A DNA stretch of 37,432 nt, taken from the NCBI GenBank assembly GCA_902610585.1, contig CACLWE010000010.1, positions 1 to 37,432 on the forward strand, in the 5' to 3' direction. The first letter of the stretch is position 1. Each line of letters starts with the position of its first letter. The position numbers and the translations under genes are program-made. Positions 1-37,432 of this stretch are shown piece after piece. The notes under the pieces are model-generated. The model searched no databases, was not told the DNA's origin, and saw only the letters and a list, made by a program, of their open reading frames with translations. The stretch comes from an uncultured Pelagibacteraceae bacterium (GTDB taxonomy: Bacteria > Pseudomonadota > Alphaproteobacteria > Pelagibacterales > AG-422-B15).

Positions 1-611
1 AGAAATCCTTCATCGGCTCTAGAAAGTGATTGTAACCTCTCACTTCTATTAGCTGGAAACTCAAGTGGATTTCTTGTGATGTCTTTTGGCTGATAATTAT
101 TATTTTTTTCTTTTTGAATAAGGCCTTCTTTATTTAAAAATCTCAGTACGTGAGGTATTTTTTCCTTTAATACTTTTCGTTTTTCTGCCTTAGGTATATT
201 GCCTTCAGCCAGTAAACTAAAGTCTAAAAGTCTGTGTGTATAATCAAATGTAGGCCCCAATTTTTGTTTTCCGGGAATATCTTTATATGTTGCTGAGATT
301 CTTCTCATGCATACCATATCTTCTGTTTTAATAGGGGGGGATGTTCCAAATCTTGGTAGAGTTGTACGATAGGCCCTGATTAAGAAGATGGCTTCAATAA
401 GGTCACCTCTTGATTGTTTTATGGCGAGAGCTGCTAGATCAGTATCATATAATGATCCTTCTGACATGACCCTTTCAACAGACAATGTCAACTGTTCTTT
501 AATTTGATCAATTTCGAGGTTGGGTACATTGACATCACCTCTCCTTATTTCTGAAAGCCAATTATGAGCATTTTCAATTGCTTTTTCACCACCTTTAACA
601 GCTACATACAT
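1..611 (-). CDS. phnI: PhnI, C-P lyase core subunit (partial, 3' end outside window)
   Basis: Carbon-phosphorus lyase core subunit. With PhnG, PhnH, PhnJ and PhnL it joins the phosphonate to ATP, releasing adenine and giving ribose 5'-phosphonate 5'-triphosphate. Translating the minus strand from the ATG at 611 gives an N-terminus MYVAVKGGEKAIENAHNWL, nearly the same as the E. coli PhnI start, and the frame stays open to base 1, about 203 residues. The start lies 5 bases after the phnH stop. The order G-H-I is canonical, so phnJ and the rest should follow to the left of the window. The frame shows no damage. Confidence 0.95.
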   Translation of the reverse strand, partial: MYVAVKGGEKAIENAHNWLSEIRRGDVNVPNLEIDQIKEQLTLSVERVMSEGSLYDTDLAALAIKQSRGDLIEAIFLIRAYRTTLPRFGTSPPIKTEDMVCMRRISATYKDIPGKQKLGPTFDYTHRLLDFSLLAEGNIPKAEKRKVLKEKIPHVLRFLNKEGLIQKEKNNNYQPKDITRNPLEFPANRSERLQSLSRADEGF

Positions 612-616
612 AGAAA

Positions 617-1171
617 CTATCCTTTCTTTTTAATTTTTATTGATCTTGGAATGCAAAAAAAATTGCTTTTATTGGTAAAATAGAAATCTATACCAAGGGG
701 GAAGTAGTTATTTACATCACTTATTTTATTCGCATGAGGTAAGTAGATATCTTTGCTACCTTTGATACCGGGCCCCGAAATACTTACATTGTCTGATTTA
801 AATGGTGTCTCAATTATTAATGTACATGATCTATCCGGAAACTCGTCTGATCCTCTAGAGAATTCTGTAAGGGGCAACATGTCATTGAAAGTACCAATTG
901 CAAAATTTGCAAATTTTTTATCTACTATTTTAGAGTTTGTATGAAAGGCTACCCAATCTCTTAAGGATTTAGTGTCTAATGATTTTCCAATATAAATGGC
1001 GCTGGTGTGATCGCACATAGTGGACAAAATAGTAGCTGAAGATGTAGAAATTTGTTTAGGTTTATTTATCTCTAAAAACTTTTCAATTGATCCAGGATAA
1101 GAAGTTGCAAACAATATAGCTCTGAATGCATCGGCTTTTATAATAGACTCGTTTTCATTTGTATTAATCAT
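617..1171 (-). CDS. phnH: PhnH, C-P lyase core subunit
   Basis: C-P lyase core subunit, about 184 residues, a size normal for the family; PhnH sits on the periphery of the PhnG2H2I2J2 complex. Family features include the N-terminal segment AFRAILFATSYPGSI and later CDHTSAIYIG and FPDRSCTLI blocks. I chose the ATG at 1171, one base after the phnG stop, because GAGGTG lies at usual spacing before it. A GTG at 1183 would add four residues but would overlap that ribosome-binding site. It is the second gene of the minus-strand operon phnG-phnH-phnI and is probably translationally coupled to phnG. Confidence 0.93.
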   Translation of the reverse strand: MINTNENESIIKADAFRAILFATSYPGSIEKFLEINKPKQISTSSATILSTMCDHTSAIYIGKSLDTKSLRDWVAFHTNSKIVDKKFANFAIGTFNDMLPLTEFSRGSDEFPDRSCTLIIETPFKSDNVSISGPGIKGSKDIYLPHANKISDVNNYFPLGIDFYFTNKSNFFCIPRSIKIKKKG

Positions 1172-1172
1172 T

Positions 1173-1604
1173 TCAAGTTTCACCTCGCACCAATGTAAAG
1201 AAATCGACAGCTGTTGACTCTGATTTTGACATTACATCTTTTTTTAAATTTTTATCGCTTACAACTAGAGGGCGTATTATATTTTTGATTAAAAAATCTC
1301 TTTTATTTGTTTGCAGTAAAGCATCGCATATAGCAACAATTTCAGCCTTATATTTATTTCTTCCTTGCACGTATCCGTGACCAATTTTTCCTTGTGAGGT
1401 TTTCAATTGACAACGGGTAATAGTAACTTCACCAAAATTGAAATTATTTCCTGTTACTCCAATTTTTCCTTGACACATTATACTGCCTATTTCCGGTTTT
1501 CTAAGCCATGTGAAATTTACCTCAATACCAAATTTTTCCCAAAGAGAAGTTAGGTGGGCATCATTGCATGTAGCCAATGTACTAAGCCAAAATTTTCTTT
1601 CCAT
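1173..1604 (-). CDS. phnG: PhnG, C-P lyase core subunit
   Basis: C-P lyase core subunit, 143 residues. Family features are the N-terminal MERKFWLSTLATC and a central GEVTITRCQL followed by GHGYVQGRNKYKAEIVAICDAL, which corresponds to the conserved GxGYVxGRdxxxAexaAlxDAL block. It is the first gene of the C-P lyase operon, divergent from the phnF-type regulator gene with an 87-base spacer holding a palindromic operator candidate and a Pho-box-like site. No clear Shine-Dalgarno precedes the ATG at 1604. Confidence 0.93.
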   Translation of the reverse strand: MERKFWLSTLATCNDAHLTSLWEKFGIEVNFTWLRKPEIGSIMCQGKIGVTGNNFNFGEVTITRCQLKTSQGKIGHGYVQGRNKYKAEIVAICDALLQTNKRDFLIKNIIRPLVVSDKNLKKDVMSKSESTAVDFFTLVRGET

Positions 1605-1610
1605 ATTAAT

Positions 1611-1639
1611 CTATACAACTATACAAGTATACTATACTT
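1611..1639. promoter_or_regulatory. Candidate PhnF/GntR operator
   Basis: The phnG/phnF spacer holds four TATAC units in 29 bases. The right part, 1625-1639, is a perfect 15-base palindrome (AAGTATA, central C, TATACTT). HutC-subfamily GntR repressors commonly bind palindromes rich in GTATA/TATAC. The site lies just upstream of the phnG start, over its likely -10 region, which would fit repression of the C-P lyase operon by the divergently encoded regulator. Binding itself is inferred. Confidence 0.5.
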
Positions 1640-1666
1640 ATTATGACGATTCGTTTCAATTTATTT

Positions 1667-1684
1667 ATTAAAAATATGTTACAA
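1667..1684 (-). promoter_or_regulatory. Pho-box-like site upstream of phnG
   Basis: On the minus strand the sequence reads TTGTAAC, four bases, TTTTAAT. This matches the arrangement of PhoB sites, two 7-base direct repeats separated by 4 bases, oriented toward phnG. The second unit is a weak match and the background is AT-rich. The site also overlaps the likely -10 hexamer of the divergent regulator gene. Confidence 0.35.
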
Positions 1685-1691
1685 TAGCTAA

Positions 1692-2393
1692 ATGTTTGCC
1701 TGGGAAGAAATAAGGGACTCAATAAAAAAAGATATTATTGATCGTAAGCTTCGATTAGGGGAAAAAATCTATTCTGAAAACTATTATGCTAAGCTTTTTA
1801 AGGTGAATAGGCATACAGTTAGACGTGGAATCGAGGCCCTTAAAAAAGAAAATATCATTTATTCGAGAAGAGGTTTAGGATATTTTCTCAACTCTAAGAA
1901 AATAAATTATAAAATCGGAAAAACAGTAAGGGCATCACAGAATTTAAATCAAGAGACTACTGATATTGCTGTAGATATTATTTCTATAGATAAGAGAAAA
2001 GGGTACAGCAATGAAATAAGAGAATTTAATTTAAAAAAAAATGATTCAGTTTTCTATATTTATACAATCTCTAAAGCTAATGGTATTCCACTTATTTTAA
2101 CAGAAAGATTAGTCCCAGAAAAAAGATTTAAAAATTTTGATTTATTTTTTCGTAAAACTGGCTCTATGACATTGTCCTTTAATAAATATGGATTAAAAAA
2201 AATATATAGAAAAAAAACAACAGTATCAGCAGAGAGTGCGAATAATGTACAATCCAAATATTTAAAAATAAATATCGGAGACCCGTTAATACATACAAAA
2301 GCAATAAATACAGATATTAATAACAAACCAATTGAGATAAGTGATAGTTATTTCGTTGGAAGTAAAATTCAATTAGAAGTAAGCAAATTATAA
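1692..2393 (+). CDS. phnF: GntR-family regulator of the phosphonate operon (PhnF-like)
   Basis: A 233-residue transcription factor of the GntR/HutC subfamily. Residues about 1-70 form the winged helix-turn-helix, including NYYAKLFKVNRHTVRRGIEALKKE and a wing with SRRGLGYFL. Residues about 85-233 match a UTRA effector-binding domain, ending in the typical PIEISDSYFVG segment. Its divergent position next to phnGHI suggests it represses them in response to a phosphonate ligand, as reported for PhnF proteins; the ligand is unknown. No Shine-Dalgarno precedes the ATG. TACAAT ends 6 bases before it, suggesting a leaderless message. Its stop abuts the stop of the convergent MFS gene. Confidence 0.85.
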   Translation: MFAWEEIRDSIKKDIIDRKLRLGEKIYSENYYAKLFKVNRHTVRRGIEALKKENIIYSRRGLGYFLNSKKINYKIGKTVRASQNLNQETTDIAVDIISIDKRKGYSNEIREFNLKKNDSVFYIYTISKANGIPLILTERLVPEKRFKNFDLFFRKTGSMTLSFNKYGLKKIYRKKTTVSAESANNVQSKYLKINIGDPLIHTKAINTDINNKPIEISDSYFVGSKIQLEVSKL

Positions 2394-3605
2394 TTATTTG
2401 TGCATTTGATTTGTAGGTTTTTCGAAAATTATTAGTGAGAAAGAAAACGCTGATAGGATTGCAGTTATTACAATCGTAATCGTAAATAAGTTTAAATTAT
2501 ACGCAAAAAGAAGTGCACCTAATGCTGGACCTACGGCAAAGCTAATGCTCCTTGAAAGGGCCATCCACCCTTTAGCTTGGCCATAAATTTGTGACTCAAA
2601 ATACATATTGGTGACATAACCATATGTTATTGTTAAAACACCGTGACCCATTCCGAAAAAAGCCATACTAATTGCGGCAACAAAAATATTATTTGTAAAT
2701 TGAGCTGTAAAAATTGAAAAAATTACAAACAAAAAGGCTATTAAGCCTGTATATCTTGCGTCGTAATGCTTTCCAATTTTCATTTCCAAGTATCTTCCTA
2801 CAAGTTGAAACGGGCCATATATACTCGCAAGTACAACCGCGATACTAATGTCATTAAATGTTTCTGTAAAAAAATTTACTAATGCAAGGGTAAATGCTAC
2901 AAAAAAAAAATTTTGTAAAGAAGAGGATATTGTAATATAAAAAAATGATTTCTTTTGTGTCTTCTTTAGCTCATTCCAATTAAATAATAACTTACTTTCA
3001 TTTAAGTATTCTATATTTGATTTGTATTTCATTTCCTTTGAGGACACAAGTACATAGCCAATTAATAAAATAATTGAAGTAAATAAACACGTATAGAATA
3101 AACCTACATTGTATATAAGTGGATAAATTGAAAGCCAGGTAATAGTGCTTGCTACCGCTCCATAAAAAGTAATTATTGAAATATTTTTTCTAGAATTGAT
3201 TTCATCCATTTGGACTGCCGCATTAAACGCCACCTCATAGGTTGACATACCAAGCCCCAAGGTAATTAGAAACATAGAAATAAACACCCACAATACATTT
3301 TTGAAAATAAATAAATCAATCTCTGTTATTCCAATAAAAATTGAGCCTATCATACCTAATAACAGGCCGTATTTAATTACGATTAGGCTTCCATGATGGT
3401 CTGACCATTTTCCAATCCGAGGCGCTAATAGGGCTTGAAATAACAGTGCTAAACTAAACATTGTGAGAATTAATTCCTCACTTAAATTGGTGTGCAGTGA
3501 GATATATTCTTTTAATGGGGCAATAGTATAGAATAAAAATCCGTAACCAATGATTGTTACAATTCCAATAGTATGAACAGGAAATAAACTATTATTTTCT
3601 TTCAA
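2394..3605 (-). CDS. MFS transporter in the phosphonate island
   Basis: A 403-residue major facilitator superfamily protein with about twelve hydrophobic segments and a central cytoplasmic loop near residues 190-220. A motif-A-like loop, APRIGKWSDHHG, follows the second segment. The substrate cannot be read from the sequence. Its place between C-P lyase and phnCDE genes, with a four-unit Pho-box-like array upstream, suggests transport of a phosphorus compound or export of a breakdown product. The start is uncertain: the frame opens with TTG at 3605 and the next Met is residue 49, inside the second hydrophobic segment, so TTG is preferred. It ends against the stop of the phnF-like gene. Confidence 0.75.
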   Translation of the reverse strand: MKENNSLFPVHTIGIVTIIGYGFLFYTIAPLKEYISLHTNLSEELILTMFSLALLFQALLAPRIGKWSDHHGSLIVIKYGLLLGMIGSIFIGITEIDLFIFKNVLWVFISMFLITLGLGMSTYEVAFNAAVQMDEINSRKNISIITFYGAVASTITWLSIYPLIYNVGLFYTCLFTSIILLIGYVLVSSKEMKYKSNIEYLNESKLLFNWNELKKTQKKSFFYITISSSLQNFFFVAFTLALVNFFTETFNDISIAVVLASIYGPFQLVGRYLEMKIGKHYDARYTGLIAFLFVIFSIFTAQFTNNIFVAAISMAFFGMGHGVLTITYGYVTNMYFESQIYGQAKGWMALSRSISFAVGPALGALLFAYNLNLFTITIVITAILSAFSFSLIIFEKPTNQMHK

Positions 3606-3699
3606 CTTGATGCCTGTTTAGTATTTATTTTTATAAGTCATTGAATAAATTTGTTATTTTTACAATAGTTAAAAAATAGATTGTTTACCAATTTTTAAA

Positions 3700-3739
3700 T
3701 ATTACAAAAATGTTAAGAAATATTACAATAATATTACAT
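3700..3739 (-). promoter_or_regulatory. Pho-box-like array upstream of the MFS gene
   Basis: On the minus strand, units ATGTAAT, TTGTAAT, CTTAACA and TGTAATA occur every 11 bases with 4-base spacers. This is the periodicity of tandem PhoB sites, and the array points toward the MFS gene starting at 3605. It overlaps the start codon of the divergent small secreted-protein gene at 3738. PhoB control is inferred from spacing and the TGTAA/TTAAC cores. Confidence 0.5.
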
Positions 3740-4082
3740 GAAACGATTCGTGCTTTTAATGTTCATTTTTAAAATTCTGCTGAGCACAAACATCTATGCT
3801 GACGACTTTAAGAGTTGTATAGTTTACTTTCAAAACACTTCATCTCTAGAAATAGGGTACGATGAGACAATAATTAATTGTGAAATATATTTTAATACTC
3901 ATCCTGGCAGTAACTTCAATGAGTATAGTCTTTGTATGTTGCAGAATATTAAATCAGCTAAAAATATTGATGATTATTTTTATGAGTCAGACCAATGTGT
4001 GATTAATCACTGTTCTTCTAATATAGAAACTTTTTTTAATGGTAGTGATCCTGGCTTTTGTACGTTATTAGAAGAGGTGTAG
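3738..4082 (+). CDS. Small secreted cysteine-containing protein, function unknown
   Basis: A 114-residue protein I do not recognise. Residues 1-21 form a clear Sec signal peptide (MKR, a hydrophobic core, then an Ala site at IYA/DD). The mature part of about 93 residues contains seven cysteines, including CSSN and GFCTLL near the C-terminus, suggesting disulphides in the periplasm. It is followed directly by the convergent exported protein gene. The upstream region is the Pho-box-like array, whose units point the other way, so its own promoter is unclear. A phosphate-starvation role is possible from position only. Confidence 0.6.
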   Translation: MKRFVLLMFIFKILLSTNIYADDFKSCIVYFQNTSSLEIGYDETIINCEIYFNTHPGSNFNEYSLCMLQNIKSAKNIDDYFYESDQCVINHCSSNIETFFNGSDPGFCTLLEEV

Positions 4083-4520
4083 TTAAAAAATCTGCCACCA
4101 TGACTTTTCTTTTTCATTTTCTGTCTCTTCTTGCAGTTCGTCTGACTCATTAACAATTCCAATTCTCATATCTTGTCCGGCAACATTGCCTTCTCTCGCT
4201 ATAGTTTGAGCCTCTTTCAATTTCATTTTTGCAAGGACGTTTTGATTTTTATTACACAATTCCATTCCTTCAAGCATTAAATTATGTGCTTTCGTTGCTG
4301 AATCTGGGTCAGCTCGCTGTATATCGTTTTTAATTGATCCACGGAGCGTTAATATACTTAAATCTTCACAGTTTCCTATATTGCTCTCGTATGTACTTTC
4401 AGTATTGGTAGAATAGTCACTTCCAGCTTGCCCAATTGTATTGTCTTCATGACTGTCTGCAAGAGCAAGAGATGATAACATGTACGACGTTATTAAAAAG
4501 AATTGAATAAATTTCGTCAT
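4083..4520 (-). CDS. Small exported protein downstream of phnE, function unknown
   Basis: A 145-residue protein with an N-terminal signal peptide (hydrophobic residues about 5-20, cleavage probably after LALA). The mature region starts with an acidic, Ser/Thr-rich stretch. A helical region of about residues 50-115 follows (LTLRGSIKNDIQRADPDSATKAHNLMLEGMELC...AKMKLKEAQTIA). The C-terminus is acidic and ends in SWWQIF. The middle resembles small periplasmic helical proteins but I cannot name a family. It lies 52 bases after the last phnE gene on the same strand and may be the tail of the phnCDE transcript. Confidence 0.6.
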   Translation of the reverse strand: MTKFIQFFLITSYMLSSLALADSHEDNTIGQAGSDYSTNTESTYESNIGNCEDLSILTLRGSIKNDIQRADPDSATKAHNLMLEGMELCNKNQNVLAKMKLKEAQTIAREGNVAGQDMRIGIVNESDELQEETENEKEKSWWQIF

Positions 4521-4572
4521 GATTAATTATACAAATAGATTATTAAAAAAATATTAAGTTCTCAAAAAAAAA

Positions 4573-5982
4573 TTATTTTTTTGCCATTTTTGCCAATTGT
4601 AATTCTGCTCCTAGCGTTTCATCACCAATCAAAGCTCTTCTTACTTTTGCGGACATTGTATCCATGAAAATAACAACTCCTAAAATCAATAATGACATAT
4701 ACATAACATTTTCCCAACTGGTACCCGTATTTATTGCTCCAAGTAATTGTAAACCTATGCCGCCTGCGCCCATGGCACCTATAATAACAGCTCCTCTCGT
4801 GTTTGATTCTAAGTAGTAAAGAGTTTGGGAAATAAAAATAGGAAGTATTTGAGGTATAATTCCAAATCTGTGTTGAAGAGTTTTATTCGCTCCCGTAGAC
4901 TCTACACCTTCTTGTTGCTTTTCTTCGGTGTTTTCTATTGCTTCAGACATTAATTTTCCAAGAGTTCCTGTATCTGTAATTGCAATAGCAAATATTCCAG
5001 TAAATGGTCCTGGTCCGAAGGCTCTTAAAAAAATTAAGCTCCAAATCAAAAAATCGATGCCTCTTAATGTATCAAATAACCGTCTTAATATCGTTCGAAC
5101 AAATTTAAAAGGCGTTACATTGTAAGCTGCAAAAAATGCCAGAGGAAAACCCAGAAGAGCTGCTAGTAGGGTGCCCAATAGAGCCATAAAAATTGTCTCT
5201 AATAAAGCCCACAATATTTGTCCATGATGCCACATATCATTATTTAGAAATTCTTGAATTAGAAGCGAAAAATTTGAAATATTGGGGTCAACTCTATCGC
5301 CTGAGAATGAAAGTGAAATAGCATTCCAAATTCCATATGGTTCTAAAGGACTGTCAAAGTCAAACCAGAAATAGTTCCAACCAAGATTGTACCTATGTAC
5401 TTCAACTTTTTTTGAATAAACTTGAACTCTTTCGTAAAGAGATGGTCTAACCTCTATTTTATTTTCCGTTACCCTTATCCATTTTGGGAGATTATCTACA
5501 TTTTCAACGTAAGGCTTGCCTTGTGCATCAAGACGAAAAACAAGTGTTTCTTTGGTGTCTGGCCAGTTTTCTATTGTAACTTTATCATCGTATAGATTTG
5601 CAAACCCTCCATTTTTAAAACTTATTTTTGTTTCACCCTCTGGACCTATGGAAGTCCATTCAGGATACCTTTCTGGAAGACCGTCACTTTTTTGATAGGG
5701 GCCAACATACTGAGACCACCTGCTTCCTTCAAAGGATATAATTATATCATCTGGTTCACTCCATTTCATTGTGACATGGTCTTTATGTGCATATGTGTCG
5801 AGGGCAAACAATGAAGCTCTTTCAGGACTCCATTTTTTATGAATCTGCGATATGTCGAGGCTTAAAATTGCTATGATTAAATACACTATAATCCCGAGCA
5901 CTAAAAAAGTTGACCACATTTTAGATGAAAATTTAGTAACTACTATATCTGAATAATTTTTAATAATTTCAGACCTGTTCAT
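4573..5982 (-). CDS. phnE: Phosphonate ABC transporter permease, long PhnE type
   Basis: Inner-membrane permease of a phosphonate importer, about 469 residues, longer than the roughly 260-290 residues of short PhnE. An N-terminal membrane segment (about residues 20-42) is followed by a hydrophilic, Trp-rich region of around 170 residues, then a permease domain with five or six membrane segments. The EAA-type loop is seen as KLMSEAIENTEEKQQEGVESTGA. Long PhnE proteins paired with a short one are known in alphaproteobacterial PhoCDET/PhnCDE systems. The ATG at 5982 overlaps the stop of the preceding phnE as ATGA and is preferred to a start at 6012. Confidence 0.9.
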   Translation of the reverse strand: MNRSEIIKNYSDIVVTKFSSKMWSTFLVLGIIVYLIIAILSLDISQIHKKWSPERASLFALDTYAHKDHVTMKWSEPDDIIISFEGSRWSQYVGPYQKSDGLPERYPEWTSIGPEGETKISFKNGGFANLYDDKVTIENWPDTKETLVFRLDAQGKPYVENVDNLPKWIRVTENKIEVRPSLYERVQVYSKKVEVHRYNLGWNYFWFDFDSPLEPYGIWNAISLSFSGDRVDPNISNFSLLIQEFLNNDMWHHGQILWALLETIFMALLGTLLAALLGFPLAFFAAYNVTPFKFVRTILRRLFDTLRGIDFLIWSLIFLRAFGPGPFTGIFAIAITDTGTLGKLMSEAIENTEEKQQEGVESTGANKTLQHRFGIIPQILPIFISQTLYYLESNTRGAVIIGAMGAGGIGLQLLGAINTGTSWENVMYMSLLILGVVIFMDTMSAKVRRALIGDETLGAELQLAKMAKK

Positions 5983-6833
5983 GATTTCAATCCTATTAAT
6001 GATTTTCGCCAATAACTTGATAAGTAATCCAATGCAATGATCGTAGACACAAGTAAAAACATTATTGCAATAGTGTCAGCTTCATATTTCCACTGAATAT
6101 TAGTGTAAAGTTGCTCACCGATACCTCCAGCGCCAACAAATCCCAAAATAGTTGAAGCCCTTATATTAATCTCAAATCTTAAAATTGTGTAAGTTAGAAA
6201 TAGAGGGAGTGCCTGAGTTACCACACCGAATCTTATTCTGGTAAACCATGAAGCTCCACAGGACTCAAGACCTTCAATTGGATTTTTGTCGACATTCTCA
6301 ATAGCTTCTGAAAACAATTTGCCAAGAGCTCCTGCGGTATGAATTATGATGGCAATTACAGCAGGCAGTGCTGACTTTCCCAGTAGATACAACAAAACAA
6401 GCGCAATAACTAATTCTGGAAACGATCTGCATATATCCATGATGCGTCGAAATATTAATACAGTAGTTTTACTTTTGATTAGATTACGACTTGAAAAAAT
6501 ACTTAAAAAAAAGGCTAGCAACGTACCCATTGCTGTTGAAAATAGAGCCATATTAATAGTGCTTATTAAATCTGGAAGGTATTCAAGTAACAATAAATTC
6601 CATCTATAGCCGTATTCCCATGACCCAACAAATAGATCAACTGGGTAATCGAAAAATTTAGGTAATCCAACCCAGATGCTAGTCGCATTTCCTGTTTCCG
6701 CTACAATTAAACCCGAATAAATAACTGCTATCAATGCCGCAATTGAGAGAAAAGAATAAATTGATCTTGTTCTTGTAAGAGATTTTAAATTACTTTCAAT
6801 TTTAATTAAATTTTCTGGCAATGATGATTGCAC
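5979..6833 (-). CDS. phnE: Phosphonate ABC transporter permease, short PhnE type
   Basis: Permease of about 284 residues with around six membrane segments and the EAA-type cytoplasmic loop GKLFSEAIENVDKNPIEGLESCGA. Near the C-terminus, LGFVGAGGIGEQLY is typical of the PhnE family. It should pair with the longer permease encoded next to form a heterodimeric channel for PhnC and PhnD. I chose the GTG at 6833 because GGAGG lies 5 bases before it; a TTG at 6845 would put that site inside the coding region. A strong hairpin separates it from phnD. Confidence 0.9.
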   Translation of the reverse strand: MQSSLPENLIKIESNLKSLTRTRSIYSFLSIAALIAVIYSGLIVAETGNATSIWVGLPKFFDYPVDLFVGSWEYGYRWNLLLLEYLPDLISTINMALFSTAMGTLLAFFLSIFSSRNLIKSKTTVLIFRRIMDICRSFPELVIALVLLYLLGKSALPAVIAIIIHTAGALGKLFSEAIENVDKNPIEGLESCGASWFTRIRFGVVTQALPLFLTYTILRFEINIRASTILGFVGAGGIGEQLYTNIQWKYEADTIAIMFLLVSTIIALDYLSSYWRKSLIGLKS

Positions 6834-6852
6834 TGTTTCCTCCAAATAAACT

Positions 6853-6893
6853 GCTAATTAAGAGGATGGGGCATGCCATCCTCTTAAGTTAGC
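6853..6893 (-). promoter_or_regulatory. Hairpin between phnD and phnE
   Basis: Bases 6858-6869 and 6876-6887 form a perfect 12-bp stem around a 6-base loop. Adjacent GCTAA/TTAGC arms (6853-6857, 6889-6893) could extend it to 17 bp with one bulge. No U-run follows in the direction of transcription, so it is unlikely to be a full terminator. In binding-protein operons such hairpins commonly protect the upstream mRNA, raising binding protein over permease; that role is inferred here. Confidence 0.65.
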
Positions 6894-6909
6894 AAACAAC
6901 TACCGAAAT

Positions 6910-7869
6910 TTATTCGGCTTTTTTAGCTTCAATTTTAGCTTTACGAGCAGCTACAATAGTTTCATAGAAACTATGGTCGACTGGCACCCAAGCTTTAACA
7001 ACTCCATTTGCAACATTCTCGCTGCATTGTGGGTCATTTTCATGGATCCACTGCTTCATGCCTACCATGACCTGATGCGCTCTCACAGGCATATTAGTTG
7101 GCATTACAATCGGTCCATTTGGTATCAAAGCAGATGACCAAATCTGTTTGATGTCATCCATATTTAATAGTCCTTTATCAACCATTTTTCTCAGATTTCC
7201 AGAAGAGTAACCTTCGCTCCATTCACCAACTCCAGATACCCATGTCACACCTGCATCGATATCACCATTAAGAACTGCCAAAACGTTATTTTCATGACCA
7301 CCTGAAAATTGTGTAGAGCCAAAGTATGAGTCTGGATCCATTCCTGCAGCTTTTAATTCGATTGATGGTATTAGATAACCAGATGTTGAATTAGGATCAG
7401 CCCATCCAAAAGATTTACCTTTTAAATCATCAATTGAATTGATACCTGAGTCTGCTCTTGTAACCATGACTGAATAATAGCCCATATCTCCTGTCGGCTG
7501 CATTCTAGTTAAAATTGGTACAGTAGCGGTAGGATCTTCTAGATATATACCCGCATATCCTGATGAGCCAAACCAAGCATAGTCTAAGCTGCCACCAAGC
7601 ATTGACTCCATTGTTCCTGCATAATCTTTAAAAGTATAAATTTTAGCTGGTACTCCGTATGCAACTTCCGCATATTCCTTTAGACATGCATTATTCTTAA
7701 TAATGTCTTGAGCTGATTCATCGCCTAAAAATCCAAGTCTCATTTCAGGTTGATATTTACTCAAGTCCATTGTTGGCCCTTTATAGCCAGATACATCCCA
7801 TGCGTATGCATTTGCAGACACAAAAAGGAATGAACAAGCAATAATAGACCTTACTAAATTTTTAATCAT
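6910..7869 (-). CDS. phnD: PhnD, phosphonate-binding periplasmic protein
   Basis: Periplasmic solute-binding protein of 319 residues that delivers phosphonate to the PhnE permeases. Residues 1-23 are a signal peptide ending AYA. The mature protein has features of the PhnD family (type 2 periplasmic-binding fold): MRLGFLGDESAQD near the start, YAWFGSSGYAGIY, DDLKGKSFGWADPNSTSGYLIP and NGDIDAGVTW. The SxxSGYxxP segment and the GSSGY segment form the expected oxyanion pocket. AAGGAG lies about 10 bases before the ATG. It is the second gene of phnC-D-E-E. Confidence 0.95.
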   Translation of the reverse strand: MIKNLVRSIIACSFLFVSANAYAWDVSGYKGPTMDLSKYQPEMRLGFLGDESAQDIIKNNACLKEYAEVAYGVPAKIYTFKDYAGTMESMLGGSLDYAWFGSSGYAGIYLEDPTATVPILTRMQPTGDMGYYSVMVTRADSGINSIDDLKGKSFGWADPNSTSGYLIPSIELKAAGMDPDSYFGSTQFSGGHENNVLAVLNGDIDAGVTWVSGVGEWSEGYSSGNLRKMVDKGLLNMDDIKQIWSSALIPNGPIVMPTNMPVRAHQVMVGMKQWIHENDPQCSENVANGVVKAWVPVDHSFYETIVAARKAKIEAKKAE

Positions 7870-7921
7870 TTTTAGTATATCTCCTTGTTAGTTGTTAAGT
7901 TTTTTTTTGAAAAGGCTAACA

Positions 7922-8725
7922 TTATCCTGCCTCTGCAAACTGTTCGTCACCAAGTGAAGTTGAAGTAACTGTTGGTTCAAATGCTTCTTCAGCTTCAGCG
8001 CCATAAATTTCTCTAGCAACATCATCTTTTAAACTTGAAGGTACATCATCAAAAACAATTTCCCCAAGTCTCATGCCAATGACTCTGTCACAATAATTTT
8101 TAGCGGTATCAAGAGTATGAAGATTTGCAAGAACAGTAATCTGCTTTTCTCTATGAATATTTCTAAGTGATTCCATTACAAGTCGGGCATTAAGAGGGTC
8201 TAGCGATGCAATAGGCTCGTCGGCTAAAATCATTTTTGGTTGCTGCATCATAGCTCTACAAATTGCAACCCTTTGTTGCTGTCCACCAGATAAAGTCTCT
8301 GCTCTTTGCAGCGCGGTTTCAGCCATTCCCAATTTATCCAGAGCCATCAATGCATCAACGCGTTCATCTTTAGTGAAAAGTTTTAAGCTTGATCGTAAAG
8401 TACCTTGAATATTTGATCTTCCAAGAATTACATTTGTTAAAACATCTAAACGGGGCACAAGATTGAATTGCTGAAATATCATGGCACAATCTTTTTGCCA
8501 TGCTCGTTTGTCTTTCTTTGTTAATGAAAGTATATTTCTGCCTTCAATAAAAATAGATCCACTAGTTGCGTCGGTTAGACGATTCATTATTCTCAGTAAT
8601 GTTGACTTTCCAGCACCAGATCTGCCAATTATACCAATCATTTCAGGTTTATTAATTTCAAATGTGACATCGTTTACTGCACGGTTGTCACCAAAATACT
8701 TATTTAATTTCTCTACTTTGATCAT
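7922..8725 (-). CDS. phnC: PhnC, phosphonate ABC transporter ATPase
   Basis: Cytoplasmic ATPase of the phosphonate importer, about 267 residues. Walker A is GRSGAGKST (34-42), the Q-loop lies in IFQQFNLV, the ABC signature is LSGGQQQRV (145-153) and Walker B is MILADEP (165-171). A short acidic C-terminal tail follows the ATPase core. I chose the ATG at 8725 ([12 protein letters not shown]), where the family's homologous start falls; an ATG at 8749 would add eight hydrophobic residues. It is the first gene of phnCDEE, with a Pho-box-like site about 70-90 bases upstream. Confidence 0.93.
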
Positions 8726-8796
8726 TAGTATGAATAAAAAGTAATACAAAAAAATTAAATCAAAGTTGCATTTTTATTACAGATATTTTGCAATTT

Positions 8797-8814
8797 ATTA
8801 CACTAATGTTACAG
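8797..8814 (-). promoter_or_regulatory. Pho-box-like site upstream of phnC
   Basis: On the minus strand the sequence reads CTGTAAC, ATTA, GTGTAAT: two 7-base direct repeats with a 4-base spacer, close to the CTGTCAT-N4-CTGTMAT layout of PhoB sites. It points toward phnC, and a third CTGTAAT occurs at 8776-8782. The divergent oxygenase gene at 8860 shares this spacer. Control by phosphate starvation through PhoB is inferred. Confidence 0.55.
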
Positions 8815-8859
8815 CTCAAATTATTGACATTAAAGAAAATATAATTAATCATTTAAATC

Positions 8860-9459
8860 ATGCAATTAGATAAAATCCAATCTCTAGAAAATAAATTAAA
8901 TTCAGCTTCAATTATTGAGCGTACCAATGTTTTATGTGAAATTATTGATCAAAGAGGTTCGTGCAGTTTTTATGACGAAGAGATTACTCAATTACAACAT
9001 GCTCTTCAGTGCGCAACCTTAGCTAAAGAAAATAATGAAAGTGATAAATTTATTACTGCTTCATTATTTCACGATTTAGGGCATATGTTGACTGGCGAAG
9101 ATGTAAATAGCCATGATTTTTTAAACAATGACAAGTATCATGAAAACGTTGCTGCATCTTTTTTATCCAAGTATTTCCCTGAAGAAGTTACTTACCCAAT
9201 TAAAATGCACGTTATTGCAAAGAGATATCTATGTTCCGTTCAATCAGATTATTATGACGGTCTTTCAGATGGCTCCAAAAGAAGTTTTAAACTTCAAGGC
9301 GGATATTTAAACAAAGATGCTATTCGAAAACTGGAAAGTCATAAATATTTTGAAGATGCAGTAAGACTTCGAAAGTATGATGACAATGCAAAAATTAGGG
9401 GTAAGAAAACTGAAGCTATTTCATTCTTTCATCCTTTTATTAAAAAGTCCTATATTTGA
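8860..9459 (+). CDS. PhnZ-family HD-domain mixed-valence diiron oxygenase
   Basis: A 199-residue HD-fold protein. Metal-ligand pattern: His47 (QLQHALQ), His71-Asp72 (FHDLGH), His94 (YHENVA), His117 (MHV) and Asp174 in LRKYDDNAK. Tyr38 and Glu41 form the YxxE signature that separates PhnZ-type oxygenases from ordinary HD phosphohydrolases. PhnZ cleaves 2-amino-1-hydroxyethylphosphonate to glycine and phosphate using O2; TmpB is a relative acting on a methylated substrate. The exact substrate here is not shown, and the usual partner hydroxylase PhnY is not in the window. The gene is divergent from phnC, and its stop overlaps the start of the following phosphatase-like gene. Confidence 0.8.
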   Translation: MQLDKIQSLENKLNSASIIERTNVLCEIIDQRGSCSFYDEEITQLQHALQCATLAKENNESDKFITASLFHDLGHMLTGEDVNSHDFLNNDKYHENVAASFLSKYFPEEVTYPIKMHVIAKRYLCSVQSDYYDGLSDGSKRSFKLQGGYLNKDAIRKLESHKYFEDAVRLRKYDDNAKIRGKKTEAISFFHPFIKKSYI

Positions 9460-9971
9460 ACTTTACTAAAATAAAGCTTTCGAAAATTGTTAAAGCAAAA
9501 AAAAATCTTGGTAATTTGGTTATATCCAGTTGTCCAGGTATCAGTAATTCTAGATTTGATAAATTTACTTATAAAAAAGATTTAACCATTATCATCGACT
9601 TAAATATGTCACTCGTTGTTTCATTGATAGAACTTAATGAAATTAGAAATTTTGAAATTAATCAGTTCCATAAAGATCTAGAGGAGAAGAATGTTAGGGC
9701 CTACAGCATGCCCATAAAAAACTATGGTATTCCAGCTCAGATTAAAAAAAATGAATATAGTCAAATTATCAGAGATTGTGTTACTCAGTTAGAACTCAAT
9801 AAAAATGTTTACCTGCATTGTTATGCTGGATTAGGTAGATCTGGAATGTTTGCTTCACTTATTTTAAAGGCACTAGGACTAGATTCAAAGCAATGCATAA
9901 ATCATGTAAGGAATTGCCGGCCAGGTACAATTGAAACAGAGGAACAAGAAAAATTTGTAATCAACTTTTAA
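9456..9971 (+). CDS. Protein tyrosine/dual-specificity phosphatase-fold protein
   Basis: A 171-residue cysteine-phosphatase-fold protein. The P-loop is HCYAGLGRSG, with Cys122, Arg128 and Ser129, and RPGTIETEEQEKFV follows, as in CDKN3-like phosphatases. The loop that normally carries the general-acid Asp reads MPIKNYGIPA, with no Asp at the expected place, so activity may be altered. The start is a TTG at 9456 overlapping the TGA of the oxygenase gene, so the two are probably co-translated. Coupling with a phosphonate oxygenase suggests action on a small phosphorylated or phosphonylated metabolite rather than protein, which is inference. It converges on phnX with a 4-base overlap. Confidence 0.75.
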   Translation: MNFTKIKLSKIVKAKKNLGNLVISSCPGISNSRFDKFTYKKDLTIIIDLNMSLVVSLIELNEIRNFEINQFHKDLEEKNVRAYSMPIKNYGIPAQIKKNEYSQIIRDCVTQLELNKNVYLHCYAGLGRSGMFASLILKALGLDSKQCINHVRNCRPGTIETEEQEKFVINF

Positions 9972-10804
9972 GGCCCTTCACCACGTGAAAGCCTTTTGTT
10001 AATATCATCAATAACGGCCTCGATATCTGCAATAGTTTCTATTACGTAATGCGCACCTGCTTTATAAAGCAGATCTTTTGCATATCCTTGTTTCATATCA
10101 ATTTCTTCTTTACTCAGTTCATCAGCTTCTTCTAAGGAATTTATATTCATATAATTCGAATATCGCGTTACACCAACACCCCAACAACCAGCATTAATTG
10201 CTTCTCCAATTCCTGAAACAGTATCATCAACTTTTATAACTGATTGAATGGATTCTATATTCATTATATCTAAATTTTTATATAACATGTGGGGAAGGGG
10301 CCGAACGCCATTTTTAACATCATCACCTGCAACTGACGCATCAGGGACATATCCCTGTTTTGCTGATTCTTCCTCTAAAATATTAACCATTGACCGCACA
10401 AAACCAGTTGTGCAACCAACTTTTATACCGCTATTTTGAACCCGTTTAATTACTTCTGCTGTTCCGGGTAATAATTTTGAGTATTGTTTTAAGCATTTAA
10501 GCTGCAGTGGAACAAAATCTGCGTACATATTTTCAACATCAGACATTTGTGGGTCTTTACCATGTACTGTGTTCCAGCGCTTTCTTATTTCAGCGTTCTC
10601 TGTGAGTGCTTTTATATGTAAATCTTTTCGTAAACCCATGGGTTCTCTAGCCTCTTCCATGGAGATTACAACCTTTTGTTTCTTAAAAACCTCAACAAAC
10701 ACTATAGTTGGAGCAATCACGTATGCGTCAGCAGTAGTTCCACTCCAGTCTAATACCAAACCTTTTATCTCTCCTTTATATCTATTTTCTGACAAATATT
10801 TCAA
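9968..10804 (-). CDS. phnX: Phosphonoacetaldehyde hydrolase (phosphonatase)
   Basis: HAD-superfamily enzyme of 278 residues that hydrolyses phosphonoacetaldehyde to acetaldehyde and phosphate. The nucleophile Asp19 lies in LDWSGTTAD. Lys60 in EPMGLRKDLHIKAL is 41 residues later, the same separation as Asp12 and the Schiff-base Lys53 of the Bacillus cereus enzyme. TTGFVRSMV, VKNGVRPLPHM and IKVDDTVSGI complete the HAD motifs. The DDTxxGI variant and the DINKRLSRGEGP tail resemble the Pseudomonas form. The start is TTG at 10804 with a weak AAAAGG upstream. phnW, which makes the substrate from 2-aminoethylphosphonate, is not in the window. Confidence 0.93.
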   Translation of the reverse strand: MKYLSENRYKGEIKGLVLDWSGTTADAYVIAPTIVFVEVFKKQKVVISMEEAREPMGLRKDLHIKALTENAEIRKRWNTVHGKDPQMSDVENMYADFVPLQLKCLKQYSKLLPGTAEVIKRVQNSGIKVGCTTGFVRSMVNILEEESAKQGYVPDASVAGDDVKNGVRPLPHMLYKNLDIMNIESIQSVIKVDDTVSGIGEAINAGCWGVGVTRYSNYMNINSLEEADELSKEEIDMKQGYAKDLLYKAGAHYVIETIADIEAVIDDINKRLSRGEGP

Positions 10805-10840
10805 AACTATTTAACCTTTTCTTGCTTTATTTAGACACTA

Positions 10841-11467
10841 TTATGGCGTTAGCCATTCCTTGTTTAAACTGCCATTTGTGGATGTAAACAATGCTCGGCG
10901 ATGACCTTGACGATGCAAATAAAGCCACTCAATCGAGTGAATTTGAATTTCCACTAAAGTAAAGTTGTTGTAACCGTTTTGTAAAAGATCATCGTCCGGC
11001 AGTTCGTTTTCATGCTCTGGTAAGTACCCTGAAGTTGGTTCATCTGAGGGGGTTCCAGGTGCCTTTTCAACAACATAACATTTCTTGCTAAATGACCTTG
11101 AGTTATCCCAGGCCATTTTTGCTTTATCGTTTTTATGATTAATTTCAGCTTTTCCCGACACTTTAATTTGTATCTTTTTGCCATGATCGTAAAACAGCAT
11201 GGTTACAGAGTTATTTTTTTTTATTTCATCAATTTTACTGGATCGGATATCCGTATGAAAGCTTATGGTATTATTTTTCTTATCAACATGCCTGAGGACA
11301 ACTGTTCTAACAGATGGAAATGAGTCATTGAATGTTGAAATATACCCTTGATGTAATTCAGATTTTGATTTTGATTTACCAATTATGAGTTGATCCCAAA
11401 TATTTTCATAAGTCTTATCAAGATCATTATAGAAATCAGGTTTATCGTGAGTATGATCTTTTACCAT
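10841..11467 (-). CDS. Pyridoxamine-phosphate-oxidase-like FMN-binding protein
   Basis: A 208-residue protein of the split-barrel flavin-binding group. The N-terminal half has FPSVRTVVLRHVDKKNNTISFHTDIRSSKIDEI, matching the PNPOx-like pattern (R-T-V-V-L-R, then H-T-D-x-R-S-x-K) that binds FMN phosphate. The C-terminal end, IEWLYLHRQGHRRALF, also fits PNPOx relatives. The divergent sequence suggests a general FMN-dependent oxidase or reductase rather than true PdxH. Its ATG overlaps the end of the upstream SDR gene by 7 bases, so the two form an operon. Confidence 0.75.
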   Translation of the reverse strand: MVKDHTHDKPDFYNDLDKTYENIWDQLIIGKSKSKSELHQGYISTFNDSFPSVRTVVLRHVDKKNNTISFHTDIRSSKIDEIKKNNSVTMLFYDHGKKIQIKVSGKAEINHKNDKAKMAWDNSRSFSKKCYVVEKAPGTPSDEPTSGYLPEHENELPDDDLLQNGYNNFTLVEIQIHSIEWLYLHRQGHRRALFTSTNGSLNKEWLTP

Positions 11468-12138
11468 TCGAGTTTTTTTCCTTTATAATTTAAAAATGAG
11501 CCAGAGTTATCAAGATTTAGTTCATTTATAACATTGATCATCTGGGTAATGCTCTCAGGTATCTCTAATTTGGCACTTGTGCCACCCATATCTGTTTTTA
11601 CCCATCCTGGGTGCAAAATAAGGACAGATATACCATCTTCTTTCCAATCTATTGATAAGCTTCTTGCTGCAGAATTAAGAGCTGATTTTGATGAGCGATA
11701 AAAATAAAATCTACCAGAGTAATTGTCATCAATGCTTCCCATTTGACTGGATATAAAAACAACTTTTTTATCAGATCCCATTTTTAAGTTATTTTTTAAT
11801 TTTCTTGCAAGAATTATGGGTATCACAGCATTAATTCTCATTTCATTCATCCAAGCATCAATATCAAGATCTTCTCTTAATTGCTCATCACTAAAAATAC
11901 CTGCGTTGTGAATGAGTATGTCAATTTTTTGAGACTCGATACTTGTTACAAAATTATTCACGCTTGCATCAGAAGTTAAGTCAAGTTCAGCGATATCGAT
12001 ATTGTTAATTTCATCCAACTCTTTTGAGCTTTCTTTATTTCGAGTGGTTGCAATTATATTATGGTTTGTATTGCTGTATTGCTTTACAAACTCAAGCCCG
12101 AGACCTCGATTAGCCCCTATGATTAATATATTGCTCAT
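11461..12138 (-). CDS. Short-chain dehydrogenase/reductase
   Basis: A 225-residue classical SDR. The nucleotide-binding motif is GANRGLG (8-14), NAG is at 78-80, and the catalytic Ser (130/131), Tyr147 and Lys151 lie in VFISSQ and YRSSK. Overall shape resembles C-factor-like SDRs (CsgA relatives). The substrate cannot be inferred. It is translated with the FMN-binding protein gene through a 7-base overlap, suggesting a small redox operon. It is divergent from the VanZ-like gene with only 26 bases between, which must hold both promoters. Confidence 0.85.
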   Translation of the reverse strand: MSNILIIGANRGLGLEFVKQYSNTNHNIIATTRNKESSKELDEINNIDIAELDLTSDASVNNFVTSIESQKIDILIHNAGIFSDEQLREDLDIDAWMNEMRINAVIPIILARKLKNNLKMGSDKKVVFISSQMGSIDDNYSGRFYFYRSSKSALNSAARSLSIDWKEDGISVLILHPGWVKTDMGGTSAKLEIPESITQMINVINELNLDNSGSFLNYKGKKLEW

Positions 12139-12152
12139 TTTATATATAAACT

Positions 12153-12158
12153 TATAGT
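12153..12158 (+). promoter_or_regulatory. -10-like hexamer for the VanZ-like gene
   Basis: TATAGT lies exactly 6 bases before the ATG at 12165, with TTGCTC (12131-12136) as a possible -35 at 16-base spacing. No Shine-Dalgarno can fit between. Transcription would start at or next to the A of ATG, so the message would be leaderless. Confidence 0.45.
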
Positions 12159-12164
12159 ACGATC

Positions 12165-12527
12165 ATGAACACTTTAACAAATCCTCTTAAAGTAATCTTC
12201 TTTTTTTATCTATTTTACATTTATTATGGTTACGTAAGACAAACACCAGAAATTTCTTATGTACAGCAAATGGCTGATTTAGTAACCGATTATACTATCC
12301 ACTTTTCTGCATTTTTCATTCTTGGTTCTCTTGCTCAATTAGCAAATAATAAATCAAATGATTTCATTTTTGGAATAAGTCTAGCTCTAATTACAAGTGT
12401 ATTTATCGAATTTATTCATGCGTTTTTACCTTACCGTTCATTTGTAATTTTAGAGGGTATTTTTAATATACTTGGATGTTTATCAGCTATATATTTAGTG
12501 AGTTACTTACGAAACAAACATGAATAA
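12165..12527 (+). CDS. VanZ-like membrane protein
   Basis: A 120-residue protein with about four membrane segments. It keeps the VanZ-like pattern: a polar His before the second segment (DYTIHFSAFFILGSLAQL), FIEFIHAFLPYRSF with the family's E...R spacing, and ILEGIFNILGCLSA in the last segment. VanZ-like proteins have no settled function outside teicoplanin resistance, so no role is assigned. The following thioesterase gene starts inside its last codons (8-base overlap), so the two are co-translated. Confidence 0.7.
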   Translation: MNTLTNPLKVIFFFYLFYIYYGYVRQTPEISYVQQMADLVTDYTIHFSAFFILGSLAQLANNKSNDFIFGISLALITSVFIEFIHAFLPYRSFVILEGIFNILGCLSAIYLVSYLRNKHE

Positions 12528-12888
12528 ATTGTTAATAAGAAATATATGTCAACCTCCAGATAGCAATCCTTACGGCACGGCTCATGGAGCCTGGATAGTA
12601 AAGCAAATGGCACATGGAGGCATTTATATGACTCAGCTTGTATCAAAAGGAAACGCTGTATTAGTGGAATCGAAGGTTAAATATAAAAATCCAATGCATG
12701 TTGGTAAATTTATCAATGTTTACGGATCAATTGTATCTGTAAAGCAGTCCAAAATGATATTCAAAATCACCGCAATGCGTTCTGAAATGAACCAAAAAGA
12801 AGTTGAAGTGGCGGTAGGGGAGTTTTCTTACGTTGCTATCAATGATAAAAATAAAACAAGAAAATTTAAACCAAATTTAAAAATCTAA
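12520..12888 (+). CDS. Acyl-CoA thioesterase, YciA-like hotdog protein
   Basis: A 122-residue single hotdog-domain protein. DSNPYGTAHGAWIVKQMAHGG corresponds to the YciA block (D-x-N-x-x-G-x-x-x-G-G-W-I-M-x-Q-M-D-x-G-G), followed by VESKVKYKNPMHVGKFINVYGSI as in the family. YciA-type enzymes hydrolyse a range of acyl-CoAs in the cytoplasm. The catalytic Asp/Glu after QM is His here (QMAHGG), a departure that may change activity or specificity. It overlaps the upstream VanZ-like gene by 8 bases and ends shortly before a hairpin that terminates minus-strand transcription. Confidence 0.75.
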   Translation: MNKLLIRNICQPPDSNPYGTAHGAWIVKQMAHGGIYMTQLVSKGNAVLVESKVKYKNPMHVGKFINVYGSIVSVKQSKMIFKITAMRSEMNQKEVEVAVGEFSYVAINDKNKTRKFKPNLKI

Positions 12889-12892
12889 AAAA

Positions 12893-12916
12893 AAGCCCCC
12901 AAATTAATGGGGGCTT
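12893..12916 (-). terminator. Intrinsic terminator of the minus-strand peptide gene
   Basis: AAGCCCCC (12893-12900) and GGGGGCTT (12909-12916) form an 8-bp stem around an 8-base loop. On the minus strand the stem is followed by a run of eight T; on the plus strand no T-run follows. It therefore ends transcription coming from the right on the minus strand, where the only short-range gene is the 32-codon ORF at 12924-13022. Confidence 0.85.
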
Positions 12917-12923
12917 AATGTAG

Positions 12924-13022
12924 TTAAACCGGAGCTCCACTCAAAAAGTGGAGGTTTCCACATCTACAATCACATGGAATTTCACTACTCGAGCAAAGCT
13001 CCTCTATACTACCTATAGACAT
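12924..13022 (-). CDS. 32-residue cysteine-rich peptide, possible RiPP precursor or regulatory peptide
   Basis: A 32-codon ORF (ATG 13022 to TAA 12924). It has a perfect AAGGAGGT Shine-Dalgarno (13028-13035) 5 bases before the ATG and an intrinsic terminator 8 bases after the stop. Cysteines fall at 10, 17, 19 and 21; the last three form CDCRCG. The N-terminal half is acidic and Ser-rich (EEL, SSSE) and the C-terminal half ends GAPV. The TTGAAA / TATATA pair upstream (16-base spacing) is a plausible promoter. It could be a leader-plus-core peptide precursor, a metal-binding peptide or a cysteine-sensing leader. No radical SAM, YcaO, lanthipeptide or DUF692 maturation gene is seen nearby. Peptide family unrecognised. 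Confidence 0.65.
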   Translation of the reverse strand: MSIGSIEELCSSSEIPCDCRCGNLHFLSGAPV

Positions 13023-13107
13023 AGACCACCTCCTTTCATTAAATATGGTTAAAACTGTATTAGTATATATAATTTACTGGATTCTTATTTCAATCAAGGA
13101 GTTTATT

Positions 13108-13545
13108 ATGCAACCCGAATTAATTTTTGAGCCAGTCATCAATATGTTATGGCTTTCTTTGGCAGTTTTTGCCTTTGGGACAGTCCTTAGACTTAAGGCT
13201 ATTGTCATCGATAAGAAGAATACAGAAGATGATTTCAAAATACCCACTTTTGAAAACGGCAGTGAATTAATTCAAAATAGTCAGAGAAATTTGACAAATT
13301 TATTCGAATTTCCAATCTTCTTTTACGCAGTTTGCATTATGATTTATGTAACGGGAACAGTTGATGAGTATTTTATGTTGTTAGCAACATGGTTCTTTTG
13401 GTTAAGAGTTCTACACTCAATCGTTCACATATTTTATAATAAAATCATACCTGGTGTTGCCTTGCCAGTTAGAACGTTATTTTGGTTACCGTCTACGATT
13501 ATCCTGGCGTGGATGGCTTATCGAGCCTGCTCTTTAATGATCTGA
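13108..13545 (+). CDS. MAPEG-family membrane protein (first of two)
   Basis: A 145-residue protein with four membrane segments in the MAPEG superfamily (membrane-associated eicosanoid/glutathione metabolism). The typical block is RNLTNLFEFPIFFYAVC, followed by WLRVLHSIVHIFYNKIIPG, which matches the R-x-x-H-S-x-x-H segment of bacterial MAPEG proteins. The ATG at 13108 is preferred because AAGGAG lies 6 bases before it; an ATG at 13045 would add residues over the promoter region of the minus-strand peptide gene. Substrate unknown. The second MAPEG gene overlaps its stop codon. Confidence 0.82.
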   Translation: MQPELIFEPVINMLWLSLAVFAFGTVLRLKAIVIDKKNTEDDFKIPTFENGSELIQNSQRNLTNLFEFPIFFYAVCIMIYVTGTVDEYFMLLATWFFWLRVLHSIVHIFYNKIIPGVALPVRTLFWLPSTIILAWMAYRACSLMI

Positions 13546-13967
13546 TGTTAACTAATATTTTAGTTCCAGCACTTGGGCTTATTTTATTAACTTTTGTTAT
13601 TGGATTAATTCATACAATCGCATCAGTTAATTTAATGGGTAAAGGCAAGGACTGGGAGGAAAGTGGAATTCCTGTCGAGCCTTATAAAGATGCTCCTCTA
13701 AATTTGAAAATTATAAAAAATAATATTTCAAATATATTTGAGTTTTCAGTTATTTTTTATTTTCTAATAGGGATCATCGTTTTTATTGAAATTGAAAGTA
13801 ATTTTTTGCTAATTTGTGCATGGTTATATTTATTATTTAGAGTGATCCATTCCATTGTACATATCTGTTTCAATAACACTTCAGCAAGAGGTGCCATCTG
13901 GATTTTTTCACAAACTGCTTTGTTGTTATTGTTTCTTGGAACAGCGTATTATGTTTTAAGTAGCTGA
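13545..13967 (+). CDS. MAPEG-family membrane protein (second of two)
   Basis: A 140-residue relative of the preceding protein, with four membrane segments and the same blocks, NNISNIFEFSVIFYF and YLLFRVIHSIVHICFNN. The ATG at 13545 shares its A with the TGA of the first gene (TGATG), so the pair is translationally coupled and may form hetero-oligomers, since MAPEG proteins are usually trimers; that is inference. A TTG at 13482 in the same frame lies inside the upstream gene and is not preferred. Its 3' end overlaps the convergent DUF962 gene by 12 bases. Confidence 0.8.
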   Translation: MLTNILVPALGLILLTFVIGLIHTIASVNLMGKGKDWEESGIPVEPYKDAPLNLKIIKNNISNIFEFSVIFYFLIGIIVFIEIESNFLLICAWLYLLFRVIHSIVHICFNNTSARGAIWIFSQTALLLLFLGTAYYVLSS

Positions 13968-14297
13968 TACCCCGGCATCAGACAATCTTTTCTTAAGTTT
14001 GCCTGTAAGCATTAAATAAGCCATATGATGATCACCAATAAGAGACCATAAAGGATATTTAAACGTAGCGGGTTTATTTTTTTCTATAAAGAAATGCCCA
14101 ATCCATGCAGGACCATAACCTGCAAGTAAAATTAAAGGCAGGAATAAGTAATTTTGAGTTAGCAGCAGGGACCAAAATAGAACTTGGTAACCAATCGTTC
14201 CAAAATAATGCAGCATCCTTGTGCTTTTTTTGCTATGTTCCCTTAAATAGAAAGGAAAAAAATCTTTGTAATTTGTATATCTAGCTGGATTTTCCAT
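13956..14297 (-). CDS. DUF962 / Mpo1-like membrane protein
   Basis: A 113-residue protein with two or three membrane segments. It matches DUF962: NYKDFFPFYLREHSK, then RMLHYFGTIGYQV, then GYGPAWIGHFFIEKNKPATFKYPLWSLIGDHHM. The conserved histidines (in REH, LHYFGT, GHFFIE and GDHHM) correspond to those thought to bind iron in yeast Mpo1, a dioxygenase that shortens 2-hydroxy fatty acids. A lipid-oxidation role is likely but the substrate is unproven. The start at 14297 has TATAAT (minus strand, 14307-14312) 9 bases upstream and no Shine-Dalgarno. Confidence 0.8.
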   Translation of the reverse strand: MENPARYTNYKDFFPFYLREHSKKSTRMLHYFGTIGYQVLFWSLLLTQNYLFLPLILLAGYGPAWIGHFFIEKNKPATFKYPLWSLIGDHHMAYLMLTGKLKKRLSDAGVSAT

Positions 14298-14320
14298 AGA
14301 ATAAACATTATATTTCGATC

Positions 14321-14401
14321 ATGAATCTAGACAACAAAATAATGTACATAATGGTTGCAGCTTTTGTAGTCTTTATATTGATATCCAGCTTCAGCGCATA
14401 A
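14321..14401 (+). CDS. Possible 26-residue single-span membrane peptide
   Basis: A short ORF, ATG at 14321 to TAA at 14401. It has a polar N-terminus (MNLDNK) and one hydrophobic segment (YIMVAAFVVFILISSFSA). TATATT lies exactly 6 bases before the ATG, as at other apparent leaderless starts in this window. The stop is 4 bases before the first of three tandem membrane-protein genes, so it may be the first gene of that operon. No homology is recognised, and short hydrophobic ORFs arise by chance in AT-rich DNA. Confidence 0.35.
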   Translation: MNLDNKIMYIMVAAFVVFILISSFSA

Positions 14402-14405
14402 TTTC

Positions 14406-15116
14406 ATGACAAATTTTGGCTATATTCCTGTATATGCGCTTAGATTCATGATTGCATATTTTATTGTAACGAATGCCGCAGCAATGATTTTATTTCCTGG
14501 AGGAACTTTATTTAATCCATATTTAAATTCTTACTCTTTTAGTGGAAATTTTTTTAGTGACTTGGGAATCACATTTACTCGCGATGGCACTCAGAACTTT
14601 CTCTCAAGTTTCTTATTTAACAGCTCTTTGTTGATAATGGGATTATGCGCTGTCTCTCACGTATTTGTACCAAATTTATTTAGAGAGAATAAGAAAAGTT
14701 TTATAATTTCAGTCATTGCATCAATTTTATTAGTTATTTCTGGAATATCTTTCATTGGCGTTGGTTTAACACCAGCTGATATTTATTTTGAAGAGCATGT
14801 TTGGTTTGTTATTTTAGCTTTTAACGCTCAAACTGTTGGTATTTTTTTTATGACAATTGCATTTTTACTAAGCAAAATAAGTAATAGATATACTATTGTT
14901 GCTTTTATCTATTTTATAAATGTCGCTCTTTATACAATATTTGAAACAAGTGAGCCTCCACCTGACTTCAATCCATTTGAATTGGAAAATGTTGAAGAGT
15001 TTATAGATTACAACCGATTCACTATATCAGTTATTTGGCAAAAAATAATTACAGTTATTTCTATGATCAGTATTCTGATCTTTACATTTGGTTACAAGAA
15101 ACTTTTAAATGACTAG
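14406..15116 (+). CDS. Polytopic membrane protein, paralogue 1 of 3 (DUF998-like)
   Basis: A 236-residue protein with about six membrane segments. It shares with its two neighbours FPGG near the first segment, YSFSGNFFSDLG, FLSSFLFNSSLL, VFVPNLF and a GVGLTPADIYFEEHV block. The sequential SDLG and polar Asn/Asp/His residues resemble DUF998 membrane proteins, which have no known function. The conserved acidic residues and His at membrane borders could mean catalysis rather than structure; that is inference. The next gene starts within its last codons, an 8-base overlap. Confidence 0.6.
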   Translation: MTNFGYIPVYALRFMIAYFIVTNAAAMILFPGGTLFNPYLNSYSFSGNFFSDLGITFTRDGTQNFLSSFLFNSSLLIMGLCAVSHVFVPNLFRENKKSFIISVIASILLVISGISFIGVGLTPADIYFEEHVWFVILAFNAQTVGIFFMTIAFLLSKISNRYTIVAFIYFINVALYTIFETSEPPPDFNPFELENVEEFIDYNRFTISVIWQKIITVISMISILIFTFGYKKLLND

Positions 15117-15825
15117 ATTCTGGTGTGTACATATCCCAAGAATTGCATCTGCTTATTATATTTTTGCGGTAATCATTGCTATGCTTCTATATCCTGGCGG
15201 TAATCATATAGAACTAGATCAAGTAGGTTATTCATTTCATAAAAATTTTCTTAGTGAGCTTGGTTTTCACAAAACAATGTCTGGAGATCTAAATTTTTTT
15301 TCATCCTTTTTTTGGAATACTGCAATGTACATGCTCTTATTACAAGGCATAGCTTTTTTGTTTATTCCGAGTTTATTTAGGGTAAATCGTTACTCGTTTA
15401 TATTTGCTTGTTTAGGAACATTATTTATGTTTCCGGCTTGTGTTTTTTTTGTAGGAGTTGCCTTAACACCAGGTGATATTTACTTTGATGCGCATCTATT
15501 TACTACAACTATGGCATTTAATTTATACTCTGTAGCAATTCTCTTTTATGTTCTTGCTTTTTTATTTAGTCCTTTATCAAACCATTATGCGTCAGGAGGT
15601 GTACTACTTTTTATTGCAGTAGGAGTTTATGCCTATTATCTTGGTGACTTTCAACCGATTGATGCAATAAATGACCGTGTTCGTTTTTTAGAAACGTACA
15701 CAATGGATTTCTTGATATTTAATGTAGTGTTACAGAAGGTGATGATTATTCTAATGATTACAACGATTATCATGTTTACGTTTGGCCTCGATAAGTTAAT
15801 AGGAAAAAAAAATGCAAATGACTAA
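15109..15825 (+). CDS. Polytopic membrane protein, paralogue 2 of 3 (DUF998-like)
   Basis: A 238-residue paralogue with the same pattern of about six membrane segments: YPGGN, GYSFHKNFLSELG, DLNFFSSFFWNTA, LFIPSLF, then VGVALTPGDIYFDAHLF. It is closest to paralogue 3 (GYSFxxNFLSELG and VALTP blocks shared). The start ATGACTAG at 15109 overlaps the end of paralogue 1 by 8 bases, and the same junction recurs before paralogue 3, indicating tandem duplication with the junction kept. Function unknown. Confidence 0.6.
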   Translation: MTRFWCVHIPRIASAYYIFAVIIAMLLYPGGNHIELDQVGYSFHKNFLSELGFHKTMSGDLNFFSSFFWNTAMYMLLLQGIAFLFIPSLFRVNRYSFIFACLGTLFMFPACVFFVGVALTPGDIYFDAHLFTTTMAFNLYSVAILFYVLAFLFSPLSNHYASGGVLLFIAVGVYAYYLGDFQPIDAINDRVRFLETYTMDFLIFNVVLQKVMIILMITTIIMFTFGLDKLIGKKNAND

Positions 15826-16495
15826 ATTTTGGACAGTCTATATCATTCGATTTGTATCAATTTTTTTTGTTGTCTCAGTAATTATTGCTTCATATTTTTT
15901 TCCAGGAGGAAACATTCATGATCCTGATCAAATTGGTTATTCATTTAGTCATAATTTTTTAAGTGAACTGGGTGGGTACATTACATTTGCGGGAGATATT
16001 AACAGCATTTCATCATTTTTTTTTAACTCCGCGCTTTTTTGTTTTTTATTGGTCGGAATATCGAGTTTTTTCATTCCATCATTATTTACAGAAAATAAAG
16101 TTTCTTATCTTTGTGCATGCATAGCAGCAGTACTTTTTTTCATTGGAATGGTATTTTTTGCTGGAGTAGCCCTAACGCCGCACGATTTATATAGAGATGC
16201 ACATGTATTTTTTGCAATAAATGCATTTCGTTGGTTAGTACCAGCATCATTATTCTTTGTAATAGCCTTTTTTCTAAGTAATGCGGACAATAAGTATACT
16301 GTTGTGAATATTATTTTTCTTATATCAACCGTTATCTATGTAATTTATCAAATATACTCTGGTGATCCAAGATTGAATGAAGAACTATTAGTGCAAAATG
16401 TATTAATGCAAAAATCTATAGCAATAATCCATATTATCAGTATTTTTTCTCTTACCTTCTGCTTCAACAGCCAAATAAAAAATAAAAATTTATAA
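15818..16495 (+). CDS. Polytopic membrane protein, paralogue 3 of 3 (DUF998-like)
   Basis: A paralogue of about 225 residues with YFFPGGN, GYSFSHNFLSELG, DINSISSFFFNSA, FFIPSLF and AGVALTPHDLYRDAHVF. I chose the ATG at 15818 (MTKFWTVY), which aligns with MTRFWCVH of paralogue 2 and recreates the 8-base ATGACTAA overlap; an ATG at 15812 is also in frame. It converges on the amidase gene and overlaps its stop by 6 bases. Function unknown. Confidence 0.6.
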   Translation: MTKFWTVYIIRFVSIFFVVSVIIASYFFPGGNIHDPDQIGYSFSHNFLSELGGYITFAGDINSISSFFFNSALFCFLLVGISSFFIPSLFTENKVSYLCACIAAVLFFIGMVFFAGVALTPHDLYRDAHVFFAINAFRWLVPASLFFVIAFFLSNADNKYTVVNIIFLISTVIYVIYQIYSGDPRLNEELLVQNVLMQKSIAIIHIISIFSLTFCFNSQIKNKNL

Positions 16496-17992
16496 ATTTG
16501 GAGTTTTGTTAATCCAAGGAGATATTTCCTCTAATTGTGCAGCCAGAGAGATTAATGTTTCTTCATCTGCATATCTTGATGCAAATTGTACGCCTAAAGG
16601 TAGATTGTCACTAGTCCAATATGTTGGTAATGAAATTGAAGGTTGCCCGGTGATGTTTTGAAGCATTGCATCAGGTGAGTACCATAAACTCTCAGGTGCT
16701 AAGTTATTGAGAATTGAGTCTCTGATTGATTGAATACGAAATACCCAACCCAATTTTAAAGTCATAATGATTTCACTTAAAATACTTGCTTGTTTGTTTG
16801 GTCTAATTTCGCCAATGAGAGGAGGTTTCTGAGATATGATAGGAGTCAAGACTACATCATACTTATCAGTTTCTTCCATTACCGATCGAGCAATCTTTTG
16901 CATAGTATATCGTGCCCAAGTGTAGTCACTCGCTCTGAAACTTTTACCCAAGTAATTAAATAGTCTAGTTGCCGTTTCAACTTCGTTTTTCTTAAATCCT
17001 CTACCAACAACATCTTTCAATTCATTAAACATCTGGGTTACATGAGACGATATAGTTATTGTAAATGCTCTTGCCGCGAGTAGTCCGTCATAACTGAAAT
17101 TCATTTCTTCAACATCGTGACCTAAGTCTTCACATAACTTGGCGTTGAATTTAATTGCTTCAATTGCATCAGATGAGGGTTCAATTCCAACAGGACTTTT
17201 AAGATTAAATCCAATCTTAAGTTTATTTTTTTTACTCAGAGCTTCAACAAGAGAACCTTTTTTGTATGGAATGCCATAAGGATCACCCACAACGTTTCCG
17301 AACAAACAGTCATACATATAAGCCGTGTCCCTTACTGTTCGAGAGACAATACCGGAGTGGGTAAGACCTCCCCATTTATCACCGTGAGAAGGCGCGAATG
17401 ATGTTCTTGCTCTATTAGGCTTTAATCCAACCAGACCGCATGATGCTGCGGGAATACGAATTGATCCACCACCATCACTTGCATGTGCAATAGGAACTAT
17501 GCGACTTGAAACAGCTGATGCTGCACCACCACTTGAACCACCTGTCGTTCTATCGGTATCCCAAGGATTTCTTGTTGGACCAAATTCAGTTGGCTCAGTT
17601 GTAACCATGAGACCGTATTCAGGTGTTGCAGATTTTCCACATATTACGGCACCAGTTTCTCTAAATTGTCTTGTGAGGTGATTGTCGTAAGGCATTTTAG
17701 TGTTTTTTAAATACTTACTGCCTTGCATCATGTGATAGTTAGCTAAAGAACTATCCATATCTTTCATAAGAAATGGAACTCCAATAAAAGTTCCATTTAA
17801 CTCTTTGTTTCTGTTTATTGACTCGAATGCATAGTGATACATTGTACGATGCACTGCATTTAATTTAGGGTTCAGTTTTTCAATTAGATCAATGGCACTA
17901 TCAAGAGGATCAATAGGGGATATTTCTTTATTTCTAATTAATTCGGCTATGCCCAAACCATCATAATTTGTATATTCTTTGAAAATAGCCAT
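16490..17992 (-). CDS. Amidase-signature family hydrolase
   Basis: A 500-residue amidase-signature enzyme. The Ser-cisSer-Lys triad is visible: Lys77 in VPFLMKDMD, the Gly/Ser-rich GGSSGGAASA (151-160) with the cis-Ser, and nucleophile Ser177 in DGGGSIRIPAA. Length and the C-terminal GQPSISLPTYWTSDNLPLGVQFASRYADE are typical of stand-alone amidases, not of GatA, whose partners gatB and gatC are absent here. It should hydrolyse a carboxamide; the substrate is unknown. TATAAT ends 5 bases before the ATG with no Shine-Dalgarno, suggesting a leaderless message. It is not in an operon. Confidence 0.88.
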   Translation of the reverse strand: MAIFKEYTNYDGLGIAELIRNKEISPIDPLDSAIDLIEKLNPKLNAVHRTMYHYAFESINRNKELNGTFIGVPFLMKDMDSSLANYHMMQGSKYLKNTKMPYDNHLTRQFRETGAVICGKSATPEYGLMVTTEPTEFGPTRNPWDTDRTTGGSSGGAASAVSSRIVPIAHASDGGGSIRIPAASCGLVGLKPNRARTSFAPSHGDKWGGLTHSGIVSRTVRDTAYMYDCLFGNVVGDPYGIPYKKGSLVEALSKKNKLKIGFNLKSPVGIEPSSDAIEAIKFNAKLCEDLGHDVEEMNFSYDGLLAARAFTITISSHVTQMFNELKDVVGRGFKKNEVETATRLFNYLGKSFRASDYTWARYTMQKIARSVMEETDKYDVVLTPIISQKPPLIGEIRPNKQASILSEIIMTLKLGWVFRIQSIRDSILNNLAPESLWYSPDAMLQNITGQPSISLPTYWTSDNLPLGVQFASRYADEETLISLAAQLEEISPWINKTPNL

Positions 17993-18066
17993 TATTGATT
18001 ATATTAACCCCAAAAATATGATAATCTCTTTAAAATTTTTTTAATGATTCAGTCTATTTAAAACCT

Positions 18067-18705
18067 ATGACAGATGCAAATAAGAAAAAAGGAAACCCAG
18101 TCATTAATTTTATTAAAAGGTACTTTTTTACAGGTCTTTTAATATCGGCTCCAATAGGAGCGACGATTTACATTACAATATTTATTGTCGAATTTATTGC
18201 TGGTCTGGTTCCAGACAGATTTAACCCAAATGGGCTGCTACCTGAGATCATTGGCTATAAAATTCCTGGCCTAGAATTAATTATAGCATTTCTATCTTTT
18301 ATCTTAATTGGTCTAATATTTTCAACCTTATTTGGAAAAGCCATTCTTGGTTATTTTGACAATCTTATTACACGTATTCCATTAGCTGGTAATGTCTATA
18401 AAGCTATCAAACAGATCACTGAGACATTCTCAAATACAGATTCAGCGTATCAAAAAGTTGTTCTCATCGAGTATCCAAGAAAAGATATATATGCAATTGG
18501 CTTTATGACTGGTGAGACAAAAGGTGAGATTAAGGAAAGACAAAAAATAGAAATGGTCAATGTTTTTGTTCCAACCACACCAAATCCTACCTCAGGGTTT
18601 TTACTCTTCATACCTAAAGATGATATCGTTGAACTCGATATGTCTGTTGAAGATGCGATTAAATTAGTTGTATCAGCCGGTATGGTGGTTCCACCAAGGA
18701 AGTAG
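18067..18705 (+). CDS. DUF502 family membrane protein
   Basis: A 212-residue protein matching DUF502. Two membrane segments lie at about residues 17-42 and 65-92, preceded by KRYFFTGLLISAPIGATIYIT. IPLAGNVYKAIKQITETFS follows, then a soluble part with VVLIEYPRKDIYAIGFMTGE and VFVPTTPNPTSGFLLFIPKDDI, all characteristic of the family. DUF502 proteins are widespread in Alphaproteobacteria, often beside recG and mfd as here, but have no established function. TATTTA lies 6 bases before the ATG. Its stop abuts that of the convergent recG. Confidence 0.85.
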   Translation: MTDANKKKGNPVINFIKRYFFTGLLISAPIGATIYITIFIVEFIAGLVPDRFNPNGLLPEIIGYKIPGLELIIAFLSFILIGLIFSTLFGKAILGYFDNLITRIPLAGNVYKAIKQITETFSNTDSAYQKVVLIEYPRKDIYAIGFMTGETKGEIKERQKIEMVNVFVPTTPNPTSGFLLFIPKDDIVELDMSVEDAIKLVVSAGMVVPPRK

Positions 18706-20763
18706 TTAGCCAGTTTTCAAATAATCGATTGCAACTTGATTTCTAAATAGATGCAAAAGTGTCCTTTGTGCTTTGCCTGCAGATTTTTTTAAATCCGGAT
18801 CTTCTTTAACGATATCCATGGCAACACCTCTCGCTTCCTCGAGTATATGCTTATGCTTATCTAGATTTGATAATCTAAAATTTGGAATACCACTTTGTTT
18901 TGAGCCTAATATTTCCCCAGCACCTCGAATATCAAGGTCTTCTTCGGCGATTAAGAAACCATCGTTTGTCTCCTTCATCACTTTTAATCTTCGTTTAGCA
19001 TTATCGGTGAGTGGCCCTTCAAAAAGTAATATGCATGTTGACTGTGCATTTCCTCTGCCAACTCTTCCTCGAAGTTGATGAAGTTGTGATAGGCCATACC
19101 TCTCAGAATTCTCAATAATCATTACAGTTGCATCAGGGTCGTCTATTCCTACTTCTATTACTGAAGTTGCGACTAAAATATCTATTTTATTATCTTTAAA
19201 CTTTGACATGACATCATTTTTTTCATCTTGAGACATTTGACCGTGAACTAAACCAACAATGTTTGATGAGTAATATTTTTTTAAGTCATTGACCCTTGAA
19301 TTGACTGATTGCAACTGAAGCTTTTCAGACTCATCAATTAAAGGGCAGACCCAGTAAATCTTTTGTTTCTTATTTAATATTTTTGTAAGGCTTTCTTTTA
19401 GTTGGTCAATTTTATTAATATTGATTGATTTGGTAATTATTTCCTTTCTGTTTTTAGGTTTTTCAGAAATTTTGGATATATCCATATCTCCATACGCTGC
19501 CAATTCCATCGTTCGAGGTATGGGAGTAGCAGTCATCAATAAGATGTCACAACTATTTCCTGCTTTTTCATTTAATAAAATCCTTTGGTGCACTCCAAAC
19601 TTATGTTGTTCATCAATGACAACCAAGCCTATATTTTCAAAGTTTACTTTTTGCTGAAATAATGCATGTGTTCCAATAATAATGTCTGCTTCAAAATTAT
19701 GATTATTTTTATTAGAGGATGTAATTAGTGAACATGTTAGGTTTAAATCACTAATAAATTCTTTGATTGTATTAAAATGCTGCTCAGCAAGAATTTCTGT
19801 TGGTGCCATTAAAACTGATCTTTTATTATTTTCAATGCATTGCATCATAGCAAATAATGCAACAATGGTTTTCCCGCTACCTACATCTCCTTGTAGAAGT
19901 CTTAACATTTTACTTGAACCTTCTTGATCGTTTGAAATTTCTTCAATAGTTGTTTCTTGATCACCAGTGAGTTGAAATTCCAATTGATCTCTTAATTGTT
20001 TTGATAATTTATTTTTTCTAGGAAGTGAAATTCCATTTTTATGACTAATTTTGTTTTTAATTAATCTAATTGTTAACTGTTGAGAGAACAACTCATCAAA
20101 AACAAGCCGTTCTATATATTTATTATCATCATTTTCTTTCACATCTTTTGGGTTATGCATTTGATAAATAGAGTCTTTCCATGATGGCCAATTGTTTCTT
20201 TCTAAAACTTTCTCAGGTATCCATTCAGGCAATTCATCAACCATACTTAGTGCAGAATTAATTGATTTTTGGATAATTTTAGATGTCATTCCTGCCGTTA
20301 ATGGGTAAACACACTCAATCTTTTTAACAGAATCTAAGTTTTTAATATCAACTACATGATGTGGGTGTGTAATTTGATACAAATCGTTAAATTTTTCAAT
20401 TTTACCACTAATAACCCTAGTACTTCCGATCGGTAAGATTTTTTTTATGTATGGACCTCGTAGATTAAAATAAACGACCGACATTTGTCCGCTGTCATCT
20501 GAGACATTTACTCGATATGGCATTCTTCTATTAAAAGCCGGTGTGTGACTATCAATTTTAACAACTACAGTTGCAATACTTCCTTCTTCCAAATCAACAA
20601 TCTTAGGACTGTTTCTTCTGTCTATGTATGCGGCTGGTTTATGGAATAATAAATCAACAATGTATTTACCGCATAATCTCTCAATTATTTTAGCGTTCTT
20701 TGGTCCAATCCCTTTAATCGTCATTATATTTGAAAAAAGCTTGTATAAGATCTTTGGCCTCAT
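18706..20763 (-). CDS. recG: RecG, ATP-dependent branch-migration helicase
   Basis: A 685-residue superfamily 2 DNA translocase that remodels stalled forks and Holliday junctions. The N-terminal wedge (OB-fold) domain covers about residues 1-240. Helicase motifs follow: LLQGDVGSGKT (Walker A), MAPTEILAEQHF (Ia), VVIDEQHKFG (motif II), LLMTATPIPRT (III), then SVIEVGIDDPDATVMIIENSERYGLSQLHQLRGRVGR (V-VI). The length is normal. TACAAT lies exactly 6 bases before the ATG on the minus strand and no Shine-Dalgarno is visible. It is divergent from sdhE, with 33 bases between them. Confidence 0.96.
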   Translation of the reverse strand: MRPKILYKLFSNIMTIKGIGPKNAKIIERLCGKYIVDLLFHKPAAYIDRRNSPKIVDLEEGSIATVVVKIDSHTPAFNRRMPYRVNVSDDSGQMSVVYFNLRGPYIKKILPIGSTRVISGKIEKFNDLYQITHPHHVVDIKNLDSVKKIECVYPLTAGMTSKIIQKSINSALSMVDELPEWIPEKVLERNNWPSWKDSIYQMHNPKDVKENDDNKYIERLVFDELFSQQLTIRLIKNKISHKNGISLPRKNKLSKQLRDQLEFQLTGDQETTIEEISNDQEGSSKMLRLLQGDVGSGKTIVALFAMMQCIENNKRSVLMAPTEILAEQHFNTIKEFISDLNLTCSLITSSNKNNHNFEADIIIGTHALFQQKVNFENIGLVVIDEQHKFGVHQRILLNEKAGNSCDILLMTATPIPRTMELAAYGDMDISKISEKPKNRKEIITKSININKIDQLKESLTKILNKKQKIYWVCPLIDESEKLQLQSVNSRVNDLKKYYSSNIVGLVHGQMSQDEKNDVMSKFKDNKIDILVATSVIEVGIDDPDATVMIIENSERYGLSQLHQLRGRVGRGNAQSTCILLFEGPLTDNAKRRLKVMKETNDGFLIAEEDLDIRGAGEILGSKQSGIPNFRLSNLDKHKHILEEARGVAMDIVKEDPDLKKSAGKAQRTLLHLFRNQVAIDYLKTG

Positions 20764-20796
20764 ATATGTATTGTATCAAAGATCGATAAAAAAAAT

Positions 20797-21060
20797 ATGA
20801 ACGATTTACATACACTTCAAAAAAAGCTTCAGTTCAAATCCTCCCATCGGGGGTCAAAGGAAATGGATATTCTCTTGGGATCTTTTGTTGAGAAATACAT
20901 CAAATTGTTTAATGAAGGTGAGCTTCAAATGTTAGAGGCTATATTAGAACTTGATGATAATGACATATATCGATATGCGCTAGATAAGGTAACAATTCCA
21001 AAAGAAATTGACAATCGCGTCATGCATTTACTCAAAGATTTTACGATGCTTAAAAAATGA
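20797..21060 (+). CDS. sdhE: SdhE, succinate dehydrogenase flavinylation factor
   Basis: An 87-residue protein of the SdhE/SDH5 (DUF339) family, which helps attach FAD covalently to the SdhA flavoprotein. The conserved RGxxE motif is seen as HRGSKEMD (Arg18, Glu22), followed by the usual helical sequence LLGSFVEKYIKLFNEGELQMLEAILELDDNDIYRY. Position between recG and mfd is a common alphaproteobacterial order. Its TGA overlaps the ATG of mfd by 4 bases (ATGA), so the two are translationally coupled. Confidence 0.93.
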   Translation: MNDLHTLQKKLQFKSSHRGSKEMDILLGSFVEKYIKLFNEGELQMLEAILELDDNDIYRYALDKVTIPKEIDNRVMHLLKDFTMLKK

Positions 21061-23423
21061 CGAAACCACGCTTAAAGACTCAAGTTAATGAGAATTTAAA
21101 TATCAACATTGATGAAAAATTTGATTATGAAAGAACAATTAACTATTTATCTGCCAATGGTTATGCACGCGTAAGTTCAATTCGTGAAAATGGTGAATTC
21201 TCTGTAAAAGGAGATGTTATTGATATTTTTCCAACAGACTTCAAGAATCCAGTTCGTATTAACATATTTGGTGATGAGATCGAAAAATTTGAGGAATTTA
21301 ATCCTAAAAATCAAAAATCGATACAAAGTCTGTTCAGACTCATAATCAAACCCTTTAATGAGTTCTCTTTCAATCAAAGCAAACGAACAATTAAAGCAGA
21401 TACTTTTTTAACTGATCTCAGTACTTTTGAACAAGATGATCTAATTGTTCATGTTGATCATGGAATAGGAAAATTTAATGGATTAAAAAATGTTACTGTC
21501 CTAGAAAACGATCATGATTGCATTGAAATAACATATTTCAATAATGATAAACTTTATGTACCTGTTGAGAATATTGAACTTTTGTCAAAGTACGGTGGGA
21601 ATAGTGAATTCGCACAAATTGATAAACTTGGAAGTTCAAATTGGCAATTTAGAAAAGCTAGCGCAAAAAATAAAATAAATGAAATTGCCGAAGATTTAAT
21701 AAAAGTTGCGGCAGAAAGATCTCTAAAAGAAGCGACAAAATATACCGTTCAAGAACCTTATTATTCAAATTTTATAAATGAATTTGAATTTCAGGATACC
21801 GAAGATCAAGCAAATGTAACATCAGAATTACTGTTTGATCTAAACAGTGGACTTCCAATGGACCGTTTAATATGTGGCGATGTTGGCTTTGGTAAGACAG
21901 AAGTTGCATTAAGAGGAGCATTCAACGTAGCCATGAGCGGTGCTCAAGTTGCATTTATTGTTCCGACAACACTACTATGCAGTCAACACTATGAAAATTT
22001 TACAAAAAGATTCAAAAACTTTCCATTGAAAGTAGACCAAATCTCAAGATTAAACTCAACTTCTGAAAACAATAAAATTATTGAAAGAATTAATAGTGGA
22101 GAAAGTGATGTAGTTGTTGGGACACATGCACTTCTTAACAGTAAAATTAAATTTAAAAAATTAGGTATGCTGATTATTGATGAAGAGCAGCACTTTGGAG
22201 TTTCTCAAAAAGAAAAAATTAAGTCATTGCGGTCAAATGTTCATGTGCTTGCTTTAACAGCTACGCCAATACCACGCACGTTACAAATGTCACTTGTAGG
22301 CCTCAGGGATTTGTCAATTATTTCTACAGCACCATTAAATAGGCAAAATATAAATACTGAAGTTATTGATTTTAATGATGAAAAAATAATCTCTGCAATT
22401 GAATATGAATTAAGTCGTAATGGCCAGGTGTATTATGTCTGCCCAAGAATTAACGAATTAAAAGAAGTTGAGGATTTTTTAAAAAGTAAACTTCCAAATG
22501 TAAAGTATCAAATTGCCCACGGTCAAATGCCGTCTAAAAACCTTAAAAATACGATGATTGATTTTTATAATAATGAATTTCAATTATTACTGTGTACCAC
22601 AATTGTCGAGTCGGGTCTGGATTTGCAGAAAACTAACACAATGATTATTCATAATTCTGATAAATTTGGATTATCTCAACTTTATCAGTTAAGAGGACGA
22701 ATTGGCAGATCTAATATTGATGCATTTTGTTTTTATACAGTTAAAGACATCAATGGAATAACTGAAAATGCTTACAAAAGACTTATGCTTCTTAAAAAAT
22801 TTAATTCTAGAGGCTCAAGTTTTAATCTTTCGAGTCATGATTTAGATATGAGAGGATCAGGAAACATTATAGGCGATGCTCAATCTGGACATATTAGAGA
22901 AGTTGGTCTCGAACTTTACCATAAATTGCTAAAAGATAAGATATTGGAATTAAAATCAGATACATCGACAGTTGATAATGAGTGGTCTCCACAAATAAAT
23001 CTTGGTTTAAGCGTCTTAATACCTGAAAAGTATATGCCAAATTTAAACACTAGACTGTTTTATTACCGGCAGCTTGCCTACTTAAGTTCGAGTGAGGAAT
23101 TAAGAAAAATTAAGGAAGAAATGAGTGAGCGATTTGGCGAAGCTCCAAAAGAGGTTGAACATTTGTATAACATCACTGAGCTTAGAATTATATGTAAACA
23201 GTTGAAAATAGAAAAATTTGATATTGGAAATAAAGGTTTAACTATAAAATTTAAAAATAATCATTTCGAAAAAATAGACCAACTGGTTGAATTTATGTCT
23301 CAATATAAGTATGACTTAAAGTTAAGATCAGACCAAACATTGGTGTATAATTACCAAAAAACATCAAATAAAGATCGAATATATAAAGCTTTTTCTTTTG
23401 CAAAGGAATTGCAGGCATTATAG
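21057..23423 (+). CDS. mfd: Mfd, transcription-repair coupling factor, reduced form
   Basis: DNA translocase that removes stalled RNA polymerase and recruits UvrA. It has 788 residues against about 1,150 in E. coli. Residues 35-80 (GYARVSSIRENGEFSVKGDVIDIFP, then VRINIFGDEIEKF) match the UvrA-binding domain 2. Residues 126-190 (IVHVDHGIGKFNGL...KLYVP) match the RNA-polymerase-interacting domain and follow almost at once. The translocase has GDVGFGKT (274-281), DEEQ (375-378) and TATPIPRTL, and the C-terminal domain 7 is present (about 655-788). Missing are the N-terminal part of the UvrB-like module, domain 1B and domain 3. The start overlaps sdhE, so no missing part lies upstream. The frame is otherwise intact, indicating reduction rather than decay. 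Confidence 0.92.
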   Translation: MTKPRLKTQVNENLNINIDEKFDYERTINYLSANGYARVSSIRENGEFSVKGDVIDIFPTDFKNPVRINIFGDEIEKFEEFNPKNQKSIQSLFRLIIKPFNEFSFNQSKRTIKADTFLTDLSTFEQDDLIVHVDHGIGKFNGLKNVTVLENDHDCIEITYFNNDKLYVPVENIELLSKYGGNSEFAQIDKLGSSNWQFRKASAKNKINEIAEDLIKVAAERSLKEATKYTVQEPYYSNFINEFEFQDTEDQANVTSELLFDLNSGLPMDRLICGDVGFGKTEVALRGAFNVAMSGAQVAFIVPTTLLCSQHYENFTKRFKNFPLKVDQISRLNSTSENNKIIERINSGESDVVVGTHALLNSKIKFKKLGMLIIDEEQHFGVSQKEKIKSLRSNVHVLALTATPIPRTLQMSLVGLRDLSIISTAPLNRQNINTEVIDFNDEKIISAIEYELSRNGQVYYVCPRINELKEVEDFLKSKLPNVKYQIAHGQMPSKNLKNTMIDFYNNEFQLLLCTTIVESGLDLQKTNTMIIHNSDKFGLSQLYQLRGRIGRSNIDAFCFYTVKDINGITENAYKRLMLLKKFNSRGSSFNLSSHDLDMRGSGNIIGDAQSGHIREVGLELYHKLLKDKILELKSDTSTVDNEWSPQINLGLSVLIPEKYMPNLNTRLFYYRQLAYLSSSEELRKIKEEMSERFGEAPKEVEHLYNITELRIICKQLKIEKFDIGNKGLTIKFKNNHFEKIDQLVEFMSQYKYDLKLRSDQTLVYNYQKTSNKDRIYKAFSFAKELQAL

Positions 23424-23430
23424 TAGAAAC

Positions 23431-24564
23431 ATGGGTGTTTTATCTGGATATAAGATAATCGAATTATCAGGGATTGGGCCAGGGCCATTGTGTGGAATGT
23501 TGTTTGCCGATCTTGGTGCTGAGGTTATTCGTGTTGATAGAAAAAATACCGTTGTGCCTAATCAACAACCAAAATTTGATATTACAGGAAGAAGTAAGAA
23601 ATCTATTTGTTTAAATTTAAAGGATCCCGAGTCTAAAGAGGTTTTATTTAAATTAATTAAAAATGCAGACGCGCTAATAGAAGGTTATCGACCAGGGGTA
23701 ACTGAAAAACTAGGGATTGGACCTGAAGAATGTTTAAAACAAAATGAAAAGTTAGTTTATGGAAGAATCACTGGTTGGGGTCAAAATGGTCCTCTTGCAA
23801 AGGCAGCTGGTCACGATATTAATTATATCGCATTAGCAGGCGCTCTATATTCAATTTGGGGTGAAAATAAACCATCAATACCACTTAATTTAATTGGTGA
23901 TTATGGAGGAGGCACCATGTTTCTTGCATTCGGTGTATGCGCAGCTTTACTGTCAGCAAATAGAACGGGTAAAGGACAAGTAGTTGATGCCGCTATGATT
24001 GATGGAGTTTCGGTTCTTACATCAATATTTCATAGTTTATCTCAGTCAGGAGTATGGAATGTAAATAACAGAGGTAATAATTTATTTGATGGCGGCGCGC
24101 CCTTTTATCAAGTCTATGAGACAAAAGACAACATGCACGTCTCAATAGGTTCTTTAGAGCCTCAATTTTATCAACTCTTAATTGATAAATTAAATCTTGG
24201 TGATGAATTTAAAAATCAAATGCAATTAGATCAGTGGGATAATATGAAAAGTAAATTAGCTGAAATATTTAAAACCAAAACAAGGGATGAATGGGATGAA
24301 ATCTTTGAAGGGTCTGATGTTTGTTATTCACCAGTTCTCTCTATCGAAGAGGCAGCTAATCATAAACACATGAAGGCGCGTGATAATTTTGTAAATATTA
24401 ACGAAGTACGTCAACCATCACCAGCACCACGTTTTAGTGTTACGCCATCCGAAAAACCATCTCCTGCACCTGAAATTGGTCAAGATAACAAAAGCATAAT
24501 GCTTGATATTGGTTTTTCTGAGGAACAAATCAAAGAATTAGAAAATAAAGGAGTTCTATTATAG
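23431..24564 (+). CDS. Alpha-methylacyl-CoA racemase, CoA-transferase family III
   Basis: A 377-residue member of CoA-transferase family III (CaiB/BaiF), most like alpha-methylacyl-CoA racemase (AMACR/MCR). The start MGVLSGYKIIELSGIGPGPLCGMLFADLGAEVIRVDR is typical. Residues matching the racemase catalytic set are His128 (GHDINYIAL), Asp157 (IGDYGGG) and Glu230 (QVYETKDN). The role is probably epimerisation of 2-methylacyl-CoA in branched-chain lipid degradation. I prefer the ATG at 23431 to an upstream TTG at 23398 that would overlap mfd. Its stop shares a base with the GTG of yajQ. Confidence 0.87.
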   Translation: MGVLSGYKIIELSGIGPGPLCGMLFADLGAEVIRVDRKNTVVPNQQPKFDITGRSKKSICLNLKDPESKEVLFKLIKNADALIEGYRPGVTEKLGIGPEECLKQNEKLVYGRITGWGQNGPLAKAAGHDINYIALAGALYSIWGENKPSIPLNLIGDYGGGTMFLAFGVCAALLSANRTGKGQVVDAAMIDGVSVLTSIFHSLSQSGVWNVNNRGNNLFDGGAPFYQVYETKDNMHVSIGSLEPQFYQLLIDKLNLGDEFKNQMQLDQWDNMKSKLAEIFKTKTRDEWDEIFEGSDVCYSPVLSIEEAANHKHMKARDNFVNINEVRQPSPAPRFSVTPSEKPSPAPEIGQDNKSIMLDIGFSEEQIKELENKGVLL

Positions 24565-25049
24565 TGCCTAGTTTCGATGTTGTTAGTAGAGTTGAAATGC
24601 AGGAGGTTGATAATGCTATATCTAATTCAATGAAGGAAATTGGACAGAGATATGACTTTAAAGGTTCTGCTTCAAAGCTAGAGAGAACTGAGGGAGGGAT
24701 TATTTTATTATCTGAAGATGAAATGAAGGCTAAACAGGTATTAGATATTCTAATTTCAAATTTAATAAAACGTAACGTTGACCCAAAGGTAATAAAACTA
24801 AAATCATCTGAAAGTGCATCTGGCAATACAATCAGACAAAATTACGATTTATTAGAGGGTATTGATCAAGAGGTAGGTAAAAAAATTACAAAATTAATCA
24901 AAGAGTCAAAATTGAAAGTGCAAGCAAAAATTCAAGGAAATGAGCTGAGAATAAGTGGCGCAAAAAAAGACAATTTACAAGAAGCCATATCGAAAATTAA
25001 AGAGCTAAAATTAGAATTACCTCTTCAATATATTAATTTTAGAGACTGA
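24564..25049 (+). CDS. yajQ: YajQ family nucleotide-binding protein
   Basis: A 161-residue YajQ-family (UPF0234) protein. The N-terminus MPSFDVVSRVEMQEVDNAI and SMKEIGQRYDFKGSASKLE are nearly diagnostic, as is the C-terminal LPLQYINFRD. Members bind nucleic acid or nucleotides; a Xanthomonas homologue binds cyclic di-GMP. The cellular role here is not clear. The start codon is GTG, overlapping the TAG of the racemase gene by one base, which implies coupled translation. It converges on the DMT transporter gene. Confidence 0.92.
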   Translation: MPSFDVVSRVEMQEVDNAISNSMKEIGQRYDFKGSASKLERTEGGIILLSEDEMKAKQVLDILISNLIKRNVDPKVIKLKSSESASGNTIRQNYDLLEGIDQEVGKKITKLIKESKLKVQAKIQGNELRISGAKKDNLQEAISKIKELKLELPLQYINFRD

Positions 25050-25050
25050 G

Positions 25051-25998
25051 TTATCTTAACGGTTGGTCTGTTGTTATTTCTTGTTCTTTAATTTTCTCTC
25101 TGTAAAGAATAAAAATTCCTGCTGAAACAATAATTAATATTCCTATTATTGTTCTCAATGAAACAGTTTCACTCCAAATAAACCATCCCAATAGTACGGC
25201 CCAAATTAAAAATACATACTCAAACGGTGCAACAATATAAGGTTTGCCGTATCGATATGCGTTGAAAATAAATACAAAACCAAAAATTACACAAACACCA
25301 ACTAAAAATAACATCAAGAGAGTTGTTGTGTCATTGAATGACCAGTATCTAAATAAAAATTCTAAAATTTCATTTCCAGAATTATCCATATCTAAATAGA
25401 AACCAGTATAGGTAATTATGGGACATAAAATTATAGTAGCGATGTAAACATGAAGTGTTTGTGTGTAAACATTATCCTCATTTGAGGTATATTTTATTAT
25501 AATCATACTTCCTGAATATCCTGCAGCACATAGTATTGGAAATATCATAAATATATTAATGGTCTCGAAATCTGGTGAAACAATGAGCATTACACCTGCA
25601 AAACCATAAACAATTGTTAGCCATCTAATGATACCAACTTTTTCTTTCAGAAAAATAGATGAAAATATAGTTATAAAAAATGGTGCCGTAAAAAAAAGAG
25701 CGGTTGTAACTGCAAAAGACAAATACGCAAGACCAATATAATAAAATACGAACGCAAATATAAACATTATTGTTCTAAAGATTGTTAATTTTGGATAATG
25801 AGTTGTCCAAATTAGTTTTTGGCCTGTAAAATAAAAAAATAGTACAAGAAGAACAATAGCAATTACGCTTCTTGCAAACATGACCTGAAGTATTGATATG
25901 TCAACGGCTAATAACCTTACTGCAGTATCTTGAAATGCAAAAGCAGTCATGCCCATTAAAATATATGCTATTGCTAAAAAATTATTCTCTTTTGCCAT
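25051..25998 (-). CDS. EamA/DMT-family transporter
   Basis: A 315-residue membrane protein with ten predicted membrane segments and two EamA repeats. Repeat one includes GMTAFAFQDTAVRLL and ALFFTAPFFITIFSSIFLKEKVG; repeat two includes IFNAYRYGKPYIVAPFEYVFLIWAVLLGWFIWSE. Drug/metabolite transporters of this type usually export small molecules; the substrate is unknown. The gene is divergent from the BetA-like dehydrogenase, and the 47-bp repeat copy at 26002 begins 4 bases from its start codon, so that element probably overlaps its promoter. Confidence 0.85.
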   Translation of the reverse strand: MAKENNFLAIAYILMGMTAFAFQDTAVRLLAVDISILQVMFARSVIAIVLLVLFFYFTGQKLIWTTHYPKLTIFRTIMFIFAFVFYYIGLAYLSFAVTTALFFTAPFFITIFSSIFLKEKVGIIRWLTIVYGFAGVMLIVSPDFETINIFMIFPILCAAGYSGSMIIIKYTSNEDNVYTQTLHVYIATIILCPIITYTGFYLDMDNSGNEILEFLFRYWSFNDTTTLLMLFLVGVCVIFGFVFIFNAYRYGKPYIVAPFEYVFLIWAVLLGWFIWSETVSLRTIIGILIIVSAGIFILYREKIKEQEITTDQPLR

Positions 25999-26001
25999 TA
26001 A

Positions 26002-26048
26002 TAAAATATTAATACATAAGTTTTAGTAATAAAATATATTAATTGTTC
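26002..26048. repeat. 47-bp repeat, copy A, upstream of the BetA-like and DMT genes
   Basis: Matches 27800-27846 at 41 of 47 positions in the same orientation, including an uninterrupted first 20 bases (TAAAATATTAATACATAAGT). It holds two TAAAATATA/T units about 28 bases apart. It lies between the divergent DMT and dehydrogenase genes. Probably an operator shared by co-regulated promoters. Confidence 0.7.
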
Positions 26049-26116
26049 TATAAGATTTGATATTAAATAATCTGCTAGTCAAAAAATATTGTGCAGTATA
26101 AAAAAAGAAATTTATT

Positions 26117-27787
26117 ATGGTAAAAATTGATACTGAATACGACTATATCATTGTTGGCGCTGGATCTGCTGGCTGTGTATTAGCGAATAGATTGACCTCA
26201 AATTCAAAGAATAATGTCCTTCTTCTTGAAGCGGGTGGGGAAGACAAATCCTTAACTTTAAAAATGCCTGCTGCCGTTTTATCGAATCTTAAAAGTACTA
26301 AACACAATTGGGCATTTAAAGGTGAGCCAGAACCCGAGCTAAATGGTCGTCAACTTCAACATGACCGCGGTAAAACTCTTGGTGGCTCATCATCAATAAA
26401 TGGAATGGTCTATATAAGAGGAAACACTCTTGATTATGAGGGGTGGAGACAAATGGGATGCGATGGATGGGGATACGCAGATGTCTTGCCATATTTTAAG
26501 AAAATGGAATGTTACAGTGGAGGAGGCGACGATTTTCGAGGTGAGTCAGGTCCATTAAAGGTACATAGAAGCATTCCCAAAGACCCACTTTCACTGGCTT
26601 TTATTAATGCAGGAAAAGAAGCAGGATATAAAGAAACAGATGATATAAGCGGATTTTGCCAAGAAGGTTTTGGTATATTTGATCGGACAGTATTCAACGG
26701 TGAGCGATGGAGCGCATCAAAGGGTTACCTTGATCCGATACGTAATAGAAAAAATTTAACAATTTTAACAAATACGCTTGTTCGCAATTTAAATTTTAAA
26801 GATAACACAGCAGAAGGCATATGTTTTAAAAATAAAAATAATGAAATAGTAAATGTAAAGGCAAAAAAAGAAGTAATTCTGAGTGCTGGTGCAGTTGGAT
26901 CACCACACATACTTATGCTTTCAGGGATTGGACCGAAAGAGCATTTAGATTCAATAGGAGTTACTACATTAGCTGATTTACAGGGTGTTGGACAAAATCT
27001 TCAAGATCATCCTGATTTTATTATGAAATATAAATGCTTAAAACCTGTTTCACTTTGGCCAAAAACAAGGAGATTAAGTAGTATAGGATCTGGCATCCAA
27101 TGGCTATTAACTAAAGAGGGTATGTGTGCATCTAATCATTTCGATACTGTTGCATGTGTTAGATCAGCTCCTGGTGTTGAGTACCCTGACTTGCAATTAT
27201 GTATTTCACCAATTGCCATGAAAGACAACAGTTGGGAACTGCTTCAAGAACATGCATTTCAAGTTCATGTCGGTTTGATGCGAACTCACAGTCGTGGTAA
27301 GATCGAATTACGATCAAAAAATCCTGCTGATCCGCCTCGCATTCTTGTTAATTATCTCAAAGACAAACGTGATAGAGAATTGTTACGAAAGGGCATTCAT
27401 TTGGCGCGCGAACTACTTAACCAACCTGCTTTTTCAAACATAAAAGGTGATGAAATCTTTCCTGGTGAAAACTACAAATCAGATGACGAACTTGATGCAA
27501 AATTAAATTCCAACATTACGAGTCAATGGCACTTGTGCTGCACGGCACGCATGGGACTAAAAACAGATAAATATGCAGTTGTTGATAATCAAGGCAGAGT
27601 TCATGGTTTCAATAGTTTGCGAGTTGTTGATGCTTCAATTATGCCTTTTGCGACAAATGGAAATACAAATGCACCAACAATTATGATTGCTGAAAAAATA
27701 AGTGACAATATATTAGGTGGTAAGCCTCTGCCTCGAATAGAATTAAAAACTTGGCAAAATCCTAACTATCAGATGTATCAAAGGTAA
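26117..27787 (+). CDS. Choline-dehydrogenase-like GMC oxidoreductase (BetA-like)
   Basis: A 556-residue GMC flavoenzyme closest in form to choline dehydrogenase. The FAD-binding motif is IIVGAGSAGCVLANRLT, followed by the GMC signature GKTLGGSSSINGMVYIRGN. The second signature is GAVGSPHILMLSGIG, and the C-terminal segment is WHLCCTARMG...SLRVVDASIMPFATNGNTNAPTIMIAEKI with the catalytic His and Asn. Choline or another alcohol could be the substrate; betB and betI are not adjacent. It is divergent from the DMT transporter and preceded by the 47-bp repeat copy A. It is followed by copy B and a small ORF that may be co-regulated. Confidence 0.85.
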   Translation: MVKIDTEYDYIIVGAGSAGCVLANRLTSNSKNNVLLLEAGGEDKSLTLKMPAAVLSNLKSTKHNWAFKGEPEPELNGRQLQHDRGKTLGGSSSINGMVYIRGNTLDYEGWRQMGCDGWGYADVLPYFKKMECYSGGGDDFRGESGPLKVHRSIPKDPLSLAFINAGKEAGYKETDDISGFCQEGFGIFDRTVFNGERWSASKGYLDPIRNRKNLTILTNTLVRNLNFKDNTAEGICFKNKNNEIVNVKAKKEVILSAGAVGSPHILMLSGIGPKEHLDSIGVTTLADLQGVGQNLQDHPDFIMKYKCLKPVSLWPKTRRLSSIGSGIQWLLTKEGMCASNHFDTVACVRSAPGVEYPDLQLCISPIAMKDNSWELLQEHAFQVHVGLMRTHSRGKIELRSKNPADPPRILVNYLKDKRDRELLRKGIHLARELLNQPAFSNIKGDEIFPGENYKSDDELDAKLNSNITSQWHLCCTARMGLKTDKYAVVDNQGRVHGFNSLRVVDASIMPFATNGNTNAPTIMIAEKISDNILGGKPLPRIELKTWQNPNYQMYQR

Positions 27788-27799
27788 GTATTTAGATCG

Positions 27800-27846
27800 T
27801 AAAATATTAATACATAAGTATTAGTGTTAAAATATACTAATTACTC
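27800..27846. repeat. 47-bp repeat, copy B, upstream of the 102-residue gene
   Basis: Second copy of the element at 26002-26048. It contains a perfect palindrome TAATAC-ATAA-GTATTA at 27808-27823 and a nearby TTAGT/ACTAA inverted pair (27821-27825, 27836-27840). It lies 59 bases before the ATG of the small gene at 27905, where a promoter operator would be expected. Confidence 0.7.
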
Positions 27847-27904
27847 ACTCAAATTTCATGCCTAACATAAAGTCAATCAATAATTTTTTTACAAAGGAGA
27901 TCTT

Positions 27905-28213
27905 ATGTTACACATAAGCAAATGGGAAAGACAAGAAAATGCAAGCAGAGATAAACTGGGAACAGCTGCATTGAATTTATGTAAGGTTGCAAAAAGTACT
28001 GATGGAGTTCATTCAGCAAAGTTCTATTGGCCAAATCCAAATATGGTTGCATTCGTAGTTGAAGCTGAAACAGGCTCATGGGGAATTGGAGCTGAGCCTA
28101 CGGGTGAGGCAATGAAGGCATTTTTTGATTTAGGTGATGCCGCATCTTGCGTGATGGATGAAACATGGGTAGATGCTAGTCTTGGTCAAAAAAGGTCTGA
28201 TAGAGCAGTTTAA
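27905..28213 (+). CDS. 102-residue conserved-looking soluble protein, function unknown
   Basis: A 102-residue cytoplasmic protein I do not recognise. AAAGGAGA (27893-27900) lies 4 bases before the ATG, one of the best ribosome-binding sites in the window, so high expression is likely. Composition is ordinary, with alternating strand-like (VHSAKFYWPNPNMVAFVVEAE) and helix-like (TGEAMKAFFDLGDAA) parts, which could be a ferredoxin-like alpha/beta fold of the dimeric barrel type; this is a guess. The shared 47-bp upstream element links it to the BetA-like dehydrogenase. A tRNA gene follows on the other strand. Confidence 0.7.
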   Translation: MLHISKWERQENASRDKLGTAALNLCKVAKSTDGVHSAKFYWPNPNMVAFVVEAETGSWGIGAEPTGEAMKAFFDLGDAASCVMDETWVDASLGQKRSDRAV

Positions 28214-28223
28214 TTGAAATTCT

Positions 28224-28315
<92 letters not shown>

Positions 28316-28358
28316 CTTGAAGAAATTAATTTATTGAATTTATTATTTAAAACAATAA

Positions 28359-28757
28359 TTAATTTAGAAATCCAACCTTGCTGATTGTATATACAGTCAG
28401 TAGTGAAATTGCAGTGCAAAGTGCCATACCCCATGCGATATCTGAAATAACAATAGTCCAATTAAATACATTAAATACCGCTTTAACAGTTAATGCGTAT
28501 GTTGCATAAGTAGCAAGTCCGTACATAGCAGCTGGTACTATTACACTTGTTAATGAAGCATTCTTAAATGGTGCCACTACAAAATAAACAAGTCCGAGTA
28601 CAAATATTAGATAAAAAATTACAGCAGAAGTTATATCGAGATTAATTTTTAGATTATCTGGTAAATTTTTATTATAAATACGTACAACAAATGTTTGAAT
28701 ACCAATTGTATCAATTATCAAAAAGTAAAATAGGGTAGTCAAATAGAGTTTTATCAT
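28359..28757 (-). CDS. DUF2177 family membrane protein
   Basis: A 132-residue protein with four membrane segments matching DUF2177. Conserved features are an Asp in the first segment (FYFLIIDTIGIQ), YGLATYATYALTVKAVF in the third and SDIAWGMALCTAIS in the last. Function is unknown. I start at the ATG at 28757 (MIKLYL); a TTG two codons upstream is possible. The gene is divergent from the HPP-family gene with 14 bases between start codons, so their promoters must overlap or lie within the opposite gene. Confidence 0.8.
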   Translation of the reverse strand: MIKLYLTTLFYFLIIDTIGIQTFVVRIYNKNLPDNLKINLDITSAVIFYLIFVLGLVYFVVAPFKNASLTSVIVPAAMYGLATYATYALTVKAVFNVFNWTIVISDIAWGMALCTAISLLTVYTISKVGFLN

Positions 28758-28771
28758 AGACAATTAAGTTA

Positions 28772-29227
28772 ATGAATAAACAAGCTTTGATCAATGCATT
28801 ATTTAGTTCTTTAGGGGCTTTTGTATGCATTGGATTTTTAGCATATTTAAATTCATCAATTGAAGGCGCTATATGGCTTATACCTCCTTTTGGTGCATCA
28901 ATGGTTTTAGTCATGGCCGTTCATGAGAGTCCTTTAGCAAAACCAAAAAATTTAATACTAGGCCATATACTATCTTCACTATCTGGGGTAATTATTTTCT
29001 ATCTTCTTGGCAACACATTTGTATCATTAGGCTTAGGAGTGGCTTTAGCTGTTTTTGTAATGATGATAACTAATACCGTGCATCCACCAGCTGGAGCAAA
29101 TCCAATAATTGTAATATTAACTGGCCAGAGTATAAGCTTTGTTTTCTTACCTGTTGCAGTTGGGGCTTTTATAATTGTGGCTTTTGCTTACTTGTATAAC
29201 AAGCTTCTCAATAGAAATTATATTTAA
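28772..29227 (+). CDS. HPP family integral membrane protein
   Basis: A 151-residue protein with four membrane segments. It carries the family motif HPPAGANP, preceded by MMITNTVHPP, and WLIPPFGASMVLVMAVHESPLAKPKNLILGH in the N-terminal half, both standard for HPP proteins. Some HPP proteins transport nitrite in plastids and cyanobacteria; substrate and role here are not known. Its stop overlaps the convergent HTH gene by 4 bases. Confidence 0.85.
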   Translation: MNKQALINALFSSLGAFVCIGFLAYLNSSIEGAIWLIPPFGASMVLVMAVHESPLAKPKNLILGHILSSLSGVIIFYLLGNTFVSLGLGVALAVFVMMITNTVHPPAGANPIIVILTGQSISFVFLPVAVGAFIIVAFAYLYNKLLNRNYI

Positions 29228-29508
29228 GAAATTTTATTAAGCTTTTTTACTTCAGAGCAATACTGATCAATAAAAGCTGTTCTCATTGGGTTTGGAGGCA
29301 AGCGATCGAATTTAAAAGATTCAATGTTCTTTAATTGATTTGTAGAGATTTTTGTTTTTGAAGCGATGGTTTTTAAATCTATTGAGATAGATTTTCTTAA
29401 CTTTGAAATTTCCTTAATTTTATTTACTAACTCTTCGTCCATATCGGTTTTGCTGTTATCAAGTTTTTTATATGGCATGACAAACATTCCAGTTTCATTC
29501 TGTACCAT
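29224..29508 (-). CDS. Small RodZ-type helix-turn-helix protein
   Basis: A 94-residue protein with no membrane segment. Residues about 40-92 match the HTH_25 domain found at the N-terminus of RodZ: LKTIASKTKISTNQLKNIESFKFDRLPPNPMRTAFIDQYCSEV, where the pattern is A-x-x-T-K-I, L-x-x-I-E-x-x-x-F-x-x-L-P, then R-x-F-I-x-x-Y. Full RodZ has a membrane helix and periplasmic domain, both missing here. GGAG precedes the ATG at 29508 by 12 bases. It could be a reduced RodZ or a DNA-binding regulator. Confidence 0.6.
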   Translation of the reverse strand: MVQNETGMFVMPYKKLDNSKTDMDEELVNKIKEISKLRKSISIDLKTIASKTKISTNQLKNIESFKFDRLPPNPMRTAFIDQYCSEVKKLNKIS

Positions 29509-29536
29509 ATTAGTAATTTCTCCAAGTGTTTAATTG

Positions 29537-29561
29537 GTAGGTGCAGAAAAACCGCACCTAC
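29537..29561. other. Perfect hairpin of unknown role
   Basis: GTAGGTGC (29537-29544) and GCACCTAC (29554-29561) form an 8-bp stem with a 9-base loop, in a 133-base spacer between two minus-strand genes. It is GC-rich against its surroundings. No T-run follows on either strand, so it is not a classical terminator. It may be a leader structure for the HTH gene or part of a small RNA. Confidence 0.4.
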
Positions 29562-29641
29562 ATTGGGCTTTAGAATGATTATCTAATAATACGGTTTAAA
29601 ATTAAAGCTTATAAATACCCATTTTGGGTTATCTTAATGAT

Positions 29642-30832
29642 CTAAATTTTACTAGGACCTTCAAATAAAACGTCAGCATTTTTTAATCTATCAATTAACG
29701 TTGACCCCAGGCCAGTTGAAGTGGTTAAGACGCCTCCAGCATTGGTATTTGGCAGATTGTCTCTATTCAATGCAAGACATAGAGCGGACTCGCATATTAA
29801 TTTAGCTGTAGATTTATAACCGGGATCACCTTTGCAAAACATCCTCAATTTATATTTTTCGTTATTTTTATTTTTTCCGATAAAAATACTCTCAAACCAA
29901 CCATTTTCTCTTGTTTTTTTATCAGGTCCATTACCAGCTTTAGTAAATAATTTTCTAAAGAGACCACTTATTGGACTTATTAACATCAGCCCAAAAACAG
30001 CAAGTCCGGCTGTCACAAGAAATGCAGAACTGTATTTTTTTAACATCATATATTCTTGATATTTAAATTCACTTCCATAACTTGCCTGATTTTTATCATG
30101 GATTTCAGAGCTTCTTCTTACAACTCTAGTGTTTGCAATTGCCATAACAAAGGGCGCTGACCATAATTTAATATCATCGATGTATTTTATTTTGAAATTA
30201 TCCTTATTTTCAGAAATATTTTGAGTTTTTATATATTCCTTTGAATTGAGTAAAAATGGATGTCCCATTGAATATTTGCTTTTGTAGTAACGCATGGAAA
30301 ACGCACTTTCAATCGTGCCTCCACTTACACCTCCATTACCTCGATGGTAACCATCAATTCTCTGTAGCTCTTGATTGAGACTTCTTTGCAAGTAAAAGCA
30401 CCCAATATCTGATGGAATAGAGTCATAACCACATGATGGAATGATTTTTATTTGCTTTTTTTCTGCTGCTTCATGATGTTTATCAATAAGGTCACGCACC
30501 CAAATATTTTCCCCAGTAATGTCTAAATAATGAGTTCCAGCTTCAACGCATTGTGTAACTAAATTATTACTATACTTGTTAAATGGGCCAGCTAAAGATG
30601 CAATAACACGCGTTTTGGATGCAATTTTTAGTAAATTTTCACTATCTTCACTGTCTGCAATAAAATAATCAGGTTTACATTTACTATTATTGGATATGTT
30701 GACTAACTTATCCTCATTACGTCCCGCTATAGCCCAATTTAGGTCCCTATAGTTTTCATCTAAGTACTCAACAGCTAATCTTCCGGTAAAACCAGATGCC
30801 CCATAGATTATTAAATCGTATTCTCTATTCAT
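29642..30832 (-). CDS. Saccharopine-dehydrogenase-like NAD(P)-binding protein
   Basis: A 396-residue member of the saccharopine dehydrogenase-like group that includes trans-acting enoyl reductases. The Rossmann motif is IIYGASGFTGRLAVEYL, followed by WAIAGRNEDKL, VIASLAGPFNKYSNNLVTQCVEAGTHYLDITGE and SCGYDSIPSDIGCF, all typical of the group. The C-terminal KAGNGPDKKTRENGWFE and TGLGSTLIDRL segments also match. A membrane-like segment occurs near residues 270-290. These proteins are thought to reduce lipid-bound double bonds; the true substrate is unknown. It ends with a weak hairpin only. Confidence 0.85.
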   Translation of the reverse strand: MNREYDLIIYGASGFTGRLAVEYLDENYRDLNWAIAGRNEDKLVNISNNSKCKPDYFIADSEDSENLLKIASKTRVIASLAGPFNKYSNNLVTQCVEAGTHYLDITGENIWVRDLIDKHHEAAEKKQIKIIPSCGYDSIPSDIGCFYLQRSLNQELQRIDGYHRGNGGVSGGTIESAFSMRYYKSKYSMGHPFLLNSKEYIKTQNISENKDNFKIKYIDDIKLWSAPFVMAIANTRVVRRSSEIHDKNQASYGSEFKYQEYMMLKKYSSAFLVTAGLAVFGLMLISPISGLFRKLFTKAGNGPDKKTRENGWFESIFIGKNKNNEKYKLRMFCKGDPGYKSTAKLICESALCLALNRDNLPNTNAGGVLTTSTGLGSTLIDRLKNADVLFEGPSKI

Positions 30833-30871
30833 ATTTATGTAATATTTGCAAAATTATGTTAAAATTATCGT

Positions 30872-30955
30872 ATGTTAGACTGGATAATAGGTGGCCTAGT
30901 AACGATCTCATTCTTATATCTACTTTATTGGGCATTGACACTGATTTTTGCATAA
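30872..30955 (+). CDS. Possible 27-residue single-span membrane peptide
   Basis: An ORF from ATG 30872 to TAA 30955 encodes one hydrophobic helix with aromatic ends (MLDWIIGGLVTISFLYLLYW and a short tail). TAAAAT lies exactly 6 bases before the ATG, as at other apparent leaderless starts here. One base after its stop begins a second small ORF. It resembles single-helix accessory subunits such as KdpF or CydX in form only. It lies in a 320-base stretch with no larger gene. Confidence 0.42.
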   Translation: MLDWIIGGLVTISFLYLLYWALTLIFA

Positions 30956-30956
30956 A

Positions 30957-31079
30957 GTGATTGAATTTTTAATTTCATTATTTCAAGACCTGTCACTTAT
31001 ATTTTATGCATTTTCATTCATTATTTTGATTTTGATAGTGGGAGCGTATTTATTTAACTTTTTTAAAAATATTAAGTAA
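30957..31079 (+). CDS. Possible 40-residue single-span membrane protein
   Basis: An ORF starting GTG at 30957, one base after the stop of the 27-residue ORF, and ending TAA at 31079. An amphipathic N-terminus (VIEFLISLFQDLSLIFY) precedes a membrane helix (AFSFIILILIVGAYLFNFF) and a basic end (KNIK), the expected positive-inside arrangement. The tight spacing suggests coupled translation with the first ORF. No homology is recognised. The rest of the spacer, 31080-31140, is AT-rich with nothing else I can identify. Confidence 0.4.
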   Translation: MIEFLISLFQDLSLIFYAFSFIILILIVGAYLFNFFKNIK

Positions 31080-31152
31080 AATCAGTATATTATAATATTA
31101 TATTCAAAAAATACTTTAATACTAACTTTTATTAAAAATTTACATTATTAAA

Positions 31153-32052
31153 ATGATACAAAACATTGATTATATTGACAAAAACAGAATTACTTTAGGT
31201 ATTGTTGCAAATGCCAATAATGATTTAATTCTGAAGACAATTATGGATGCAGAAAGTCAAAAATTAATAAATCCAGTACTCATAGGAAATATTGATTTTA
31301 TGACTACCTTTATTGATAAGCATAAATGGTCATTATCAAAAGATAAATTAATTGAGAGTTATTCAGAAGAAGAGTCATCAAAAATTGCCTGTGAAGTAGC
31401 GAGTAGGGACACCAGTTTAGAAAATAATATAATCATAAAAGGTCATCTTCATACAGATGTTTTGATGGGCGAGTATATAAAAAAAGAATATAATTTAAGA
31501 ATAAGGGGAAAGCGCTTAAGCCACATTTGGTTTATGACTTTTCCAAATGACTCACGTCAGCCAATTATCATTACTGATGGTGCTTTGAACATATCACCAA
31601 GCTTAGAAACTAAAAAATATATTTTATCGAATGTTCTCGAGTACACAAAAAAAATTCCATCTTTCAATCCATATGTTGCCGTTTTATCAGCAACTGAAGA
31701 GCAACTAAAGCAAATGCCAAGCTCTATTGAAGCACATGATCTCGTTGAATGGGCAAAAATTAATTATTCAGATACTCCTATTGAAGGACCTTTTGCTTTA
31801 GATAATGCTATTTCACAAGAGTCAGCAAAAATAAAAGGGACACTAGGGAAAGTTCCAGGAAATGCTAATATTATTATCGTTCCAAATATAGAAACAGGAA
31901 ATGCACTCGTTAAATCTCTTGTACATTTTGCGAACGCTACTGCTGGAGGATTTGTAATTGGCGGTAAAAGTCCTGTTGTTATAACAAGTAGATCAGATGA
32001 TGAAAAGTCTAGAATGGCATCTATTATAAATGCAGTGATTTGTACCTATTAA
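31153..32052 (+). CDS. Phosphate acetyl/butyryltransferase family protein
   Basis: A 299-residue phosphate acyltransferase of the Pta/Ptb type, which interconverts acyl-CoA and acyl phosphate. Family features are ITDGALNISPSLETKKYIL, VAVLSATEEQLKQMPSSIEA, IEGPFALDNAIS and a C-terminal TAGGFVIGGKSPVVITSRSDDEKSRMASI, where the SRSD motif is near-diagnostic. It is the short form without the extra N-terminal domains of long Pta enzymes. No acetate or butyrate kinase is in the window. TACATT lies 6 bases before the ATG and no Shine-Dalgarno is visible. Confidence 0.85.
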   Translation: MIQNIDYIDKNRITLGIVANANNDLILKTIMDAESQKLINPVLIGNIDFMTTFIDKHKWSLSKDKLIESYSEEESSKIACEVASRDTSLENNIIIKGHLHTDVLMGEYIKKEYNLRIRGKRLSHIWFMTFPNDSRQPIIITDGALNISPSLETKKYILSNVLEYTKKIPSFNPYVAVLSATEEQLKQMPSSIEAHDLVEWAKINYSDTPIEGPFALDNAISQESAKIKGTLGKVPGNANIIIVPNIETGNALVKSLVHFANATAGGFVIGGKSPVVITSRSDDEKSRMASIINAVICTY

Positions 32053-33219
32053 TTATTTAAAAGCTTGATTTAAGTCCTCTATAAGATCATCACTGTCTTC
32101 TATGCCAACAGATAATCTGACAAGCTTTTTGGGCACTTGATTAAAGGATTTATCGTCTAAATATGCATGTGTCATTAAAGCAGGGGACTCAATTAAAGAT
32201 TCAACTCCCCCCAAACTCTCAGCTATTGTAAAAATTCTTAATTTACGCATAAACTTGGATATTTCTGACATATTTCCATCATAGATAAAAGTAATCATTC
32301 CACCAAATCCGTTCATTTGTTTAAGTGCAATATCTTTCTGTTTATGATTTGGTAATCCAGGATACGTTACGTTTAATGCTTTTTTATGCGATCTTAAAAA
32401 GCGAGCAACTTTAATACCATTTTCATTATGTTTTTTCATTCTAATAGCTAGTGTTTTAATTCCTCTCAAGGTAAGAAAACAATCAAAAGGACTTGGAACG
32501 GCGCCCGTAGAATTTTGTATTAAGGCTAATTTTTTCTCAAGTTTTTTATTCTTTCCAATGACTAAGGCTCCACCAATAACATCAGAGTGGCCATTGATAT
32601 ATTTTGTTGTCGAGTGATTAACAATGTCAATTCCATGCTCTAGCGGTCTTTGATTGTAAGGTGTAGCAAATGTATTATCACAAACAGTTATAAGCTTATT
32701 TTTTCTTGCGATACGGGCTATTCTTTTTAAATCCGTAATTTTAAGCAATGGATTTGTTGGAGTTTCAATCCAAATCATTTTTGTATTCTTTTTAATTTCT
32801 TTTGAAAAATTTGTATTTAAATCAACGAATGTGAACTCAATATTTGATGACTTGCTCTTAATTTCATTAAACAACCTAAAAGTACCGCCATATAGGTCAT
32901 CAAAAGCAATTACATGATCTCCAGGCTTTAAAAGATCTAAAACCGCTGTTTGAGCCGCAACCCCTGAAGCAAATGCAAATGCTTTATATCCACTTTCCAA
33001 TTCAGCAATCGAATTTTCTAAAACTTCTCTTGTGGGATTTTGACTTCTTGAATATTCATACCCTTTATGCTCCCCAGGTCTATCATGAGCATAAGTAGAG
33101 GTTGCATAAATAGGAGTCATTACGGCTCCAGTTAATGGATCCGTTTTAACACCAGCATGGACTGATAAAGTATCAAGCTGATTTATTTTTTTTATATAAG
33201 ATTTTTTTCTTTTAACCAT
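32053..33219 (-). CDS. Cystathionine gamma-lyase / gamma-synthase family PLP enzyme
   Basis: A 388-residue Cys/Met-metabolism PLP enzyme. The Schiff-base Lys206 lies in IVNHSTTKYINGHSDVIGGALV. The N-terminal YEYSRSQNPTREVLE, FASGVAAQTAVLDLLKPGDHVI and the C-terminal SLGGVESLIESPALMTH are typical. Beside a cystathionine beta-synthase it most likely cleaves cystathionine to cysteine, 2-oxobutyrate and ammonia; gamma-synthase activity cannot be excluded. Its start lies inside the 3' end of the synthase gene (28-base overlap), so the two are one operon. It abuts the stop of the convergent phosphate acyltransferase. Confidence 0.88.
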   Translation of the reverse strand: MVKRKKSYIKKINQLDTLSVHAGVKTDPLTGAVMTPIYATSTYAHDRPGEHKGYEYSRSQNPTREVLENSIAELESGYKAFAFASGVAAQTAVLDLLKPGDHVIAFDDLYGGTFRLFNEIKSKSSNIEFTFVDLNTNFSKEIKKNTKMIWIETPTNPLLKITDLKRIARIARKNKLITVCDNTFATPYNQRPLEHGIDIVNHSTTKYINGHSDVIGGALVIGKNKKLEKKLALIQNSTGAVPSPFDCFLTLRGIKTLAIRMKKHNENGIKVARFLRSHKKALNVTYPGLPNHKQKDIALKQMNGFGGMITFIYDGNMSEISKFMRKLRIFTIAESLGGVESLIESPALMTHAYLDDKSFNQVPKKLVRLSVGIEDSDDLIEDLNQAFK

Positions 33220-34166
33220 TCTTCATTATATGCTGTATTTAAATATTTTTCACCATTATCACAAACAAATGTAACAACGTTTTTTTCTTTATCTTGGTCC
33301 TTGCAATATTTAATTGCGGCTGAAATAAGAGTTCCACTTGATGAGCCTCCCAATATACCCTCTTTCAAAGCCAATTCTCTAATCATGCTAAATGCTTCTT
33401 CGTTCGTAACTTCATAAGCTTTTTTTATATACTTTAATTCTAAAGTCTCAGGAATGAAATCTTCACCTATGCCCTCAACAAGCCATGAATAGTCGGCTTT
33501 TTTTAATGGCTTGTTTTCAACGGCATCTTTAACTATTGAACCCTTTGGATCCGCTAGAACCATTTCTGTTTTTGGACTATGCTCTGAAAAAAACTTACCT
33601 AGACCTGAAATTGTCCCTCCTGTACCAACGCCACAAACAACAGCATCAACATCATTATTCATTTGATCAAGAATTTCTGGACCAGTTGAATATTCATGAG
33701 CCTGGGGATTTGACATATTTGTAAACTGGTTTGCCATAAATGAGTTAGGGGTATTATTTGCAACTTCTTTAGCCACATTTACATAATGCTCAGGACTATC
33801 AGGTCCCACATCACTTCTTGCCAAAATAACTTCCGCGCCGAGAGATTTGAGATGAAGTATTTTGTTATGGTTCATCTTATCAAGAATTACAACTTTAGAC
33901 TTATATCCTTTTAAGAGCGCAATCAATGCTAGGCCAAGGCCGGTGTTACCAGCTGTAGCTTCAACAACTGTTGAGCCTTTCTTCAACTTTCCTTGAGCTT
34001 CAGCATCCTCAATGATTCTTAGAGCCACTCTATCCTTTATGGATGAGCCTGGATTAAGGCTTTCCATTTTAAGAAAAAGATTACATTTTCCGGTGTCTAA
34101 ATTTTTAGCTTGAACAATCGGAGTATTACCAATTAAATCAACCAATGACTTTATTTTCTTCATCAA
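33192..34166 (-). CDS. Cystathionine beta-synthase / cysteine synthase family enzyme
   Basis: A 324-residue fold-type II PLP enzyme. Lys44 in LNPGSSIKDRVA is the Schiff base, TAGNTG holds the substrate carboxylate, and GVGTGGTISG binds PLP phosphate. VEGIGEDFIPETLE favours cystathionine beta-synthase over O-acetylserine sulphhydrylase. The regulatory CBS domains of the longer enzymes are absent. With the overlapping gamma-lyase gene it would convert homocysteine and serine to cysteine (reverse transsulphuration). Its 5' end overlaps the start of mltB on the other strand by 22 bases. Confidence 0.87.
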   Translation of the reverse strand: MMKKIKSLVDLIGNTPIVQAKNLDTGKCNLFLKMESLNPGSSIKDRVALRIIEDAEAQGKLKKGSTVVEATAGNTGLGLALIALLKGYKSKVVILDKMNHNKILHLKSLGAEVILARSDVGPDSPEHYVNVAKEVANNTPNSFMANQFTNMSNPQAHEYSTGPEILDQMNNDVDAVVCGVGTGGTISGLGKFFSEHSPKTEMVLADPKGSIVKDAVENKPLKKADYSWLVEGIGEDFIPETLELKYIKKAYEVTNEEAFSMIRELALKEGILGGSSSGTLISAAIKYCKDQDKEKNVVTFVCDNGEKYLNTAYNEEWLKEKNLI

Positions 34167-35176
34167 ATTTAATTATTTATATTTCTAAATTAGTTAGTTT
34201 ATTCACTGTAATAACAGTATTTACTATAATTAATTTATCTTCATTGCAAGCAGATGAACAAGGATCTTTTGAAGATTGGCTTATTTATATTGAAAATCTC
34301 GCACTCAAAGAGGGGATCTCAAAAGAAACAATAAATAATAGCATCAAGAATATTACACAGAATGAAAGAGTATTAGAACTCGATAGATCCCAACCTGAAT
34401 TTACTCTTACGCTTGAGAAATATTTATCTAATACCACCCCTGCAAGTAGAGTGAAAAAAGGAAAAACGCTCTATAAAGAAAATAAAAATATTCTAGAAAA
34501 AGTTTCAAATGAATTTGGTGTTCAACCACGCTTTCTTTTAGCACTATGGGGTATAGAAACAAGTTTTGGTAAATTTACAGGATCCTTTAATGTAATACGT
34601 TCACTCTCAACATTATCTCACGATCTTCGTAGAAGAGACTTTTTTACTGAAGAGCTAATTAATGCACTTAAAATTATTAATGAAGGACACATTGATGCAG
34701 AGAACATGATGGGTTCTTGGGCAGGTGCAATGGGTCAAAACCAATTTATGCCATCAAGTTTTCTAAGTTATGCAATTGATTACAATGAGGATGAAAAAAA
34801 AGATATATGGACCACCCTAGATGATGTATTTGCATCTTCTGCTAATTATTTAAGCAGCTCAGGATGGGATAATAACCTCACGTGGGGCAGGGAAGTCATT
34901 ACTACCAAACCTATAAATAAGGACCATATTACTACTTCTGCAAAAAAAATAGAAATTTCAAAAAAATTATATGAGTGGTCAGAATTAGGAGTTTTAAAAG
35001 TAAATGGAGAAAAACTTCCAAATAAAAACTTAGATGCATATTTAGTATTTCCTGAGGGTGAAGACGGAAAAAAATTCTTAGTATATGAAAATTTCAAAGT
35101 CATTATGAAGTGGAATAGATCGCTGTTTTTTGGAATATCAGTTGGCACTCTTTCTGATATGATAGAATATCATTGA
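34145..35176 (+). CDS. mltB: MltB-type lytic murein transglycosylase
   Basis: A 343-residue lytic transglycosylase that cleaves peptidoglycan glycan strands. Residues about 13-36 are a hydrophobic export signal without a lipobox Cys, so it is periplasmic or membrane-anchored. The catalytic Glu138 lies in LLALWGIETSFGKFTG, and GSWAGAMGQNQFMPSSFLSYAIDYN is the family's second block. The ATG at 34145 is required to include the signal and lies inside the divergent synthase gene. It begins the run mltB-rlpA-dacA/C-tmk, and its TGA overlaps the rlpA start. Confidence 0.92.
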   Translation: MTLFSSSNLIIYISKLVSLFTVITVFTIINLSSLQADEQGSFEDWLIYIENLALKEGISKETINNSIKNITQNERVLELDRSQPEFTLTLEKYLSNTTPASRVKKGKTLYKENKNILEKVSNEFGVQPRFLLALWGIETSFGKFTGSFNVIRSLSTLSHDLRRRDFFTEELINALKIINEGHIDAENMMGSWAGAMGQNQFMPSSFLSYAIDYNEDEKKDIWTTLDDVFASSANYLSSSGWDNNLTWGREVITTKPINKDHITTSAKKIEISKKLYEWSELGVLKVNGEKLPNKNLDAYLVFPEGEDGKKFLVYENFKVIMKWNRSLFFGISVGTLSDMIEYH

Positions 35177-36027
35177 TGAAATATATTTATTTATTATTAA
35201 TTCTTTTATTGTCACAATGCGCTGCTGTTAATATTGTTCCATTAGCAATTGAAGATAATAATAAGAACAAAAATATCTCTTTAATAGAAAAATATATTGA
35301 AGAACCTTACCAAGTTGATGGTAAATGGTTTTATCCAAGAGATTATAAATCGTTTATAGAAGTAGGAATTGCTGAAATTGAAATTGAATTAAACAATGGC
35401 GACTTGACAACTAATAAGGAATTTTTTCATAATGACGTACATTCTGGATCTCATAGATCACTTCCATTGCCATCAATACTTTTAGTTACAAACTTAGAAA
35501 ACGGTAGAACAACAAAAGTCAGAATCAACAATAGAGGAGCATATTCATCTACGCATATAATAAATTTATCATCAGGAGTTTTTAAAGAGTTAAATTTGAA
35601 TAGCGAAGGTGGGTTAGTGAAGATAGAACTAATTAATACAAACGAAAGCTTTATTTTATCTGAAACACAAACTTTTGAAGAGGAAAAAAAGGTGGTAGAA
35701 GCACCTATATCAGATGTAGTTGTAATAGATGCTGAAATTCCTAATACAGAAATAGTTACTAATGTGTCTGATATTCAGACTATAGAGAAACGACAATACA
35801 ATGAAATATATCTAAATGTCGCAACATTTTCATTTTTAGAAAACGCAAAAATTGTATTAGATGAGTTATCGAATTTCAAAGCTAAAGTCTTTAACATGAC
35901 AACCAGTGGGGGTACTCAAATATTTAGAGTACTCATTGGGCCATATGAAGACGTGAATAAGTTAATCAATGATCTCAAAGATGACACATTTAAAAAATAT
36001 GAAGATTTATCAATATTTTTAATATAA
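35176..36027 (+). CDS. rlpA: RlpA-like lipoprotein with degenerate catalytic barrel and SPOR domain
   Basis: A 283-residue RlpA-type outer-membrane lipoprotein. The lipobox is LLSQC with Cys15. The region of about 45-160 is the double-psi barrel: YQVDGKWFYPRDYKSF, HRSLPLPSILLVTNLENGRTTKVRINNRG. The SPOR-like domain covers about 210-283 and should bind denuded septal peptidoglycan. His93 is kept, but the usual ASWYG block is EIEIE and the Asp of the NDRGP motif is Asn119, so activity as a lytic transglycosylase is doubtful. The ATG at 35176 overlaps the mltB TGA (TGATG). It is followed by the carboxypeptidase gene. Confidence 0.85.
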   Translation: MKYIYLLLILLLSQCAAVNIVPLAIEDNNKNKNISLIEKYIEEPYQVDGKWFYPRDYKSFIEVGIAEIEIELNNGDLTTNKEFFHNDVHSGSHRSLPLPSILLVTNLENGRTTKVRINNRGAYSSTHIINLSSGVFKELNLNSEGGLVKIELINTNESFILSETQTFEEEKKVVEAPISDVVVIDAEIPNTEIVTNVSDIQTIEKRQYNEIYLNVATFSFLENAKIVLDELSNFKAKVFNMTTSGGTQIFRVLIGPYEDVNKLINDLKDDTFKKYEDLSIFLI

Positions 36028-36036
36028 AAAGATATT

Positions 36037-37173
36037 ATGCACTTACTTAGACTAGTAATTATTTACCTAATATTCATTCCAATTCCCTTTGTACAGGCGT
36101 CATTTATTGATACTGAAGCTGAAACAGCAGTAATTATTGATGCAACTACTGGTAAAGTTCTCTTTGAAAAAGAAATGAATAAAAAAACATATCCAGCCTC
36201 AATGACAAAAATCATGACAACATTAATAGTATTTGAAAAATTATCTAACGGAACTCTATCTTTAGATGATAAATTTCTTGTTTCAGAAAAAGCTTGGAGA
36301 GAACGAGAAGGATCGTCTATGTTTGTCGAAGTAGATAAAGAAATAAGAGTTGAAGACTTATTAAGGGGGATTATTGTTCAATCTGGAAATGATGCTTGCA
36401 TAGTTATTGCTGAAAATATTGCAGGATCCGAAGAGGCTTTTGCTATAATTATGACATCCAAAGCTCGAGAAATTGGTATGTTAAATACAAATTTTACTAA
36501 CTCAACAGGTATGCATAGTAATGATAATTATTCAACTGTATATGATATTGCAATTTTATCTCAATACTTAATCAATGAGTTTCCAGAGTATTATCATTTG
36601 TTTGCGGAAACTGAATTTGAATGGTCTGGAATAAAGCAAAAAAATAGAAATCCATTATTATACAAAAAGATGGGTGTAGATGGCCTTAAAACGGGTCATC
36701 TATCAATTTCAGGGTACGGACTTGCGGCATCTGCTGTTGATGGAAATCGCAGAGTAATCTCAGTTACAAATGGTTTTAGCTCACAGCAAAAAAGATCTCA
36801 AGGCTCGTCAAGACTTATTACTTGGGCATTTAGAGAATATGAAAATATTGAACTATTTAAAAAATCTCAAGAAATTGATCAAATAAAAATTCCCGGTTCA
36901 AATGAGTCCTTGTCATCAGTTAGTGCTTCGTCAGATATAATCTTAACAGTCCCTAAAACGAAAAATAAGAGTTTAGATTTTAGTATTGAGCTGGACAGTC
37001 AAATAAGTTTCCCAGTTACCGCTGGGACTAAAATTGGACAGTTAAAAGTAAACATACCCAATGAGACATCTGAGTATTTTGATATTTATTCTACAAATGA
37101 ACTAAAAAGGACAAATATTTTTTCTAGATTTTTTAGCTACATTTATCAATCTATTGTTAATTTATTTGTCTGA
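36037..37173 (+). CDS. D-alanyl-D-alanine carboxypeptidase (PBP5/6 type)
   Basis: A 378-residue penicillin-binding protein of the DacA/DacC type that trims the terminal D-Ala from peptidoglycan stem peptides. Signal peptide covers about residues 1-22. Active-site motifs are SMTK (Ser55, Lys58), SGN (116-118) and KTG (218-220). A C-terminal PBP5-type beta domain (about 270-355) and an amphipathic anchor (TNIFSRFFSYIYQSIVNLFV) follow, fixing it to the inner membrane. The gene begins 9 bases after rlpA, and tmk begins 3 bases after it. Confidence 0.93.
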   Translation: MHLLRLVIIYLIFIPIPFVQASFIDTEAETAVIIDATTGKVLFEKEMNKKTYPASMTKIMTTLIVFEKLSNGTLSLDDKFLVSEKAWREREGSSMFVEVDKEIRVEDLLRGIIVQSGNDACIVIAENIAGSEEAFAIIMTSKAREIGMLNTNFTNSTGMHSNDNYSTVYDIAILSQYLINEFPEYYHLFAETEFEWSGIKQKNRNPLLYKKMGVDGLKTGHLSISGYGLAASAVDGNRRVISVTNGFSSQQKRSQGSSRLITWAFREYENIELFKKSQEIDQIKIPGSNESLSSVSASSDIILTVPKTKNKSLDFSIELDSQISFPVTAGTKIGQLKVNIPNETSEYFDIYSTNELKRTNIFSRFFSYIYQSIVNLFV

Positions 37174-37176
37174 TAG

Positions 37177-37432
<256 letters not shown>

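Follow-up and report, generated by a model that had tools for sequence, protein, structure and literature searches.

CC2171 was reportedly described by Landt in 2008. Rfam holds it as RF01867, a model of 159 positions typed as an sRNA gene, and the literature searched yielded no function for it; the open reading frame (ORF) that we place within it is a reading made here. The accessible portions of the sources list RF01867 among the families with improved structure in the Rfam 15 paper, and also in a Mesorhizobium sRNA table. According to the accessible text of a Caulobacter map, ribosome profiling finds most ncRNAs untranslated and two previously predicted ncRNAs translated, and about three quarters of the coding genes have no Shine-Dalgarno (SD) site (PMC4117421); the first of these observations counts against reading an RNA of this kind as translated. 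The SAR11 RNA described here shares with CC2171 a 5' block, GAAAGGAGGUGAUCC-N-GUGUCU, a closing helix soon after the start and a terminator-like 3' stem. It differs in being AT-rich, in lacking the CAACAAC leader and, in every SAR11 copy bar one (L032), in having one base fewer ahead of the start codon.

Other described systems resemble it in part. The dual-function sRNAs SR1/SR1P and rnTrpL/peTrpL are likewise small RNAs with a short ORF, as far as the accessible parts of the sources go (PMC8501984, PMC10117765), translation being predicted from sequence in our case; however, the peptides of the wider group look unrelated, the SD is complementary to the 16S tail over its full length, and the likeness comes without a known base-pairing target and in a setting where Hfq was found in 0/59 SAR11 genomes. 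Extended SD-anti-SD initiation in Staphylococcus aureus also involves SD pairing beyond the canonical core at natural starts, but the portion of that work consulted concerns two extra pairs on ordinary mRNAs (PMC13009471), compared with 14–15 pairs on one small RNA here. Structured RNA candidates of Pelagibacter (PMC2704228) and small ORFs of HIMB5 (PMC6429828) are, like this locus, free-standing and intergenic in SAR11; they come from other strains, and the accessible text of these reports describes none with a 16S complement and an ORF. Searches for extended SDs in small RNAs, for conserved alphaproteobacterial sRNAs with an SD and a short ORF, and for ribosome sequestration by sRNAs gave nothing matching in the parts of the literature that could be consulted.

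Results

The locus and its translation start

The window, that is, the whole stretch of DNA analysed, comprises 37,432 nucleotides of an uncultured Pelagibacteraceae bacterium. An earlier note on this DNA had proposed a free-standing minus-strand transcript for a 32-residue CxCxC peptide. The ORF is present as claimed: it runs on the minus strand from 13022 to 12924 (ATG at 13022-13020, TAA at 12926-12924), has 32 codons plus stop, and encodes MSIGSIEELCSSSEIPCDCRCGNLHFLSGAPV, with four cysteines. It stands alone between two plus-strand genes, one of the 4HBT thioesterase family and one of the MAPEG family, and the dedicated terminator attributed to it was confirmed on the minus strand as a stem (12916-12893) that begins 7 nt after the stop codon and is followed by a T-run, the whole covering 12885-12916. 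Three terminator-like sites occur in 2 kb, against 0.9 expected in shuffles. Judged by sequence, the locus is a free-standing transcription unit with an exceptional translation start; the observation made in the note is real, and its interpretation is supported in part.

The ribosome-binding site AAGGAGGT, with its 5-nt spacer, had been correctly described and called the best in the window, a description that understates it. The extended SD GAAAGGAGGTGGTC (13024-13037, minus strand) is the full complement of the 16S 3' tail: it pairs without interruption, over 14 nt and including one G-U, with the genome's own 16S tail GATCACCTCCTTTC, which was read in L049. This duplex amounts to -25.7 kcal/mol, whereas the best of 32 other gene starts in the window, mostly those of the ORF list and not re-chosen, reaches -9.5. 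The extended SD is invariant over 40 loci except for a G-to-A change in three genomes, which converts the G-U pair to A-U. The exact extended SD with its ATG was found in 40/397 genomes of the order, once per carrier and always at this locus, and in 0/344 genomes of the sister family. Predictions leave the 16S complement unpaired or within a weak local hairpin. Energetically, the duplex exceeds that of every other compared start in the window by more than a factor of two, and each carrier genome has a single exact site; this might suggest a 30S decoy, in which a 14–15 bp duplex with the 16S tail would retain ribosomes at the start and lower or tune global initiation. We hold this to be unlikely: a decoy requires neither a stop kept at 14–35 codons nor a closing helix, both of which are described below.

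Upstream, alignment points to a candidate promoter, TTGAAA-16-TATATA (13066-13093, minus strand), within a conserved block next to where the divergent gene starts; it is a weak candidate, as a consensus scan did not return it. Most of the block itself, CTTGATTGAAATNAGAATC (window 13073-13110), is kept ahead of the RNA. It shares bases with the SD of the divergent MAPEG-family gene and is a candidate promoter of the RNA, of the MAPEG-family gene, or of both.

An Rfam scan of the window gave a tRNA-Ser as its sole match at gathering level. Most of the permissive matches at the locus include the terminator; the match to CC2171 proved informative and is taken up below.

The earlier note had offered a regulatory leader as its alternative to a peptide. 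An RNA is indeed a serious alternative, but its leader form fares poorly. The combination of an ORF and competing hairpins does resemble attenuators; nevertheless, a cis-acting leader or attenuator of a neighbouring gene is very improbable, because a divergent MAPEG-family gene lies upstream and a convergent 4HBT thioesterase-family gene lies beyond the terminator in 9/9 loci (eight genomes, four genera; names from Pfam). The hairpin described at 12935-12953 exists, although in the predicted fold its bases preferentially take part in a longer rod. The ACCTCC thought capable of pairing with the SD is present within GGAAACCTCCAC (12959-12948), but this pairing is no better than that of shuffled sequence (p 0.445).

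Two other features of the window were recorded. Three tandem paralogues of 227–238 aa with mutual identities of 35–42% (14406-16495), the first matching DUF998, adjoin two MAPEG-family genes and have fewer copies in several relatives. A cluster of genes for a phosphonate-binding protein, an ABC ATPase and a HAD hydrolase (Pfam; 6910-10804, compared with L098 9038-12093 and L038 6466-8002) has main ORFs 94–99% identical to genomes of other genera, neighbouring genes being about 41–82% identical; it looks like a phosphonate-use island recently transferred between SAR11 genera.

Distribution in SAR11

An RNA model found full-length copies in 40/53 genomes of the SAR11 family, 32/43 in the genus and 8/10 in three other genera, and the flanking synteny of the locus is kept in the four genera. 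A protein profile run across the order recovered the same 40 carriers, all below 1e-19; beyond them it gave matches at E<=10 in 49 genomes, the best at 0.09, and the loci of eight of these, when fetched, were read as unrelated ORFs. When 97 relatives were searched at the DNA level, 46 genomes matched; six of these belong to the sister family and match over the terminator alone. The RNA model, searched against 297 genomes of the order, gave weak matches (E 0.0014–0.28) in six sister-family genomes.

No copy was found in 13 genomes of the family, an absence that may be only apparent. Five of these (G011, G030, G033, G008 and G047) carry the linked amidase on a contig that, by the spacing in G040, ends before the locus. 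G016 has an amidase match of 29% only, and the other seven show no amidase match at 1e-30. Searches of phage proteins, plasmid proteins and viral peptides returned no match, and an 11-residue match in a Pedobacter genome contig was taken as chance.

Constraint on the peptide and on the RNA

Conservation of the cysteines was checked across relatives, as the earlier note had advised, and the CxCxC reading did not hold. CDCRC is complete in 16/40 loci; the third cysteine is replaced by tyrosine (CDCRY) in 15/40, Cys10 alone is kept in two (L032 and L033), and seven of the 40 have no cysteine. The three other genera of the family lack the motif, as does one species of the same genus. A cysteine-rich RiPP precursor or a metal-binding peptide, which the four cysteines in the window's own genome and the 16 loci with CDCRC would favour, is therefore extremely improbable in view of these substitutions and losses and of the peptide's lack of any match in Pfam or NCBIfam; the core cysteines of a Cys-type RiPP precursor are not conserved over the 40 loci. 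The cysteines of the window peptide look incidental.

The ORF itself is maintained. It is open in 40/40 loci, with 32 or 33 codons, and no other of the six frames stays open throughout the 16 aligned sequences, as this one does; 15 of the 16 are distinct. Its total length changes are multiples of three, the stop is kept beside a variable last codon, and the peptide ends, MSISSI.. and GNLHFxSGAP, are nearly invariant across four genera while the centre varies. All of this speaks for a small mRNA encoding a functional 32–33 residue protein in which the conserved ends do the work and RNA structure is secondary, a reading that we regard as a real possibility, albeit a doubtful one. The ends, however, are unchanged at silent positions too: 5–6 of their 6 four-fold sites are identical to genera g2 and g4, compared with 9–12 of 28–30 in the neighbouring thioesterase gene, and their codon identity exceeds that in the flanking genes. 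UAGAUAU, near the centre, is common to genera, yet by eye its reading frame differs between the two members of each of two genus pairs. Against a protein also stand the constraint of the centre for pairing, presented in the next section, and the class-wide peptides, which by eye look mostly unrelated between lineages. We conclude that the RNA level is constrained at least as much as the peptide; the conserved ends, GNLHFxSGAP in particular, leave room for a peptide function in the SAR11 family.

Predicted fold

The whole transcript folds much better than its shuffles (z -5.75, 0/200 as good), and does so without its terminator as well (z -3.81, 1/200). Fold and base-pair probabilities place the closing helix of a long rod, P1, between GUAGU (13008-13012, minus strand), which starts in codon 4, and ACUAC (12920-12924), which includes the final base of the stop codon and ends 3 nt ahead of the terminator stem. 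Four of its five pairs have a probability of at least 0.53 in all seven sequence groups, the outermost pair being absent in g3. The next helix of this long hairpin, P2, pairs GGAGC (12998-13002) with GCUCC (12931-12935) and is predicted in all seven groups at pair probabilities of 0.98–1.0, while inner rod pairs shift between genera.

Within the distal rod (12936-12997, minus strand), codons diverge between genera and pairing is kept, according to pair probabilities and to shuffles confined to the centre. When the variable centre was altered with the rest held fixed, the predicted fold was weakened at p<0.05 in 9/11 sequences under dinucleotide shuffling, in 10/11 under codon permutation and in 8/11 under synonymous recoding. 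L034 fails all three (p 0.33, 0.14 and 0.18), and L036 and L040 each fail one or two. RNAalifold within the SAR11 family detected two-sided changes in the terminator stem only. These simulations suggest that the variable centre is selected to pair. The earlier note had named a broken ORF beside a kept hairpin as the pattern that would point to an RNA rather than a peptide; the loci show something else. As the ORF is open in 40/40 while the centre diverges and the pairing persists, both the ORF and the rod are maintained.

A class-wide group of RNAs

The SAR11-built RNA model was run on 385 genomes of the class and gave, beyond its own, four matches at E<0.001. Three of them (G632, G593 and G762) carry the same 5' block, which is also found in two weaker matches (G640 and G719); the fourth, G567 (model R1, E 5.1e-4), is without the block and was dropped. 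The Rfam CC2171 model begins with this block and matches the class loci found by the SAR11 model below its gathering score. We defined a group by AAAGGAGGTGRTC followed within 5 nt by TGTCT. This block is present in 41/260 class genomes (own included) and 38/215 genera, the reversed pattern used as a control being present in 0/260. At all 41 places outside SAR11 the block lies at one and the same distance from the start codon, out of five that the pattern permitted, and A, G or T always precedes TG. The window locus carries the block with a spacing one base shorter than at these 41 places.

We read 32 loci, namely 30 of the 42 block places and two from the model search, the window's own included. 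The first in-frame stop falls at codon 14–35 in 31/32, the remaining locus running off its contig, whereas in the other two frames it does so in 9/32 and 4/32. In 29/31 loci the stop is followed by a terminator that reaches a set strength, compared with 1/257 control windows; the window locus, with its 32 codons and a terminator stem 7 nt beyond the stop, conforms. It also has the closing helix, one arm of which lies shortly past the start codon and the other shortly ahead of the terminator. Pairing of the two arms was assessed by swapping them between loci: own arms average -13.2 kcal/mol and swapped arms -8.7, with 0/5000 permutations as good (n=29). The window's own row ranks only 27th of 29, because its 3' segment is clipped at the stop. 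Folded without terminator, the class loci have a mean z of -2.6 and lie below -1.5 in 23/31. Related loci were counted separately in all these tests (stop position, terminator, arm swap and folding), and, as the search pattern fixed the block and TGTCT, the conservation of these is no evidence in these loci.

In one lineage, the peptides repeatedly contain a TWIVAS-like stretch, at a position where the sequence resembles the 16S tail. Sequestration of the SD by such an internal mimic was significant (p<0.05) in 6/37 sequences, with a combined value of 9e-6 that is not corrected for relatedness, and in 0/7 SAR11 sequences.

RF01867 matches 16 of the 20 class loci submitted (of 30) at E<=0.001, with up to 90.5 bits, and five of the 20 lie above gathering. 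The window locus scores 22 bits, below the gathering threshold of 75, and is not assigned to the family. Conversely, a model built from 15 non-SAR11 loci (R2) finds the window locus at exactly the right place with 25.9 bits (E 7e-6 in 130,518 bases). A further six loci of the SAR11 family score 16.7–31.6 bits with it. Phage genes bearing the block reach 28.7 and 25.0 bits with R2, scores alike to that of the window, and the link from SAR11 to the class rests largely on the 5' block. With phage genes scoring alike and the window far under the CC2171 threshold, we claim the same plan, and regard common descent of the SAR11 RNA with Caulobacter CC2171 as likely but not proven.

Methylobacterium and Skermanella also have copies with the same plan on large plasmids or secondary replicons; the gene table consulted, an incomplete one, lists no gene at these positions. 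On a Methylobacterium radiotolerans plasmid (L162), a CC2171-like copy at about 2513 has umuD and the gene of a Y-family polymerase at a distance of about 2 kb, and a second, weak model match lies at 4997-5050.

The block was found on 29 viral contigs as well. Their ORFs span 14–1025 codons, 6/29 falling within 14–35; the spacing is variable and four blocks are preceded by CTG. These viral occurrences caution against over-reading the block. Five of the viral sequences (L164, L173, L184, L185 and L188) encode small proteins starting VS[SN]CG.KRM, with the same full 16S-tail complement before GTGTCTA. Another viral contig, L165, has at 3194-3240 a CAACAACG-extended-SD block with a 14-codon ORF that scores 37.5 bits with the non-SAR11 model; it may be a prophage edge or a carried copy.

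Discussion

We favour, with modest confidence, the view that the locus is a translated, structured small RNA acting via ribosome docking and translation, that is, a ribosome-gated riboregulator; transcription in SAR11, translation, gating and any target of the RNA are inferred here from sequence features. The free-standing gene would give rise to an RNA of about 150–170 nt, whose 5' end is predicted to be unpaired or only weakly paired and may dock the 30S subunit through the full-length complement of the 16S tail. A few codons past the start, the coding strand would form one side of the helix that closes the long rod, which ends at the terminator. The ORF, mostly of 20–35 codons, would climb this rod, with its stop inside the rod or, in SAR11, at the closing helix. 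If so, ribosome docking and translation must open the rod, and an unoccupied RNA would refold; a docked or translating ribosome and a closed rod presumably exclude each other. The state of the rod, the contacts of its strands or the lifetime of the RNA might then report whether ribosomes initiate and translate. Since the start and the stop are kept while the peptide is not, translation rather than its product would be the point, the peptide being probably in the main a by-product.

Two usual partners of sRNAs can be set aside in this lineage. CsrA (PF02599) was found in 0/59 SAR11 genomes (the window's own and 58 relatives) and in 3/14 control genomes, and Hfq (PF17209) in 0/59 of the same genomes, control genomes being positive. 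A GGA-rich RNA that titrates CsrA was accordingly rejected, as was dependence of the RNA on Hfq.

A more speculative proposal, to which we give only limited credence, is that the RNA senses the ribosome itself: the full 14–15 nt complement of the 16S tail would be a bait, and translation of a minigene of limited length and arbitrary sequence would open the rod, which would otherwise close a short way past the start codon, the peptide being irrelevant. In one lineage, a mimic of the 16S tail within the ORF, such as CUGGAUCGUCGCCUCC, may pair with the bait. Such pairing could constitute a two-state switch between binding of a free 30S subunit and self-pairing, with the ribosome as ligand.

The locus is also a caution, in that the look of one sequence is poor ground for calling short ORFs functional peptides. 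Beyond SAR11, an orphan sRNA entry of Rfam seems to represent a small part of a larger set of RNAs, spread over the class and built for ribosome binding, RNAs that by their sequences would be translated while the encoded product hardly seems to matter. With about three quarters of Caulobacter genes devoid of an SD site, according to the accessible text of the map cited above (PMC4117421), an RNA with a full complement of the 16S tail would be striking in that organism. If the gating model is true, these RNAs would provide the cell with a gauge of free ribosomes or of initiation.
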